Positions 1 to 64,000 of a DNA stretch of 64,000 nucleotides are shown one piece after another; positions within the stretch are counted from its first letter, which is position 1; each line of letters begins with the position of its first letter. Below the pieces are notes generated by a model. The model made no database searches. It had not been told where the DNA came from and was given only the letters and a program-made list of their open reading frames with translations. A program made the position numbers and the translations under genes. Source of the DNA: Peribacillus frigoritolerans (lineage in GTDB: Bacteria; Bacillota; Bacilli; Bacillales; DSM-1321); the NCBI RefSeq assembly GCF_001636405.1, contig NZ_KV440950.1, positions 5,001-69,000 on the forward strand. The letters run 5' to 3'.

Positions 1-668
<668 letters not shown>

Positions 669-795
669 AATGTTTGACTTGCTCATTTGCTTTTTTGATA
701 GTGTGTGCTCACTTAAAATTTAACGTTGGCGCTTTGTTTTGTTCAGTTTTCAAAGAGCAATTTCCACAATCGTTCTTTCGAACGGCTGTTTATTC

Positions 796-824
796 ATCAT
801 AACATCTTATTGATTAGTTGTCAA
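796..824 (-). promoter_or_regulatory. rrn promoter nearest the 16S gene
   Basis: The minus strand reads TTGACA, a 17-nt spacer, then TATGAT, about 130 nt upstream of the mature 16S 5' end. The -35 is a perfect sigma-A match and the -10 matches at 5 of 6 positions. Confidence 0.8.
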
Positions 825-879
825 CTTCTACGAAGTTTTTAACTTATTTTAAATCGCTGTGTTTTTCAGCGACCATTTC

Positions 880-908
880 ATCTTATCACTTTCATAGTAA
901 GAAGTCAA
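880..908 (-). promoter_or_regulatory. Second tandem rrn promoter
   Basis: The minus strand reads TTGACT, 17 nt, TAAGAT. It has the same geometry as the proximal promoter and lies 84 nt further upstream. Confidence 0.6.
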
Positions 909-978
909 TAGTTATTATTTCTTTCAGCACCTGCCAAAAGCGATGAAGTTTTTTGCATGTCTTAGTTGGTGCTTATTT

Positions 979-1007
979 ATATTAATCCCATTTCACTTTA
1001 AAGTCAA
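979..1007 (-). promoter_or_regulatory. Third tandem rrn promoter
   Basis: The minus strand reads TTGACT, 17 nt, TAATAT. Three promoters at 84-99 nt intervals fit a strong, growth-controlled rRNA operon. Confidence 0.6.
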
Positions 1008-1178
1008 TGCTTTTTCACCATTTCTTATATTTATATATTACCGGTGATTAGCATCTTCAGTTTATCAACAATTCATAAGACAGCACTTATATAATAGAAA
1101 GACGAAAATGACCTGATAATTACCTTTATATCCTTTTGATGCTTCTTAATAATAGTGAAGTTTTGGAACATAACCAAG

Positions 1179-1208
1179 TTGACTTCATAATTTTCATTAT
1201 GCTATTAT
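1179..1208 (+). promoter_or_regulatory. Possible sigma-A promoter of the carboxylesterase gene
   Basis: TTGACT and TATTAT are separated by 18 nt, about 85 nt before the esterase start. The region is very AT-rich, so chance matches are likely. Confidence 0.35.
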
Positions 1209-1292
1209 ATAACCAAGTAAAATAATCGGAATAGTTAATTTTATTAAAACCTTCTATTAACAAAACTTAGCTAAATCAAAGGAGATGGGAAT

Positions 1293-2051
1293 ATGACAGC
1301 AGCAATGGTAATACCAGGTGCGGAATCTTTTTTCTTACCCGGCAATTCTATCGGCATCCTTATTTGCCATGGTTTTAACGGAACGCCACAAAGCGTAAGG
1401 TATTTAGGTGAAAGATTTGCCGCCAAAGGCTTTACTGTCTTCGCTCCTCGACTGGCAGGCCACGGAACGGATGAATATGAAATGGAAACAAGTCATTATC
1501 AGGAATGGATACAAGATGTTGAAATGGCTTATGCAAAATTAAAGCGAACCTGCACCCATGTTTTCGCCATCGGACAATCAATGGGAGGCGCCCTTGTTCT
1601 CGATTTAGCGACAAAATTGGCTTGTGATGGAATTCTCACCATCAACGCCGCTCTCCAAGTTCCTGAATATGAAAGATATCGTAACCAATCGGTTCCACGC
1701 TTCATTCCCGAAGGCAAGCCTGACATAAAAGACGATATACCTAAAGAAATCACATATGACCAAGTTCCGTCAAAAGCGATTAATCAATTGCTTGATATAA
1801 TGGAACATACCAGTCAAAAACTAATAGACGTTTCGTGCCCGATTCTTATCTTCCATTCACCAGAAGACCACGTTGTACCGGACTCGTGTTCCTATCAGAT
1901 TTACGATACTGTCATGTCCGGTGATAAAGAGATGGTGCGCCTTGAAAATTCATATCATGTGGCGTCGTTGGACCATGACAAAGATCATATCATTGAACAT
2001 TCCTATCAGTTCATTCAAAGGTTAAGTAAAAGGGAAATAATCGCTTCTTAA
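1293..2051 (+). CDS. Carboxylesterase, alpha/beta hydrolase (Est30/YvaK type)
   Basis: A 252-residue cytosolic alpha/beta hydrolase that should cleave short-chain carboxyl esters. The oxyanion-side motif CHGFNGTP lies near residue 25 and the nucleophile elbow GQSMGG near residue 94. The acid is probably the Asp in HSPEDHVVP and the base the His in NSYHVASLDHD near the C-terminus. The length matches the roughly 247-residue Geobacillus Est30 and B. subtilis YvaK. There is no signal peptide. The ATG follows GGAGATGGGAAT. It stands alone on the plus strand between the rRNA promoters and csbD; the natural substrate is unknown. Confidence 0.88.
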   Translation: MTAAMVIPGAESFFLPGNSIGILICHGFNGTPQSVRYLGERFAAKGFTVFAPRLAGHGTDEYEMETSHYQEWIQDVEMAYAKLKRTCTHVFAIGQSMGGALVLDLATKLACDGILTINAALQVPEYERYRNQSVPRFIPEGKPDIKDDIPKEITYDQVPSKAINQLLDIMEHTSQKLIDVSCPILIFHSPEDHVVPDSCSYQIYDTVMSGDKEMVRLENSYHVASLDHDKDHIIEHSYQFIQRLSKREIIAS

Positions 2052-2073
2052 AACTCCTTTCTCCATAAATCAG

Positions 2074-2098
2074 GTTTACCCATACACTTCATGGGTAA
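2074..2098 (+). promoter_or_regulatory. Sigma-B promoter of csbD
   Basis: GTTTAC, a 13-nt spacer and GGGTAA match the sigma-B consensus (GTTTAA, 12-15 nt, GGGTAT), 33 nt before the csbD ATG. The two elements also lie inside a 9-bp inverted repeat (TTTACCCAT and ATGGGTAAA). Confidence 0.78.
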
Positions 2099-2130
2099 AT
2101 ACAGTATATAAAGAAAAAGGAGGTAACATA

Positions 2131-2301
2131 ATGAGCGGTTTATCAGACAAAGTAAAGAGTGCTGTAAATAAAGTTAAAGGTGAAACGAAAGACCAAGTCG
2201 GAAACGCGAAAAATGATCCTCACTTACAAGCAGAAGGTAAAGCCGATAAATTAAAAGGCAATCTCCAAGATGGCATTAGTAAATTGAAAAATGACCGTTA
2301 A
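2131..2301 (+). CDS. csbD: CsbD family general stress protein
   Basis: A 56-residue hydrophilic, Lys/Asp-rich protein starting MSGLSDKVKSAVNKVKGETK, with the internal LQAEGKADKLKG pattern of the CsbD family. The ATG follows a strong AAAGGAGGT site. Family members are small, probably unstructured, sigma-B dependent stress proteins of unknown biochemical role. Sigma-B control is supported here by the promoter at 2074-2098 and by the neighbouring RsbK/M/Y-type locus that should feed sigma-B. The gene is too short for most automatic ORF callers. Confidence 0.88.
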   Translation: MSGLSDKVKSAVNKVKGETKDQVGNAKNDPHLQAEGKADKLKGNLQDGISKLKNDR

Positions 2302-2379
2302 TTGCAAATAGCCAAATACAGGATTCACTCTCTTAACAAACATTCTCATTTCATATAAAAGTGACCCCCCTTTTATAGA

Positions 2380-2410
2380 GAAGAGGCGGCAGATGATCTG
2401 CCGCCTCTTC
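2380..2410 (-). terminator. Terminator hairpin between csbD and rsbY
   Basis: Perfect 15-bp arms (GAAGAGGCGGCAGAT and its complement) around one base, five bases past the rsbY stop. The following tract is only moderately U-rich in either direction, so it may serve both converging genes. Confidence 0.7.
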
Positions 2411-2415
2411 CTTCT

Positions 2416-3558
2416 TCAATTCGCTTGAATAACCACAACACACATATCATCAGGCTGATCTTGCTGCATTTCAGGTGACATCAAAAAATCGATAGGGGGA
2501 GATTCTTTACAATCAAACCATCTTGTCGAGACCGCTTCTTTTATTTGGTCGAGCCCTTCCGTCCCTTCTCGATCTATTGCTTCCATGACTCCATCCGTAA
2601 AAAGCATAAGCTGAATCTTTTCTTCATAATGAATGACTGATTTCTCTATTTTCATCTCGGTGAAGAAACCAACAGGACATGTCCCTTTTGAAAGGGAGAC
2701 CACTTTTCCATCGTCCATTAAAGCAAATCCAGGAGGATGTCCGGCATTTACATATTCCACTGTCTTTTGCTCTGTATCAATGATCATATAAATAGCGGTA
2801 AAATAATAATGCACTTGATTATCATCTTTATTAAGTGTACTCATCCAGCGATTCATTTCATTTATTACTGACACTGGGTCCGAATGGGTCCTGATGGCAT
2901 CCCTCAATACGGAGGAAATGAACATACACACAAGTGAGGCGGATATGCCATGCCCCATCATATCCAACAGGATGATCCCATACCGATTTTCATCAATGCG
3001 GTGCCAATAGTACATATCCCCTGCTAATTTATTCGCAGGTAAGTATGATGCCCTTATAGTTAAGTGGTCATTTATAATGGGTTCACTTAATAAGCTGCTT
3101 TGAACCTGCATGGAAAGATCCAATTCATTGCGGATTTTTTCATCCTGCATTTTATGCCAATCTTTTTCATATTTAAGTCTTAACCCCACGCGAATCCTCG
3201 CAAGTAAATCTATTTTATTGATGGGCTTCATTATATAATCAATTCCGCCAACATCAAGTGCCTCGGCCACCTTGTTTGAATCTTCAAGGGCGGTCACAAA
3301 AATGACGGGAATATCTCTAAGGTGAGGAATACTTTGAAGTCTCCTGCACGCCTCTATCCCATCGATCTCCGGCATCATGATATCAAGCAAAATGATATCA
3401 ACTGAAGTCTCTTTAGGTTGCGGACTATCCACCTGTAAATATTCAAACATCTCAACAGCTGAAGTTAATGATAGAAAATCCGTATAGCCAGCTCGTTTTA
3501 GAATTTTCTCTATAACGAAAAGGTTAACCTGGTTATCATCTACGATTAAAATCGTCAT
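2416..3558 (-). CDS. rsbY: Response regulator with PP2C phosphatase domain (RsbY-like)
   Basis: About 380 residues. The receiver domain covers residues 1-125, with acidic MTILIVDD and phospho-acceptor Asp near residue 58 in LLDIMMPEIDG. A linker leads to a SpoIIE/RsbU-type PP2C domain from about residue 170, with metal-site motifs LLDMMGHGIS and FTDGVMEA. In the B. cereus group this architecture is RsbY, which dephosphorylates RsbV to release sigma-B when phosphorylated by RsbK. I chose ATG 3558 because AAAGGGGAATGAAAG precedes it; an upstream ATG at 3597 lacks a site. It has its own sigma-B promoter and is separated from the kinase and methyltransferase genes by a terminator. The RsbY assignment follows from architecture and neighbours. 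Confidence 0.87.
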   Translation of the reverse strand: MTILIVDDNQVNLFVIEKILKRAGYTDFLSLTSAVEMFEYLQVDSPQPKETSVDIILLDIMMPEIDGIEACRRLQSIPHLRDIPVIFVTALEDSNKVAEALDVGGIDYIMKPINKIDLLARIRVGLRLKYEKDWHKMQDEKIRNELDLSMQVQSSLLSEPIINDHLTIRASYLPANKLAGDMYYWHRIDENRYGIILLDMMGHGISASLVCMFISSVLRDAIRTHSDPVSVINEMNRWMSTLNKDDNQVHYYFTAIYMIIDTEQKTVEYVNAGHPPGFALMDDGKVVSLSKGTCPVGFFTEMKIEKSVIHYEEKIQLMLFTDGVMEAIDREGTEGLDQIKEAVSTRWFDCKESPPIDFLMSPEMQQDQPDDMCVVVIQAN

Positions 3559-3735
3559 TCTTTCATTCCCCTTTTGGCTTATATCGAGCGGCAACATTTA
3601 TCTTTTTTATATGGAACAGTACTTATATAAAGCTCCCTTAACAGGGATTTTTCCATTATATTATAACGAAGTTCAGTCTCTTTTAATAATAATAAACTGC
3701 AGTCGAGATTCTGCATGGAGACCAACTCATTATAT

Positions 3736-3761
3736 ATACCCCTTCTTCGGATGCCTTAAAC
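3736..3761 (-). promoter_or_regulatory. Sigma-B promoter of rsbY
   Basis: The minus strand reads GTTTAA, a 14-nt spacer, GGGTAT. Both hexamers match the sigma-B consensus exactly, about 180 nt before the rsbY start. It would give positive feedback: sigma-B drives its own activating phosphatase. Confidence 0.82.
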
Positions 3762-3800
3762 ATAGTGAAGCAAAAAAAATGAAAAATAATTTAATCAAAA

Positions 3801-3836
3801 AAAGAAAGAGTCCGCATAAATGCGAACTCTTTCTTT
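3801..3836 (-). terminator. Terminator after rsbM
   Basis: 16-nt arms with one G-U pair (AAAGAAAGAG...CTTTCTTT), one base past the methyltransferase stop. On the minus strand it is followed by a T tract. It separates the rsbK-rsbM transcript from rsbY. Confidence 0.88.
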
Positions 3837-3837
3837 T

Positions 3838-4671
3838 TTACAGTTTCCGATAAATCCGTTCCTTTGAATCAAAGTCCTCATAATCCTCCGAAAAGGATGA
3901 TGTATGAAGAGTTTCCTTGCTGCCGACCGCAAGGAAGCCATCTTTACAAAGGCTGTCATAAAACAACTGATTAACATAGGTCTGTAATTCACCGGTAAAA
4001 TAAATCATCACATTCCGGCACATGATGATATGGAACTCATTGAACGAACCATCAGTAACTAAATTATGCTGGAAAAACACAATGTTTTTAAGGAGACCCG
4101 AATCAAGATAAGCATTTTGATAATCGGTTGTATAATACTCCGAAAATTCCTGGTTACCTCCAGCTTGCAGATAGTTTTTCGTATAAGACTGCATTCTATT
4201 TAAAGGTAATATCCCTTTTTCCGCATGACGGAGGACTTCATCATTCATATCAGTGGCATAAATCCTCGCCTTATCATAAAGTCCCTCCTCCTTGAGGATG
4301 ATCGCCATGGAAAAGGCTTCTTCACCGGTTGAACATCCCGCATGCCAAATTCTGATTTCAGGAAGTTTTTTCAGGAGCGGTACAATATTTAAACGAAAGG
4401 CTTTAAAGAAATCCGGATCGCGAAACATTTCAGTGACATTAATTGAAAAATCTCTCAATAGCTTCTCGACATACCCTTTTTCATATAAAACCATTTCAAT
4501 CATTCCGCTGATCCTGCGAACATGGTCCAGCCTCATTCTATTTTCAACTCTTCTTTTTATTGAAGAACGCATATACTTACGAAAGTCAAAGCCAGAAACG
4601 GAATAAATGGCCTCTAGCAATAATTCGATTTCTAAATCTTCTCTTTCTTCAATCGTTAAAGTATCCTTCAT
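3838..4671 (-). CDS. rsbM: CheR-type protein methyltransferase (RsbM-like)
   Basis: A 277-residue soluble SAM-dependent methyltransferase. The N-terminal helical CheR domain (about 1-80) contains SGFDFRKYMRSSIKRRVENR, and the catalytic domain carries the SAM motif HAGCSTGEEAFS and the CRNVMIYF motif typical of CheR. ATG 4671 follows GAGGAAGG and lies 28 nt after the kinase stop, so both genes form one operon. No chemotaxis adaptor or CheB is nearby. In the B. cereus group a CheR homologue beside rsbK, RsbM, methylates RsbK and dampens sigma-B activation; synteny suggests the same job here. This is inference from context. Confidence 0.85.
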   Translation of the reverse strand: MKDTLTIEEREDLEIELLLEAIYSVSGFDFRKYMRSSIKRRVENRMRLDHVRRISGMIEMVLYEKGYVEKLLRDFSINVTEMFRDPDFFKAFRLNIVPLLKKLPEIRIWHAGCSTGEEAFSMAIILKEEGLYDKARIYATDMNDEVLRHAEKGILPLNRMQSYTKNYLQAGGNQEFSEYYTTDYQNAYLDSGLLKNIVFFQHNLVTDGSFNEFHIIMCRNVMIYFTGELQTYVNQLFYDSLCKDGFLAVGSKETLHTSSFSEDYEDFDSKERIYRKL

Positions 4672-4699
4672 GAAAATCCTTCCTCACCCATACTATCAA

Positions 4700-7501
4700 T
4701 CAATTAGTCAGCCATACTCTTAGGACTGATAGCAGCTGATCCAATTTTAATGGTTTGCTGACATAATCGGAAGCGCCGGCCTTCAGGCATTTTTCCCTAT
4801 CGCCTTTCATCGCTTTCGCAGTTAACGCGATGATTGGAAGATTCTCGAATTTACTTTGCTCGCGAATTCTGGTCATCGTTTCGTAACCGTCCATACCCGG
4901 CATCATGATATCCATCAATATAACATCTATATTGTTACCTTTTTCAAGGAGTTCCAAACATTCAAAGCCGTTTTCAGCTGTAAGGATTTCCATTCCCTCA
5001 TGCTTCAGCGCATTTTTCAGGGCAAATATATTGCGGTGATCATCATCGACGACCAGTACTGTTTTATTGCAGAAAGGTTTGGCCTTATCCCGGTCTTCTT
5101 CATCCATCATACCTGCATCCGGTCCTCCCTGCTCGCCAAAAGGCGCTGCAGAATCATCGTGGTTAGCTGCTGCCACTTCCGGAGAAGCAGCTATTGCTTC
5201 GTCGACATTTTTGAAGCCCTCCGGCATGCTTGGAATAAAGAAAGTAAAGGTACTGCCTTGCCCTTCTTCACTATCTACAATGACCCAGCCTCCCAGAAGT
5301 TTGGCAAACTCCCGGCAAATCGATAGCCCAAGTCCTGTACCGCCATATTTTCTCATTGTAGCTCCGTCACCTTGCTGGAATGCTTCAAAGATAAGTTTTT
5401 GCTTCTCTTTTGATATTCCGATGCCAGTATCCGTCACCTTAATTTCAACCCAATTGCTCGCTCCTTTTGTCTGTATCCATTGTGCTACATTTTCTTCATC
5501 AGCTTTTTTGATTTGGACAGACACAGAACCTTTTTCCGTGAATTTAAATGCATTGGATAGCAGGTTTTTCAAAATTTGCTGGAAGCGCTGTTCATCCGTA
5601 AAGAAAATATCCGGAACGTTTTTACTTTTTTCGATTATAAAGTCAATGTTCTTTTTCTTCGCTACATGATCGAAGTTACGGTGCAATAACTCAGGAAGCT
5701 CACTCAGATTCATTTCATCAAAGACCACTTCAAGCTTTCCGACTTCAACTTTTGATAAATCCAAAATGTCATTGATCAACGTTAATAAGTCTTGACCTGA
5801 TGAATTAATGACACGAGCGAATTCCTGTTGCTCTTCATTTAATTTACTATCATTAGGATCTGAAAGCATTTCCGATAAAATCAGGATACTATTAAGCGGT
5901 GTCCGCAATTCATGGGACATATTTGCCATGAATTCCGATTTATATTTTGAACTTAACTTCAATTCTTCCGCTTGTTTTTCAAGATTCAGTTTAGCGACTT
6001 GAAGCTCTTTCGATTTTTCTTCCGTTTCACGATTTCTCTCTTCCAATTGTTCATTGATCATTCGCAACTCTTCAGCCTGTGTTTGCAGTTCCTCCGATTG
6101 GGCTTGCATTTCCTCTGACTGTGATTGCAATTCTTCCGATTGAGCCTGTAACTCTTCAGTCTGTGCCTGTGATTCTTTCAATAAACGCTCTATTTCCATC
6201 CGGCCCTCTACATTATTGATCGTGATGCCCAGAGTATCAAGAACCTGGTTCAGGAACGTTTTTTGCAGCTTCGTAAAGGCCTCCAAACTCGCCAGTTCAA
6301 CCATCGCCACCACTTCATCCTCAAAAACGACTGGCGCAATGACAATGCTTTTCGGGTTGATTTCCCCCAATCCTGTCGTAACCAATTGGAAATCCTCAGG
6401 GATATCTTCGATGACTTTGGTTTTCTTTTCAAGGGCGCATTGACCGATCAAACCTTCGCCAAGACGAAATTCACGCCTGCCCGAATCTTCACCATCTCCA
6501 GCAAAGCTGGCAAGCTTCACAAAGCGCATATCCACACCCTCACCCCGTTTGACGTAAAAAGCTCCAATTGAAGCTCCCATCATCGGTGCAAGTCTTGTAA
6601 TGAACCGGTCAGCAAGGACTTCCACATCAACAATGCGCTGATACATGGTAGCTATATCTGCAACACGGGTCTGAATCCAGTTCTGTTCACTGATCTTTTC
6701 AGTGAAATCTTTTTCTTTTTGGTTATAGATTTCAAGCGATTCCGCCATATCATTGAACGATTTCGCTATATCCCCAATTTCATCAGTGGTCCGAACCGGA
6801 ATTCTTGGTATGACCGACAAATTTTTAAAATCGATATCTTCGATGACCTTCGTAATCGATTGCAGATCTTTCGATGTGCTCCGAATCATCCAAACAACCG
6901 TTACGGAAATGACCAAAATGCTGAGAATAACCGCAAAAATCACAAAACCGATCATATCTTCATAGGTTTGTCTCGAATTACTTAAGGTATCTTTCATGAC
7001 ACCTTCTTGGTAATCCTTAAATTCATCCATCGTACTGATGACTTTCGTTCGTTTTTCCCTTTGGTCATCCATCAGGCTTGAAAGATTATCAGAAGAGTTT
7101 CCCGATTTTATCTTTTGGATGATCTCAGCCTCCGTTATGGAGTAAGAAGCATATTGGGTCTCGAACTCTTTCAATAGCTGCTTCGCTTTCGACTTATTTA
7201 ACGAACCTGATAACCCGGCAATTTTTGATTCAATCAAACTATGATTTTCATTGATGATTTCGAGGCTCTCTGCTCTTTCTTCTTTATTTGCATCATTAGC
7301 TGCAAACAAAATCTCACGGTCCGATCTAGAAAAAAGCTGACGGATTTCCATCGAAGCTTGAACCTTATCATAGCGATTTTCAACTATTTCAGTCATGCTG
7401 CTCTTTAAATTGTTTAGCGTAAACATCATGAATGAAAGTAAAATAGCCAAGAAAAGCAAGATTAAACCAAATCCCAACATTTGCTTTTTCTTAAAACCCA
7501 T
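4700..7501 (-). CDS. rsbK: Hybrid sensor histidine kinase (RsbK-like)
   Basis: A 933-residue membrane kinase. Order: TM1 (about 7-28), an extracytoplasmic four-helix CHASE3-like region (30-180), TM2 (about 185-207), HAMP, GAF (about 285-425), a long coiled coil of EELQAQSEEL-type repeats (about 432-520), HisKA with MSHELRTPLNS (His near 530), an HATPase domain with GTGLGLSICREF, and a C-terminal receiver with Asp near 863 in ILMDIMMPGMDG. This matches the multi-sensor kinase RsbK that drives sigma-B through RsbY in the B. cereus group. It is co-transcribed with a CheR-like methyltransferase. Glutamate-rich membrane-proximal helices could be the methylation targets, though no site can be assigned by eye. 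Confidence 0.88.
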   Translation of the reverse strand: MGFKKKQMLGFGLILLFLAILLSFMMFTLNNLKSSMTEIVENRYDKVQASMEIRQLFSRSDREILFAANDANKEERAESLEIINENHSLIESKIAGLSGSLNKSKAKQLLKEFETQYASYSITEAEIIQKIKSGNSSDNLSSLMDDQREKRTKVISTMDEFKDYQEGVMKDTLSNSRQTYEDMIGFVIFAVILSILVISVTVVWMIRSTSKDLQSITKVIEDIDFKNLSVIPRIPVRTTDEIGDIAKSFNDMAESLEIYNQKEKDFTEKISEQNWIQTRVADIATMYQRIVDVEVLADRFITRLAPMMGASIGAFYVKRGEGVDMRFVKLASFAGDGEDSGRREFRLGEGLIGQCALEKKTKVIEDIPEDFQLVTTGLGEINPKSIVIAPVVFEDEVVAMVELASLEAFTKLQKTFLNQVLDTLGITINNVEGRMEIERLLKESQAQTEELQAQSEELQSQSEEMQAQSEELQTQAEELRMINEQLEERNRETEEKSKELQVAKLNLEKQAEELKLSSKYKSEFMANMSHELRTPLNSILILSEMLSDPNDSKLNEEQQEFARVINSSGQDLLTLINDILDLSKVEVGKLEVVFDEMNLSELPELLHRNFDHVAKKKNIDFIIEKSKNVPDIFFTDEQRFQQILKNLLSNAFKFTEKGSVSVQIKKADEENVAQWIQTKGASNWVEIKVTDTGIGISKEKQKLIFEAFQQGDGATMRKYGGTGLGLSICREFAKLLGGWVIVDSEEGQGSTFTFFIPSMPEGFKNVDEAIAASPEVAAANHDDSAAPFGEQGGPDAGMMDEEDRDKAKPFCNKTVLVVDDDHRNIFALKNALKHEGMEILTAENGFECLELLEKGNNIDVILMDIMMPGMDGYETMTRIREQSKFENLPIIALTAKAMKGDREKCLKAGASDYVSKPLKLDQLLSVLRVWLTN

Positions 7502-7733
7502 TTTTTCCCGCCCACCTTCAATACTTATTTATACCAGCCCGAAATAACGGCATTGCAAAATACTAGAACTCACCTTATATTCTTTGAAATGATATATAGA
7601 TAGTTTCATTGTTCAAAATCAATTTTAACATTTTCCAAGCTAAAATGGTTACCCACACTATCATTTTACATGAATTCCTTTTCCAATTAAGTAACAGTCT
7701 GCCTTACCATTTTCATAAATGGTCCGTACATAA

Positions 7734-7765
7734 CAAAAGCCGAAAGTTTTCACTTTCAGCTTTTG
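7734..7765 (-). terminator. Terminator of the CNNM/CBS transporter gene
   Basis: Arms CAAAAGCCGAAAG and CTTTCAGCTTTTG around a 6-nt loop, 12 nt past the stop. The rest of 7502-7777 holds only the rsbK upstream region. Confidence 0.8.
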
Positions 7766-7777
7766 GTGTGATCCTGT

Positions 7778-9094
7778 TTATTTAATCTTCTTCACTTCAA
7801 CATATAAAACATGGTGGCCGTCCATTTCCTTTACAGTAAATTCATATCCGGCGTATTCAATTCTATCTCCGACAGCAATTTCAAATCTGCCTGTCAGGAA
7901 CCATCCACCCAATGTATCGATATCTTCCTCCGGCAAATCGATCGCAAGGGTATCATTGACATCTTCAACCAATGTTTTAGCATCGAATACATAATGCCCT
8001 TCATCAATTTTTTGAATGAGCGGACGTTCATCCTGATCAAATTCATCACGGATTTCCCCGACGATTTCTTCAAGGATGTCTTCAACCGTTACAAGACCAG
8101 CTGTTCCGCCATATTCATCGGTCAAAACTGCCATATGAATCCTTTCCTTCTGCATTTTTAGCAGCAGATCATGAATGGCGATCGTTTCAAGAACACGGAT
8201 GATGGGTGTTATAAAGGAATCCACCGTTAAAGCCGTTACATTATCTTCAGTAATCGTCGCTGTATAAAGGCGTTTGATATTGACCATTCCCACGACATTG
8301 TCTTTATCACCTTCTATGACAGGATACCTTGTGTATTGTTCTTCCTGTATCAGTTCAACAACTTCCAATAATGGCATGCCTTTTTCGATAACGGTCATTT
8401 CCGTACGCGGAACCATGATTTCGTTGGCAATACGCTCATCAAATTCAAATATCTGATTGACATATTTGTATTCCGATTGGTTGATCTCACCGCTTTTATA
8501 GCTTTCCGATAAAATGATGCGCAGCTCTTCTTCGGAATGAGCTATTTCGGACTCGGAAGCAGGCTTTAATCCGAACATGCCCGTCAGGAGACGTGCAGAA
8601 CCATTCAGTAACCAAATGAATGGGTACAAAATGCGGTAAAAGAGAATTAATGGCTTTGCAAATAGCAAGGTTACCTCTTCTGCCCTTTGAATCGCAACTG
8701 TTTTCGGTGCGAGTTCGCCGACTACAACATGAAGGAATGTCACGGAACCGAACGCGATCAGGAACGAGATGATGTGACTTACAGATTCCTCTAATCCCCA
8801 TTTAGTGAACAATGGTTTTAAGATCGCCTCGACCGTCGGTTCACCCAACACCCCTAAACCTAAGGCGGTTACTGTAATCCCCAATTGACAGGCAGATAAG
8901 TACTCATCGATATGCGATGTCACTTTCTTGGCTGCGAGGGCATTTCTATGCCCTTCTTCAATTAATTGATTGATACGGGAACTTCTGACTTTCACGATTG
9001 CAAATTCCGATGCAACGAAAAATGCGGTTAATGCTATTAATGCAGCTACTGCCAATAATTTTATAAAAATCTCCAATATGTGCGGGTTCTCCAT
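7778..9094 (-). CDS. CNNM/CorC-HlyC family membrane transporter (YhdP/MpfA-like)
   Basis: 438 residues. A DUF21/CNNM membrane domain (about 1-200) has hydrophobic segments including [16 protein letters not shown] and the family motif [18 protein letters not shown]. Two CBS domains (about 215-340) contain [10 protein letters not shown] and [15 protein letters not shown], and a CorC_HlyC domain (about 355-435) contains DTLGGWF. B. subtilis YhdP (MpfA) of this family is linked to magnesium efflux, and its neighbour yhdQ also encodes a MerR regulator, as here. ATG 9094 gives the family N-terminus. A strong AGGAGGTG site lies about 60 nt upstream in the leader, out of register with this start. The ion is inferred. 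Confidence 0.85.
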
Positions 9095-9272
9095 ATAGTT
9101 CCAATCCTACTGACCTTCGGATTAGACATATATGGCTTAATCCCAAGCACCTCCTGTATAAATGGTTATTTTCGTTTAATAAGCATTTTTGCCTTATAAC
9201 ATGAACCAAAACCATTTAGCCTATATTGTTACTATGCACCTTTGTGCATAAAACTATAGAGATAAATTTTAA

Positions 9273-9728
9273 TCATACGAGCAACACTAGTAATGATTGG
9301 ATCAAGGCCATGCTTTCACGGGATATCTGTTTTTTTAGAATAAGCTCACTTTTTCCGTCCTTTTCAATCAAGCTGATGAATTCCTGAAGTTCTTCGTTCA
9401 GGCCATCCATTTTATTCTTGAGCTGAAGACCTTTTGTCTCAATTGCTGATGCGGCTTCCTTATCCTTTTTAAGTATTTCTTTAATATCTTCCAATGAAAG
9501 GTTTTCTCTTTTGTATCCTTCGATACGGCGGAGCCTTTCAAGTTCACCGACTGAATAATAACGGTAATTAGAGGCGGAACGTTCTGCTTTAAGCAAGCCA
9601 AGATTCGTATAATAATCTACGGTTCGTTTCGTAACATTCGCCATTTCCGCTAACTCGCCAATTTTTAAAGTCTCGTTCCCAACATAGCCCCTCCTAACCG
9701 TCACGTTATGGTTTAGACAAATCTTCAT
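9273..9728 (-). CDS. MerR family transcriptional regulator (YhdQ-like); start codon unclear
   Basis: Up to 151 residues. The MerR helix-turn-helix LKIGELAEMANVTKRTVDYY is followed by the wing SNYRYYSVGELERLRRI and a coiled-coil dimer helix. The C-terminus has no Cys pair, so copper sensing is not supported. The only in-frame ATG (9728) has no ribosome site. The strong site AGGAGGGG sits about 40 nt downstream of it, before an ATG in the wrong frame (positions 9684-9682, a six-codon frame ending TAA). One extra T in ATGTTGGG would restore an ordinary start just before the HTH. The start is therefore a frameshift, an error, or a leader peptide. The gene lies 180 nt upstream of the CNNM gene on the same strand. 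Confidence 0.72.
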   Translation of the reverse strand: MKICLNHNVTVRRGYVGNETLKIGELAEMANVTKRTVDYYTNLGLLKAERSASNYRYYSVGELERLRRIEGYKRENLSLEDIKEILKKDKEAASAIETKGLQLKNKMDGLNEELQEFISLIEKDGKSELILKKQISRESMALIQSLLVLLV

Positions 9729-9817
9729 GACGTTTTATTCTATTCCATAATCGTACATTATTTTAATTGAAATGAAAAATATTTATTATGCTCTTTACCC
9801 CTTATTGGAAAAATAAA

Positions 9818-9841
9818 AACCGATTAATTGAATAATCGGTT
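9818..9841 (-). terminator. Hairpin/terminator beside repeat copy 1
   Basis: Arms AACCGATTA and TAATCGGTT around a 6-nt loop. Read on the minus strand it is followed by TTTTTATTTTT. AAACCGATTAAT recurs exactly at 9984-9995 on the far side of the repeat. Confidence 0.65.
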
Positions 9842-9843
9842 CA

Positions 9844-9970
9844 CTTTTTGAGAGTGTATAAAATATGAACGCTGATTGGAACGTAAGGCACTCGTTTTCC
9901 ACGGTCGGTCCGGGAGCCTCGAACAACCGCTCCAATCAACTATGTTTAAAAATTAAGATGGAACCCTTTC
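9844..9970 (-). repeat. Dispersed intergenic repeat, copy 1 (reverse, shortened)
   Basis: About 127 bp. It shares with the other four copies the edge TTTTTGAGAGTGTA, the core GGCACTCG, TTTCC, CGGTCGGTCC, and the other edge CCAATCAACTATGTTTAAAAA. The middle is shorter than in copies 3 and 4. It has no coding potential and lies between the MerR gene and a small Cys-rich gene. Confidence 0.78.
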
Positions 9971-10025
9971 TATATACAAACTCAAACCGATTAATGGTTT
10001 AGTTTATGATCTGTTCCAGTGGAGT

Positions 10026-10145
10026 TTATTTTTTCGTTTTAACTGAGAATTGATTGCTCAGTATCTTAGGACCGCACTGGCATAGGGAAGAATGCTTTAG
10101 CTTTTTTATTGGTGTTCCACATGTTTCACAAACTTTTGCTACCAT
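10026..10145 (-). CDS. Small Cys-rich protein (39 aa), possible zinc knuckle
   Basis: A 39-residue open frame starting MVAKVCETCGTPIKKLKHSS and continuing LCQCGPKILSN. The cysteines form a CxxC...CxC pattern that could bind one zinc ion. TTAGGAGGACAGTATAA gives a near-perfect ribosome site before the ATG, which is the main evidence that it is translated. I do not recognise the family. It is similar in size to the B. subtilis SR1P peptide, but the sequence differs. An inverted repeat (ACTGAG/CTCAGT) lies within the coding region. No function is proposed. Confidence 0.55.
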   Translation of the reverse strand: MVAKVCETCGTPIKKLKHSSLCQCGPKILSNQFSVKTKK

Positions 10146-10330
10146 TTATACTGTCCTCCTAACTTTTGTTTCATGATAAATATATTATACTACTTTTATA
10201 ATAATAATAATCAATACTAAATTAAAATAATTATAAATAAGGGCACCTTTTATTTTATTAACCTTTCTCTTCACAAGTGATTAAAATAAGGATAAAATAT
10301 AATAAAACACATAAGGAAGGTTGGTATTAT

Positions 10331-10756
10331 ATGACGAGTGAAATTCGTTCCATTCCCCGTCCCTTAGTACGTACGAATCAATGGGTCATTTTGTTAAGCG
10401 CAGCCACCGCCTTATTGACGGGACAAATATGGATATTAGCCATTCCTTTAACAGCGGGGCTTTTGGGTCTTCTCTTTAATATCAATCCAGTGATGCGTCT
10501 GGCAAAGCTCTTTCTTAAAAAGAAACCGTCCGATTATATTCCTGAAGATCATTCACAGCAACAATTCAACCAGGCAATAGCAGTCGTTTGCTTAGGACTT
10601 GGATTCATTTCTTTTTTGCTTGGTTGGAATGTTACCGGTTATATATTTACCTTGATGGTCGGAATGGCTTCACTCATAGCCATTCTTGGATTCTGCATCG
10701 GCTGCTTCATCCTTTATCAATGGAAGCAATATACCTATCGCCGATCACTACGCTAA
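10331..10756 (+). CDS. DUF4395 family membrane protein
   Basis: 141 residues starting MTSEIRSIPRPLVRTNQW. Four hydrophobic segments are visible: about 18-36, 38-55, 83-102 and 106-130. The N-terminal RPLVRTNQW and the segment NPVMRLAKLFLKKKP are typical of DUF4395 membrane proteins of unknown function. ATG 10331 follows AAGGAAGG at 10 nt; an upstream in-frame ATG at 10277 has no site. The gene stands alone and ends in a bidirectional terminator shared with efeU. Confidence 0.75.
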   Translation: MTSEIRSIPRPLVRTNQWVILLSAATALLTGQIWILAIPLTAGLLGLLFNINPVMRLAKLFLKKKPSDYIPEDHSQQQFNQAIAVVCLGLGFISFLLGWNVTGYIFTLMVGMASLIAILGFCIGCFILYQWKQYTYRRSLR

Positions 10757-10764
10757 TAGCACAC

Positions 10765-10798
10765 ATAAATGGGACTGACATGCGTCAGTCCCATTTAT
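10765..10798. terminator. Bidirectional terminator between the DUF4395 gene and efeU
   Basis: 15-bp perfect arms (ATAAATGGGACTGAC and its complement) around ATGC, between two converging stops. The right arm touches the efeU stop codon. Confidence 0.85.
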
Positions 10799-12552
10799 TA
10801 TTCGGCTGCACGTAAGGAATTACTCTTTTTGACCCAAATAGCGGCCAATGCAATCAGCAATAATAATACAGCTTGCGGCACCAGCGTTTCCATTGTTGGA
10901 TAAAGACCTATCGTTTCTTCAAATGGGAAGGAGCTGATCGTATTTGTCTGTATCACTTGAGAAACCTGAAGTGAGTGGATGGAGACTCCAAGAATCTTGA
11001 AAGCCAATGCATATATGAGTATCGTTGCCACTTTAAAGAATAGGGTCATCGGTAATTTCACACTGTACCGCAGCATGATGAAACCAATAACCACTAAAAT
11101 GAGGAAGGCAAGGAAAATTCCGCTCAGCAGCTGCTTTAATTCCATATAAGGAGCCATTCCCGCATAAAAGATAATCGTCTCGGCACCTTCACGGAAGATG
11201 GATAGAAAACTGATTAAAGCGAAAGAGATGATGCTCCCCGTCGCAATGGCTTGGTTCATTTGCTTGCTGATATATCGGTTCCATGCATGGACGTTCGATT
11301 TACTATGAAGCCAAAGACCAATTGTCAACATCATCAATACGGCTATTATCCCAGTGATTCCCTCGATATATTCCCGGCTTGAAGCAGCCGTGATCTGAGA
11401 GAAAACGATATTGATTATGACCGCCAATATGGAACTGGCAACTAACCCCGCACCAACTCCTGTCCAAATCCATTTTTGTTTGTCCGCTTGCCCGATTTTC
11501 TTTAGGAAAGACAGCAATGTAGCTACAATCAAGAGTGCTTCCAATCCTTCCCGTAAAAGGATCAGAGCTGCATCCCATGTTGTATAACCCGTATCCTCAA
11601 TTAAAGGGAGTAACCTTGTGTTTAAATCGGTTACGATTCCCTTTGCTTCATCCGCCTTTACATTTTTCGATTGCAATAGGCTGATTGCGGTCGGGACCTT
11701 CGTTTCCATATCGCTGTAAAGTTTGCTGTCCCTTGTGGAAACCTCCCCTTCTACATTAGGCCAAATTGTTAAGATTTCATTTAGCTTATCAACGGCAGAA
11801 TCGATTTCATCCTTTTCAATATCCGATGCACTTCCTTGTAAAAGTTGTGTTACATCCCCAAGTGAAGAGGTGTTCTTCTGGCTTCCTACTTCAACTTTAC
11901 CAGCAAGGAAATCCTCGATTAAACCCTTCAATTCAGTTAGATTTTTTTGAGCTTTTTCCGGATCAGGTGGGTCTTGGGTAATCGCTATCCGCACAAAGGC
12001 CATTTTCGTTTCAAACTCACCATATGTAGCAACACTTTTCTCCCTGACAATGACCTCTGCATCGGTCCATTGATTCAGGAGATTGGTATATTGAACTTTA
12101 GCTTGATCAAAGTCACCTTCAGTTATCAAAGCCTCCAACTTATCTATTAATGGAAGTATCGCTTGTAACCGTTCTTTATAGTCAGTCTTGTCAACAGGGT
12201 TTTCGTTTGTATCATAAATAACAAGCGTACTTGATAATGCCGATAATCGCTTTTTGATTTCATCTGTGGAGGCTTGGTCACTCACAGCACGTTTTACTGC
12301 GGATAGCTTCTCGTCGACTTTCCTCGCACTTTCGCTGTCCGTTTTTATCGTTTTCCAATCTTGCTCGAATCGCTCGATATTTTTCGATACTTCCTCAAGA
12401 TCGCCTGATTTCACCTTCATTAAACTATCGCCAATATAAACAAAGAGCTTATCATGGTTTTCACCCGCCGAAACCATCTTAATATCAGTCGAAAGAAATA
12501 AAAGACTGACGACTAAAACAAATATTCCACTCTTCCATCTAGAAACGGTCAT
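10798..12552 (-). CDS. efeU: Iron permease EfeU (FTR1 family) with extracytoplasmic domain
   Basis: 584 residues. A signal-like segment at the N-terminus is followed by a helical extracytoplasmic domain (about 30-320), then a seven-helix FTR1 permease. The two conserved iron-binding REXXE motifs are present: LLREGLEALL (about 330) and IFREGAETIIF (about 452). B. subtilis YwbL has the same layout. It moves ferric iron produced by EfeB oxidation and collected by EfeO. ATG 12552 follows AAGGAGGGACC. It is last in the operon efeO-efeB-efeU under the Fur box at 14815-14833. A stable hairpin separates it from efeB. Confidence 0.93.
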   Translation of the reverse strand: MTVSRWKSGIFVLVVSLLFLSTDIKMVSAGENHDKLFVYIGDSLMKVKSGDLEEVSKNIERFEQDWKTIKTDSESARKVDEKLSAVKRAVSDQASTDEIKKRLSALSSTLVIYDTNENPVDKTDYKERLQAILPLIDKLEALITEGDFDQAKVQYTNLLNQWTDAEVIVREKSVATYGEFETKMAFVRIAITQDPPDPEKAQKNLTELKGLIEDFLAGKVEVGSQKNTSSLGDVTQLLQGSASDIEKDEIDSAVDKLNEILTIWPNVEGEVSTRDSKLYSDMETKVPTAISLLQSKNVKADEAKGIVTDLNTRLLPLIEDTGYTTWDAALILLREGLEALLIVATLLSFLKKIGQADKQKWIWTGVGAGLVASSILAVIINIVFSQITAASSREYIEGITGIIAVLMMLTIGLWLHSKSNVHAWNRYISKQMNQAIATGSIISFALISFLSIFREGAETIIFYAGMAPYMELKQLLSGIFLAFLILVVIGFIMLRYSVKLPMTLFFKVATILIYALAFKILGVSIHSLQVSQVIQTNTISSFPFEETIGLYPTMETLVPQAVLLLLIALAAIWVKKSNSLRAAE

Positions 12553-12577
12553 AGTGGTCCCTCCTTATTCATGAACT

Positions 12578-12615
12578 AAAATCGCCAACTGGATAATATC
12601 CATGCTGGCGATTTT
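12578..12615 (-). other. Intercistronic hairpin between efeB and efeU
   Basis: Outer arms AAAATCGCCA/TGGCGATTTT and inner arms TGGATA/TATCCA. There is no strong U tract on the minus strand, so it looks like a stability or partial-termination element that sets efeU level rather than a full terminator. Confidence 0.6.
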
Positions 12616-12638
12616 CACATCCTCATTTGAAATGATAT

Positions 12639-13925
12639 TTATCCAAAAAGGGAATCCCCGATATAGCCACCCTTTTTCACACCTGGTAAACAAGCGAACA
12701 GGGCACTGCCCCTGTGAACGATATATTCGTTGAGCTTATCATTTTTTGCCAGTCGCTCTTGTATCGGTATGAATTGTTTACTTGGGTTTCTCTGAAAACA
12801 AATGAATAGCAAGCCTGCATTGAAGCTCCCTGTTTTGGGATCCATTCCATCTGCATATGAATATGGACGCCGCAATATCTTTGCTTTTCCGTCCCCTCTG
12901 GAGAGACTTACATGTGAATCTTCTGGAATGATCCGATTTCCATTTGGGTCTTTAGCTTCGAGATCCACGGTATCGAACTCATTTTTCATTCCTAGTGGAG
13001 CTCCACTGTCGCGATGACGGCCAAACGTATTTTCTTGTTCTTTCAAAATCGTCCGGTCCCAAACTTCAATGTACATCTGGATTCGCCGCACCACCATATA
13101 ACTGCCTCCAACAAGCCAGTCAGGACCGTCCTCGCCCTTCACCCAAACATGTTCATTCATTTCATTATTATCATTCGTATCCGGATTGACGGTCCCATCC
13201 TTAAACCCGAAAAGGTTACGCGGTGTCGTTTTTTGTGAATCGGCTTGCTTAGTCCGTTGAAAACCTGTTTGTGCCCAATGAATGATCGCTTTCCCTCTGC
13301 CGATCCTCACTAAGTTCCGAACGGCATGGAAAGCCACTTGGAGATCATCTGCACATGCTTGAATACAAATATCCCCACCGCTCCATTCTTCTTCTAAAGC
13401 ATCTAAAGGGAATTGGGGCAGGTCCTTTAATTCAGCAGGTCTTTTTGATTTCAAACCAAATCGATCTTTGCCATCCTTCGAAAACAGGGTCGGACCCACT
13501 CCAAAAGTGATCGTTAAATTGGAAGGTGATAATTCTTTCGCTTCCCCCGTATCCTTTGGGGGCATATTCGTATTAAGTGATGTATCACCAATCAAATTCC
13601 CCGCTGTCATCTGAGCCGCAGCCTCTGTCCAATCCTTGAATAACTGGATTAAGTCTGATCTTTTATCCGTGGTTACTTCCAATGACGCGAAATAAAGGTT
13701 ATCTTGCGCTTCAGTGGTGATACCAGCTTGATGCGCTCCATAAAAAGGTACAATATCCTTAGTTTGTCCCTTCGCCTTTTGTTCAGAAAGTGTCAGCAGC
13801 CCGCCAAATCCGGATGCTCCTATCACGACTCCGATTCCACCCACTCCTGCCGTTTTCAGCATGTTACGACGACTCACCTTTTTTGTAAAAAGTCCGGTTT
13901 CATCTTTCGGCGTATGTTCTTTCAA
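12639..13925 (-). CDS. efeB: EfeB, Tat-exported Dyp-type haem peroxidase
   Basis: 428 residues. The twin-arginine signal VSRRNMLKTAG is followed by a hydrophobic stretch, so the protein is exported folded. The Dyp peroxidase motif GFKDGT lies near residue 235 with the distal Asp, and the proximal haem His and Arg are expected in the C-terminal half (FGRHRDSGAP). B. subtilis YwbN/EfeB oxidises ferrous iron for EfeU. The start is TTG 13925, preceded by GGAGGAATC and directly abutting the efeO stop, so the two genes are translationally linked. Confidence 0.92.
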   Translation of the reverse strand: MKEHTPKDETGLFTKKVSRRNMLKTAGVGGIGVVIGASGFGGLLTLSEQKAKGQTKDIVPFYGAHQAGITTEAQDNLYFASLEVTTDKRSDLIQLFKDWTEAAAQMTAGNLIGDTSLNTNMPPKDTGEAKELSPSNLTITFGVGPTLFSKDGKDRFGLKSKRPAELKDLPQFPLDALEEEWSGGDICIQACADDLQVAFHAVRNLVRIGRGKAIIHWAQTGFQRTKQADSQKTTPRNLFGFKDGTVNPDTNDNNEMNEHVWVKGEDGPDWLVGGSYMVVRRIQMYIEVWDRTILKEQENTFGRHRDSGAPLGMKNEFDTVDLEAKDPNGNRIIPEDSHVSLSRGDGKAKILRRPYSYADGMDPKTGSFNAGLLFICFQRNPSKQFIPIQERLAKNDKLNEYIVHRGSALFACLPGVKKGGYIGDSLFG

Positions 13926-14771
13926 TTAAGATTCCTCCGTTACAATCCCTATTTGCGAAAGTGGTTCAGCCAATGCATCAATTGCTTGACTTAACTCCTT
14001 GACTTCAGATTCCTTTAAATCCGTATATGAGATGTATCCATCCCCTTCTTTATGCTTTTCAAGCAAGCCGTATACATCGTCAAAACGTTGTTGGATTTCC
14101 GCAGCAAGCTTCGCATCCTTTTCTTTTAGAGCAGGAGTAAGCAGTTCATAGATCTTCTCTGCACCTTCAACATTAGCCACGAAATCATATAAATCGGTAT
14201 GGGAGTATCGGTCCTCTTCTCCTGTCACTTTACTTGTTGAAACTTCATTCAATAAATCCACTGCACCCGTGATCAACAAATCGGGCGTTACCTCAACCGT
14301 TTCAACTTTGGCACGAAGCAAATTGACATCACTCATTAATTGATCTGCAAACTTTTCGTATCCTTTCGTTGTATTTTCTTGCCATAACCCCATTTCAATC
14401 CTATGGTAACCGCCCCATTCTTCATCTTTGACATCCCCTTCACGCGCATCGATTTTGGGGTCAAGATCCCCAAATACTTCAGCGATGGGTTCCGCTCTCT
14501 CATAATGCATGCGGGCTGGTGCGTATAATTCCTTCGCCTTTTCTATATCGCCGGCAGATACGGCCGTGGTGAATTCTTCCGTTGCGTTTACGAACTCTTC
14601 TATTTCACCAATGGCATATTCCCGGTACTCACTAGATACATCATCAAGCTTACTCGCACTCACTTCTTTGGCATTATCATCTGCCTGTTCAGTTCCTTCC
14701 TTTTCCTGCGTACAGCCAAATAATAGGCTGGTTGATAGTAAGACTGCTAATGACGCATTTGCTTTCTTCAT
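13926..14771 (-). CDS. efeO: EfeO iron-binding lipoprotein (M75 family)
   Basis: 281 residues. The lipoprotein signal ends in LLFGC, so Cys 20 is probably lipidated and the protein anchored outside the membrane. The M75/imelysin-type domain contains the metal motif HRIE in GGYHRIEMGLW. There is no N-terminal cupredoxin domain, as in B. subtilis YwbM. It is the first gene of the efe operon, with ATG after AAAGGGAGAATACAAA. The Fur box 44 nt upstream implies induction under iron limitation. Confidence 0.92.
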   Translation of the reverse strand: MKKANASLAVLLSTSLLFGCTQEKEGTEQADDNAKEVSASKLDDVSSEYREYAIGEIEEFVNATEEFTTAVSAGDIEKAKELYAPARMHYERAEPIAEVFGDLDPKIDAREGDVKDEEWGGYHRIEMGLWQENTTKGYEKFADQLMSDVNLLRAKVETVEVTPDLLITGAVDLLNEVSTSKVTGEEDRYSHTDLYDFVANVEGAEKIYELLTPALKEKDAKLAAEIQQRFDDVYGLLEKHKEGDGYISYTDLKESEVKELSQAIDALAEPLSQIGIVTEES

Positions 14772-14814
14772 TTTGTATTCTCCCTTTGAAATGATTTGTA
14801 GATTTATATTAGCA

Positions 14815-14833
14815 GATAATGAGAATCATTATC
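14815..14833 (-). promoter_or_regulatory. Fur box upstream of efeO
   Basis: GATAATGAGAATCATTATC matches the 19-bp Fur consensus at 18 of 19 positions and sits in the AT-rich promoter region of the efe operon. Confidence 0.9.
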
Positions 14834-14942
14834 AATATATATTTTTAATGGAAACGTGACATTATTCATTCTCTTTGAAAAGAATCCACGCTATCCCTTT
14901 TGCTTACGCAGGATAAGTAGATCCCAGCTGGCTAAAAATAAA

Positions 14943-14970
14943 AAAGGCAGCCTACATATCAGCTACCTTT
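14943..14970 (-). terminator. Terminator of the marR gene
   Basis: On the minus strand AAAGGTAGC pairs with GCTGCCTTT, followed by TTTTTATTTTT. The stem overlaps the stop codon. Confidence 0.8.
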
Positions 14971-15442
14971 CACGCTCACTCATTAACTTGTCATTTTCTT
15001 TATCCATAATTTTTGTGATTTCCTCAACAAATTGATTGATCAATATTAGCTCTTGTTCATTATAAGCTGAGCATAATTCTTTTGTGGCCATGGAGAGCGA
15101 TTGATAGTGCGATTTAATCTGTTCCTGCCTTTCCGGTATCGGCATAATCATGACCTTTCTTCCGTCCAATTGATCTCGTTCCCTTTTAACATAACCCGAC
15201 TTCTCCAGGCGATTGATCAGTGCCGTAACCGAACCCGTGCTCAATCCTGTAATTTTGGATAATTCACCAGCGGTAATCGGTCCTGTTTCATTCAATATTT
15301 CAGCACTCTTTAAGTCCGTATGGGACACCCCTATTTTCTGGGCCATATTTTGTTGAAATAAAACGGATCTCATTCCATACCGCTGCAATCTGTGTGTTAA
15401 ACTCTCTAACAGAGCTGAATTCAACCTATTATCGCTTGACAT
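14963..15442 (-). CDS. MarR family regulator (efflux repressor)
   Basis: 159 residues. The winged helix includes ITAGELSKITGLSTGSVTAL, the recognition helix region LINRLEKSGYVKRERDQLDG and the wing KVMIMPIPE. ATG follows AAAGGGGTGG. It is divergent from an MFS drug pump; a 23-bp palindrome lies between them, which fits repression of both genes with release by a small ligand. The ligand is unknown. Confidence 0.87.
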   Translation of the reverse strand: MSSDNRLNSALLESLTHRLQRYGMRSVLFQQNMAQKIGVSHTDLKSAEILNETGPITAGELSKITGLSTGSVTALINRLEKSGYVKRERDQLDGRKVMIMPIPERQEQIKSHYQSLSMATKELCSAYNEQELILINQFVEEITKIMDKENDKLMSERER

Positions 15443-15468
15443 AAAATGCCACCCCTTTTACACTTGAA

Positions 15469-15491
15469 TTTATCTTGATTATCAAGATAAA
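15469..15491. promoter_or_regulatory. Palindromic operator between marR and the MFS gene
   Basis: TTTATCTTGAT, one base, then its exact complement: a perfect 11-1-11 palindrome about 27 bp upstream of the marR start, with a possible TTGAAT/ATAAAT promoter for the MFS gene across it. This is a classic MarR-type operator layout. Confidence 0.8.
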
Positions 15492-15572
15492 TGTTTTGTT
15501 TCATCTTAACGTTTACCCTTCAACCATGTAAAGGAAAATTCATGAGCTGGTTGATATGAAGGAGGAAAATAA

Positions 15573-17087
15573 ATGAACGTTCAAAAAAAACAAAAATTCA
15601 TTGTTGCCGGTTTACTACTGGGTATCCTGATGTCAGCAATGGATAATACGATTGTTGCGACTGCGATGGGAACGATCGTTTCTGATTTAGGCGGATTTGA
15701 TAAGTTTGTATGGGTGACATCCGCCTATATGGTCGCAACGATGGCAAGTATGCCGATATTCGGTAAGCTTTCGGACATGTATGGAAGAAAGCGGTTTTTT
15801 ATTTTCGGACTTATAGTCTTTTTGATTGGTTCCGCATTATGCGGCATGGCTCAGAGCATAGTGCAGTTAAGTATCTTCCGTGCAATCCAAGGGATCGGCG
15901 GAGGCGCCTTGATGCCTATAGCCTTTACGATTATTTTTGATATTTTCCCACCTGAAAAACGGGGGAAATTAACTGGCCTTTTCGGTGCTGTATTTGGAGC
16001 ATCAAGCGTATTGGGACCACTTTTAGGTGCTTATATTACCGAATACTCCAGCTGGCACTGGATTTTCTACGTCAATGTTCCGATTGGGATCATTTCTTTA
16101 CTTTTCATCTGGAATTATTACAAGGAGTCACCCAACACCCAGGAGCAAAAAATTGATTGGGGTGGAGCAGCAACTCTCGTCATAGCCGTTATCAGCTTAA
16201 TGTTCGCTCTTGAACTAGGCGGGGAGTATGGTTGGAGTTCCTCTCCCATCATAGGCCTGTTTGCCAGTTTTGTGGTTTTCTTCGTTTCATTTTTCTTTTT
16301 CGAAAAAAGAGCAAGTGATCCAATCATTTCATTATGGCTGTTTAAAAGGCGATTATTTGCCACTTCTCAAATTTTAGCCATTCTTTATGGCGGTACATTC
16401 ATTATTTTAACCGTCTATATCCCGATTTTCGTGCAGGCAGTTTACGGTGGTTCAGCAACAAATGCCGGACTGATCCTAACTCCCATGATGCTTGGTTCTG
16501 TATTCGGCAGTGCAATTGGCGGGATATTCAATACAAAGACAAGCTTTCGTAACTTAATGACGGTTTCCGTCATCTGTTATTTTGCAGGAATGCTTTTATT
16601 AGGGACCATCACCCCTGATACCAGCAGGACTTTATTAACTTTGTACATGATTTTGACTGGATTTGGCATGGGCTTTTCCTTCTCCCTTTTGCCTATAGCA
16701 TCCATCCACAACTTGGAACCTAGATTCCGGGGGTCGGCCAACTCAACAAACTCCTTTCTCCGTTCTTTTGGGATGACACTCGGTGTAACGATTTATGGAG
16801 CGATTCAGAACAATGTATTCACAAGTAAAATGACGGATGCGTTTAAAGGAATGCAAGGAAGTCCGGATACAGCCGGATTGATGGAGGACCCACGCCAGCT
16901 CTTCCAATCGGAAACACGTGCGGAGATTCCGGATTTTATCCTGGATAAAATCGTTCATGCGATGTCCGATTCGATTTCATTCATCTTCACCTTGGCCCTC
17001 ATTCCGATCGGTCTTGCAGCCATCACTGTGTTCTTCATGGGAAAAACAAGGGTGGAAACACCTTCAAAAAAGGAATCATTGCAATAA
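15573..17087 (+). CDS. MFS multidrug efflux transporter (DHA2, EmrB/QacA type)
   Basis: 504 residues and about 14 membrane helices. Motif D1 appears in LMSAMDNTIVATAMGTI, motif A in GKLSDMYGRKRFF and motif C in GAVFGASSVLGPLLGA. These are features of 14-TMS proton-coupled drug exporters. ATG follows AAGGAGGAAAATAA. The divergent MarR gene and shared palindrome suggest substrate-induced expression. The substrate cannot be read from sequence. Confidence 0.9.
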   Translation: MNVQKKQKFIVAGLLLGILMSAMDNTIVATAMGTIVSDLGGFDKFVWVTSAYMVATMASMPIFGKLSDMYGRKRFFIFGLIVFLIGSALCGMAQSIVQLSIFRAIQGIGGGALMPIAFTIIFDIFPPEKRGKLTGLFGAVFGASSVLGPLLGAYITEYSSWHWIFYVNVPIGIISLLFIWNYYKESPNTQEQKIDWGGAATLVIAVISLMFALELGGEYGWSSSPIIGLFASFVVFFVSFFFFEKRASDPIISLWLFKRRLFATSQILAILYGGTFIILTVYIPIFVQAVYGGSATNAGLILTPMMLGSVFGSAIGGIFNTKTSFRNLMTVSVICYFAGMLLLGTITPDTSRTLLTLYMILTGFGMGFSFSLLPIASIHNLEPRFRGSANSTNSFLRSFGMTLGVTIYGAIQNNVFTSKMTDAFKGMQGSPDTAGLMEDPRQLFQSETRAEIPDFILDKIVHAMSDSISFIFTLALIPIGLAAITVFFMGKTRVETPSKKESLQ

Positions 17088-17090
17088 ACA

Positions 17091-17116
17091 AAAAGCGCTG
17101 CACTCCCAGCGCTTTT
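17091..17116 (+). terminator. Terminator of the MFS gene
   Basis: AAAAGCGCTG, loop CACTCC, CAGCGCTTTT with a T run, 3 nt past the stop. Confidence 0.88.
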
Positions 17117-17215
17117 TGTATTTTCATCTCCCTTCTATAAAGGAGGTGAAGATTGCCGAAATATCATTCCGCTACTAAAATATAAGTAACACATTCACAT
17201 ACCGAGGTGAGAAGT

Positions 17216-17926
17216 TTGAAGATCGTATGTTTTGGAGACAGTTTAACCAGAGGCATTTCTTATGTTAGGGGGCGCCTTCGCATCATTAAAGAAAATTATC
17301 CAAACTCTTTAGCTAAGCTAACAGAATCTTTGCCATTCGTCGAAGTTTTGAATAAAGGGGTTTTCAATGATAACTCCGACCTGTTGGTTAGCCGGATCGA
17401 GAAAGACGTTATGTCGGAAAATCCCGATATCGTATTAATAGAGGTCGGTGGAAATGACTGTAACTTCCATTGGGACGAAGTAGCCAAGAATCCAGAAGGT
17501 GACCATGAACCCATCGTTCCAATCGAACGCTACCTGGAAAATGTCACACAACTTGTCAAGCAGGTTCAGGACAAGCATATAACCCCTTTCCTTTTAACTC
17601 TTCCGCCACTGGATCCTGCCAGATATTACAGATCCATCGCCGATAAGTTCGGTCATTCAATCGGGTATTTCGTTTCCCATGTCGGCGGTATTGAACATTG
17701 GCATGGGATGTACAATCGCCAATTGAAAAGCCTTGCAGAGGAACTAAAGGTGCCTTTGATCGACGTCCGTTCCCATATTAAATCCTCCGGTGACTTGGGT
17801 CCCTTGATTAGCGATGATGGCATCCACCTCACTTCAGAAGGATACCAGCAAATGAGCCTGGCCATTTTCAGTGATTTGCTGAAGCATATGGAAGAAGATA
17901 TGTTTCCTAAAGCCATAAAACGGTAA
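17216..17926 (+). CDS. SGNH/GDSL family hydrolase
   Basis: 236 residues. Block I is FGDSLTRG (Ser nucleophile, residue 9), block III is EVGGNDCNF, and block V is DDGIHLTSEGY with the catalytic Asp and His. These define an SGNH lipase/esterase fold. There is no signal peptide, so it is probably cytosolic. I chose TTG 17216, preceded by GAGGTGAGAAG; the in-frame GTG nine bases upstream lies within that site. The substrate is unknown. It stands alone, converging on def. Confidence 0.87.
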   Translation: MKIVCFGDSLTRGISYVRGRLRIIKENYPNSLAKLTESLPFVEVLNKGVFNDNSDLLVSRIEKDVMSENPDIVLIEVGGNDCNFHWDEVAKNPEGDHEPIVPIERYLENVTQLVKQVQDKHITPFLLTLPPLDPARYYRSIADKFGHSIGYFVSHVGGIEHWHGMYNRQLKSLAEELKVPLIDVRSHIKSSGDLGPLISDDGIHLTSEGYQQMSLAIFSDLLKHMEEDMFPKAIKR

Positions 17927-17955
17927 AAAGGCAAAGCATGGCGCTTTGCCTTTTT
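17925..17955. terminator. Bidirectional terminator between the SGNH hydrolase and def
   Basis: AAAAAGGCAAAGC and GCTTTGCCTTTTT, perfect 13-bp arms between converging genes. The left arm overlaps the hydrolase stop. Confidence 0.88.
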
Positions 17956-17960
17956 GGGTT

Positions 17961-18539
17961 TTACAGACTTTTCACTTCCACGTTTTCCGGAAGCTTGAAA
18001 GGGTTTTCGGTATTGATCCGGTCATAAAACATCATCCCGTTCAAATGATCTAGCTCATGTTGAAACACGATTGCAGCAAAGCCCTTCAGCCGCATCTCTA
18101 TTTCCTCACCATTACCGTCAAAAGCTTTGATTTTAACCCGTTCATAACGCGGTACATATCCTTTAATATCACGGTCGACAGAAAGGCAGCCTTCACTTTG
18201 CGGTAAATAGATCATTGTGGCGGAATGGCTGATGATTTTCGGATTCACAAGGGCATATTCAAACAGCTTCCCCTTTTCGTCGGGGAAATACATGACGAAC
18301 ATGCGTTTATTCAAGCCTATCTGATTGGCAGACAACCCAACTCCTTCACGCAAGTTGAACTTCTTTTGGAGTTTTGGATCCTGACTGTTTTTCAAGTATT
18401 GCATCATGCATTCCAGCGTTTCACGATCTTCATCCGAAATCGGCAGGCTAACTTCATCCGTTACCTGACGCAGAATGGGATCCCCTTCTCTAACGATATC
18501 CTTCATCGTAATCATATAGTCTTTTATAAATTTACTCAT
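17961..18539 (-). CDS. def: Peptide deformylase, type 2
   Basis: Up to 192 residues. It removes the formyl group from nascent protein N-termini. Motif II EGCLSVDRD supplies the Cys metal ligand, and motif III FQHELDHLNG supplies the HExxH metal site. Motif I reads GVGLSANQIG, whereas most deformylases have AA-P-Q at the equivalent positions. The family start is probably the internal MITMKDIVREGDP, at 18515. ATG 18539 is the longest start, and neither has a strong ribosome site. It resembles the stand-alone Def of B. subtilis (YkrB) rather than the def-fmt operon copy. Confidence 0.9.
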   Translation of the reverse strand: MSKFIKDYMITMKDIVREGDPILRQVTDEVSLPISDEDRETLECMMQYLKNSQDPKLQKKFNLREGVGLSANQIGLNKRMFVMYFPDEKGKLFEYALVNPKIISHSATMIYLPQSEGCLSVDRDIKGYVPRYERVKIKAFDGNGEEIEMRLKGFAAIVFQHELDHLNGMMFYDRINTENPFKLPENVEVKSL

Positions 18540-18789
18540 AGAACTTCACACTCTTCTACCATTTTATTTTTTCATGACTTAGACCATTTCACTTTAGCAT
18601 TTCGCATTTAAAAAGTCTAATATCCCGGATAGATTAAATATTTCTAAATTCCGGACTCTTTAAACTCCCATACATAAGTGTTATTTCTTTCCTTTAACAT
18701 TATTTACCTTTAATTTAGGGTACAAAGACCTATAGATTACATGTTTAAAAATTTTATACTGAATATATATACTTAAAGGAGATGAAAAA

Positions 18790-20523
18790 TTGAACTCGAA
18801 CTCTAAATTAGTTTCGAAATTGCTGCCGTTCCTTACGGCTCTCATTGTGATAATTGCTGGAATCAGTTGGTATGCTGTTACTCAGTCAAAGGATATGGTC
18901 ATTCCTTTTTCATCGGTGGAAAAAACGATTAAAGCCCAAAATGGAGCTCTTGTCACCATTGAAGAAAAAAGAAATGGCACTCTTCACATCTCCACACCAG
19001 ATGGAGAATACGTTTCAAGTATTCCTCCCAACAGTCAAATGATCAATAAACTTGTCGAAACTTATAACGTTCAATATTCTTTTTCATCAACTAATAAATC
19101 AGCATTATGGATTTTAGGCGGGTTAATGGCGGCCCTCGTCACAACCGGTGTCATTATACAGAAAAAATCAAAGGGCGGATTGCGGATCGGCAGCAAAAAA
19201 CAAAGCCTTTCCACCCCAAAACCCCTGCCAGAGATAACTTTGGATGATGTAGGCGGTTTGCAATCCGAAATCAAACAGGAGATCCTTCAGACACTTACTA
19301 CACTAAAGGAACCTGAACGTTCAGCTAAAATTGGAATTAAGCCGCCTCAAGGCATTTTATTATACGGCCCTCCTGGAACGGGGAAAACGCTGCTTGCTCA
19401 GGCAATTGCAAAAGAGCTTGGTGCCAACTTCTTCTCAACGAGCGGTTCAGCCTTCAACGAAATGTTTGTTGGAGTCGGTGCAGCCCGTGTCCGCAGCCTT
19501 TTCCAAAATGCACGTAAACAATCGCCAGCTGTCATTTTCATCGATGAAGTGGATGCATTGGCTGGTAAAAGGAAACCCCACGGCGGGGAAGAAGGCGAAA
19601 AAACGTTAACCGAACTGCTTGTCCAATTGGATGGGGGCCATCCAAATGAAGGCATTTTATTCATTGCAGCGACCAACCGGAAAGATATGCTCGATGAGGC
19701 ATTTCTACGTCCGGGCAGGATCGATTTCTCTTTCCAAGTCCCACTTCCGGATACACAAGGAAGAAAGGAAATCATCGATATCCATACGAAGGGAAAGCGT
19801 CTAGCGACAGATGTCCTGGCTTCCCTGGATGAGTTGGCTGAAAGTACATCCGGTTTCTCCGGCGCTGACTTAAGCTCCCTGTTCGATACTGCCTCACGTC
19901 ATGCCCTGAGGAATGAACAGGATATGATTCGTAAACAGGATCTTGATTACGCGATTGACCGTACGATACTTGGAGCGACATCACGTACTTTGAATGATGC
20001 GGATACGAAGCGGCGTGTGGCCATTCATGAAAGTGGACATGCCCTGATTGCGGCTTTGACAAAGCCTGGCTCCGTTAGAAAGGCGACCATCATTCCGCGT
20101 GGGGAAGCCCTTGGATATGTAGCGCCGATACCGAAAGAGCTCCATCTGGCAACAGCCAGTGAATTGCTCGATCAAGTCAAAATGATCTTGGCAGGCGGCG
20201 TGGCGGAAAGAATGTATTTAGGGGAACATAGCATAGGTGTAGGCGGAGATGTACAGCAGGCGAAACATCTGCTGGAACAAATGGTCGATACCGGAATGCT
20301 TCAAGATGGATTCACCCTCACTTTCAATAAAGGTGAGAAGGAGCAAAAGATGCAGGAATTATTCACGAAAGCGATTCAGGAAACGGAAATGTTGATTAAC
20401 TCGAATCGCCTACAGTATGAAGAGCTCGTTGAAGAGTTATTGAAAAAAGAGACACTTGAGGGATCTGAAGTTCAGCGTATCGTTGACGCTTTGGAAATAA
20501 CCAACATATGCTCGAATGCATAA
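18790..20523 (+). CDS. FtsH-like AAA+ zinc metalloprotease (divergent paralogue)
   Basis: 577 residues. TM1 is about 10-29, a small extracytoplasmic domain follows, TM2 is about 104-122. The AAA+ domain has Walker A GPPGTGKT (about 194), Walker B VIFIDEVDAL (about 250) and an arginine-finger region EAFLRPGRID. The M41 protease has HESGH (about 414) and a downstream Asp in GGDVQQA as third zinc ligand. It is about 60 residues shorter than B. subtilis FtsH and more divergent, so it is probably an accessory membrane protease. The start is TTG after AAAGGAGATG. No partner gene is adjacent; the substrate is unknown. Confidence 0.87.
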   Translation: MNSNSKLVSKLLPFLTALIVIIAGISWYAVTQSKDMVIPFSSVEKTIKAQNGALVTIEEKRNGTLHISTPDGEYVSSIPPNSQMINKLVETYNVQYSFSSTNKSALWILGGLMAALVTTGVIIQKKSKGGLRIGSKKQSLSTPKPLPEITLDDVGGLQSEIKQEILQTLTTLKEPERSAKIGIKPPQGILLYGPPGTGKTLLAQAIAKELGANFFSTSGSAFNEMFVGVGAARVRSLFQNARKQSPAVIFIDEVDALAGKRKPHGGEEGEKTLTELLVQLDGGHPNEGILFIAATNRKDMLDEAFLRPGRIDFSFQVPLPDTQGRKEIIDIHTKGKRLATDVLASLDELAESTSGFSGADLSSLFDTASRHALRNEQDMIRKQDLDYAIDRTILGATSRTLNDADTKRRVAIHESGHALIAALTKPGSVRKATIIPRGEALGYVAPIPKELHLATASELLDQVKMILAGGVAERMYLGEHSIGVGGDVQQAKHLLEQMVDTGMLQDGFTLTFNKGEKEQKMQELFTKAIQETEMLINSNRLQYEELVEELLKKETLEGSEVQRIVDALEITNICSNA

Positions 20524-20539
20524 CGTGTTTAAAAGATTA

Positions 20540-20571
20540 GAGCCTGTTCGAATCGAACAGGCTCTTTTTTT
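20540..20571 (+). terminator. Terminator of the FtsH-like gene
   Basis: GAGCCTGTTCGA pairs with TCGAACAGGCTC, followed by seven T. Confidence 0.9.
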
Positions 20572-20675
20572 ATACGGCAGTGAGCCGCAAAGCCAACCTT
20601 TAATTAATATCATGTAGGCAGTGCAGTCCCTTTACAGCTAGAAAAATGAAAGTGAGGTCACTGGCAAAATCACAG

Positions 20676-22130
20676 TTATCCGCTGCTCACCTGCTTTACA
20701 TCAAGGGATTTAGCCATATGCTGTTTCGGTATCTTGGCCTTAAAATCATCCTTTTTCAAACGCATCGCAAATAATAGGGCTATGACGAGCAAAGCCACAG
20801 AACCTAGGAGAGCAAATTGATAGGATATTAAATTAACATCGTGCTCCCCATTCGTTCCTATCGAGCTAGTGCCCACTTCCCCCAGAATGCTGGCTAGGAT
20901 GGCTACACCAATGGCAGAGCCAATCCGGTTTTGGACATTGAACAATGTGGCCGCCATTCCCATCGAAGCAAAGTTGATATTGGTGAAAGTGGAAAACTGT
21001 ACGGCCACAACAGTATGTCCCAAACAGATACCGACGCTAAATAATAAGGCACGAAGGAACCAGGGGTTGGCTGTCGGCCCGACAATGCTAATCAATGTAT
21101 AAATGATGATTGTACCAATCAGCCCTATCCGGATCACCTGATGTATGCCCAGTTTCTTCGTAGTCCAAGGCATCATCCGGGAGGCCACCATCAAACCTAT
21201 AGCTTCCGGGAAAGTGGTCAGCCCGCTTTCTAAAGCTGAAGCATGAAGCGAACTTTGATACATTAACGGGAACACGAAGAGCATCCCCAATAAGCCCGCC
21301 ATTGAAAATAATGAAATGATGCCCAATGTCCGAAACAATCGATCGGATAATAAACGCAAATCAAGCATCGGTTCATTCACACGCAGCTCCAATAGAATAA
21401 ATGAGAGAACAAGAACTGCACCGATAATTCCTGTATATATGATAACGGGGGAGTCCCATCCTTTAGATGGTCCTAAGCTCATTGCATACATCAGCATGGA
21501 AAAGCCTGCAGCTGACAATAAGAATCCTGGAAGGTCCAATCTGCCAGCAGTTGGTTCTTTATTTTCTTTTAAAAACCATACACCGAATAACAGGACCATA
21601 ATTCCGAAAGGGACATTTATATAAAATGCCCAACGCCAAGACAGCTGCTCCGCAAGGAATCCGCCTACAATCGGACCAACAGCTGGTGCGAATGCTATGG
21701 GAAGCACAAGGGAACGGGACACCTTTGGGCGTTCTTCAACAGAGAACGTTCTAAATAATATGGCCATTCCAACTGGTGTAAGGATCCCGCCTCCTGCCCC
21801 CTGCAAAACCCTGAACAAATTCAAAGTTTGAAGATTATTAGCGAATCCGCATAAAAAGGAGGCTGCCGTAAAGACACCCAATGCCATCAAGAAGATTTTC
21901 TTGGTTCCAAAACGATCCCCAAGCCACCCAGCTACCGGAAGGAATACAGCCAGGCTTACTAAATATCCAACATTAATGCCACTGGCTGAAGAGGGATCAA
22001 GGTTAAATTCACTACTGATCGTTGGCAGGATCACATTGACAATCGTCCCGTCCATCGAAACCATGAACATCGCTATGACATAAACGATGCTAACTACTAT
22101 TTTAGGGTCCATTTGCATCCTTACTTTCAT
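20676..22130 (-). CDS. MFS exporter (DHA2), candidate siderophore exporter
   Basis: 484 residues with about 14 membrane helices. Motifs are MVSMDGTIVNVILPTI in TM1, GWLGDRFGTKKIF (motif A) and LPIAFAPAVGPIVGGFL (motif C). Its ATG at 22130 overlaps the stop of the MbtH-like gene by 4 bp (ATGA), so the two are translationally coupled and this is the likely start. Both lie downstream of a Fur box. Coupling to an MbtH protein, which assists siderophore synthetases, suggests export of a siderophore. That role is inference from context; no NRPS gene is in the window. Confidence 0.86.
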   Translation of the reverse strand: MKVRMQMDPKIVVSIVYVIAMFMVSMDGTIVNVILPTISSEFNLDPSSASGINVGYLVSLAVFLPVAGWLGDRFGTKKIFLMALGVFTAASFLCGFANNLQTLNLFRVLQGAGGGILTPVGMAILFRTFSVEERPKVSRSLVLPIAFAPAVGPIVGGFLAEQLSWRWAFYINVPFGIMVLLFGVWFLKENKEPTAGRLDLPGFLLSAAGFSMLMYAMSLGPSKGWDSPVIIYTGIIGAVLVLSFILLELRVNEPMLDLRLLSDRLFRTLGIISLFSMAGLLGMLFVFPLMYQSSLHASALESGLTTFPEAIGLMVASRMMPWTTKKLGIHQVIRIGLIGTIIIYTLISIVGPTANPWFLRALLFSVGICLGHTVVAVQFSTFTNINFASMGMAATLFNVQNRIGSAIGVAILASILGEVGTSSIGTNGEHDVNLISYQFALLGSVALLVIALLFAMRLKKDDFKAKIPKQHMAKSLDVKQVSSG

Positions 22131-22300
22131 TTTATTCCATCAATGCTAGCAACTAGTTTTATGTATTTCCAGCAGTCCTCTCGATATATCAATGACCAGC
22201 CTTCTGGAATAACCAAAAAGACGGGCAAAAGGGAATTTCGACCTTCTTCAATTATAAATTCATTGTAGATCCCATTTTCATTCACGAAACGGTTGGTCAT
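22127..22300 (-). CDS. MbtH-like protein, orphan NRPS helper
   Basis: A 57-residue open frame starting MTNRFVNENGIYNEFIIEEG. It continues with a PVFLVIPEGWSLIY block and the later ECW-like CWKYI, which align by eye with the MbtH pattern (N-E-x6-S-x-W-P, IP-x-GW). Two family tryptophans appear replaced: the S-L-W-P position reads NSLLP. MbtH proteins bind adenylation domains of NRPSs. AGGAGG at 22311-22316 lies 10 nt before ATG 22300, and a Fur box lies about 75 nt upstream. No NRPS is present within 20 kb on either side. It may be a relic or may serve a distant synthetase. Confidence 0.72.
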   Translation of the reverse strand: MTNRFVNENGIYNEFIIEEGRNSLLPVFLVIPEGWSLIYREDCWKYIKLVASIDGIK

Positions 22301-22373
22301 CAGTCATTGTCCTCCTTCATAATTTTTTCAAATTCTCGATAGTGAATGTTTGTTAGCAATCTCCCAGTCAATC

Positions 22374-22392
22374 AATAATGATAATCATTATC
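22374..22392 (-). promoter_or_regulatory. Fur box upstream of the MbtH-MFS pair
   Basis: AATAATGATAATCATTATC matches the Fur consensus at 18 of 19 positions. It sits 74 bp upstream of the MbtH start. Confidence 0.88.
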
Positions 22393-22468
22393 AATCATAA
22401 TCTACAGGTAATGATATATATTTATAACTTACAGGTCAAGTGCCTTCCGTGGATTTACTGAGAAAGTC

Positions 22469-22792
22469 CTATTTCTTACCAGGCACATTTCTCTTCAAAG
22501 CAAAACGCAATGCCCTGTTAATCAAAGGAAAAACTGAAAGATGCCCTTCCCCTTCAAACTCGTTGAATTGAACATTCACTCTGCTATCCTTCAAGGATAA
22601 TCGTTTTGATAATTCCAAAGCATTTTCATTCGTGCCGCTTTTATGGGTGCCTTCCAGCTCCCCCACGCCAAGCAAAAAGGAAATATCACCATTTCCTTGA
22701 TTCAATCGGGAAAGAAACTTCTCCTCCTCCTCACGGAACCACTTTTTGTTCCAATGGAAAGATGGGCTTCCAGCCATTTCGAAACCGGCAAA
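22469..22792 (-). pseudogene. Siderophore esterase fragment (C-terminal part, BesA/IroE type)
   Basis: About 108 codons are recognisable, from FEMAGSPSFHWNKKWF to the C-terminus with the catalytic-His region EGEGHLSVFPLINRAL. This is the second half of an esterase D-type trilactone siderophore hydrolase such as BesA. The half carrying GHSLGG is gone. The frame stays open to 22882 only because the opposite-strand ATPase sequence happens to lack stops. Similarity ends at about 22792, exactly where the ATPase fragment begins. Confidence 0.8.
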
Positions 22793-22800
22793 TCGCCAAT

Positions 22801-23205
22801 CCATCCGGTGGTCAAAGACAAAAGGTTCGGCTGGCAATGGCTTTAGCACAGAAAACGGAGATTTTATTATTGGATGAGCCAACCACCTACCTTGATATGG
22901 CTCATCAACTAAAGGTTTTGCAAATAGTTGAAAAGCTTAATAAAGAACAAAAAATAACGACTGTCATGGTATTGCATGATATTAACCATGCGTCCCGGTT
23001 TTCACATGAAATCATAACGATGAAGGAAGGGGAAATCGTTAAAATCGGTACCCTGGGGGAAATCATCACACCTGCCGTTTTAGTGGAAGTCTTTCGTATT
23101 CATGCAAGGGTTATGATAGATCAGGCCAATGGGGTACCCGTTTGTTTTGGTTATGACAATTTATCACAGCAAGAAGTATATAAAGAAACCGTTTTATCCA
23201 ATTGA
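22801..23205 (+). pseudogene. Siderophore ABC transporter ATPase fragment (YusV/FecE type)
   Basis: 134 codons starting PSGGQRQKVRLAMALAQ, then Walker B ILLLDEPTTYLDMAHQ and the H-loop VMVLHDINHASRFSH, to the normal C-terminus (GVPVCF). The Walker A half is missing. B. subtilis YusV is the ATPase for several siderophore permeases. The open frame starting at 22606 is chance extension through the antisense esterase. With the opposed esterase remnant this marks one deletion between two divergent genes. Confidence 0.85.
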
Positions 23206-23289
23206 AAGGTGTGGTTCGTAAAACGTATAATTCATCAAATGATATTCCCGAATCAACTGATTCAAACCAACACCAAACTCCTCAGGTAT

Positions 23290-23450
23290 GGTTTCCATCT
23301 GAATTTTATAACATAGTTGATTGGGGCGGGTGTTCGAGACTCCTGCTTAGAAAAGCGCGTCTAGGAAGACCCCCTAGGTACAAGCCGGGGAGGCTCCCCG
23401 ACCGCTCGCGGAAAGCGAGTGCCTGGATTGTGGATTGGAAATCAACATCC
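23290..23450 (+). repeat. Dispersed intergenic repeat, copy 2 (forward)
   Basis: About 160 bp from GGTTTCCATCTGAATTTTAT through AACATAGTTGATTGG, CGAGACTCCTGCTTAGAAAA, GCGCGTCTAGG and CGCGGAAAGCGAGTGCCTGG to GGAAATCAACATCC. The upstream 23233-23290 stretch (CATCAAATGA, TTCCCGAA) also matches copy 4. The element lies just downstream of the ATPase remnant. Confidence 0.85.
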
Positions 23451-23515
23451 AAATTGTACAAGCCCAAAACTGCAGGCAAACCACTTTTCCTTGAGTTTGT
23501 CTACAGTCTAAAGTT

Positions 23516-23547
23516 AAAAGGGATGTCGACAAGTCGACACCCCTTTT
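23516..23547 (-). terminator. Terminator of nagP
   Basis: GTCGACACCCCTTTT pairs with AAAAGGGATGTCGAC with one mismatch, ten bases past the nagP stop. Confidence 0.82.
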
Positions 23548-23556
23548 TTAACCGCT

Positions 23557-25473
23557 TTATAGTTTTTCCAACTGGATGATATCTGGTGTATTTTGTTTCT
23601 GGATCCCTGACTTTTGCAACTTCACTGCCGTTCCTTCAGGTAAGTTAGTGAATATAATAGGAGTGACCGTTGATGGTGCATTCCGTTTAATGAAATCTAA
23701 ATCAATTTCCAAAAGAGGTGTTCCTTTTGTTATTCTTTGGCCTTCTTGAACAAGAGCTGTGAACCCTTCTCCATTTAATTTAACTGTATCCAAACCAACA
23801 TGGATCAGAATTTCCAGACCATTATCCATTTTCAATCCCAGTGCATGATTTGTCGGGAAGATACTTAGCACTTCCCCATCGATTGGGGATACTAGTTTTC
23901 CGTTGACTGGCTCGATAGCGAAGCCATCCCCCATCATTTTCATGGCAAACACTTGATCGGGAACTTGTTCTATCGGTAAAATGGTTCCTTCAATCGGAAG
24001 GACAAAGTCATTTGCATCCAAAGCTTGATTTTCCTCTACTATATCCTCTGCCACTTGTACTTGTGCAGATGGACCTGCTTTCACTTGGCTTGGATAGACG
24101 CCATCCTTGACAAGTTGTTTCATTGCATTTGCAACGAATTCAACATTCGTTCCAACAATGACCTGCACACTCGATTTATTCAACTTCATGACACCGCGCG
24201 CACCATGCCGTTTTAAGGCTGCTTCATTCACATTTCCTGAATCAGCCACTTGTAAACGCAAGCGTGTTGCACAGTTATCAATTAGCTTTATATTCTCTTT
24301 ACCGCCAAGATCTTGAATGAAAAGCGATCCCATATCGGTATATTTATCCCCTGTTTTCACAATGGTTTCTTCTTCCACTTCTTCCTCATCGTCTTCACGG
24401 CCAGGTGTTTTTAAATCCATGATCTTGATGACAAAATAGAAAATCACGAAGTAAACTGCCGCGTATACCAATCCAATCGGGATTAACCATAGCGGTTTTT
24501 GCGCAATACCAAAGTTCAAGAAATAATCAATGGCTCCTGCAGAGAATCCAAACCCATGATGGATATCCAATATAACAGCAAGTGCCAGAGAGACCCCGGT
24601 TAAAAGGGCATGTATTACATATAACACCGGTGCGATGAACATGAAAAGAAATTCAATCGGTTCAGTGATTCCTGTAAGGAAAGAAGTGAAAGCCAATCCA
24701 ACAAGCATCCCCGTCACCAATTTACGTTTCTCTTTCTTAGCAGCTGCAATCATCGCTAATGCTGCAGCTGGAAGACCGAACATCATGATCGGGAAAAAGC
24801 CGGTCATGAAGGGCCCAGCAGTCGGGTCCCCTGCGAAGAAACGATTTATATCACCCGTCGCTCCATTGTACTCACCAAAGACGAACCAAACCATACTATT
24901 CAAGACATGATGCAATCCTACTGGAAGCAATAAGCGATTCAATACTCCGAATACGCCAGCACCAAATGCCCCTGCACCTGTAATCCAGTCACCGACACTA
25001 TTTATTACATCTTGAATCGGCGGCCACACAAAACCGAATATTCCCGCAAGTATGATCATCGCAAGCGAAGTGATGATCGGGACGAATCGTTTCCCTGAAA
25101 AGAATCCAAGCCATTCAGGGAGTCTTATGTCGGAGTATCTATTATATAGAAGAGCGGCAACTATCCCCGATATAATACCGCCTAAAACAGCCATGTTGAT
25201 TTCTTTATCAATCGCTTGTGTACCATTCGTTAATACAAAGTATCCAACAAGGCCTGATAATGCCGCAGCGCCACTTCCATCTTTGGATAATCCAATCGCT
25301 ATTCCCAAGGCGAACAATATCGCAAGGTTATCGAATATCGCCTTTCCAGCTGCGGCAATAAAGGCAATATCAAGTAAATCCGGTTGCCCTAAACGAAGCA
25401 ATAACGCGGCTGCTGGTAAAACGGCAATCGGTAGCATTAAAGCTTTCCCAATCTTTTGTAAAAAATTTAACAT
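23557..25473 (-). CDS. nagP: PTS N-acetylglucosamine transporter, IICBA
   Basis: About 638 residues. An EIIC membrane domain (1-370) starts MLNFLQKIGKALMLPIAVLP with GITEPIEFLF. EIIB (about 385-460) has phospho-Cys in DNCATRLRLQV. EIIA (about 495-638) has phospho-His in ILIHVGLDTVKL. It imports and phosphorylates GlcNAc to GlcNAc-6-P. It carries its own IIA domain. I chose ATG 25473, nine nt after AAGGGAGATGA; an ATG nine bases upstream overlaps that site. It is divergent from nagA, with NagR operators and cre sites between. Confidence 0.93.
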   Translation of the reverse strand: MLNFLQKIGKALMLPIAVLPAAALLLRLGQPDLLDIAFIAAAGKAIFDNLAILFALGIAIGLSKDGSGAAALSGLVGYFVLTNGTQAIDKEINMAVLGGIISGIVAALLYNRYSDIRLPEWLGFFSGKRFVPIITSLAMIILAGIFGFVWPPIQDVINSVGDWITGAGAFGAGVFGVLNRLLLPVGLHHVLNSMVWFVFGEYNGATGDINRFFAGDPTAGPFMTGFFPIMMFGLPAAALAMIAAAKKEKRKLVTGMLVGLAFTSFLTGITEPIEFLFMFIAPVLYVIHALLTGVSLALAVILDIHHGFGFSAGAIDYFLNFGIAQKPLWLIPIGLVYAAVYFVIFYFVIKIMDLKTPGREDDEEEVEEETIVKTGDKYTDMGSLFIQDLGGKENIKLIDNCATRLRLQVADSGNVNEAALKRHGARGVMKLNKSSVQVIVGTNVEFVANAMKQLVKDGVYPSQVKAGPSAQVQVAEDIVEENQALDANDFVLPIEGTILPIEQVPDQVFAMKMMGDGFAIEPVNGKLVSPIDGEVLSIFPTNHALGLKMDNGLEILIHVGLDTVKLNGEGFTALVQEGQRITKGTPLLEIDLDFIKRNAPSTVTPIIFTNLPEGTAVKLQKSGIQKQNTPDIIQLEKL

Positions 25474-25521
25474 CGAACTCATCTCCCTTGTACCTAACTT
25501 CTTTGATCAACAACAAGATGT

Positions 25522-25535
25522 ATTAAGCGTTTTCA
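25522..25535 (-). promoter_or_regulatory. cre-like site upstream of nagP
   Basis: ATTAAGCGTTTTCA matches the CcpA consensus TGWAANCGNTNWCA at 12 of 14 positions, 49 bp upstream of nagP. It is consistent with glucose repression. Confidence 0.55.
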
Positions 25536-25588
25536 TTTTATCAATATAATAACTTTTCTTTGGGATTATACTAGCACAGAAAATATAT

Positions 25589-25604
25589 AGATGTCTATAC
25601 CAAT
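25589..25604 (-). promoter_or_regulatory. NagR operator (dre) for nagP
   Basis: The minus strand reads ATTGGTATAGACATCT, matching the GntR/HutC-type NagR (YvoA) operator core TGGT-T-A-GAC as I recall it from B. subtilis. Confidence 0.75.
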
Positions 25605-25673
25605 TTACTTGTAAATATACTATATTCTTTGAAAACAAAGTAAAAATATCATTTTTGTTCTTGATACTCTCTA

Positions 25674-25689
25674 ACTGGTCTAGACAACT
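25674..25689 (+). promoter_or_regulatory. NagR operator (dre) for nagA
   Basis: ACTGGTCTAGACAACT carries the same GGT-TAGAC core, oriented towards nagA. The two operators sit symmetrically between the divergent nag transcripts. Confidence 0.75.
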
Positions 25690-25694
25690 TTTAA

Positions 25695-25708
25695 TAAAAA
25701 CGATAAAA
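25695..25708 (+). promoter_or_regulatory. cre-like site upstream of nagA
   Basis: TAAAAACGATAAAA matches the cre consensus at 12 of 14 positions, just after the NagR operator. The AT-richness lowers confidence. Confidence 0.4.
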
Positions 25709-25778
25709 TGAGGGCAAAATATATGAGACCATTTCATGACTCATTCATTAAGTTTTACTTTCATAAAGGAGATTATGT

Positions 25779-26957
25779 ATGAAAACATTCATTATTAATA
25801 ATCTGATGGTTCACAGCGAAAAGGAAACATACAAAAATGGGTACATTAAAGTCGTGGATGGAAAAATTGCCGAAGTTGGTCCAGCCAGCCAATACAAACA
25901 GGACGATGATGCCAAGGTGATTACTCTTTCACCGGATTATCAGGTAATTCCCGGTGCCATCGACATTCATATTCACGGAGCATCCAATTCCGATGCAATG
26001 GATGCCACACATGACGCATTATCCATAATGGCAAAGACCCTTCCTAAAGAAGGAACCACCAGCTTTCTGGCCACTACAATGACCCAATCCAACCAAGCCA
26101 TTGAATCAGCACTTCTTAATGCTGGTAAATATATCGAAAATCAAACTCAGGAAAATGCTGAAATAGTTGGAATTCATTTAGAAGGTCCTTTCATTTCACC
26201 GGCCCGTAAAGGAGCACAACCTGAGGATTATATCGTTGATCCTGATGTCACTCTATTTAAAAGATGGCAGAAAATGGCGGAAAATCAAATCAAGCTTGTA
26301 ACGCTTGCTCCTGAACAACCGAACGGATTAGATCTTGCCACCCACTTAAGGGGAACTGGCGTCGTCGCCTCCATCGGCCATTCAGATGCAACATATGACC
26401 AAATAGATGAAGCAATCCAGGCAGGGACTACCCACGTTACACATCTTTATAATGGGATGCGTGGACTCCATCACCGCGAACCTGGCGTTTTGGGAGCTGC
26501 TTATCTTCGAGACGAGCTATATGTTGAACTTATTGCTGACGGCATTCACTGCAGGCCGGAAATGATCAAGCTCGCATATAACCAAATTACCAGCGAACGA
26601 ATGATACTGATAACGGACTCACTTCGTGCCAAATGGCTTGAAAAGGGAACTTATGATTTAGGTGGTCAGCCTGTTAATGTTGACGAAACGAAAGCAACGC
26701 TTTCAGACGGCACACTAGCCGGCAGTATATTGAAAATGAACGATGCCATCAAGAACACAATGGAATATACCGGTTGTTCCATGACTGACATTATAAAAAT
26801 GACGGCTGAAAACCCTGCCAAACAACTTCGGATTTTTGACAGAAAAGGAAGCATCCAAGTCGGCAAAGACGCAGATCTTGTAATATTGAATGACCGCCTG
26901 GACGTTGAAATGACTTTCTGCAGAGGAAATTTAGCTTTTAAAAAGGAGAATGCATAA
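25779..26957 (+). CDS. nagA: N-acetylglucosamine-6-phosphate deacetylase
   Basis: 392 residues, amidohydrolase fold. It converts GlcNAc-6-P to GlcN-6-P and acetate. Metal and active-site motifs are DIHIHGASN, GIHLEGPFISP, IGHSDATYDQ and LITDSLRA. The length fits Bacillus NagA (about 395). ATG follows AAAGGAGATTATGT. It is first in the nagA-nagB-nagR-SIS operon; its stop overlaps the nagB start (TAATG), so the pair is coupled. Confidence 0.95.
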   Translation: MKTFIINNLMVHSEKETYKNGYIKVVDGKIAEVGPASQYKQDDDAKVITLSPDYQVIPGAIDIHIHGASNSDAMDATHDALSIMAKTLPKEGTTSFLATTMTQSNQAIESALLNAGKYIENQTQENAEIVGIHLEGPFISPARKGAQPEDYIVDPDVTLFKRWQKMAENQIKLVTLAPEQPNGLDLATHLRGTGVVASIGHSDATYDQIDEAIQAGTTHVTHLYNGMRGLHHREPGVLGAAYLRDELYVELIADGIHCRPEMIKLAYNQITSERMILITDSLRAKWLEKGTYDLGGQPVNVDETKATLSDGTLAGSILKMNDAIKNTMEYTGCSMTDIIKMTAENPAKQLRIFDRKGSIQVGKDADLVILNDRLDVEMTFCRGNLAFKKENA

Positions 26958-27691
26958 TGAATATCATACAAGTGCAGGACTACACGGAAATGAGCCGGAC
27001 AGCCGCAGAAATAGTGATCGGAAAAGTCAAAGGAAATCCGAATATCAAATTGGGCCTTGCAACAGGCGGCACCCCTAAAGGAATGTACGATAATTTGATT
27101 GAAGATCACTTGACTAATCATACTTCATATGAACATGTAACGTCTTTTAACCTTGACGAGTATATCGGCTTAAAACCAAATGATCCAAACAGTTACCATT
27201 TTTATATGGATGATTCCTTATTCACACACATCAATATAAATAAAGAGCGTACTCACCTGCCTAATGGCACAGCCGATGACACGAATGGAGAATGTCAACG
27301 GTATGACGAAATGATTGATTCCGTGGGCGGGATCGATCTTCAGATACTTGGCATTGGCCAAAATGGCCATATTGGTTTTAATGAACCTGGAACTTCCTTC
27401 ACATCCGGTACACATGTCGTGACACTTGAAGATTCGACGCGCCAAGCGAATGCACGTTATTTCGACTCCATAGACGAAGTTCCGACACATGCCGTTACGA
27501 TGGGCATTTCAACAATCATGAAAAGCAAAGAAATACTGCTGCTGATTTCTGGTGAAGAAAAAGCCGAAACACTGAAGAAATTGATACACGGTGACATTTC
27601 CGAGGAATTTCCTGCATCTATCCTAAAAAAACATAATAGTGTTACAATTATCGCAGACCAAAAAGCGTTATCCGGAGTGATAATACCCTAA
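26957..27691 (+). CDS. nagB: Glucosamine-6-phosphate deaminase
   Basis: 244 residues. It converts GlcN-6-P to fructose-6-P and ammonia, completing GlcNAc entry into glycolysis. Motifs are GLATGGTPKGMY for phosphate binding, SFNLDEYIGL with the catalytic Asp, and GIGQNGHIGFNEPG with the His. The length matches Gram-positive NagB, without the allosteric C-terminal extension of E. coli. Confidence 0.95.
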   Translation: MNIIQVQDYTEMSRTAAEIVIGKVKGNPNIKLGLATGGTPKGMYDNLIEDHLTNHTSYEHVTSFNLDEYIGLKPNDPNSYHFYMDDSLFTHININKERTHLPNGTADDTNGECQRYDEMIDSVGGIDLQILGIGQNGHIGFNEPGTSFTSGTHVVTLEDSTRQANARYFDSIDEVPTHAVTMGISTIMKSKEILLLISGEEKAETLKKLIHGDISEEFPASILKKHNSVTIIADQKALSGVIIP

Positions 27692-27705
27692 AGGAGCGAA
27701 AGTCG

Positions 27706-28415
27706 ATGATTGATAAAAACTCACCTCTTCCGATTTATTTTCAAATCGAAGAACAAATAAAAAGAAAAATAGAAAACGGTGAGTTCCAAGCGCACGATGC
27801 CCTTCCATCTGAACGTGAATATGCCGAGCAATTCGAAATTAGCCGGATGACCGTCCGCCAAGCCATAAATAATTTGGTGAATGACGGATACTTATACCGT
27901 CAGAAAGGAAGGGGAACCTTTGTCGCCGATAAGAAATTGGAGCAGCAGCTCAATGGGCTGACCAGTTTTACCGAGGACATGAAGGCCAGGGGATTAAACT
28001 GCTGAGCTTTGAAATCATTCCGGCTGATAAGAAGATTGCCAGTGAATTGCACATTTCCCTTTATGCTCCCATTTATGAAATAAAACGCATTCGGTTGGCT
28101 GATGATGTTCCAATGGCGCTCGAGACCGTGTACATGTCTGCCAATTTAATTAAAGGATTAACGGAAGAAATCATTAACCTTTCCCTTTACCAATATGTGG
28201 AGAACTACATTAAACTAAAGATAGACTATGCTTCACAAACGTTGGAATCATCGATTGCTTCTGAATTGGAAGTGACCCATTTAGCAATTCCAAAGCACTC
28301 ACCCATATTATTCATTCAAAGGAATACGTTCTTAATAGACGGAACTCCCCTTGAATATGTTAAATCGGCTTATCGTGCGGACAGGTATAAGTTCACTATC
28401 AACATAAGCAGATAA
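27706..28415 (+). pseudogene. nagR: nagR, GntR/HutC regulator interrupted by a frameshift
   Basis: The first part (27706-28005) encodes a GntR winged helix with SEREYAEQFEISRMTVRQAI and the linker LTSFTEDMKARGL, then hits TGA. The second part, in the -1 frame from about 28001, continues SFEIIPADKKIASEL and the effector-binding UTRA domain to FTINISR. One missing A in the run at 27996-27998 explains the break; with it the product is 236 residues, close to B. subtilis NagR/YvoA (243). If real, DNA binding may persist without GlcN-6-P control. A homopolymer sequencing error is equally possible. Confidence 0.85.
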
Positions 28416-28478
28416 AATTGAATATTTTCATCACTATAGTCTTTTAATTGCCAAAGGTAATCGGAGGGTGTCACATAT

Positions 28479-29201
28479 ATGAACTCATACTTTGAAGAAG
28501 TGCAGGCTTTACTCACAATTGTGGGAGAACAGGAAAAGCAATCAATTAAGGAATCTGTGAAACATATCTCAAAAGCAGTCATGTCGGATGGGATCATCCA
28601 TTTATTCGGAAGCGGACACTCCCACATTTTGACCGAAGAGGTATTCTACCGGGCAGGTGGGTTAGCCGCAATTCGTCCAATTTTCGTTGAAGATCTAATG
28701 CTTTTTAAAGGAGCTTCAAGGTCATCCCAACTTGAACGCCAAAATGACCTATCAGAGAAATTCATGCATGATGAAGATATCCGTCCTGGTGATGTTTGTA
28801 TTGTCATTTCGTCATCCGGCGTAAATCCCGTTCCGATAGATGTAGCCACTATCGCAAAAGAAAAAGGGGCATTCGTTATTGGACTAACATCACCGGAGTA
28901 TGCAAAAAGTTGTTCTTCACGGCATAAACAGAAGCATTATCTCCACGATGTCGTTGATTTGGTCATAGACAATCATATTGCCAAAGGTGACACATTACTG
29001 AAATCAAATAATATACCTTTTGGTTCCGGATCGACCGTGGTCGGGGCCGTTCTCCTCAATATGGTTTTCACTCAAGTCATCCAAACGATCATTGAATCAG
29101 GGGAAACCCCTCCCGTATTCCTAAGCAGTAATATCGAAGGGGCAGATGAACACAATCAAAAGATCATCGCGAAATATAAAACAAGAATCCCCCAATTATG
29201 A
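28479..29201 (+). CDS. SIS domain sugar isomerase/binding protein (UPF0309 type)
   Basis: 240 residues. The SIS (sugar isomerase) fold has phosphosugar-binding motifs LFGSGHSHILTEE, VISSSGVNPVP and FGSGSTVVGA. ATG follows ATCGGAGGGTG. As the last gene of the nag operon it probably acts on an amino-sugar phosphate. It lacks a MurQ-type signature, so isomerase, deacetylase-linked or regulatory roles remain open. The family has been listed as UPF0309. Confidence 0.82.
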   Translation: MNSYFEEVQALLTIVGEQEKQSIKESVKHISKAVMSDGIIHLFGSGHSHILTEEVFYRAGGLAAIRPIFVEDLMLFKGASRSSQLERQNDLSEKFMHDEDIRPGDVCIVISSSGVNPVPIDVATIAKEKGAFVIGLTSPEYAKSCSSRHKQKHYLHDVVDLVIDNHIAKGDTLLKSNNIPFGSGSTVVGAVLLNMVFTQVIQTIIESGETPPVFLSSNIEGADEHNQKIIAKYKTRIPQL

Positions 29202-29273
29202 AATGGAATACATATTTTTTGTTTCGGTTGTTTATTTCTTATTGTAGTCAAACTCCATCGAGTTGGTCTACAG

Positions 29274-29472
29274 TTTTTTGAGAGTTTGGAAGTTGAGCGT
29301 TGAATTCCACTGCAGGCACTCGCTTTCCGCGGGCGGTCCGTGGTCCGGGAGACTCCTCGGCGTTTGCGCCTGCCTGCGGTGTCTCCCCTGCACTCGTATT
29401 CCCGCAGGAGTCTCGCACCTTCCGTTCCAGTCAACAGAGTTTTAGTAATTAGACAGAACTCCATGGGCCAAC
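29274..29472 (-). repeat. Dispersed intergenic repeat, copy 3 (reverse, longest)
   Basis: It starts TTTTTTGAGAGT, then GCGTTGAATTCC, GGCACTCGCTTTCCGCGGGC, GAGACTCCTCGGCG, TGCGGTGTCTCCCC, GCAGGAGTCTCG, and ends CCAGTCAACAGAGTTTT. It has the same parts as copies 2 and 4 in reverse. AACTCCAT occurs on both flanks (near 29250 and 29468). It is non-coding. Confidence 0.85.
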
Positions 29473-29615
29473 AGTCTTTCTGCAACTTTTATTGAAACGC
29501 TTTTCCATCCCCTCTTAACTAAAAGTTTCATTTAACGAATGAGTGCAGGGCATGTATTTGTTGATTCCACACATTCGTTTCATGCACCAGCAGACGTAAC
29601 AGATTTGTGTTGTAG

Positions 29616-29768
29616 ACGAGAGTAACACCGATTGAGAAAGTTGGAAAACCTGAAGCTGTTGAAGATGCAGCTTACAAAACCAGTACGCCTGATTATGTGT
29701 ATGATGGGACTTATGATTGTAATTCTTCCTCCACCGGGCGAGCTTTTAAATCCATTCCCATTTTATAA
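29616..29768 (+). pseudogene. Possible coding remnant, no start codon
   Basis: 51 codons between a TAG and a TAA read VTPIEKVGKPEAVEDAAYKT and go on with TSTPDYVYDGTYD. The composition looks protein-like (GKPEAVEDAA), but there is no ATG, no ribosome site and no family I recognise. It may be the tail of a deleted gene. The rest of 29473-29615 shows nothing clear. Confidence 0.25.
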
Positions 29769-29774
29769 TCATTC

Positions 29775-29812
29775 AAAAGGGTTTCGGAATAGGAGCATTC
29801 CGAAACCCTTTT
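29775..29812. terminator. Strong bidirectional terminator before the MMPL gene end
   Basis: AAAAGGGTTTCGGAAT, six-base loop, perfect 16-bp complement. It is 54 nt downstream of the MMPL stop on the minus strand and downstream of the nag region on the plus strand. Confidence 0.85.
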
Positions 29813-29865
29813 GTCTACAGTCTGGAGGCATCCGAATGGAGGCCTTCTTTATTTTATATTCCCTT

Positions 29866-32800
29866 TTATTCCTTATTTTTTAAAAACGGCCACCAATTCG
29901 CGTTTCCAAACGTTGCAACCATAACCGGTATAAACAATGGCAAGATGACAAACGCATATAAAGCAAGCCCCACCAATATTAAAGTGGCTATCTCCAAGAG
30001 CGATAAAACTCCTGCTGGCATCATGGCAGCAAAGGTTCCGCCCAGAATGACAGCCGCCGAGATGATCACCGTTCCCATTTTTCTCATGGACAGTAACATC
30101 GCTTCCTTGACCGGCTTATCTTTCCACTCGTTAAAGCGATCCATCAAGAAAATGCTATAGTCAATGCCAAGAGCAATCAAGATGACGAAGGCAAAGAAAG
30201 GAACTGCCCAGCCAATGCCGGCATAACCGAGAATATTAACAAAAATCAACTCTGTAATGGCTGCCGCTGTATAATAAGTCAAAACGAGCGACACTATCAA
30301 ATAGACAGGCATGATCAAGGATCGCAGCATGAAAAAGAGAATGATTGCAATACCCGACAGCATCAAAACGACCGTCCTTGAGAAATCCTCCCCAGACATC
30401 ATGCCCAAGTCATGATGTGTACTTGTGATTCCCCCTATCGCCACCTGCGCGTTTTCAAGCTTTGTATCTTTCGTTACTCTTTCAACGGTTGCTTCAATCG
30501 AATCGATTTGCTCGATTGCTTCATTGGAATAAGGATTCGCCTTGAATACCACATCCATGGTCATGATTTTACCATCTTCAGATAAATACGCATTCAATGC
30601 TTCCCCGAATTCTTCGCTTTCCACTACTTCTTTGGGAATGTACATGCCTGTTACCGTTTTATCCGTTTTTGCCAGCCCTGATAAATAACCCTGTGCGGAC
30701 GATAGTCCATCATGGACTTCATTCAGACCATCCGCACTTTCATTTAAGCCCTCAGTCAGATCAGTAAGCTGTCCCCCGAGGCTTGAAAAACCATTTAGGA
30801 GTTCTTGCTGCCCATTACTTAAGCTAGTAAGGCCTCCTTTAAATCCTGACAGATTATTTATGACTTCCCCCTGACCATTAGCCATGGTGCTTAGACCCTT
30901 TTGTAAAGTGTCAACACCTGAAATCAATTGGTTCAGGCCCTCCCCAAGAGAATTTTGCCCCTTTACGATTTCTTCCATATTTTCATTCGCCGTATTCAAA
31001 CCGCCGGACACTGAGCCAAGATTCCTATTGAGCTCTGAAAGGCCTGCTGCCATGGGCTCCAAGCCACCCTGTGCCCCTTGCACTGTTTGCTTGATCGTTT
31101 GATAGGACTGATCAGCCTGTAATTCTGGATGAGTGGCTTCCATTTGCTCAAAGGAAGGATTTAAACCGGCAAGGCTTTGTGATACACCCGTAAGGTTAGT
31201 TTGAATTTCTTTATATCGACCCGTGAGCTCACTTAACCCATTAGCTGATTGTTTATAGCCTTCGAGAAGCTGTCCGCTTCCGGTAGCGAGCTTATCCAAG
31301 TTTAACTTGACCTCATTCAATCCGTTTTTTATGTCCCCGGTTCCTGAAGACCCATCGCGGATGCCTGCTTCAATGCTTGTTAATGCCTTCTCCACCTGAC
31401 CTACGCCGCTCTTTAATTCATTGGTCCCGGATATGAGCCCCCCTATTCCGTCCGTCGCTTGCTTCAATCGCGGTCCTGAATCGGAAAGCTCACTGCCTGC
31501 CGTTTTCAATCCATCGCTGATTTGTTTAATGCCTTCATTTCCTTCCCCGATTCCCTTTTCCAAGGTTTCGGCTTGATTGGAGACAAATAAGTCCTTAATG
31601 GGTTCACCTGTCGGGCGCGTCATGGATCGAACTATTTCAACTTCATCGACCTTGACGATTTCCTGGCTGATTTTTTCAGCAAGTGCGACATAATCTTCCG
31701 AATCCATACGTTCGTCATTTTTTATGACAATCTGTGTTGGCATCGATTGTCCCGGGCCGAATTCATCGGAAATGATATTAAATGCCATGATGGAAGGAAC
31801 ATCATCACCCGCTTCTTCAAGGGAGTTATAAGAAATCTTCCCATCATACATAAACAAAAAGGGAACACAGACGATTGCGACGATCATAAGCGCCAATAAT
31901 GGGCGGTTCAAGGAGAAGTTGCCTAGAATTCCCCATAGTTTACTTTCACTATGCGCAAGTTTCCCTTTCGCCGGCCAGAATAGCTTCTTTCCAAGAACCG
32001 CCATGAAAAATGGAACGATCGTATAAAGGGCGATCATTAAAATGAAGACCCCTATGGCAACGGCCGCCGCAGATTGATAGAGCTTAAAAGTAGAAAAACC
32101 AATTGCCGCAAAGCCAATCATTACGGTCAGCCCGCTGAAGAAGACAGTCTTACCGGCGGTTCGGTATGTCTCCACGATAGCTTCAGGCAAGGACTCCCGA
32201 GACGATAGCTCCTCCTTGAAACGACTAAGCAGCAGGATGCAATAATCAGTTCCGATTCCAAATAAAATGCCAACCAGGAATATTTGGGTGTAAGACGAAA
32301 TCGGAAAGTCCCATTTATCCACCAGGAATGAGACGATGGATTGGGAACATAAATAAGTGAAACCGACTGTCACTAACGGAATGATCGGTGTCACCACTGA
32401 ACGGAAGACTATCAGCAATACAGCCAGAATGAAGACCACCGTGATGCCTTCAGTTTTCTTCAGCCCCTCTTGGGAATTGGCATTAAGATCTTCATCAATC
32501 ATCCAGCTGCTTGTATAATAATGCTCGACATCCACTTGTTCCAACTCTTTATAAAGGGCATCGATCACTTCCTTAGCTTCCCGGTCCCCCTTGACCATCG
32601 TGATGGATGTCAAAACCGTTGATTCATTCTCCGAGACCAACTGACCTTTTAGCGAGGGCTCTTTAAAATGAGTCATGACCTCTTTAATGCCAAGCTCCGC
32701 TTTATTCTTTTCAAGCTTTTGGATCGCTACTTCGATCTCTTTCAATTCCGGGGAAGACAGCTTCTTATCACCATGAAATACGAGAGCCACTTGTGACTCA

Positions 32801-32982
32801 TCCTTATCCTGGATCTCTTTCATTAGCTCATTGGCCATCCCGGAGGAATACTCTGCCGGCACATCCAGCTGGCCCTTATTCCGGACAAGCTCCGCCATAT
32901 TCGGTGCCGCAAACAATAAACCTGCCGTAATGGCAACCCATACGATAATGACCAGCCATCTTCCCTTTATGATCCCCCTCAT
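29866..32982 (-). CDS. MMPL/RND family exporter (YdfJ type)
   Basis: 1038 residues. Two MMPL halves each have a TM helix, a large outer domain and a cluster of helices. First-half TM block: about 175-360, with GIGTDYCILLLSRF. Second half: about 870-1030, with ALGIDYSIFLMDRF. The second outer domain (about 485-760) is full of repeated helical stretches rich in GLxxL and NGQGE-type units, likely long coiled coils like those in YhgE/Pip proteins. It probably exports a lipid or hydrophobic compound by proton motive force. Its ATG overlaps the upstream marR stop by 4 bp. Confidence 0.88.
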   Translation of the reverse strand: MRGIIKGRWLVIIVWVAITAGLLFAAPNMAELVRNKGQLDVPAEYSSGMANELMKEIQDKDESQVALVFHGDKKLSSPELKEIEVAIQKLEKNKAELGIKEVMTHFKEPSLKGQLVSENESTVLTSITMVKGDREAKEVIDALYKELEQVDVEHYYTSSWMIDEDLNANSQEGLKKTEGITVVFILAVLLIVFRSVVTPIIPLVTVGFTYLCSQSIVSFLVDKWDFPISSYTQIFLVGILFGIGTDYCILLLSRFKEELSSRESLPEAIVETYRTAGKTVFFSGLTVMIGFAAIGFSTFKLYQSAAAVAIGVFILMIALYTIVPFFMAVLGKKLFWPAKGKLAHSESKLWGILGNFSLNRPLLALMIVAIVCVPFLFMYDGKISYNSLEEAGDDVPSIMAFNIISDEFGPGQSMPTQIVIKNDERMDSEDYVALAEKISQEIVKVDEVEIVRSMTRPTGEPIKDLFVSNQAETLEKGIGEGNEGIKQISDGLKTAGSELSDSGPRLKQATDGIGGLISGTNELKSGVGQVEKALTSIEAGIRDGSSGTGDIKNGLNEVKLNLDKLATGSGQLLEGYKQSANGLSELTGRYKEIQTNLTGVSQSLAGLNPSFEQMEATHPELQADQSYQTIKQTVQGAQGGLEPMAAGLSELNRNLGSVSGGLNTANENMEEIVKGQNSLGEGLNQLISGVDTLQKGLSTMANGQGEVINNLSGFKGGLTSLSNGQQELLNGFSSLGGQLTDLTEGLNESADGLNEVHDGLSSAQGYLSGLAKTDKTVTGMYIPKEVVESEEFGEALNAYLSEDGKIMTMDVVFKANPYSNEAIEQIDSIEATVERVTKDTKLENAQVAIGGITSTHHDLGMMSGEDFSRTVVLMLSGIAIILFFMLRSLIMPVYLIVSLVLTYYTAAAITELIFVNILGYAGIGWAVPFFAFVILIALGIDYSIFLMDRFNEWKDKPVKEAMLLSMRKMGTVIISAAVILGGTFAAMMPAGVLSLLEIATLILVGLALYAFVILPLFIPVMVATFGNANWWPFLKNKE

Positions 32983-33446
32983 TTATATTCCTCCCGTTCC
33001 TCATTCTTCATTTGAATGAAAATTTGTGAAAGCTTCTCATATGTATCAAGGAATTTAACAATCTCTTCATAATCGAATTTCGTCATGATGCTCTCTACCA
33101 ATTTATGAATCTTATTTTCCGTTTCCTGTAACAACGCTTCCCCCTCTTTGGAAAGCTTCAAATGAAAGACCCTTCGGTCAACCTGGTCCTGTTCCCGTTC
33201 TATCAATCCTTTGCCTTCCAGCCTGTTGATGTTGGACGTGACGGCACTCTTATTAATATAAAAGGCATCACTGATTTCCGTCGATGTACACAACCGCTGT
33301 TGTTGAATGAACCGTAAAGTATAGTATTGTTCGTTCGTCAGCACATCACAAATCTGATCTTTTATTAAAAGCTCCCCCATCTTATTGACATAGAAAGAAA
33401 CCTGCATATATCGATCAATCAATCCAGAAACTTTTTCATTAGTCAT
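32979..33446 (-). CDS. MarR family regulator of the MMPL exporter
   Basis: 155 residues. The winged HTH region is CTSTEISDAFYINKSAVTSN followed by RLEGKGLIEREQDQVDRRVF. I chose ATG 33446, after GGGAGGTGCACCG; an in-frame TTG upstream sits inside that site. It overlaps the exporter gene (ATGA), so it probably represses its own operon. An inverted repeat lies just upstream at 33466-33484. Confidence 0.87.
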   Translation of the reverse strand: MTNEKVSGLIDRYMQVSFYVNKMGELLIKDQICDVLTNEQYYTLRFIQQQRLCTSTEISDAFYINKSAVTSNINRLEGKGLIEREQDQVDRRVFHLKLSKEGEALLQETENKIHKLVESIMTKFDYEEIVKFLDTYEKLSQIFIQMKNEEREEYK

Positions 33447-33465
33447 CGGTGCACCTCCCAAAAAG

Positions 33466-33484
33466 TAGTTCAGTCATTTAACTA
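33466..33484 (-). promoter_or_regulatory. Candidate MarR operator
   Basis: TAGTT, nine bases, AACTA, 20 bp upstream of the marR start. The arms are short, so this is a suggestion only. Confidence 0.4.
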
Positions 33485-33543
33485 TATGTAGAGTACTATT
33501 GTTTTATTTATCATGTCAATCCCATGATAGTTTATTATTTCCA

Positions 33544-33569
33544 GTTTAACTTATGGTAAATAAGGGAAA
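33544..33569 (+). promoter_or_regulatory. Sigma-B promoter of the YtxH-like gene
   Basis: GTTTAA, 14 nt, GGGAAA fits the sigma-B consensus at 11 of 12 positions, 47 nt before the start. Confidence 0.72.
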
Positions 33570-33615
33570 ACCCAAAATAAGCAAACAATCTACTATTCTA
33601 AAGGAGGAAATATAA

Positions 33616-34140
33616 ATGACTCAAACAACTATCGAAACTCAAACGAATAGCAAACTTTTAAAAGGGATTCTAATCGGGGGGCTTGTCGGCGGTGCATTGA
33701 CCTTGCTCGACTCCAACACAAGAAATAAAGTAAAGCGATCTGCCATCCTTTTAAAAGACAACTCCATGAATATGATTGAACAGGTCAAGGAAAATCCCGG
33801 CGAAATGAAGGAACAGATGGTATCAGGAGTCAAAGGGGCAACTGATACGATTAAAGAGGCAATCAATGACGTTGAAACACTATATGAAACCGTGAATGAA
33901 GACGTGGTGGGTAAAGTATCCGAAGTAAAGGATATCTCCACTGATGCCCTTGGTACAGCGAAGGACGCAACAAGTGAATTAAAAGACATCAGTTCAAAAG
34001 TGGTCATTGCCGGCAAGCAGCTGAAAGAAACGCCAGCACAATCATTGAAATCCAATAATGATAAAGGTGAAAAAGAGAGTGATGAAATGGTTAAAAAATC
34101 AGGATTATCCAATCAAAAATCCATCTCATCCAACTTCTAA
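33616..34140 (+). CDS. YtxH-like general stress protein
   Basis: 174 residues. One N-terminal hydrophobic glycine-rich segment (GILIGGLVGGALTLLDSNTR, about 16-35) is followed by a long charged helical tail, as in YtxH/YtxG-type stress proteins. ATG follows AAAGGAGGAAATATAA. The sigma-B promoter upstream links it to the general stress response, as for csbD and rsbY in this window. The molecular role is unknown. Confidence 0.78.
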   Translation: MTQTTIETQTNSKLLKGILIGGLVGGALTLLDSNTRNKVKRSAILLKDNSMNMIEQVKENPGEMKEQMVSGVKGATDTIKEAINDVETLYETVNEDVVGKVSEVKDISTDALGTAKDATSELKDISSKVVIAGKQLKETPAQSLKSNNDKGEKESDEMVKKSGLSNQKSISSNF

Positions 34141-34145
34141 TATAT

Positions 34146-34178
34146 AAAAAAGCTGAGGCATTATGCCTCAGCTTTTTT
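34146..34178 (+). terminator. Terminator of the YtxH-like gene
   Basis: AAAAAAGCTGAGGCA and TGCCTCAGCTTTTTT with a T run, 5 nt past the stop. Nearly the same hairpin recurs at 34436-34462. Confidence 0.9.
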
Positions 34179-34260
34179 TGTAGTGAAAATGGGCCCGGAA
34201 AATGCGCGTTTCATCAAATGAAGTTCCCGAACAACCAAAACAACACCTTCAACTAAATAG

Positions 34261-34419
34261 GGATGGTTTTATCTAAATTTAAAAACAGAGTTGATTGGAG
34301 TGAAAGGTACGAGACTCCTGCTTAGAAAAGCGCGTCTAGGGGAGACACCGCAGGCGCAAGCCGAGGAGGCTCCACGACCGCCCGCGGAAAGCGAGTGCCT
34401 GAAGCGGAAAACAACATCC
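34261..34419 (+). repeat. Dispersed intergenic repeat, copy 4 (forward)
   Basis: GGATGGTTTTATCTAAATTT, then AACAGAGTTGATTGGAG, GAGACTCCTGCTTAGAAAAG, CGCGTCTAGGGGAGACACCG, CAGGCGCAAGCCGAGGAGGC, CGGAAAGCGAGTGCCTG, and the edge ACAACATCC. The core is almost the same as copy 2. A matching lead-in (CATCAAATGA, TTCCCGAAC) begins near 34213. Confidence 0.87.
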
Positions 34420-34435
34420 AAATACAAGCCATAAT

Positions 34436-34462
34436 AAAAGCTGAGGCATTTTGCCTCAGCTT
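34436..34462 (-). terminator. Terminator of the parvulin foldase gene (near copy of 34146-34178)
   Basis: AAAAGCTGAGGCATTTTGCC... repeats the 34146 hairpin with one mismatch over 27 nt, in the same orientation. It lies 32 nt past the foldase stop. Confidence 0.82.
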
Positions 34463-34493
34463 CTTTGTTTCGTTATATCCTTCACTTGATACC

Positions 34494-35384
34494 TTAGTTA
34501 GAGCCCTCCAATTTATTCGTTATATCATGGTCTTTTTTCACTTCGGCTAACCAAACTGGATATTCCTCTTGTAATCTTTCAGAAAGAAGCGTTTCTTTAA
34601 TTACTTCTTTACTGTCTTCTAAATTAGCTTTTTTTGCTTCCTTCTTACCGGTTACTTTTATGATATGGTACCCATATTCGGTTTTGACTGGATCACTGAC
34701 TTTATTTATATCAAGGTCAAATGCAACATCTTCAAACTCTCCCACCATATCGCCTTTTCCAAAATACCCTAGGCTTCCACCGTTATCCGCCGTTTCAGTA
34801 TCAGTGGAATATTCAGCTGCCAACTTAGCGAAATCACCGCCTGCTGCAAGTTCTTTCGCAACCTTTTTAGCCGTTTTTTCGTCTTCGACTAAAATATGAC
34901 TAGCTTCCACTTGTTCCGCTTGAGCAAATGTATCTTTATTATCTTCAAAATACGTACTGATTTCATCGTCCGTTACGGTAATTCTCGGTTCGACCAGTTT
35001 TTTCGTTTGCAGGTAAACCACGATGTCCTTTTTTAAAGCATCCATTGAAGAACCGCTTGCTTCCAATTGCTCTTTTAACGACTTTTCATCACCATAGGAC
35101 TCCACCATAACATCGATTTCTTTCTGGATTTCTTCATCCTTAATTTTGATTCCTGCTTTTTCCGCTTCCATTTCCACCAATTTATTTGTAATTAGCAGGT
35201 CTAAAGTATCTGCTCCGTATCCCGCAACAAGCGCGTCATACAGCTCATCCTCATTGATTTTCTCGCCATCGATACTCGCAATTGTCCTATCCATTGCCGA
35301 AATCATCGCAAATGCCATGATCCCGGCAATGATTAAAATGCTTCCTGCCCAAATATATGCCTTCGTGCTTTTTAATAGTTTCAT
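34494..35384 (-). CDS. Membrane-anchored PrsA-like foldase (parvulin, YacD type)
   Basis: 296 residues. An N-terminal anchor (IWAGSILIIAGIMAFAMI, about 11-28) is followed by a SurA-like chaperone region and a parvulin PPIase domain (about 155-245) with VEASHILVED, GGSLGYFGKGDM and KTEYGYHIIKVTG. PrsA proteins normally have a lipobox Cys; none is present here, so it stays on the outer membrane face through an uncleaved helix, like B. subtilis YacD. ATG follows AAGGGAGATTATTC. Confidence 0.87.
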   Translation of the reverse strand: MKLLKSTKAYIWAGSILIIAGIMAFAMISAMDRTIASIDGEKINEDELYDALVAGYGADTLDLLITNKLVEMEAEKAGIKIKDEEIQKEIDVMVESYGDEKSLKEQLEASGSSMDALKKDIVVYLQTKKLVEPRITVTDDEISTYFEDNKDTFAQAEQVEASHILVEDEKTAKKVAKELAAGGDFAKLAAEYSTDTETADNGGSLGYFGKGDMVGEFEDVAFDLDINKVSDPVKTEYGYHIIKVTGKKEAKKANLEDSKEVIKETLLSERLQEEYPVWLAEVKKDHDITNKLEGSN

Positions 35385-35654
35385 GAATAATCTCCCTTAA
35401 GTTTTCTATTATGATAGCTTATAAATATTAATTAATCCTTAAGACTTTAACTTAACCTTCAATATGTATGAACTCTATCATTATACTAACATACTTATAT
35501 CTCTGCAGATATTTTAGAGCATTTCATTCTGCTATGGATTTACATTAAATTTTGGATGATTATAACAAAAAACGGTATTATACCGTTATATCAACTCTTG
35601 ATATATAGGTAACAGAGTATAATTCGGCTTTCACTCGTGAATTTCGAGCAAACG

Positions 35655-35697
35655 AAAAAGCATGGTGTACGGAGGGAATTCCTACACCATGCTTTTT
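35655..35697 (-). terminator. Terminator of the pot operon
   Basis: AAAAAGCATGGTGTA and its perfect complement, 8 nt past the potD stop. The gap 35385-35654 otherwise holds a short palindrome (AACGGTAT/ATACCGTT near 35570) and the foldase promoter region; no gene is seen there. Confidence 0.88.
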
Positions 35698-35704
35698 TAT
35701 TTTG

Positions 35705-36778
35705 TTATTTACGATGCATCTTGAATTCAAGGAAGAGTTCATTGTAACGGGCCAAGTTTTTCTTCCCAAGGTTTTCGTACACTTCCAGTTTCTTCGTCAG
35801 TTCAGGTGATGGATAGAAACGTTCATCCTTAACCACTTCTTCAGGCATATATTTAAGTGCTTCTTTATTAGGTGTCGAGTAACTTACATATTCAGCATTT
35901 TGAGCTGCAACTTTCGGGTCCAGCATGAAGTTGATGAACTGGTGGGCCGCATCGACATTTTTCGTTGTTTTCGGTATGACCATATTATCAAACCATAAAT
36001 TGGACCCCTCTTTTGGAACAACGTATTCGAGATCTTCATTTTCAGCCATGATTTCAGAAGCAACTCCCGACCAAACAAGGCCAATAGCCGCTTCCTGGGC
36101 TTCCAATAGCATGCGGCTTTCATCTCCCACTATCGCTTTAATATTCGGGGTGAGGGCATCAAGTTTGGTTTTTGCCTCTTGAAGGTGTTCTTCATCTGTA
36201 TCATTCAATGAATAATTCAAAGAGTTCAGACCCATGCCCATCACTTCTCTAGCGCCATCCGTCAAAAGGATTTCATTTTTTAAATCTTTATCCCATAAAT
36301 CCGCCCAGGCCGTTATTTCTTTGCCACCGAGCATCTTGGAATTGTAAACAATTCCAACCGTTCCCCAGAAGTACGGGACGGAATATTTATTCTCCGGATC
36401 GAATGGCAGATCGATGAATCGCTCATCGATATTTTTCAAATTCGGAAGCTTGGAATGATCCAATGGAACCAGCAAGTCTTCTTGCCTCATCTTATCGATC
36501 ATATACTCAGACGGTATGGCAATATCATAAGTGGTACCGCCCTGTTCGATTTTAGTCATCATGGCCTCATTCGAATCGAACGTCTCATAAATGACCTTTA
36601 TACCTGTTTCTTCTTCAAAACGTTCGATTAGATCCGTATCGATGTAATCGCCCCAATTATAGATGGTAAGCGTATTGCTGCTCGTAAATCCCTGCGCTGA
36701 ATTCAATCTTGAAATCGCATATAGCAGCAAAGCGGATACGAGGGAAATGAGCAAAAACATTTGGAGAAGCCTTTTCAT
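35705..36778 (-). CDS. potD: Spermidine/putrescine-binding protein PotD
   Basis: 357 residues. A hydrophobic N-terminal segment (about 1-25, no lipobox Cys) is followed by a polyamine-binding domain starting LTIYNWGDYIDTDLIERF, the PotD/PotF hallmark, with the acidic ligand region YDIAIPSEYMIDKM. It captures polyamines outside the cell for PotABC. Its ATG overlaps the potC stop by 4 bp. The missing lipid anchor suggests retention by the uncleaved helix. Confidence 0.92.
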   Translation of the reverse strand: MKRLLQMFLLISLVSALLLYAISRLNSAQGFTSSNTLTIYNWGDYIDTDLIERFEEETGIKVIYETFDSNEAMMTKIEQGGTTYDIAIPSEYMIDKMRQEDLLVPLDHSKLPNLKNIDERFIDLPFDPENKYSVPYFWGTVGIVYNSKMLGGKEITAWADLWDKDLKNEILLTDGAREVMGMGLNSLNYSLNDTDEEHLQEAKTKLDALTPNIKAIVGDESRMLLEAQEAAIGLVWSGVASEIMAENEDLEYVVPKEGSNLWFDNMVIPKTTKNVDAAHQFINFMLDPKVAAQNAEYVSYSTPNKEALKYMPEEVVKDERFYPSPELTKKLEVYENLGKKNLARYNELFLEFKMHRK

Positions 36779-37578
36779 CGTTTCCCCCCCATTCCCGTTT
36801 GCCTAACACGTTGAGTTATAAAGTAATAGACGACAACCAACAGCAGTGTCACGACGAACAACAGTGTCGATAGTGCATTGATATTCAATGAAATTCCACG
36901 GCGGGCCAATGAATAGATTTCCACGGAAAGAGTGGAGAAACCATTACCGGTCACAAAGAACGTTACCGCAAAATCATCAAGTGAATAAGTCAATGCCATA
37001 AAAAAACCAGCAAAGATACCTGGCAAGATGTATGGAAGGATGACTTTCGTCAATACATCCCACCGGCTTGCCCCTAAATCCCGGGCCGCATCAATTAAAG
37101 TAGGGCTCATTTCCTGAAGTTTTGGAAGGACCAGCAGCACAACGATTGGGATACTGAAGGCGATATGTGACAACAGTACCGAGTAGAATCCAAGCTTGAT
37201 CCCGGCCATTGTGAATAAAATCAGGAAGGAAGCACCGATAATCACATCGGGACTGACAATCAATACATTATTCAGTGACAATACCGTATTCTTTGCTTTA
37301 CTGCTCGTAAAGGAGCGAATTCCAATTGCCCCTATCACCCCGATGATCGTTGCGATCAGTGCAGATAATAAAGCTATCACAAGTGTATTCAATACAATGA
37401 TCAACAGCCTCGTATCTTGGAACAGCTCTTTGTACCACTCCATCGTGAACCCTTTAAAGTCATACATCGTTCCACCGCTGTTAAAAGAGTAAAAGACTAA
37501 AAAGAAAATCGGTGCATAGAGAATGAGAAAAATCAAAACGAGAAACGCTTTTGATATTGGTGATAATTTATTGCCCAT
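36775..37578 (-). CDS. potC: Polyamine ABC transporter permease PotC
   Basis: 267 residues and six membrane helices. The EAA loop DAARDLGASRWDVLTKVILP contacts PotA. I chose ATG 37578 (MGNKLSPISKAF), eight nt after AGGG and one base past the potB stop; the in-frame GTG upstream lies inside that site. It pairs with PotB to form the membrane channel. Confidence 0.92.
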   Translation of the reverse strand: MGNKLSPISKAFLVLIFLILYAPIFFLVFYSFNSGGTMYDFKGFTMEWYKELFQDTRLLIIVLNTLVIALLSALIATIIGVIGAIGIRSFTSSKAKNTVLSLNNVLIVSPDVIIGASFLILFTMAGIKLGFYSVLLSHIAFSIPIVVLLVLPKLQEMSPTLIDAARDLGASRWDVLTKVILPYILPGIFAGFFMALTYSLDDFAVTFFVTGNGFSTLSVEIYSLARRGISLNINALSTLLFVVTLLLVVVYYFITQRVRQTGMGGKR

Positions 37579-37579
37579 T

Positions 37580-38383
37580 TTACACACCCTGCTTTCGGTT
37601 ACCCGTTACAAACATAATCAGGAACATTATAATAATCAAAAATACCGCGATCGTGGAACCCATTCCCCAATCCTGTGTTACAAGGAAGTGCTGCTCGATA
37701 GCCGTACCAAGCGTAATGACTCGGTTACCGGCAATCAATCTAGTAAGCATGAACAATGAAAGTGCCGGGATGAAGACTACTTGGCATCCCGTCTTTACCC
37801 CATCTAACGTCAATGGAAAAATGACACGGCGGAATGTCATCCATCGGGACGCTCCCAAGTCATTGGCCGCATCCAAAAGGGTTGGATTCATTTCATCAAG
37901 CGCATTGAATATCGGTAAAATCATAAACGGGATGAAAATATAAACCGAGACGAATATGAAGCTGAAATCCGTAAAGAGAATCTGCTGCTTTCCGATTCCT
38001 ACCGCCTCCAGGAAACCATTCGCCACACCATACGTGCCAAAAATTCCAATGAAGGCATATGCCTTCAAAAGTAAATTGATCCAGGAAGGCACGATAATCA
38101 GTAAAAGCCACAACTGCTTATGCTTGGTTTTCGTTAACAAATAGGCTGTCGGGTAAGCGACTAAAAGGGATATTCCCGTAATCAGGAAAGCATACCAAAA
38201 TGAGCTCAATGTCATTTTTAAATATACTGGCGTAAAGAACTTTTGATAGTTAATCAATGATAAATTGCCTTCAATGTCAAAGAAGGAATAGTAAAGGATT
38301 AACAAAATGGGTGCGATCACGAATAAAGAAATCCATAAGACATAGGGTATGAAGTAAATATTACGGGATATTCTATTCTTCAT
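37580..38383 (-). CDS. potB: Polyamine ABC transporter permease PotB
   Basis: 267 residues starting [20 protein letters not shown], with six membrane helices and an EAA loop [23 protein letters not shown] 38383 follows GGGGAAAGTC and overlaps the end of potA by 11 nt. A longer frame to 38455 would run 28 codons into potA without a site and is unlikely. Confidence 0.92.
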
Positions 38384-39482
38384 GACTTTCCCCATCATGA
38401 TACGCTTCCAGACGCTTATCGAATTCTTCTTCAGTTTCACCCAATCGCATGACATGGATCGATTCCGGTTCGAAATAAAGACCTATTTCATCTCCGACTG
38501 CCACTTTTTTCGTTGATTGGACAAGCCATTCATTTCCATCATGGTCATAACAGCTGATTTCATAATGAACACCGCGAAATAGCTGGGAGTCCACCCGAAC
38601 TTGCAGTTTTCCGCGATCGACGGAAGTAATCTCTAAATCTTCCGGGCGGATGACAATATCGACAGCTTCATTACTGTTCAATCCTTGGTCAACACATTCG
38701 AACTGTCTGCCGACGAATTCCACGAGGTAATCTTCAATCATTTTTCCTTTTACAATATTGGACTCACCGATGAAATCGGCAACGAATCGATTCAGCGGTT
38801 CATCATAAATATCCGTAGGGGTCCCGCTTTGCTGAATTTTCCCTTTGTTAAGGACAAAAATCTCATCTGACATCGCTAATGCTTCCTCTTGGTCATGAGT
38901 GACGAAGATAAACGTGATTCCCAGCCTCTGTTGCAGTTCCCGCAATTCATATTGCATTTCTGTACGCAATTTCAGATCGAGGGCAGATAACGGTTCATCC
39001 AGGAGGATGACTTCAGGTTCATTAACAATAGCCCTCGCAATCGCTACCCGTTGCCGCTGACCGCCGGACATTTCCCTGATCTCCCGTTTTTCATACCCCT
39101 CCAAATTAACAAAGCTGAGGGCTTCCTTCACCTTGATTTCCACTTCCGAATTCTTCATTTTTTTGATTCGAAGACCAAATGCTACATTTTCAAAAACATT
39201 TAAATGCGGAAAAAGTGCATAATCTTGAAATACCGTATTCACTTGCCTTTTATTGGCTGGAACATCATTGATCTTTTTTCCTTCAAAGTAAATATCACCT
39301 TTGGAAGCTTCCGTAAATCCGGCAATCAAACGAAGGATCGTGGTCTTCCCACAACCGGAAGGACCCAATAGCGTATAGAACTTCCCTCTCTCGATTTCAA
39401 AACTAACATTATCGAGAACTACCGTTTCATCATCAAATTGCTTCGTAACCTGATCGAAGCGTATTATATTCCCATTTGCCAT
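38373..39482 (-). CDS. potA: Polyamine ABC transporter ATPase PotA
   Basis: 369 residues. Walker [10 protein letters not shown] (about 40), Q-loop FQDYALFPH, signature [15 protein letters not shown], Walker [13 protein letters not shown] and H-loop [11 protein letters not shown]-terminal TOBE-type region follows (about 245-350). It powers uptake through PotBC. It is first of four overlapping genes; the regulator gene lies 61 nt upstream on the same strand. Confidence 0.94.
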
Positions 39483-39543
39483 AGCTTCTTCCCTCTCTCC
39501 ATACCCTTACTCATCAATCTTCAACGATTGCTTTATTTTATTT

Positions 39544-40086
39544 CTATAAATATGATTCCGTCACCACGAGTAATAATTCGGACGGACCTTCAAAATCATT
39601 GATGATTTGATGTTCATCTGAAGCATGAAAATAAATCGATTCCCCTGCCTTGACGAAATACGTGTGTGTACCTAGCTTTACAATGACTCTTCCGCTTAAT
39701 ACATAACCGAATGTTTCCGACAAGGATGGTTCAAATTGTTTGAACTCCCCTTTTTCCTGGAGAGTCAGGCGAATAGGTTCCATTTCCTTTTCATTCGATT
39801 CAGGCACGAGCCACTGAATTTGGTATCCCCGTTCTTCATCGATGAAAAATGTTTGTGCTTCTTCTTCATACACTACTTTTTGGACTTGATCCTCATCATC
39901 GAAGAACTGCTTCGGCTTGCAGCCGAGTACTTCTAAAATATTGAAAAGAGTTTCAATCGAAGGGGAACTAAGATCCCTTTCCAACTGTGAAATATAACCT
40001 TTGCTTAAATCCGTTCTTTCGCCCAATTCTTCCTGGGTCAATCCTTTTTTCAAGCGAAGGTTCTTTATTTTTTTTCCAATTTGCAT
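39544..40086 (-). CDS. XRE-cupin regulator of the pot operon
   Basis: 180 residues. The N-terminal helix-turn-helix is LTQEELGERTDLSKGYISQL (about 15-35) and a C-terminal cupin domain (about 105-175) has SGRVIVKLG and GESIYFHASDEHQI. PuuR-type proteins of this design sense polyamines. I chose ATG 40086 (MQIGKKIKNLRLKKG), after GAGGGTTATGGA; the longer frame has no site. Two inverted repeats lie just upstream, suggesting autoregulation and control of potABCD. Confidence 0.88.
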   Translation of the reverse strand: MQIGKKIKNLRLKKGLTQEELGERTDLSKGYISQLERDLSSPSIETLFNILEVLGCKPKQFFDDEDQVQKVVYEEEAQTFFIDEERGYQIQWLVPESNEKEMEPIRLTLQEKGEFKQFEPSLSETFGYVLSGRVIVKLGTHTYFVKAGESIYFHASDEHQIINDFEGPSELLLVVTESYL

Positions 40087-40103
40087 TCCATAACCCTCAA
40101 TCG

Positions 40104-40120
40104 GTTTACTTATAGTAAAC
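40104..40120 (-). promoter_or_regulatory. Candidate operator 1 of the XRE-cupin regulator
   Basis: GTTTACTTATAGTAAAC, a perfect 7-3-7 palindrome, 18 bp upstream of the start. Confidence 0.68.
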
Positions 40121-40146
40121 ACACAGTAGATAAAGTTTTATATAAG

Positions 40147-40161
40147 TAAACTTTCAGTTTA
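40147..40161 (-). promoter_or_regulatory. Candidate operator 2 of the XRE-cupin regulator
   Basis: TAAACTTTCAGTTTA, a 6-3-6 palindrome with half-sites like those of operator 1, 43 bp away centre to centre (about four helical turns). Confidence 0.6.
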
Positions 40162-40231
40162 ATTTTACGAATATCATTATACAGGAAATGCCGGAAACTT
40201 CAAACGGAATTTCCGGCATTCATTAAAAAAA

Positions 40232-40251
40232 GGACTGCCGCCTGGCAGTCC
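40232..40251 (-). terminator. Terminator of cgoX
   Basis: GGACTGCC/GGCAGTCC extended by A/T flanks, with a T run on the minus strand, overlapping the region just past the cgoX stop. A second hairpin (AATGCCGGAAA/TTTCCGGCATT, 40187-40220) follows. Confidence 0.82.
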
Positions 40252-40256
40252 CCCTT

Positions 40257-41642
40257 TTACAACTTCAGACATATCTCTTCCGCTTTCTTTTCCCCATCAG
40301 CAATACAATCCGGGATTCCGACTCCATTGTATGAACAACCCGCAAGTAAAACATTCGGATAATTCTCGGAGATTTTCGCCTCCAGTGATTGAACGATTTG
40401 AGGATGTTTAATATGGTAGTTCGGCATATTTTCATGCCATTTCGTCACTTCACTCGTAATTGGATTCCCAGAAATGCTTAGACTTTTCATAATGTCGTGT
40501 AAAGCCACAGAGATCAATTCCTGTTTTGTAAGGGACTGTAATCGTTCATAGTCCGGACTAGAGCTTTTATAAAAAAGCCTTACCAAAAGCTGACTGTTTT
40601 CAGAAGTATGCTTCCATTTCCGGCTTGTCCAGGTGCATGCATTACAAATCAAATCACTATTATCGCCTGCAATGAAACCTGTCCCGTCTTTAGGAAGCAT
40701 GCTGTCCGGGATATCGAATCCAAGATAAACGCTAATCATCGAACTATTGATCAAGCCGTTGAAATCCTCATCCAACTCCCGATCCCCCAATAATTTCTGT
40801 GCAATTGTATCCGGTGTACTCAATACGATAAAGTCCGTTTCCAGCGTTTCACCGTTTGCCAATGTAATGATGTACGCCTCATCATTTCTTCCGATTTTAT
40901 CTACACTGACCCCTTTTAATATCTCGACCATATTGAGGCTTTCCTCTATTCTTTCCACCAGTGTTGATAAGCCATTTTTAAACGAAAGGAACTTCTTATT
41001 TCCCTTGCTTTTGTATTTCTGCTTATTTTCCGATAGACCTCGTATTATACTGCCATATTCATTTTTATAATCCAGCATCTCTGGCAGTGTTTTGGCAATG
41101 GTCAATTCATTTAATTTTCCTGAGTAAACACCTGATAGGACAGGCGATATCTGCTTTTGCACCAATTCCTTGCCTAAGAAACTTTCAAGAAATAAACCGA
41201 TGGAGTCATTCTTCGTAAATGTCTCATTTTTTGTGTAGAAATCCTTTAAGGCGTCGACCTTACCTTGGGCGGAAACCAGATCACTTTTGGCCAGTGACTC
41301 CAGGCTCATTGGTATTCCGAATAGGGCATCTTCGGGGATTCCCTTCAGCATCCCATCTGTATGAATGAATGATTTTCCCGTCGCATTATAGACGACTTGG
41401 TCCTCCAGGTTCAATTCTTTAAGAAATGGCTGTATATTCTGTTTCCTGGCGACGATCGAATCGGCACCCGCTTCAATTTTAAAAGGACCATCGTGCACAG
41501 TCCTTATTTTACCGCCTAGTTCCTCATTTCCTTCTATTAATATTAATCGTACGGAGAGACTCCTCGCTTTAACTGTCTTTTGTAAATAATACATGGTTGA
41601 TAAACCGGTAATGCCTCCACCTACGACTACGACTGTTTTCAT
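40257..41642 (-). CDS. cgoX: Coproporphyrinogen III oxidase (HemY/CgoX)
   Basis: 461 residues. The FAD-binding Rossmann motif VVVGGGITGLSTMYYL is at the N-terminus, with ELGGKIRTVHDGPFKIEAGA next. C-terminal LLAGCSYNGVGIPDCI closes the FAD site. In Gram-positives this enzyme oxidises coproporphyrinogen III in the coproporphyrin-dependent haem pathway. It usually sits beside hemE and hemH, but neither is nearby, so this is an isolated copy and perhaps a second one. I chose ATG 41642, after GAGGTGTAGTCC; the longer frame to 41702 lacks a site. Confidence 0.88.
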   Translation of the reverse strand: MKTVVVVGGGITGLSTMYYLQKTVKARSLSVRLILIEGNEELGGKIRTVHDGPFKIEAGADSIVARKQNIQPFLKELNLEDQVVYNATGKSFIHTDGMLKGIPEDALFGIPMSLESLAKSDLVSAQGKVDALKDFYTKNETFTKNDSIGLFLESFLGKELVQKQISPVLSGVYSGKLNELTIAKTLPEMLDYKNEYGSIIRGLSENKQKYKSKGNKKFLSFKNGLSTLVERIEESLNMVEILKGVSVDKIGRNDEAYIITLANGETLETDFIVLSTPDTIAQKLLGDRELDEDFNGLINSSMISVYLGFDIPDSMLPKDGTGFIAGDNSDLICNACTWTSRKWKHTSENSQLLVRLFYKSSSPDYERLQSLTKQELISVALHDIMKSLSISGNPITSEVTKWHENMPNYHIKHPQIVQSLEAKISENYPNVLLAGCSYNGVGIPDCIADGEKKAEEICLKL

Positions 41643-41768
41643 TAGGACTACACCTCGATTAAGATTTTGCAATAAGTAAAGTGTACCATAAGGCAGCGGC
41701 ATTATTAAAAGCAGCCCTTCTAAAATCTTCGGTTACATAACGAAACCTGTAACAAATTGGACAAAAAA

Positions 41769-41790
41769 GACTTCCCCTTTTGGAAAAGTC
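41769..41790 (-). terminator. Terminator of the GNAT gene
   Basis: GACTTTTCC, four-base loop, GGGGAAGTC, then TTTTTT on the minus strand. Confidence 0.85.
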
Positions 41791-41820
41791 CATTAGCCAA
41801 TTTTATTTGTTATTCCTCCC

Positions 41821-42333
41821 TTATTCGATATCCTTGTTCCCCATATCCAATCTATATTCCATTATCTCCATCAACCCGCTTCTGCCTTCCTTCTGAATGC
41901 CTGTATCCTGAAACCCCGATTTCGCATAAAGCGTTTTTGCATTCACGTTCATGACGTCCACAGCCAGAATAATCGAATCCTTGTTTGGAAAAATCCCTTT
42001 TGCGAATTCCGGAAGGATTTGCAAGGCTTTCTTTCCAATCCCTTTTCCCTGATGTTTTTGATCAACAAGGAATCCCCGGAGTAAAATCGCTTTTCTATCG
42101 CTGGTGAAAGGGTCGGTGTTTTCGCCAATGTGTAAAACGAAAAAGCCAACCGGGATACCATCGGCCAATATTACGAAAGGGTGCCTGTCGCAATCTTCCC
42201 GGCAATATTTCAGTGACTCTTCCGGCAGAGCTGAAAAAGGAGTTTGTGTATTCGGTAAATAAAACTGGGAAAGCTGGTGAAGGTGTTCCGGTATATAAGG
42301 CGTTAAAGTTATGGTCTCGATTTCCTTTTCCAT
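41821..42333 (-). CDS. GNAT family N-acetyltransferase
   Basis: 170 residues. The acetyl-CoA pyrophosphate-binding motif is HQGKGIGKKAL (about 105), and the C-terminal NAKTLYAKSGFQDTG is typical of GNAT motif B. The substrate is unknown. I chose ATG 42333; a GTG three codons upstream is the alternative, and both have weak sites (GAGAG). Confidence 0.84.
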   Translation of the reverse strand: MEKEIETITLTPYIPEHLHQLSQFYLPNTQTPFSALPEESLKYCREDCDRHPFVILADGIPVGFFVLHIGENTDPFTSDRKAILLRGFLVDQKHQGKGIGKKALQILPEFAKGIFPNKDSIILAVDVMNVNAKTLYAKSGFQDTGIQKEGRSGLMEIMEYRLDMGNKDIE

Positions 42334-42410
42334 TAAGCACACTCTCTTTCATCAATTATTGAATACAATAATGATTCGATGCCCTGTCCGATATTCCCTT
42401 CACAAACCGG

Positions 42411-42445
42411 AAGGAGCACTGTCGAATATATCGACAGTGCTCCTT
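42411..42445 (-). terminator. Terminator of the antiporter gene
   Basis: AAGGAGCACTGTCGA, loop ATATA, perfect 15-bp complement, 8 nt past the antiporter stop. Confidence 0.87.
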
Positions 42446-42453
42446 GTGTATAA

Positions 42454-44487
42454 TCAATGTGTATTTTCATTGATAGTGAGTGCTTCCCGTAAATTGATTT
42501 GCTGGCGGAGTATGTTGGCAACATCACGGGAGATTTGTCGTTTTTCAAACATATCCTGCACTTCGTCCCGTTCTGCCTGGATCGCTTTATAGAACAGCTC
42601 CCTTTCATACTCAACCATTTTACTCGGGGTACTGCCTCTGTTCTCACGTTTGCATTTTAAAATCAACACTTTATACTCGTCTATGATCATCGAGGATGTC
42701 TTATGATTATCGGCTGTAATTCCGGCCTGTATCTCTTGGATGGCGGCTTTATACATCCTGATTTTAAGATCCCTGACCTTTTCCAATCTCTTAAGGTTGA
42801 TTTTTCTTATTTCACTTTTATTAGGGAAAAATAATTTTAAAACCCTCAGCATACTTCTCCTGAACAGCGTTACTGACCTAAAAAAACGGAACTTCAGTCG
42901 ATTTGTTACGGCACCTTCCATACGCTGGATATATTCCTTGCATATATACGCCGTCTCCCGGTCCACTTTTTCATCCTTAATGAGTTTATCAAGGAATCTT
43001 TGCTCTGCTTCAAGGGCCTTGAAGCGAAGATCCTTCTCTTCTTCCCTTAATGCAGCCGGTTCTTTCTCCTGTTCTACATAGGACAGTTCATTGATCTTGG
43101 TACAATACCTGGAAATGATCGACAAAGCCGCTTCCCGGTTTTCATCTGTCATTTGGGACTCAATCACCCGTATAGCGGCTTGATGTGAGTGGATGGCAGC
43201 AGCCTTCGTTTTGTCAGCCTGCTTATCCACCACTTCCTCTTCTTCCGACCGTGCCACGATTGGCAGAAATACACTCGCAATAATCAGTGTCAGCAATATG
43301 ACACCTGCTGCAATGAAAATGATTAATGAACGCTCAGGAAAAGGACTTCCATCTTCCAACACATATGGAATCGAGAACGAACCCGCTAACGTTACAGCTC
43401 CGCGAACTCCGGAAATGGTAATGATCCCGGCCGCTTTGAAGTCCGGTTTTTGTGCTCCCGCTTTTTTCGTCATCCAGCCAATCGACCAGGCAGCCGTAAG
43501 CCAAATGAATCGTAAAGCGAAAAGGAAAAGTGTAATGATCACGATATAAAGGATCACTTGTCCATTATTGAAGGCTGGATCTTGAAATATCGTTTTCGCA
43601 ACGCTTGGGATTTGCAAGCCAAGCAAAACGAATACAAGACCATTCAATACATATAAAATGACGGACCATGTACTCTTTGAAACGACTTGAAGTTCCACTG
43701 TTGGTGAAATTTCCCGATCTCGTTCAATGGCATGGACAATTCCCCCAGCCACGACTGCCAAAATCCCAGAAAGGTGGAAATGTTCCACAGCGAGGAAAAT
43801 AATAAAAGGAGTCAGGATTTGGATAAGCATATGCATCGTGACATCTTCCATCCCTAAACGGCGAAGAAATACGCGAAGCCTGATAATGATGAAAGCTAGT
43901 ATAGCTCCACCTACAAACCCACCAATTGCAATCCATATGAAACTGAAGGTTGCGTCGACTAAGGAGAAAACACCAGTGACTGTAGCTGCAACAGCAAACT
44001 TAAAGGCAACTAAACCTGAGGCATCATTCATCAGCCCTTCGCCTTCGAGAAGATGCATGATGCTCTTCGGCAATTTGACCCGACTCGCCAAAGCGCTTAC
44101 TGCCACTACATCCGTAGGTGACAAAATGGCCGCCAAAGCGAATGCTGCCGGCAATGGTATCGAAGGGATCATCCAATTAATTAAATACCCGCCTGCCCAA
44201 ACCGTTATGAATACAAGGCCCAGTGCAAGCATCAGAATGGGTGCTCTCAACTTCCATAGTGCTGTTCGGGGTACATTTTTGCCATCATTGAACAATAGGG
44301 GTGCGATGAATAATAGCAAAAATAATTCCGTCTCCATCTCAACATGCATACCCAAGGGTAAAAGTGCCAATATGACACCGAGTGCTATTTGTATTAATGG
44401 TACAGGTATAAAGGGTATAAAATGGTTAATTACATTAGACACTCCTATCAATATAAGAAGGGCTAATATAACAAGAAAAAACTCCAT
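42454..44487 (-). CDS. CPA1 Na+(K+)/H+ antiporter (NhaP/NhaK type)
   Basis: 677 residues. About 12 helices (1-410) include the ion-site motif AAILSPTDVVAVSAL and LLEGEGLMNDASGLVAF, typical of NhaP/NhaK. A long cytosolic tail (about 420-677) is rich in charged helices and may regulate activity. It exchanges Na+ or K+ for protons across the membrane. The ATG follows GAGAGGAAG at a somewhat long distance (about 15 nt). Confidence 0.9.
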   Translation of the reverse strand: MEFFLVILALLILIGVSNVINHFIPFIPVPLIQIALGVILALLPLGMHVEMETELFLLLFIAPLLFNDGKNVPRTALWKLRAPILMLALGLVFITVWAGGYLINWMIPSIPLPAAFALAAILSPTDVVAVSALASRVKLPKSIMHLLEGEGLMNDASGLVAFKFAVAATVTGVFSLVDATFSFIWIAIGGFVGGAILAFIIIRLRVFLRRLGMEDVTMHMLIQILTPFIIFLAVEHFHLSGILAVVAGGIVHAIERDREISPTVELQVVSKSTWSVILYVLNGLVFVLLGLQIPSVAKTIFQDPAFNNGQVILYIVIITLFLFALRFIWLTAAWSIGWMTKKAGAQKPDFKAAGIITISGVRGAVTLAGSFSIPYVLEDGSPFPERSLIIFIAAGVILLTLIIASVFLPIVARSEEEEVVDKQADKTKAAAIHSHQAAIRVIESQMTDENREAALSIISRYCTKINELSYVEQEKEPAALREEEKDLRFKALEAEQRFLDKLIKDEKVDRETAYICKEYIQRMEGAVTNRLKFRFFRSVTLFRRSMLRVLKLFFPNKSEIRKINLKRLEKVRDLKIRMYKAAIQEIQAGITADNHKTSSMIIDEYKVLILKCKRENRGSTPSKMVEYERELFYKAIQAERDEVQDMFEKRQISRDVANILRQQINLREALTINENTH

Positions 44488-44654
44488 ACGAACATCAAAC
44501 TTCCTCTCTCATCTATAATCATAAATATTAGCGTAACATATTTATACCCAGTCAATCATGCATTAACTATTCTAACCTGGAATCCTTCTGAATAATGATA
44601 CCTTTTATAAAAGCGAAGGAGCTTACGTTGTGTACGATGAACATCCGCAAAGAA

Positions 44655-44687
44655 AAAAGCTGATTGGCTAAACCATGATCAGCTTTT
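44655..44687 (-). terminator. Terminator of the lipid kinase gene
   Basis: AAAAGCTGAT and ATCAGCTTTT around 13 nt, then TTCTTT on the minus strand. Confidence 0.8.
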
Positions 44688-44720
44688 CCCACATGTTAAA
44701 AGAAATGGGAACTAAACGAC

Positions 44721-45611
44721 TCATTTAGTTCCCGGGACGAATAGACGAAGATGTTTATGCAGTACATCTGCCTGGAAAGGAAGAAGAGTGCCTTCATCGC
44801 CATCGATATTGACTGCAAGTTCCTCTGACGTGTTTAAATGGAGCTTGGATGTTTTAATATATTCGACTTCGTCATTCCCCATGATCTCCCCCCTGATCAA
44901 GCTGGGAATGATCTTGACGATGAGAGGAAGAGATAAATCCTTAATGATGAATGTGTGCAGCTTTCCATCATTCACTTCCGCCTCTGGTGCAAGTTGTTCA
45001 AAACCGCCGACAGAGTTAGTCATGGTTGCAATTAGTAAATGAGCCTCCCCCATCCACTTCCCGTGATCATGTTCAACCGTTAAAGGAAACGGAGTCTTTT
45101 TAATGATCGCTTTTGCTCCTTCAATGAAATAGGCAAAAGACCCAAGACGGGTTTTTTGTTCAACGGAAACATTATAGGTGGCCTCCGCGATTGCCCCTAC
45201 CGCCAACACATTCATGAAGTAACGGTCATTGATCTTCCCTATGTCCGATTCCTTAATATGCATATCCTTCAATATCTCGATGGCTGAATTGGGATTCAGT
45301 GGTATACCCAAAGACCTGGCGAAATCATTGATGGTTCCTAGTGGAATGATCCCGAAGATAGGCCGATGCTGCTGCTCGCCCAAGCCATTCACTATCTCGT
45401 TCACCGTTCCATCACCACCCATGGAAATGACAGCATCGAATCTTTCTGCACAGGCCTCCTTTGCAAACCCCGTCGCATCCCCCTCTCCTTCCGTTTTACG
45501 AACGCATACCTCATCAAAAATTTCGCCAAGTGCCTTTTCCGCTTTCGGCAAAATCTTCCCTGCCTTTTCCTTGCCTGAAGATGGATTGACGATAATCATC
45601 GCTTTCGACAT
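44721..45611 (-). CDS. Diacylglycerol/lipid kinase (BmrU/YegS type)
   Basis: 296 residues. N-terminal MIIVNPSSGKEKAGKIL and the catalytic loop ISMGGDGTVNEIVNGL (about 65-80), then FGIIPLGTINDFARSLG. These mark the DAGK_cat family, which phosphorylates lipids with ATP. Closest in length and motifs to B. subtilis BmrU. DgkB, the essential diacylglycerol kinase, is a related alternative. ATG follows TGGGAGGTAGCAT. Confidence 0.88.
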   Translation of the reverse strand: MSKAMIIVNPSSGKEKAGKILPKAEKALGEIFDEVCVRKTEGEGDATGFAKEACAERFDAVISMGGDGTVNEIVNGLGEQQHRPIFGIIPLGTINDFARSLGIPLNPNSAIEILKDMHIKESDIGKINDRYFMNVLAVGAIAEATYNVSVEQKTRLGSFAYFIEGAKAIIKKTPFPLTVEHDHGKWMGEAHLLIATMTNSVGGFEQLAPEAEVNDGKLHTFIIKDLSLPLIVKIIPSLIRGEIMGNDEVEYIKTSKLHLNTSEELAVNIDGDEGTLLPFQADVLHKHLRLFVPGTK

Positions 45612-46092
45612 ATGCTACCTCCCATTATTGTACTTCTACTAGCAAGTTACCTCTTTACTGAAGTATTAAAACCATACAGACAGGAACTTACATATAAATC
45701 TCTGCCGTTTGGATATTGCTGACATTTTAGAACAAGCACTTTTATGTTACATAGACTGTGAAACAGGCATTCAATGTTCACCCAACCTCCTGTTTCCCAT
45801 CTGTTATATTAATGCCCCACTCAACACATTGAAAATTGTTTGTCCGTTTCACTCCCTGATTGTTTTTTCGTTTTATAAAAAGCATTATTTCTTTCATTTT
45901 CTACTTGCCGTGAAGAAAAATAAAAAAATATACAGATGATAAATCCCTTGCCAATAGGGTTTTCACACTATGGGTGAAAAAAATTTCAAATTTTCTGTAA
46001 AATACCTATACATTTTCCAGATTCGGGTATATACTGTATTATAACAACAAGCAAACAACAAAAACTGTACTATAAATAGGGGGGAGCGAGAC
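45612..46092 (+). promoter_or_regulatory. Long leader/promoter region of the YhfH array
   Basis: 480 bp without a gene. A hairpin AAATCCCT/AGGGTTT (45945-45963) and a neighbouring repeat TTTTCAC/GTGAAAA are visible. A candidate sigma-A promoter TTTCCA, 17 nt, TATTAT lies about 45 nt before the first YhfH gene. I recognise no riboswitch. Confidence 0.4.
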
Positions 46093-46227
46093 ATGCAAGC
46101 AAATCAATCAGATTTACTCATAATCGATTCATTTAAACATTGCCCGGAATGTGGTGAAACACATGTGGACCATTCAAATTCCTATCTGATGGAATGCGAT
46201 CGCTGCCTTTCCAAACGTGAAGAATAA
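46093..46227 (+). CDS. YhfH-type zinc ribbon protein 1
   Basis: 44 residues: two Cys pairs in FKHCPECGETHVDH and YLMECDRCLSKREE, spaced to form one zinc site, as in B. subtilis YhfH. A GGGGGGAGCGAG site lies before the ATG. The N-terminus (MQANQSDLLIIDS) differs from copies 2-5, so it is the oldest or most diverged member. The function of the family is unknown. Confidence 0.8.
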   Translation: MQANQSDLLIIDSFKHCPECGETHVDHSNSYLMECDRCLSKREE

Positions 46228-46270
46228 AGCGGCCGGAAAATATATCTAACATTAAAAGGAGGAAATCATC

Positions 46271-46408
46271 ATGCAAATGAAAAAATCCATTGAGTTTTTT
46301 AACAATATCCCTGCTAAACATTGCCCTGAGTGCGGTGACCATATTATCGAGCATGCTGAATCCTACTTAATGGAATGTGACCGCTGCCTTTCCAGACGCG
46401 AAGACTGA
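46271..46408 (+). CDS. YhfH-type zinc ribbon protein 2
   Basis: 45 residues starting MQMKKSIEFFNNIPAKHCPE, with C-pairs CPECG and CDRCL. AAAGGAGGAAATCATC lies before the ATG. It begins 178 nt after copy 1 and has the ESYLMECDRCLS block shared by the array. The N-terminal EFF-x-IP-x-K shape matches YhfH. See the array finding. Confidence 0.82.
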   Translation: MQMKKSIEFFNNIPAKHCPECGDHIIEHAESYLMECDRCLSRRED

Positions 46409-46437
46409 TTAAACCAAATCAAAAAGGAGGAACCATC

Positions 46438-46575
46438 ATGCAAACTATAAATCCACTGGAATTCTTCAGGACACTGCCGCCTAAACAATGTACGGAGTGC
46501 GGAACCCATATCACTGAACAAGCTGAATCTTACTTGATGGAATGTGACCACTGCCTTTCCAAACGCGAAGACTGA
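46438..46575 (+). CDS. YhfH-type zinc ribbon protein 3
   Basis: 45 residues starting MQTINPLEFFRTLPPKQCTE. The second Cys pair reads CDHCL, with His in place of Arg. It has its own AAAAAGGAGG site. From here on copies 3-5 share NPLEFFRTLPPKQC, so they arose by recent tandem duplication. Confidence 0.82.
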   Translation: MQTINPLEFFRTLPPKQCTECGTHITEQAESYLMECDHCLSKRED

Positions 46576-46600
46576 AACCAAATCATAAGGAGGAATCATC

Positions 46601-46738
46601 ATGCAAACCAAAAACCCACTGGAATTCTTCAGGACACTGCCGCCTAAACAATGTTCGGAATGCGGGACCCATATCATTGAACAAGCTGAATCCTATCTCT
46701 TGGAATGTGACCGCTGCCTCTCCAAACACGAAGACTGA
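46601..46738 (+). CDS. YhfH-type zinc ribbon protein 4
   Basis: 45 residues starting MQTKNPLEFFRTLPPKQCSE, ending CLSKHED. It is nearly the same at DNA level as copy 5, including the ATAAGGAGGAATCA site. It begins 163 nt after copy 3. Confidence 0.82.
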   Translation: MQTKNPLEFFRTLPPKQCSECGTHIIEQAESYLLECDRCLSKHED

Positions 46739-46766
46739 TCAAACCAAATCATAAGGAGGAATCACC

Positions 46767-46907
46767 ATGCAAACCAAAAACCCATTGGAATTCTTCAGGA
46801 CACTGCCGCCTAAACAATGTTCGGAATGCGGGACCCATATCATTGAACAAGCTGAATCCTACCTCTTGGAATGTGACCGCTGCCTTTCCAAAAAAGATGA
46901 ATATTAA
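46767..46907 (+). CDS. YhfH-type zinc ribbon protein 5
   Basis: 46 residues. It differs from copy 4 only after LSK, where it reads KDEY. It is the last gene of the array and is followed by an inverted repeat at 46914-46957. Confidence 0.82.
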   Translation: MQTKNPLEFFRTLPPKQCSECGTHIIEQAESYLLECDRCLSKKDEY

Positions 46908-46913
46908 TAAAAG

Positions 46914-46957
46914 ATGCTGACATCAAGGAGCTATATAGGCCATTTTGATGTCAGCAT
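46914..46957 (+). terminator. Inverted repeat closing the YhfH array
   Basis: ATGCTGACATCAA and TTGATGTCAGCAT around 18 nt. There is no U run, so it is a weak or processing hairpin. Confidence 0.5.
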
Positions 46958-46995
46958 TAACCTTGTTATCTGCCTCCCTTTCCTTGCATTCAAAA

Positions 46996-47018
46996 AAGGA
47001 TGTCCCCTGGACACCCTT
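46996..47018 (-). terminator. Terminator of pucR
   Basis: AAGGGTGTCC and GGACATCCTT with TTTT following on the minus strand, 17 nt past the pucR stop. Confidence 0.8.
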
Positions 47019-47034
47019 CAGTCTTACTATCTTT

Positions 47035-48669
47035 TCATCTCCCAATATATTTATCTACATACTTCCCGCTGATCTTCCTGCTGCTGTATTGTAAGAAGTC
47101 CAATGCAAAAATCATGAATTCAAGGCCCAGACGCTTATCGGAACGCATAAAATCAGAACCTAGCAGTTTCTCCAATTTTTCAAGCCTATGATATAACGTT
47201 TGCCGGACAATGAATAATTGTTTTGATGTTTCCTGTTTAGAACCGTTACAGGCAAGGTATGTCTTCAGGGTAGGCATTAGCTCTCCATTGTTTTGCTTGT
47301 CGTATTCAATGACAGGACCTAAATATTCATATACCGTTTCCTCCAGATTGCCATGTTTATTTATGAGTGAAATCATGCGATGCATATGTAAGTCCTGATA
47401 AAAGAAGCTCCTGTCATCCTCTGGTAATGTATCCTGAAGCAGCAACGTCTCACGGGCCGTTTCATAGCTTTTATAAATCTCACTTAACCTTTGAACATGC
47501 TTACCAAAACCAATGGAAAGCAGCCCCATACGATTACGCCCGCTTACATCCATTTTCATGATTCGATCCACCGCGCTTGTAACCCTTGATTTCCAATCTT
47601 CGGATGAACGATTATCACCTAAAATAAAAACAAGATGCTGATGTATTTCCATGGAAAATATCTGAAAGCCGTACTGTTCAAAAACAGTTCTAAACATTAT
47701 CTTAAAATAGGTTCCATCTAATTTTGCGGAATTTTTATTATACTTTGGGTGTTGTTTGCAAATGCAAACAATTCCGCCATCCAACTGCATTTTCGGATCA
47801 ATATAGGAAAGCCTTTCCCGGATTGCTTCGTCACTATATTCACCTTCAATCCAATTTGTAAGCCATATACTTTCTTCCGACATTTTCTTTTCTTCTATAT
47901 ATAACTCCCTTAATAGATGCTGTGCCAATGCGGTAGCCGTTCGATCCAAGATCAATGAATCAAAATCAGTCAACTCCCTGCCGTTGCTGCTGATGAGCAG
48001 TTCCGCATAATTTTCGCCAAGCACTTGTATCGGCTGTCCAAGAACGGTTTTATCCAATTTCCGCTTCTCTTCATATATATCCGCTACCATTTGATAGGTT
48101 GTTTTTTTCTTTATTTTTGGAATGCTGGCTATATCATTTTCATTAAAGATAAGAATAACCTGTACATTTAAATAGCTGTGGAGAAATTTTAGAATTGGTT
48201 CATAATGGTCAATTTCGAGGAGATTTTTATTTAACTGCTGTGAGTAGTTTTCTAAGTTGGAGATCATCTGATATTGTTTATTGATGATAAGGGAATGTAT
48301 ATCCTGCGTGATTTCCACGAAAGGGACTTCTTCATGAAATAGGATGATAGGGAATTGCCGTTCATTAGCGAGATCGATGGCACATTGCGGCACTGCCATG
48401 GTGTTGGCGCCAATCTCTATACAGAGTCCAGCTGCATCGCACTCTATTAACTGTCTTAAGCAGGATAGAAATGTGTCATCGCAGTCTTTCCACCCTAAAC
48501 CGGTAGTCAGTATCAGTTCGTTTCCATTTAACAAATGGCTGATTTGCGTGACTTCCATGCAGTGGACCCACTTCACTTGACGCTTTATCCCACTGCTGCC
48601 TGCAATTATATCCGTCAGATTAAAATGCTTGCGTGTTAGAATTTCCTCGATTGTAATCGATGTATTCAT
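47035..48669 (-). CDS. pucR: PucR family transcriptional regulator
   Basis: 544 residues. The N-terminal PucR ligand domain (about 1-125) starts with TIEEILTRKHFN and has VHCMEVTQISHLLNGNELIL. A GGDEF-like central region (about 280-400) and a C-terminal HTH_30 (about 475-530) with LKTYLACNGSKQETSKQL and RQTLYHRLEKLEKLLG follow. B. subtilis PucR controls purine catabolism. Here it lies downstream of the pyrimidine degradation operon on the same strand and probably activates it in response to nitrogen or a pathway intermediate. Confidence 0.86.
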   Translation of the reverse strand: MNTSITIEEILTRKHFNLTDIIAGSSGIKRQVKWVHCMEVTQISHLLNGNELILTTGLGWKDCDDTFLSCLRQLIECDAAGLCIEIGANTMAVPQCAIDLANERQFPIILFHEEVPFVEITQDIHSLIINKQYQMISNLENYSQQLNKNLLEIDHYEPILKFLHSYLNVQVILIFNENDIASIPKIKKKTTYQMVADIYEEKRKLDKTVLGQPIQVLGENYAELLISSNGRELTDFDSLILDRTATALAQHLLRELYIEEKKMSEESIWLTNWIEGEYSDEAIRERLSYIDPKMQLDGGIVCICKQHPKYNKNSAKLDGTYFKIMFRTVFEQYGFQIFSMEIHQHLVFILGDNRSSEDWKSRVTSAVDRIMKMDVSGRNRMGLLSIGFGKHVQRLSEIYKSYETARETLLLQDTLPEDDRSFFYQDLHMHRMISLINKHGNLEETVYEYLGPVIEYDKQNNGELMPTLKTYLACNGSKQETSKQLFIVRQTLYHRLEKLEKLLGSDFMRSDKRLGLEFMIFALDFLQYSSRKISGKYVDKYIGR

Positions 48670-48787
48670 CCAGCCACATCCTTTTATAAAACTGCTTTAA
48701 AATCTATTATAAACGGACACCCCTTAAATCTCCAGACACTTGTCAGAAAATCTAACGTCAAAATTCTACAAAAAACTCAAACAAAAA

Positions 48788-48812
48788 GGACCCATTCGTG
48801 AGGAATAGGCCC
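48788..48812 (-). terminator. Terminator of the pyrimidine degradation operon
   Basis: GGGCCTATTC pairs with GAATGGGTCC (two G-U), then TTTTTG on the minus strand, 15 nt past the last gene. Confidence 0.68.
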
Positions 48813-48826
48813 GGTCCGTAACTTAC

Positions 48827-49045
48827 TCAATTCAACTTTTTTTTGAAAAGCAATGTAGAGAAGTATTTCCTACCTTCCGGGGTTTTGATGTTCAACTGCT
48901 TCCATTCCTGCTTCGTTCCTTCAATCAGTTCAAAATCGAGAAAAGCTCCACTTAAACTTTCGGAAACCCGGGTGATTCGATATCCTCTTTCAAGCAAAAA
49001 ATCGATTTGTTCCCTTTCTAAGCGATACTCTTGATATTCGGACAT
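48827..49045 (-). CDS. Small conserved-looking protein in the pyrimidine operon
   Basis: 72 residues, charged, starting MSEYQEYRLEREQIDFLLER and containing KTPEGRKYFSTLLFKKK. ATG 49045 is placed after AAGGGGG at seven nt. It lies 16 nt behind the permease gene and ends at the operon terminator, so it is co-transcribed. I do not recognise the family; no motif suggests an activity. Confidence 0.65.
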   Translation of the reverse strand: MSEYQEYRLEREQIDFLLERGYRITRVSESLSGAFLDFELIEGTKQEWKQLNIKTPEGRKYFSTLLFKKKLN

Positions 49046-49061
49046 TTCCATTCCCCCTTTT

Positions 49062-50546
49062 TCAAACGTTCTTCTTGCCGGTCGAAGCCGTAAAAACCAC
49101 CTCTACCTCAAGTTCTGGACCTTTTTCAATTATCCAATCCCTTCCAACTGAAATACCTAAATATTTCTCATCGCTTGGATCGATGATTTCAGCTTGTTCA
49201 TATCGCTTGAACCACCAATACTTAGCTAATATAAAATAACAAGCACCGCCGAGTAGAAAACCGATAATAAACGAATAATTTGAAAAAATCGTGGCACCGA
49301 TTCCTCCAATCACCCAAGAAATGATTCCTGCCCAATTCACTCCATTCAAGTACTTATACTGGCCTTCACTCTCATAGAGTTCTTGTACATTCACTCTCCG
49401 TTTACGAAGGAAATAGTAATCCGCTACCAGGATGCCGACAATGGATGCCAGGATTCCACCTATTATTAATAAAACTTCTATGATGATGCCGAACAGGCTC
49501 CATGGCTGAACTACTATCCCAATAACCCCCGCTACAACGACTCCCGCCCAAAATGGCATTTTAGGACCCATGACATTGGAGAAAATGGTAGCTGCGGGAA
49601 TGACATTGGCCGTAGTATTCGTCGACCATTGAGCAAATACGATCATGATCAAAAGGACGCCGAGGGCAATTCCACTTGCTGATCCCTGTATGGCAACTAC
49701 AGGGTCATAATTGGAAACAGCCATATAAGAAACCGCTCCGATAATCACCATGAACGTCTGGGTGATGGGATAGGTGATAATATTCCCAATTATTTGCCCC
49801 TTATTGCGCTTGAACCAATTTTTTTCATTTTTTGGTGCCTTTATATAGCGGGAAAGCGTCGGCATATCTGCAGTCAATGTGCCCCAAAATCCCATATTTG
49901 CCATAATGACGACCATGAAAGCCGTCGCGGCGGCCCCGCCAGTGACCGGACTTTCAATCCAGGACCATACCTCCCTTCCTTGGGCCACAGCCTGATCGGA
50001 TAGGGTGAAATACATCCATCCAGAAATTAGAATGATGACGGGCGCCGCCAAGTCGGCGAATCGTTCAATCGACTTTATTCCCATTGCCGTGTTGACTAAT
50101 TGTAAAACGGCAAAAATGAGGAAGCAGATAAACCAATTATCAAAGTCAAAAAGAGTTGTAAAGATAGCATTCATTGCAGTGGCTCCAAAGTAAGTATTGA
50201 GGCCGAACCAGCATGACGCTACAAAACCGCGCACAACCGAAGGGATGTGGGTGCCAATCGTACCGAACGGCGCCCTCATATAGACTGGAAATGATATTCC
50301 ATGTTCAACACCGATATCCCCTGTCATTGTCATCAAAAAGCCGAGAACCACACAGGCAATGACCGTTGCAAGAACGACCCAGCCTAAGGATAAACTTTGA
50401 ACACCGTTCCCACCGATCGCGAAGGCAGCCAATACTACAGCCATGCCCACCCAAATGAAACCAAATCCGGCTGCACTTATGTTTTTCTCACTATGAGGTA
50501 TAGGCAGCAAATCGGGAGACTTTAAATAATCTTTCTTCTCACTCAT
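49062..50546 (-). CDS. NCS1 family nucleobase permease
   Basis: 494 residues and about 12 helices. Motifs of nucleobase:cation symport-1 proteins are present: SLSLGWVVLAT near the N-terminus and MANMGFWGTLTADMPTLSRY in TM6. The location between hydA and a small gene suggests uptake of uracil, thymine, dihydropyrimidine or hydantoin. It resembles bacterial PucI/HyuP-type carriers. ATG follows TTAGGGGGATTTTT. Confidence 0.88.
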   Translation of the reverse strand: MSEKKDYLKSPDLLPIPHSEKNISAAGFGFIWVGMAVVLAAFAIGGNGVQSLSLGWVVLATVIACVVLGFLMTMTGDIGVEHGISFPVYMRAPFGTIGTHIPSVVRGFVASCWFGLNTYFGATAMNAIFTTLFDFDNWFICFLIFAVLQLVNTAMGIKSIERFADLAAPVIILISGWMYFTLSDQAVAQGREVWSWIESPVTGGAAATAFMVVIMANMGFWGTLTADMPTLSRYIKAPKNEKNWFKRNKGQIIGNIITYPITQTFMVIIGAVSYMAVSNYDPVVAIQGSASGIALGVLLIMIVFAQWSTNTTANVIPAATIFSNVMGPKMPFWAGVVVAGVIGIVVQPWSLFGIIIEVLLIIGGILASIVGILVADYYFLRKRRVNVQELYESEGQYKYLNGVNWAGIISWVIGGIGATIFSNYSFIIGFLLGGACYFILAKYWWFKRYEQAEIIDPSDEKYLGISVGRDWIIEKGPELEVEVVFTASTGKKNV

Positions 50547-50587
50547 AAAAATCCCCCTAATTTAATTTGCAAGATTCCTTACCGAAG

Positions 50588-52006
50588 TTAGACTGTAAGC
50601 TTTTTCCCGGTATCCGGCTTCAACGCCGAATTATATTTTGCCCGTTTCAAGAATTGTCCTTTTCCAGCTTCGCCCACAAATTGTTTGTCTTTAATGACGA
50701 ATTGACCTCTCGATAAAACGGAAACCGGCTCACCCGTAATTTCCATACCCTCAAACGCATTATAATCCACCGCCATGTGATGAGTATCTGCAGAAATGGC
50801 CCTTTCAATCCTCGGGTCAAAAATGACAATATCAGCATCCGAGCCTACGGCAATCGTCCCTTTCTTAGGGAATAATCCAAATAGTTTGGCAGCACGTGTA
50901 GAGGTCATGTCGACGAATTGATTCAAAGTAATGCGCTCTTTCATGACCCCTTCAGAAAAGAGGATACTCATGCGGTCCTCTATCGTTGGGCCGCCGTTCG
51001 GTATTTTCGTGAAATCTTCACGTCCAAGTTCCTTCTGTCCCTTAAAGTCAAAAGAGCATTGATCGGAGCCGATCGTTTGCAGCTGCCCCATTTTCAGAGC
51101 ATTCCATAGCACTTCCTGGTTTTTCTTCTCCCTTAACGGCGGGGACCATACATACTTAGATCCTTCAAAATGGGGCTTTTCAAGATAAGACTGGTCAAGA
51201 ACCAAATATTGCGGACAAGTCTCACCCCAAATATCCACCCCTTTATTCCTTGCCTCAGTGATCTTTTCAACCGCATCTTCACAGGTGACATGAACGACAT
51301 AGAGCTGGCCATTTGCCATTTCCGTCAGTTTAGCTGCACGTCCAGTTGCTTCCCCTTCAAGCTCCGGAGGCCTTGTTAATGCATGGTAAATTGGATCGGT
51401 GTTCCCTTCGGCAAGCGCCTGCTTTGTAAGATAATCGATGACATCACCATTTTCAGCATGAACCATGACAAGTGCGCCAAGTTCCTTTGCTTGCAACAAA
51501 GTGCGGTATAGCGTGGCATCATCAGCTTGAAAAACATTCTTGTAAGCCATGAATACTTTAAAGGACGAAATCCCTTCATTATCGATGATACTTGGCAACT
51601 CAGCCAATACTTCATCATTAATCTCACTGATCATTAAATGAAAACCATAGTCTATGGCCGCTTTTTCATTGGCCTTTTCATGCCATGTTTCAATTGCTTT
51701 CTTTAAAGGCACCCCTTTTTCGGTCAGGCAAAAATCGATGATCGTTGTCGTGCCTCCATATGCAGCAGCGATTGTACCTGTTTCATAATCATCCTTTGTC
51801 GTTGTCCCGCCAAACGGCATATCGAGATGGGTATGCGGATCTATGCCCCCCGGAAAAATATATGCGCCTTTTGCATCAATGATTTCAGCCCCCTCAGCCG
51901 ACAGGTCCTTTCCAATCATTGCAATCTTCTCATTTTCAATCAATATATCCGCTTGATACGTATCTGCAGCCGTTGCAATCGTTCCATTTTTAATGATTTT
52001 CTTCAT
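50588..52006 (-). CDS. hydA: Dihydropyrimidinase (D-hydantoinase)
   Basis: 472 residues, amidohydrolase fold. The metal site GGIDPHTHLDMPFGG is near residue 55, the carboxylated Lys lies in SFKVFMAYK, and the later site Asp in IGSDQCSF. It opens dihydrouracil or dihydrothymine to N-carbamoyl-beta-alanine or its methyl analogue. I chose ATG 52006, after GGAGGGGTCGAAT; the frame upstream lies inside that site. It lies 14 nt after preA. Confidence 0.93.
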   Translation of the reverse strand: MKKIIKNGTIATAADTYQADILIENEKIAMIGKDLSAEGAEIIDAKGAYIFPGGIDPHTHLDMPFGGTTTKDDYETGTIAAAYGGTTTIIDFCLTEKGVPLKKAIETWHEKANEKAAIDYGFHLMISEINDEVLAELPSIIDNEGISSFKVFMAYKNVFQADDATLYRTLLQAKELGALVMVHAENGDVIDYLTKQALAEGNTDPIYHALTRPPELEGEATGRAAKLTEMANGQLYVVHVTCEDAVEKITEARNKGVDIWGETCPQYLVLDQSYLEKPHFEGSKYVWSPPLREKKNQEVLWNALKMGQLQTIGSDQCSFDFKGQKELGREDFTKIPNGGPTIEDRMSILFSEGVMKERITLNQFVDMTSTRAAKLFGLFPKKGTIAVGSDADIVIFDPRIERAISADTHHMAVDYNAFEGMEITGEPVSVLSRGQFVIKDKQFVGEAGKGQFLKRAKYNSALKPDTGKKLTV

Positions 52007-52020
52007 ATTCGACCCCTCCA

Positions 52021-53307
52021 TCATTTTACGAAATCAACACTTTCACTGCTTATGCCCCCAAGGAACGATTGGCGTTCATTCCACGTCATTGGCGGCAATT
52101 CATTTGTCAATTCGATCATATCGATCGCCCCATCGGCCGGACAGACGATCGAGCAAAGATTACAGCCTACGCAATCCTCTTCGCGCACTCTCAAGAATGA
52201 GCTGCCTGACGTGTCCTTTAACATATCTATACATTGATGCGATGTATCTTCACACGCAATATGGCATTTATTGCAGTTAATGCACACATCATTATTAATG
52301 CGCGCAACGACCTTATAATTAAGATCTAAGTTCCCCCAGTCGGAATAGCGAGGTACGGACTTACCGACAATATCCATCACGGAGGATATCCCTTTTTCAT
52401 CAAGATAATTGGACAGGCCATCGATCAAGTCTTCAACGATTCTAAAACCGTGATGCATGGCAGCCGTGCAAATTTGCACTCCAGTCGAACCCATCAGCAA
52501 AAATTCCACCGTATCCTGCCAATTTGAAATGCCGCCAATTCCCGAAATGGGAACATTGATCATTTTATTCCTTGCACACTCTGCCACCATATTCAAAGCA
52601 ATCGGCTTCACAGCTGGACCGCAATACCCTCCGTGAGCACCCTTGCCGCCTACATGGGGAATCGTATTCCATGAATGGATATCCACTCCTGCCAAGCTGT
52701 TGATCGTATTGATCATGCTTATTGCATCCGCACCGCCGCGCACCGCCGCTTCAGCCGTAACCGTAATGTCGGTTATATTGGGTGTAAGCTTGACGATGAC
52801 GGGCTTGGATGCAGCTTCCTTCGCCCAGTATGTTTGCTTTTCAACCAGTTCTGGAACCTGTCCCGAAGCAGCTCCCATCCCACGCTCTGCCATACCGTGC
52901 GGGCAGCCAAAGTTCAACTCGTAACCATCGACCCCTACATCTTCTATGCGCTTGATGATCTCATGCCACTTTTCCTGTTGTGGCTCCACCATCACCGATG
53001 CAATGATTGCGTGATCAGGGAACCTCTTCTTCGTTTCATATATTTCCTTCAGATTCACTTCCAGCGGACGGTCCGTTATCAATTCTATATTGTTGAACCC
53101 GGCAACTCTTTGTCCATTAAAACTGACCGCTGCAAAACGTGATGAGACATTCAGGATGGGGTCACCCAATGTCTTCCAAACGGCTCCTCCCCAGCCAGCT
53201 TCAAATGCACGCTGAACTTGATAACCCGAATTAGTAGGTGGTGCTGAAGCAAGCCAAAAAGGATTGGGAGATTTAATACCTGCAAGATCAATTGATAAAT
53301 CAGCCAT
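52021..53307 (-). CDS. preA: Dihydropyrimidine dehydrogenase subunit PreA
   Basis: 428 residues. An FMN TIM-barrel dihydroorotate dehydrogenase-like domain (about 1-310) starts ADLSIDLAGIKSPNPFWLAS and contains NFGCPHGMAERG with the active Cys. Two C-terminal [4Fe-4S] sites are CINCNKCHIAC and CVGCNLCSIVCP. It reduces uracil and thymine with electrons from PreT. I chose ATG 53307, after TAGGAGGCTTATC; the longer frame overlaps this site. Confidence 0.94.
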   Translation of the reverse strand: MADLSIDLAGIKSPNPFWLASAPPTNSGYQVQRAFEAGWGGAVWKTLGDPILNVSSRFAAVSFNGQRVAGFNNIELITDRPLEVNLKEIYETKKRFPDHAIIASVMVEPQQEKWHEIIKRIEDVGVDGYELNFGCPHGMAERGMGAASGQVPELVEKQTYWAKEAASKPVIVKLTPNITDITVTAEAAVRGGADAISMINTINSLAGVDIHSWNTIPHVGGKGAHGGYCGPAVKPIALNMVAECARNKMINVPISGIGGISNWQDTVEFLLMGSTGVQICTAAMHHGFRIVEDLIDGLSNYLDEKGISSVMDIVGKSVPRYSDWGNLDLNYKVVARINNDVCINCNKCHIACEDTSHQCIDMLKDTSGSSFLRVREEDCVGCNLCSIVCPADGAIDMIELTNELPPMTWNERQSFLGGISSESVDFVK

Positions 53308-53334
53308 GATAAGCCTCCTATTTTTCATAGTTAT

Positions 53335-54699
53335 TTAAGCAATATCCACCGCTCCGCCCATCAAAATCGAATCAATTTCATAGGCTGTCTTTTTCCCTTG
53401 CTGGGCAGCTGAAACAACCATTGCCTCACCTTGGCCTTTTCCGAAGATCACGTCACCGCACGCAAAGATCTTTTCATTCGATGTCCTGTAGGAATCACCC
53501 TCCAATGTCACGACGCCATCATCATGTTGAATGCCGAACTGTTCAATCAATCCTACATACCTGGATTGGCCTATGGCACGAATGACGCCATCGACCGGAA
53601 TGACGAACTCTGATCCGGAAATTTGGACTGGACGGCGCCGGCCATCTTCACCTGCCTCGCTAAGCACCATTTTTACGCACTCGATACCCGTTACCTGACC
53701 GCTTTCATCCGATAGTATCCTGGAGGGGGCAGTCAGCCAGTGAAAACCGACACCTTCTTGTTTGGCAAACTCATACTCAAAATCATAGGCAGTCATTTCC
53801 TTTTGGGTACGACGATAAATAATGCTCACCTGTTCGGCGCCTAGGCGAATAGAACAGGTAGCTGCATCGATCGCCGTGTTTCCAGCCCCAATCACCGCCA
53901 TCTTCTTCCCAATGAATTTATCAGTGATTGTCCCTGTTTTCGTGGCCTTTACGAAATCGATTGCATCATAAACTTCAGCTAAATTCTCCCCTTCGATCCC
54001 AAGCTTAGGAACATCGGACATGCCTATCGCTAAAATGACCGCATCATGGTCCGCAGTCAGCTGATTTGCGGAAATATCCACCCCGACCCGTGTATTCGTT
54101 TTAATATCAACATCCAAACTCTTTACTTGTTCGACTTCCCAATAAGAAATGCTCTGAGGTAAACGGAACGATACAATTCCGTAAGTATTTAATCCGCCTG
54201 GATTCTTTTCAGCTTCGAAAATGGTTACACTGTAGCCAAGCAAGGCTAACTCCCTTGCTGCAGACAAACCCGCCGGACCGCTTCCTACAATGGCAACTTT
54301 TTTGCCATTCTTCTTCCCGGCCTTGAATAGGGCTTGTTTATTTTGGATGGCCCAATCTGTGGAATAACGCTGGAGATTGCCGATCATGATCGGCTTTGTA
54401 GAATGGTTCAGGACACATGCCCCCTCACATAACTCTTCAGTCGGACATACCCGCGCACAGCTGGCACCGACAGGATTGGCCGTCATGATTGTCTTGGCCG
54501 ACCCTTTAAAATTACCTGATGCTATCTTCTTGATAAAACCGGGAATATCTATTCCGGTCGGACAGGCTTGGATACATGGGGCATCATAGCAGTATAAACA
54601 TCGATTCGATTCTTCCAAAGCTTCCCTTGGGGATAATCCCCTCTCCGCTTCCTGAAAGTTAATCTCTAGACCACCTTTTAACGGGCTCGTCATACTCAT
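53335..54699 (-). CDS. preT: Dihydropyrimidine dehydrogenase subunit PreT
   Basis: 454 residues. Cys motifs CLYCYDAPC and C-x3-CP at the N-terminus hold [4Fe-4S] clusters. FAD motif GSGPAGLSAARELALLGY (about 136) and NAD(P) motif GAGNTAIDAAT (about 268) follow. It passes electrons from NADH to PreA. It is first in the operon; ATG follows AAGGAGAAATAG. The promoter must lie in 54700-54850. Confidence 0.94.
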   Translation of the reverse strand: MSMTSPLKGGLEINFQEAERGLSPREALEESNRCLYCYDAPCIQACPTGIDIPGFIKKIASGNFKGSAKTIMTANPVGASCARVCPTEELCEGACVLNHSTKPIMIGNLQRYSTDWAIQNKQALFKAGKKNGKKVAIVGSGPAGLSAARELALLGYSVTIFEAEKNPGGLNTYGIVSFRLPQSISYWEVEQVKSLDVDIKTNTRVGVDISANQLTADHDAVILAIGMSDVPKLGIEGENLAEVYDAIDFVKATKTGTITDKFIGKKMAVIGAGNTAIDAATCSIRLGAEQVSIIYRRTQKEMTAYDFEYEFAKQEGVGFHWLTAPSRILSDESGQVTGIECVKMVLSEAGEDGRRRPVQISGSEFVIPVDGVIRAIGQSRYVGLIEQFGIQHDDGVVTLEGDSYRTSNEKIFACGDVIFGKGQGEAMVVSAAQQGKKTAYEIDSILMGGAVDIA

Positions 54700-55190
54700 C
54701 CACTATTTCTCCTTCCAAACATTTATTTTGAAAAATAAAAAGGGAGGAATTGCGTGCATTCTCTCTACTGTCCTCATATTTAAACGATTGAAAGCATTGC
54801 CAACATGGTTTCCATCAATTTAATCACCTAACAAGTCATGGCGATTTCCCAGCCAAGAATCTCTTATTTTTTTATTATTTTCTCTCTCATTCTCTCACTG
54901 GCCACGCCCCGGTCCCTGTTTCCTTCAAACACAAAAAGCCCCCCCTACTAATCTTAAAAACTCAAATCCTGATTATAAATCAGGGAATTGAGTATTCTTT
55001 ATTCTATAATGTTGAAAAGCAAGTTACATTATACAAAGTGTAAAGTATTTCCAGTCACTAAATTTGCAATATGTAATATTCATGTTATATTTCCTAACAA
55101 TAAGTGATAAGCCTCGTCATTTTTCTACATCCAAACTTACTTTTCATCATACTTACTGATATTTTTGGCTGATTTGTTCCGATTACCCGC
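54700..55190. other. Intergenic region upstream of preT
   Basis: About 490 bp without a gene. It should hold the preT promoter and PucR target, but I find no convincing box. One hairpin is clear at 54961-54992 (CTCAA-TCCTGATT/AATCAGG-TTGAG, one mismatch). The rest is AT-rich with no open frame of note. Confidence 0.5.
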
Positions 55191-55397
55191 TTATCAACAC
55201 TTTGTCCACATAAAAAAAAGCCCAGAAACGAAAATTCTTGGTTTTCTGGGTCTTTTCACTTTTATCCACAACTTATTCACATATTATATGGTGTTATTCT
55301 CTTTGTTTTTGCAGAACAGAGGCACTTCACCAAAAGTTATCCACATTAACGAATCGACTTTTCCACTTATCAACAACCCATTAAAAATTTATCAACA
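55191..55397 (+). other. DnaA-box cluster (seven boxes, same orientation)
   Basis: TTATCAACA at 55191, 55367 and 55389; TTGTCCACA at 55202; TTATCCACA at 55262 and 55337; TTATTCACA at 55273. All are on the plus strand in 207 bp. Two pairs are spaced 11 bp, one turn of helix, and the last pair 22 bp. The perfect consensus is TTATNCACA. No dnaA, dnaN or recF gene is nearby, so it looks like a DnaA titration or control cluster rather than oriC. The hflX terminator lies inside the cluster. Confidence 0.75.
55216..55253 (-). terminator. Terminator of hflX
   Basis: AAAGCCCAGAAA and TTTCTGGGTCTTT; the minus strand continues into a run of eight T. Confidence 0.8.
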
Positions 55398-55404
55398 AGC
55401 AGGT

Positions 55405-56670
55405 TCATTCCGGATGTATAACGTATCGTTTATATTTCTCATAATCCGTTTTCTTGCACTCAAGCTTTATTCGATAACCGATTGCCTCATATTCTGTTTC
55501 CGTTATGTGACCATTTTCATTGAAATAAGAAACCAGCTGCCCTTGATCAAATGGAATCAGCATTTCACAGTGGGTATAGTCGACAAAAATATGCTTGCGA
55601 ATTTGATTTATCAATTCCTCGATGCCAACTTTGTTTTTTGCTGACATATATACAGAGCCACGATTCACCTGAGGGATATCCAAATCGGTAAGGTCCGCTT
55701 TATTATACGCAAAGATCGTCGGAATCCCTTTAATGCCTATATCGTTTAAAGTCTTTTCCGTTATCTCTATTTGCTGCTCATGATTAGGATTGGAAAAATC
55801 GACAACATGGACCAACAGATCCGCTTCTACCACTTCTTCCAATGTGGATCGGAATGCCTTCACTAGATGATGCGGCAATTTAGACACAAATCCCACCGTA
55901 TCCGTCAATAAGAATTCCTTTTTATCCGGCAGCGGAATGTTTCGGACGGACGTCTCAAGCGTAGCGAACAGCATATCCTTCTCCAACACCTGCTTCTCGG
56001 CAGTTGGATGGAACATCTCAATCAGTGCATTCATGATCGAAGATTTACCTGCATTGGTATAACCGACTAAGGATACGACAGGGATGGCATTCTTTTTCCG
56101 TTGTTTCCTCTGCGTTTGCCTGTGTGCAACAAGGTCTTCCAGTTCTTTATTCAAAACACTTATATTTTCCTCGATCCTCCTGCGGTCAAGCTCTAACTGC
56201 TTTTCACCTGCACCTTTGTTTGTACCGACCCCGCCGCTCTGACGCCCTAATGACTCCCTTAAACCAACGAGACGCGGGAGCATATACTGCAGCTTTGCCA
56301 CTTCTACCTGAAGCTGTGCTTCCTTCGTTTTCGCCCGATGCGCGAAAATATCCAGAATCAGGATTGTCCGGTCAATCACCTTGCAATCCATGTCCCTCTC
56401 CAGATTACGAAGTTGCGAAGGTGAGAGCTGGTCATTAAAAATGACGACATTAGCTTCTTTATGCTCAACTAGATTTTTCACTTCCTCGATCTTCCCGGTA
56501 CCGATAAAATGTGATGAGTTCACCCGATGCAAATTTTGTGTGATGGTCCCTGCAACCTCTACCTCACATGCTTCCGTTAAATTGGCCAATTCCTCCATCG
56601 AATACTCAAAATCCTTTGAACCGTTGAGATTGACTCCAACCAAAATTGCCCTCTGCTGTAATTCCATCAT
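55405..56670 (-). CDS. hflX: Ribosome-associated GTPase HflX
   Basis: 421 residues. The N-terminal HflX domain has FNDQLSPSQLRNLE, a coiled coil links to the G domain with G1 GYTNAGKSSIMNAL (about 205), G3 DTVGFV and G4 NKADL. HflX splits stalled ribosomes under stress, which is known for the family. ATG 56670 follows GGAAGGGATTTGAA. Confidence 0.92.
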   Translation of the reverse strand: MMELQQRAILVGVNLNGSKDFEYSMEELANLTEACEVEVAGTITQNLHRVNSSHFIGTGKIEEVKNLVEHKEANVVIFNDQLSPSQLRNLERDMDCKVIDRTILILDIFAHRAKTKEAQLQVEVAKLQYMLPRLVGLRESLGRQSGGVGTNKGAGEKQLELDRRRIEENISVLNKELEDLVAHRQTQRKQRKKNAIPVVSLVGYTNAGKSSIMNALIEMFHPTAEKQVLEKDMLFATLETSVRNIPLPDKKEFLLTDTVGFVSKLPHHLVKAFRSTLEEVVEADLLVHVVDFSNPNHEQQIEITEKTLNDIGIKGIPTIFAYNKADLTDLDIPQVNRGSVYMSAKNKVGIEELINQIRKHIFVDYTHCEMLIPFDQGQLVSYFNENGHITETEYEAIGYRIKLECKKTDYEKYKRYVIHPE

Positions 56671-56891
56671 TTCAAATCCCTTCCGTTCTTACTCCCTATA
56701 TTATATTTAAACAAACTGTCATGCTGCCTAAAAGCGAGCACATTGTAGCATACCAGGCTTCGCTTGCATAACGGTTTCTGCCCTTAGCAAAGTGTTTTTA
56801 TTGGACTTCCTTTTACTTTCAACAAAAAATATGACGACCGACTATTTTTTTCAAAGTTTCACATGAAACAATTGGAAAGCTCAAAATAAAA

Positions 56892-56925
56892 GCTCCCTGG
56901 TGCACCTTAAGATGCACCAGGGAGC
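56892..56925 (-). terminator. Terminator of cadA
   Basis: GCTCCCTGGTGCA and TGCACCAGGGAGC, 8-nt loop, TTTTATTTT on the minus strand. Confidence 0.9.
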
Positions 56926-56935
56926 CCATATTATT

Positions 56936-59059
56936 CTATTCTTTTATTCTCAATAACCTAAGACTGTTCAATGTAACTAATAGCGTCGCACCCATGTCGG
57001 CAAAAATCGCCATCCAAAGTGTTAACCAGCCCGGCGCTATCAATAATAAGGCCAGGACTTTAATCACCAATGAAAACGAGATGTTCTGCTTAATGATTTT
57101 TAATGTTTTGCGGCTTAAGCGGATTGTATAAGGCAGCTTCGATAAGTCATCACCCATTAAGGCAATATCAGCTGTTTCAAGGGCTGTATCCGTGCCCGCC
57201 CCTCCCATTGCGATTCCTACCGTCGAAGCTGCCAAGGCCGGAGCATCATTGACACCATCGCCTACCATGGCCACTCGATCGTATTTTTGTTTCCATCGTT
57301 TAATGATGGTCAATTTATCCTGCGGCAATAGCTCCGCCTCAATTTCATGAACGCCAGCTGCCGCTCCAATCGCTTTTGCCGTTCCGATATTATCGCCAGT
57401 CAGCATGATCGTTTTTTCAATGCCCAAAGCATGCAATTTCCGAATGGCTTCCTTACTGCTTTCCCTTATTTCATCAGACACCGCGATGATTGCAAGGAGC
57501 TTCACTTGATCGCCAAGCACCATCACCGTTTTCCCTGTATTTTGATAGCCGCTGATTAATTTAAGCACATCATCAGAGAAAACGAAACCTGCCTCTTCCA
57601 CAAAAAGGTGGGGTTTACCAATGTAATAGATTTCTTGATTGATTTTCCCTTTTATCCCTTTACCCGTGATTGCAGTAAAATCCTCTACCAATAAAGAATG
57701 ATAGTCCACATCGTTGGTTTCCGCCTTTTGAAGAATTGCCGTGGCAAGGGGATGCTGTGATCTGCTTTCTAAAGCAGCGGCGATAGCCAGCACGTCCTGT
57801 TCATTCAACACATCAGATAACATTTTGAAATCGGTCACCTCAGGTACGCCCTTTGTTAAAGTACCCGTTTTATCAAACGCGATTGCCTTTAAGGCTCCCG
57901 CTTCCTCCAAATGGACCCCGCCTTTAATCAGCACACCATGTTTCGCAGCATTTCCGATTGCTGTCACGATGGCGATGGGCGTAGAAATGACCAAAGCACA
58001 AGGACAGCCGACAACCAGTACAGCCAATCCCCGATAAATCCATTCACTCCAATCCCCGTTCACAACGATCGGGGGTAATACCGCAATGGCCAGGGCAATG
58101 AGCATGATGGCCGGCGTATAAAATTTTGCGAATTTATCCACGAAGGCTTGGGAAGGAGCCTTTTCGGCCTGTGCTTCTTCAACAAGGTGGATGATTTTTG
58201 CAATCGTCGTATCCTCGACCCGCTTCGTGACCTCCACTTCGAGCAGCCCTTCACCATTTAGGGTTCCGGCAAATACTTCACCCTCAACCGTTTTAAAAAC
58301 CGGCTCGGATTCACCAGTAATGGCTGCTTGATTAAGTGTCGAGGCGCCCTTCATGATCCGGCCATCCATTGCAAGTTTTTGACCAGGTTTAACGATCATG
58401 ATGTCGCCCACTTCAATCTCATCAACAGCAACCATCATTTCATGATGCCCTCTGCGGATCAAAGCTTCTTTAGGTGCGATGTTCATTAATGATTCGATGG
58501 AATTACGCGCCTTATCCATTGAATATTTTTCCAATGCTTCACTTATCGCAAATAGAATGACGACGGTCGCGCCCTCGCCCCATTCACCAAGCACGGCCGC
58601 CCCGATGATGGCAACCGTCATAAGGGTGTGCATATCAAAGCGAAGCCTTACAAGGTTTTTCAAACCATTGACAAATAATGAATATCCTCCAACTATGATT
58701 GCAGCCGCATAACCGATTACCGGCATGATGCTTCCATCAGCATATCGATTATCCAATATCCAGCTGATCAGCAATAAGATAACCGAAAACACCACTTTAA
58801 TATTTTCTTTTTGCTTCCAAAATGGTTCTTTTTGAGTTACCTGTTCCTGTTCACCGCGGATCTTCAGGTTATCGAAAGCTCCCGCCTTTTCAATCTGTTC
58901 AATGGTCGCGCTGCCCTGTACCGATATCTTCGAGGCGCCAAAGTTGATTTTGGCATCCTTCACACCCTCTAGTTCACGGACATTGTTCTCGAATTTAGCC
59001 GCACAATTCGTGCAGGATAGACCCTGGATACGATATGTTTTCATTGGGGACTCAGCCAT
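56936..59059 (-). CDS. cadA: Cadmium/zinc-exporting P1B-type ATPase CadA
   Basis: 707 residues. An N-terminal HMA domain has [12 protein letters not shown], eight membrane helices include the transport motif GCPCALVIS, the phosphorylation site is DKTGTLTKG, and the hinge is [12 protein letters not shown]. The CPC motif and cadC linkage suggest Cd2+, Zn2+ or Pb2+ export. ATG overlaps the end of cadC by 8 bp and follows AGGAGGTAAGGG within cadC, so the two are coupled. Confidence 0.94.
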
Positions 59060-59423
59060 CAGCCCTTACCTCCTGCTGATGTTCTAATGCAATGAGAATC
59101 AATTGCTTAATATGGTGATCATCCAAAGAATAAAAAGCCAACTTACCTTCTTTTCGATATTTTACGATTGCATGTTTATAAAGGGTACGAAGATGATGTG
59201 ACGTCGTCGCCATCGAAGCACCAATGATATTGGCCAGATCGCACACACACAATTCCTCGTCCGTACAGAGCGCATAAGCTATCTTCGCCCTATTTTCATC
59301 GCCTATAACCTTAAACAGCTTCGACATGCTGGATATATCCACCTGGCCCATTTCCTCTTGAATGCGATTGACCTTCACTTCATCATGCAGGTGAACATCA
59401 CATATATCTTTCAGTTCCGTCAT
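59052..59423 (-). CDS. cadC: ArsR/SmtB metalloregulator CadC
   Basis: 123 residues. The alpha-3 metal site ELCVCDLA and N-terminal Cys (ICDVH) match the CadC type-1 (Cd/Pb) sensor; HTH is [16 protein letters not shown]. The C-terminal His residues (DDHHIKQ) could form the alpha-5 zinc site. I chose ATG 59423, after GAGAGGTGTGAGAAG, giving the length of pI258 CadC. It represses cadCA until metal binds. Confidence 0.93.
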
Positions 59424-59482
59424 CTTCTCACACCTCTCATTCAAATCTTCGTTTGATTATAATATAACATAATTCCCTGAAT

Positions 59483-59502
59483 ATTCAAATCCATATTTGA
59501 AT
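59483..59502 (-). promoter_or_regulatory. cad operator/promoter
   Basis: ATTCAAATCCATATTTGAAT: perfect 8-4-8 palindrome closely matching the pI258 cad operator, overlapping a TTGAAT -35 element 60 bp upstream of cadC. Confidence 0.87.
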
Positions 59503-59798
59503 GTATAAGAATCTTTTCCACTTCCCAAAGAAATTAATGAAAGTGCCCATATGTTATGTGGGCCATCGTTTTTTTGTTTCCCTTTTTGCTAACAAAAAGG
59601 TCATGCCGCCCTCTTCCCTGATCTTCAGGCGAAAAAAAGAAGGGACATAAATTGCTTTACGCCCCTTCAATCAATGATTTCAGTAATTACCTATCGTTAC
59701 CTTGATACGTATAATATATTTAATTTAGTATTTTTTTGAAAAACTATGATATACTTAGTCAAACCTTTTTAAGCGTTTTACTTTACTTGTACCATTTA

Positions 59799-59826
59799 CC
59801 CTGCTTATCGTTTAGCAGGGTTTTTT
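59799..59826 (+). terminator. Plus-strand terminator without an upstream gene
   Basis: CCCTGCT, loop, AGCAGGG followed by six T, a textbook terminator on the plus strand. The nearest plus-strand gene is over 12 kb away. TATAAT at 59710-59715 could be the -10 of a short transcript of about 100 nt. The region 59424-59798 shows no open frame with a ribosome site. Confidence 0.6.
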
Positions 59827-59848
59827 GTTATGTATTTTCACAAAACAA

Positions 59849-59887
59849 AAAAAAGACGGACCCTTTAAAAAGGATCCGTCTTTTTTT
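59849..59887 (-). terminator. Bidirectional terminator after csp
   Basis: AAAAAAGACGGA-CCTTT and AAAGGATCCGTCTTTTTT with T runs on both strands, just past the csp stop. Confidence 0.9.
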
Positions 59888-59897
59888 GTTATCGAAA

Positions 59898-60098
59898 TTA
59901 TGCTTTTTGAACGTTAGAAGCTTGAGGTCCGCGTTGACCTTGTTCTACTTCAAAAGTAACTTCTTGGCCTTCGTCTAAAGATTTGAAACCTTCGCTTTGG
60001 ATAGCTGAGAAATGTACGAATACGTCGTCTCCGTTTTCGCGTTCGATGAATCCAAAACCTTTTTCTGCGTTAAACCATTTTACTTTACCTTGTTCCAT
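59898..60098 (-). CDS. Cold shock protein (CspB/CspD type)
   Basis: 66 residues. The S1-like fold has RNA-binding motifs KGFGFIE (RNP1) and DVFVHF (RNP2), and starts [17 protein letters not shown]. It binds single-stranded RNA and acts as an RNA chaperone. AGGAGGCAACAACA precedes the ATG. A long AT-rich leader (60099 to about 60240) is typical of csp mRNAs, whose leaders fold differently in the cold. Confidence 0.95.
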
Positions 60099-60424
60099 TG
60101 TTGTTGCCTCCTAGTGCATCTAAGCACAATGTATTACTATCCTTGCTCTAAGTCATCATCGAAAACGAAAAGTAGTACTTTTAGTATCCTTAGTACCGAA
60201 CAAAAATAATTAAGACTAAGCATAACATTAAATGGTAGCGATTGCAAATAGTTTGGGGAAACTTTTTTCCAGCAATTTTTAATACTCTCTAAATTCTATA
60301 AAAAAAGCAGTAATGAAAGTGACTCTATCTATTACACATGAACTCTTACATCATCCAAACAAAAACCTCTCGTTTACTAATTTAAAGAGGTTTCATAGTA
60401 TAGATAAACTCGATATTTTCTACA
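60099..60424 (-). promoter_or_regulatory. csp leader/promoter region and left flank of repeat copy 5
   Basis: No gene. It probably holds the csp promoter and 5' leader (60099-60250) and, at 60361-60393, a hairpin AAACCTCT/AGAGGTTT whose sequence recurs beyond repeat copy 5 (60563-60606). I cannot place the csp -10 and -35 with confidence. Confidence 0.45.
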
Positions 60425-60553
60425 TTTTTTTTGAGGGAGTGTAAAACGGAACGTTGATTTCCCCTCCGGGCGGTCCTCCCTCGGCGCACTTTCCCGCAGG
60501 AGTCTCGTACCTTCCGTACCAATCAACTATGTTTAAAAACTCAGATAGAACCC
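60425..60553 (-). repeat. Dispersed intergenic repeat, copy 5 (reverse, shortened)
   Basis: TTTTTTTGAGGGAGTGTAAA, GGAACGTTGATTTCC, GGGCGGTCC, CCCGCAGGAGTCTCGTACC and the edge CCAATCAACTATGTTTAAAA with AGATAGAACCCA. It shares both edges with copy 1 and parts of the core with copy 3. Confidence 0.83.
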
Positions 60554-60621
60554 ATTTTGTCTCCAAAAACCTCCCGTAAACAAAATTAAGAAAGGTCTTT
60601 GTAGATGTATACATCAAATAT

Positions 60622-62316
60622 TTATTTTTCCGTAATGAACTTTTCCACCATTTCTTCTAAAATCGCCGATTCTTTTGCTAAATCTTCATTTTGTTCCTTC
60701 AATCCAGCCATTATGGTACTTTGTTGAATGGCAGCTGCCGAGATTTGCTCCGTTGTTGCGACTCCTTCTTCGGAAATCGCTGCAATTTCCTGTATGGATG
60801 CCAGGCTTTCATCCGAAGACTCATTGATTTTTTTCGAATGGGCGGCCAATTGTTCTGTGCCTTTCAGCAATTTCTCTACGGATTCGAATATCTTATTGAA
60901 AATCTCGCCATTGTTTTCCACTAAGGAAACACCATTTAGTATATCCTGAAAACTCTCATCATTATTTTGGATGACTTTGGCTGTTTGATCATTAATCCGC
61001 ATGATCGATTCTGAAATGATATCGATGGATTCATCGGTTTGCACAGCCAATTTTTGCACCTCTTGAGCGACTACGGCAAAACCTCTGCCAGCATCACCCG
61101 CCCGTGCCGCTTCTATGGACGCATTCAGGGACAGCAGGTTCGTTTGGGAAGCAATCACCCTTATTAGGCCAATCACTTCATTTATCTTCACTACATCCTC
61201 TTCCAGGCTCAACAAATTGGCTTTATTCGCTTGGCCGTTTTCCATGATTTTATCCATCTGGCTCGTTACACCTTGCACTTGTTTACTCCCTTGCTCAGCA
61301 AGTGTATTTGCATGCATCGTAAATTCATTCATTTCATTCGTTTGCTCGTTCATTAAACGGATCGTATCCGTTAAGTCACTGATCATATTGGAAATCCGGT
61401 CAATATGATGGGCACGTTCTTCCGAAGCCCTTGCTTCTTCCGTTGTCCCCGTCACTATCTGGCCATAGGATTCCACCATCTCCTCAAAGGATTGCTGAAT
61501 GGAAACTGTCGTTTGATTCATCGTTTGGGCGTGTTCACGGACATTCTGGATAATATGGGACAAACTTAATCTCATATCTTCGAATCCATTTGACAGATCG
61601 CCAATCTCATCCTCTCTGCCAACGGGAATCGATTTACTTAAGTCCCCTTTTGCCATTTCATTCGTGTAACCAACAAGTTCATTGACGGGTCCCGAAATCT
61701 TCTTCCCGATGACAACGGCGCATAGCACACCCAATATAACGGCACTTGCAAGAAATAAGATATTATAGAATATCATTGTGCTTTTCAATTCATCAATGAA
61801 GCTTGCATCCATATCGATTCCGACAATCGCGTCCGTTCCTTCGATTGGCGTAAAGTACGACTTGTGCGTTCCCCACTTATCTTTATATATTTCACTCAAG
61901 ACGTCTTCGCTTCCATTTATCGATTTTGCCTGTTCCGGTGTGAAGGGGGATTCCACCATATAGTCATCGCTGCCGCTCAAGGCTACAATCATGTCGGCAT
62001 CATTCTCCCGCTTCAAAACATAAACATATTCAATTCCCTTTTTATCTTCAACAAAGGCATCCAGTTTCCGCTTAATCTCTTCGCCCCGTTCGGAAGCCTT
62101 GTTTATCAAAGTGGGATTGAGGCTCGCTGCTAAACTGTGGGCATTTTCAGAAAGGCGATTATCGAATTGCGGAAGGACATTCTCATTGATCATTTTATTC
62201 GTAATATAGGAAAAGCAAAGGCCCATGGCCCCTGCGAAAATCACGAAAGGAATAATATAAAACAAGAATAGTTTTGCCAATAGAGATTTTTTAGGATTCA
62301 GCTTTGAAAATCTCAT
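60622..62316 (-). CDS. Methyl-accepting chemotaxis protein
   Basis: 564 residues. TM1 (about 15-38), an extracytoplasmic Cache-type sensor (about 40-190) with [21 protein letters not shown]2 (about 192-213), HAMP, and a long signalling coiled coil with the hairpin tip [20 protein letters not shown]. It relays a ligand to CheA; ligand unknown. I chose ATG 62316, after AAGGGGGGGCATGGAA; an ATG two codons earlier is too close to the site. Confidence 0.92.
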
Positions 62317-62330
62317 TTCCATGCCCCCCC

Positions 62331-63499
62331 TTAGTTGAATACCAGGTTTTTTATAGTCAAATATGGTATTAAATCCAAATGAAGCAATTGGAGATTTTCA
62401 TTCAAATCCTCACTTCTATAAAAGATGATGGCCATGCTCCGGTCATTTTGAAAAGGAAGCTGCCTATATTCCAAAACTTGTTCGAATTCATGACGGAGTC
62501 CATCATGATCAATACGTGCAACACCTTCCTGATTTATTTCAAGCGGAACCTCTGCAAAGAAAAAGCTATATATTCGATCGTCCATCTCTTCCAATATCCG
62601 GTTCCAATCGGGTTTCGTTCCTGAAAAATAGTGTTCATACATATTCATTCCATAGGCATGGTAACCTAGATCCGTTGTACCCGCCCCAGCAAAACGCAGG
62701 GGATTGATTTCGATGGGTATCACCCGGTTTTCCTTTTTGCGGATTTCAAAGTGTACAGGATAATTCCTAAGCGGAAGGACCGTTTGGATATTCTTCATGA
62801 ACTTCAGTGCATCATGATAGATTTCATCAATGGCCAACTTCGAAGTATAATAAATTCGATCGGAAGTATCGTAATCATCCTTGAATAATCGTTTGAAGAC
62901 ATTCAAAATGACCGGTTCACCATCTTGATTGTAATAACCATCAATGGCATACTCTTCACCCTGAATCCACTCTTCTATCAAAACGGTCTGGGATCCGACC
63001 ACTTCTGAATCATATAATCCACCCGAATGAAGTAAATCCACTTTAAGCTGGTTCACGGCTATATCCCAATCCTGTTCATTCTTGACTTTGTGCACACCTA
63101 CACTGGAATAGCCAATATTGGGTTTGATAACTACCGGAAACGGTATTTGATTTATATCCAGCTCACTTATCATGGATAAATCGATATCTTGGAAATAGAA
63201 ATCAGGATATAAAGATTTCGTCAAATTTCGCACTGGCTCTTATCCTTCAATAACTTTGACCAAATGTATTCATTGCTATCCGGTTGAAAATGCCCTAATA
63301 GTGTTATGCCATTTTCAGAGTTTGTAAGAATTCTTTTGTCCTTTTCCATGGACTTGAAAAATTCTGTATCCTTTTGAATGTTTAGCTTTTCTGATGTTAA
63401 TGTGTCTCCCCATTGACCTTGTTCCAATACTGGGATTTGCTGTTCCTCTAACACCTTTAGAAGAATTGGAGACACAATCGACTCATTCAAAATAATCAT
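62331..63499 (-). pseudogene. ATP-grasp enzyme gene split by a frameshift
   Basis: The first part (63499-63221) encodes a pre-ATP-grasp domain starting MIILNESIVSPILLKVLEEQ and stops at TGA after LLKDKSQCEI. The second part (from GTG 63233) continues RNLTKSLYPDFYFQDID and carries ATP-grasp motifs PFPVVIKPNIGYSSVGV, IEEWIQGEEYAID and IPIEINPLRFAG. The parts overlap by 13 nt in different frames. One extra base near 63235 would give a single protein of about 390 residues, the usual size for such ligases. Reinitiation is possible: AAGGA lies nine nt before the GTG. The substrate is unknown. Confidence 0.78.
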
Positions 63500-63508
63500 T
63501 TTTTCCAC

Positions 63509-63865
63509 CTAACTTATACTGTTTTTTGTATCTCCATATTTAATCGGTTAAAACCGGTAAGTTTTTAGCTTATATAGGTATTTATTATTAAAAATCAAGA
63601 TATCACTATATCTTTTTACCTATCAGTCATAAACTTGAGATCCTTACACATATTCCTTACCGTTAACCATCGAATATTTAATTTCCTTGTATCTTCATGA
63701 AAAAAAGCCGACACTATTTTAAGTGTCTGCCATATTTTTGCAAATTTATCATTCTGAAAAGGTTCACCAAAATTTTCGTGGAATAACTAAGACTCGTTCA
63801 TATTCAATTCATAACTTCTTTATATACTTTTCTGTAATGAAAATCGAGAAAGGATGTATTTACAT
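63509..63865. other. Intergenic region before the ABC exporter
   Basis: No gene. A hairpin GACACT/AGTGTC (about 63710-63727) lies mid-way, with a T run on the minus strand. The AT-rich stretch 63790-63845 should hold the exporter promoter; no clear operator is visible. Confidence 0.4.
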
Positions 63866-64000
63866 ATGTCAGAAGCAAAAAAACAAAAAGGATGGCGCCA
63901 GTTCATTCGATTGGTTCAACAAACGAAGCCTTCCAAACTAATGATAGGGATTGCATTAGCATTAAGCCTAGGCACAACAGGTGTAGCTTTATTAGTCCCA
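63866..64000 (+). CDS. ABC exporter, N-terminus (BmrA/YvcC-like), cut by window edge
   Basis: The first 45 codons, starting MSEAKKQKGWRQFIRLVQQT and entering TM1 (MIGIALALSLGTTGVALLVP). The layout resembles the start of B. subtilis BmrA (YvcC), a homodimeric multidrug ABC exporter. AAAGGATG lies ten nt before the ATG. The ATPase domain is outside the window, so the family call rests on the N-terminus only. Confidence 0.6.
   Translation, partial: MSEAKKQKGWRQFIRLVQQTKPSKLMIGIALALSLGTTGVALLVP

Follow-up and report, generated by a model that had tools for sequence, protein, structure and literature searches.

The presence of five tandem genes for one small cysteine-containing protein in the genome of Peribacillus frigoritolerans (5.46 Mb, 2 contigs) raises the questions of what the protein does, with which part of the metabolism its expression is coupled, and whether its multiplication has any functional significance. 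The genes lie in a stretch of 64,000 nucleotides, here termed the window, and belong to the YhfH family (PF14149, profile cut-off 27 bits). The array and its surroundings comprise the following features:

44721-45611, minus strand: diacylglycerol-kinase-like gene, divergent neighbour, outside the array
46093-46227, plus strand: YhfH copy 1, head type A, 44 aa with a divergent N-terminus, 27.5 bits
46271-46408, plus strand: YhfH copy 2, type B, 45 aa, 63.1 bits
46438-46575, plus strand: YhfH copy 3, tail type C, 45 aa, 70.3 bits
46601-46738, plus strand: YhfH copy 4, tail type C, 45 aa, 68.6 bits
46767-46907, plus strand: YhfH copy 5, last tail copy, 46 aa, 68.6 bits
46913-46958: terminator-like hairpin with a 16-pair outer stem, -24.2 kcal/mol, z -6.9
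47035-48669, minus strand: PucR-type regulator, convergent neighbour, outside the array

An initial annotation had described 46093-46907 as five YhfH genes with their own ribosome sites, and the open reading frames, the G-rich Shine-Dalgarno sequence ahead of the ATG in each gene and the PF14149 scores agree with this description. Successive genes start 178, 167, 163 and 166 bp apart. All five copies are members of PF14149, with copy 1 a borderline case that barely passes at 27.5 bits against the cut-off of 27 and that falls below it, at 26.3 bits, in a genome-wide profile search. The latter search also recovered a sixth, solitary YhfH of the same genome (G000:C1:4467044, 74.6 bits) and a match in the B. 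subtilis control genome, to which the initial annotation had assigned a single yhfH. The further statements that the N-terminus varies in copy 1 while the four-cysteine core is fixed, and that copies 4 and 5 are nearly identical together with their leaders, were likewise borne out: CxECG and ECDxCLS are present in all copies, and copies 4 and 5 share 128 of 135 bases in the coding part and 19 of 20 in the leader (120 of 135 and 15 of 20 for copies 3 and 4). The array genes thus resemble B. subtilis yhfH (PF14149) in Pfam family, length and the two CxxC pairs, and differ from it in forming an array of five copies with a divergent head; the solitary YhfH, of the 'HECYG' type, has a gene of its own elsewhere in this genome.

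The region upstream of copy 1 contains a set of conserved elements that might account for the expression of the whole array:

45980-46006, plus strand: UP-element-like A/T-rich stretch, from conservation in 98 unique upstream regions and the genus alignment
45995-46045, plus strand: 51-bp promoter block, near-invariant in 21 aligned genus array loci
46007-46012, plus strand: -35 element TATACA (family consensus TAYACA), 17 bp ahead of the -10 element
46030-46035, plus strand: -10 element TATACT, conserved across 102 loci
46034-46044, plus strand: box 1, CTGTATTATAA, covering the -10/start region
46065-46075, plus strand: box 2, CTGTACTATAA, abutting the first ribosome site, with its start 31 bp beyond that of box 1

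These elements make up a sigma-A-type promoter with an UP-like element. A survey of them covered several genera with 102 loci (L040-L075 and L095-L159 besides the window, with L080-L094 left out), which represent 98 unique sequences and include some records of one strain from two collections. The best match to the 16-mer TATACTGTAYTAYAAC within 250 bp upstream was exact in 98 of the 102 loci, with one mismatch in 3 and two mismatches in 1. The two boxes conform to an 11-bp consensus, YTGTAYTAYAA; they are separated by 30 or 31 bp in 96 of the 102 loci, and box 2 scores 9-11 of 11 in 98 of them, a score of at least 9 being reached by about 2% of shuffles. The conservation of box 1 is inflated by its overlap with the -10 element. 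A minus-strand promoter behind box 1 was also considered and dropped, position 12 being C in 21 of the 98 regions. The box loosely fits TTGTA-N-TACAA, a palindrome of the GntR (FCD) operator kind, which provides a lead and no test. Consensus sites for Zur, PerR/Fur, CzrA, CodY, cre and CcpN were compared with 45612-46920. This yielded a CodY-like AATTTTCTGTAAAAT at 45989 (45989-46003; 13 of 15), situated in the UP-like stretch before the -35 element and kept in the genus rows, not in other loci; CcpN-like matches of 10 of 11 at 45743 and 45800; and three cre-like matches of 15 of 16 inside coding sequence.

The only perfect boxes in the window are the two ahead of copy 1. Single weak boxes carry no meaning, because boxes of at least 10 of 11 number 7 in the window versus 5 in its reversed form. 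Within the genus, 32 of 36 genomes have the twin pattern at their yhfH locus, and it occurs at 1 place elsewhere (3 in the reversed control). The exact 16-mer occurs once per genome searched; in the window's own genome, 14 matches with two mismatches allowed show no excess over the 19 of the reversed control. The twin box or the related 17-mer TATACTGTAYTAYAACA was accordingly rejected as a wider regulon mark in the genus, where there is one twin place per genome with one exception. Since the exact twin is essentially restricted to yhfH in the genus, the case for a shared regulon depends on boxes at pdhA, the gene considered below, that are single or have another spacing. Among the solitary yhfH promoters (L001, L007-L039, L077, L078), almost every unique region read contains TTATAATACAA or a variant close to it, and 34 of 34 contain a box of 10 of 11; TTATAATACAA is an extended -10 element and a reversed box at once, and these boxes are weak evidence because nearly all of them coincide with the extended -10.

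Across the order, the 17-mer was found in 63 of 397 genomes, once per genome, against 1 in the reversed control. It precedes YhfH, as judged from coordinates or sequence, in 44 of the 47 genomes other than those of family f21, G337 and G165, in a context count that leaves out G334, G338 and G357. Family f21 (15 genomes searched) contributes 14 of the 63 genomes; none of the 15 has a YhfH among the matches listed, four being named as without one and the other eleven being unlisted. In all six f21 loci read of the 14, the gene next to the 17-mer encodes a HesB-like protein of 94-95 aa, and the same succession is seen in G337; the two proteins scanned, from one f21 genome and G337, contain PF01521. 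Inverted box pairs were found in 16 genomes with the HesB-like gene (15 of f21 and G337). In four of these loci (L279-L282, from G337, G241, G062 and G138), the HesB-like gene is followed by a perfect or near-perfect palindrome of the box and then by T's, an arrangement that looks like a terminator. According to PMC10090944, B. subtilis PdhI (YneR) inhibits PDH E1, and its Y31 is situated at the active-site entrance. In the f21 protein, residue 30 is a tyrosine, within FVRYAG, and from family and length we infer that this protein is PdhI. The parallel with YhfH is that one lineage places a small HesB-like protein behind the identical 17-bp promoter box; the two differ in domain (PF01521 versus PF14149), and an interaction of YhfH with PDH is putative.

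A second association concerns the glyoxylate shunt genes aceB and aceA, with yhfH directly ahead of one or both in L154 (Bacillus paralicheniformis), L230, L232, L233 and L234. The malate synthase and isocitrate lyase calls come from family scans for L154 and L241 and from signatures for the others. A signature scan of all loci gave no further such case except L241/L199, which have the box without yhfH. In L241 (G165), the 17-bp box lies 26 bp ahead of aceB and yhfH is missing from the interval, which would fit its loss from that position.

The third and most extensive association is with pdhA. Besides yhfH, direct twin boxes were detected order-wide at seven further places, with four genomes of one genus taken as a single case, versus one control match; the five places read are pdhA in two families, ackA once and two without a clear gene. 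A search for inverted pairs added pdhA in a third family; beyond the HesB-like and pdhA cases, such pairs are at chance level, with 6 genomes versus 6 in the control. We then counted boxes, defined from yhfH alone, upstream of pdhA in 30 genomes, nearly all chosen as carriers of the 17-mer and not at random; G414 and G131, chosen for their pdhA boxes, were dropped, leaving 28. In the upstream ~500 bp, a box of at least 10 of 11 occurs in 24 of the 28 genomes (30 matches; four regions are without one), compared with a mean of 1.24 and a maximum of 4 matches in dinucleotide shuffles of these regions (n=50) and with 3 matches in 48 A/T-rich control windows. At 9 of 11, there are 66 matches versus 18 in shuffles, and an earlier count over all 30 genomes and 700 bp had given 38 versus 1 in reversed sequence. 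The boxes tend towards a common layout: 1) the best box lies 67-108 bp before the -35 element (a promoter was found in 27 of 28); 2) a second box follows 22-23 bp further on in 20 of 28; 3) a third box, in the looser form TWNTARTACAG, lies 39-45 bp after the -10 element in 26 of 27, scoring 10-11 of 11 in 19 of these 26 and 9 in 7. The window's own genome shows this layout, with 10, 10 and 10 of 11. The layout is descriptive and no independent test, because it and the looser form were read off pdhA itself, with the best matches taken in short stretches. In two genomes of one genus (G082, G251), yhfH is 3-5 kb from pdhA. According to PMC6504816, glucose induces pdhABCD independently of YlxR, TsaD, CcpA, CcpC, CcpN and CggR, by 'an unknown mechanism'; as none of these six factors is needed, a regulator of pdhABCD may be missing from the current picture. 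Our literature search found no YhfH array and no link to pdhA boxes in print.

Beyond what is directly established, namely the genes, their conservation and selection, the boxes and the box enrichment at pdhA, we propose the following model. The array would be a single transcription unit that multiplies the dose of the YhfH zinc-ribbon microprotein, with transcription predicted to start at the one sigma-A-type promoter with its UP-like element and to end at the hairpin. The two boxes are about three helical turns apart, on about the same face of the DNA, one over the -10/start region and the other at the first ribosome site; a regulator bound to both would be expected to block initiation as well as early elongation, and release of this repression would track pyruvate/acetyl-CoA status. 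Because the box recurs at pdhA, at the HesB-like gene and, once, at aceB, the most likely reading is that yhfH is switched in step with the pyruvate/acetyl-CoA node, and the boxes shared with pdhA suggest that the YhfH family belongs to central carbon metabolism control. YhfH itself, as a small zinc-ribbon protein, would most likely partner or modulate one of the enzymes at this node. We place moderate confidence in this combined reading of the array as a dosage unit of a node-enzyme modulator switched with the node. A narrower version, to which we assign a rather low probability, is that YhfH is a dosage-amplified modulator of PDH or of the branch point, a counterpart of PdhI co-controlled with pdhABCD via YTGTAYTAYAA boxes; the boxes of this proposed pdhA-box regulon are indeed found at the array promoter.

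The same promoter could also be read differently, with YhfH as an RNA-polymerase- or ribosome-associated zinc ribbon under a strong UP-element promoter with stringent control through the initiating nucleotide, and the pdhA boxes as shared promoter chemistry. Besides the UP-like element of the array promoter, such a reading draws on a start predicted near AACA and on a weak, non-significant structural likeness of YhfH to ribosomal zinc proteins. It also draws, as does the model above, on PMC4495994, in which B. subtilis yhfH is lower at 2 h in the absence of the RNA-polymerase alpha-CTD; at 3 h its log2 change is -4.13 with q 0.201, for which reason it is not in the 3 h list. This effect fits the expectation for an UP-element promoter. 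On the other hand, this alternative leaves box 2, at 30-31 bp, unexplained, the boxes at pdhA sit away from the pdhA -10 element, and the structural matches have E above 1. We consider it possible yet unlikely.

The protein itself is conserved chiefly in its cysteine knuckles. In an alignment of 100 YhfH sequences (95 of 130 unique copies from the named loci and the five window copies), C18, C21, G22, E35, C36, C39 and L40 are invariant; L063 copy 4 and L066-L068 are exceptions beyond this set. The array proteins have two CxxC pairs about 14 residues apart, as is characteristic of PF14149, and these cysteines indicate that YhfH probably binds zinc. The AlphaFold model is of modest quality (pLDDT 73, pTM 0.43, no metal in the model) and comprises a knuckle and two helices, one of them short and the other extending from the second cysteine pair; no significant structural match was obtained, the likeness to ribosomal zinc proteins already mentioned being weak. 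Matches of YhfH to zinc-ribbon-like profiles remain sub-threshold. In small size, the CPxCG knuckle and such weak profile matches, YhfH recalls the archaeal CPxCG zinc-finger microproteins of the HVO_2753 type, from which it differs in the sub-threshold character of the matches, the host group and the gene arrangement. A literature search found no established protein function for the YhfH family. The initial annotation had considered a zinc store, and the four invariant cysteines, the zinc-ribbon-like profile matches and a CzrA-like dyad, TGAANNNNNNTTCA (8 specified bases; full match at 45975), could be quoted for an array that adds zinc sites as a metallothionein-like zinc-stress protein. Yet four cysteines in 44-46 residues are far from the high cysteine content of metallothioneins, the dyad is not kept in all genus rows, and the boxes recur at pdhA; Zur control of the leader, also suggested earlier, found no backing, the best match in 45612-46920 being 13 of 21 to the Zur consensus. 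With about 4 cysteines per 45 residues and no Zur-like site, a zinc store looks quite improbable; given the CzrA-like dyad, some other control by metal is conceivable.

The hairpin at 46913-46958 lies after the last copy and before the convergent PucR-type gene. Its arms are recognisable in most of 21 genus rows, a simple terminator scan did not list it, and because few T's follow, it is possibly a two-way terminator. The minus-strand genes at 47035-52024 encode the PucR-type regulator, a permease of the cytosine/purine/allantoin type and an amidohydrolase, and are probably a purine or pyrimidine catabolism cluster. The neighbours of the array in the window are unrelated to pyruvate metabolism; given that they are diacylglycerol-kinase-like and PucR-type, the association of yhfH is with the promoter and not with a fixed neighbourhood. 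These surroundings bear on the idea that the RNA is the product, as in Bacillus thuringiensis, where, according to PMC10989752, a YhfH RNA of ~500 nt encodes a 42-aa peptide and lowers the stability of the mRNA of the LacI-type gene lipR, to which its 3' part is antisense. That system shares with ours the name, the small peptide and, via lipR, a link to glucose metabolism, and differs, by sequence, in that our array is without a LacI-type antisense partner: the gene on the other strand is of PucR type, and the sequence gives no reason to expect an antisense overlap, since the hairpin separates the array from the near end of that gene at 47035. Moreover, flanks vary between the loci listed while protein and promoter are kept, and codon-level purifying selection points to the protein. 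Hence, we regard a dual-function RNA as improbable here.

Multi-copy YhfH arrays are not peculiar to this locus. YhfH was found in 36 of 36 genus genomes, with 1-8 matches per genome, and reading the array-type locus in the 35 other genus genomes and the window revealed a tandem array of 2-7 copies in 27 of 36 and a single copy in 9 of 36; the 36 include close relatives, so these counts do not represent independent events. Among 80 of 172 confirmed stretches, and with copies counted from the loci themselves, arrays were seen in named relatives such as Peribacillus simplex, P. frigoritolerans, P. butanolivorans and P. glennii. Order-wide, with at most 18 candidates scored per genome, 337 of 397 genomes have a match, most of those listed with a match have one copy, and five of the listed genomes outside the window's family have at least three. 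Neobacillus mesonae MER TA 107 has a tandem array of five copies, Bacillus thermotolerans three tandem copies, and several Neobacillus two or three. Certain loci of the genus deviate from the usual protein: the single YhfH at the array-type promoter in L066, L067 and L068 has CxxCSS in place of ECDxCLS, and that of L067 adjoins genes that by eye read like hflX and a rhodanese-type gene; copy 4 of the L063 (G034) array has CTECS in place of CTECG; and the last copy of the G007 array (L043:4350-4520) has an altered C-terminal tail, with 56 aa, perhaps through a frameshift or sequencing error.

Sorting of the copies by simple sequence rules into types A, B and C showed that an A head, B and then at least one C follow in this order in 20 of the 27 genus arrays, with A without B in 3 and neither pattern in 4. 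Between genomes, in 19 arrays with at least four copies and an A head (17 of these with B), type A has a dN/dS of 0.33, type B one of 0.09 and the last copy one of 0.11, and C pairs inside one genome give 0.24. The comparison of copies proposed in the initial annotation thus gave clear purifying selection on A, B and C alike, with values of about 0.09-0.33 and not near 1, type A being the most relaxed. In 5 of the 19 arrays, the C copies of one genome resemble each other more than those of any other genome of the set, clearly so in 4, for instance in P. butanolivorans (pS 0.109 within versus 0.495 to other genomes); the fifth case, L054, is nearly even (0.181 versus 0.187). Hence, homogenisation or fresh duplication has operated in some lineages. 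In the window genome, compared among the same 19 arrays, the three tail copies taken together show no sign of homogenisation (pS 0.228 mutually versus 0.183 to those of the nearest relative). Of the earlier suggestion of a recent expansion or homogenisation, the near-identity of copies 4 and 5 stands; the array is not a recent local event. The head and second copy are distinct paralogues with fixed positions in 20 of 27 arrays, and it is mainly the tail that turns over. In a tree of 71 copies (135 columns, SH-aLRT support only, with many open forks and flagged long branches), the A copies of five Peribacillus arrays cluster (96), and the five N. mesonae copies (97) and the three B. thermotolerans copies (98) form their own branches apart from Peribacillus, which indicates that array expansion arose more than once. 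Selectively neutral tandem drift, to which the spread of 2-7 copies, the single-copy loci and the independent expansions in other Bacillaceae might be attributed, is very doubtful in view of the low dN/dS, the A-B-C order, the similar spacing and the conserved last copy.

Arrays of this kind, with a fixed head and a variable tail, represent a natural dosage experiment with a multi-copy microprotein. If the co-control with pdhABCD outlined above is true, the YTGTAYTAYAA boxes would be the missing operator for the CcpA-independent glucose control of pdhABCD, and the boxes common to yhfH and pdhA offer a testable candidate for the mechanism that PMC6504816 calls unknown. The widespread YhfH family would thereby gain a concrete physiological address.
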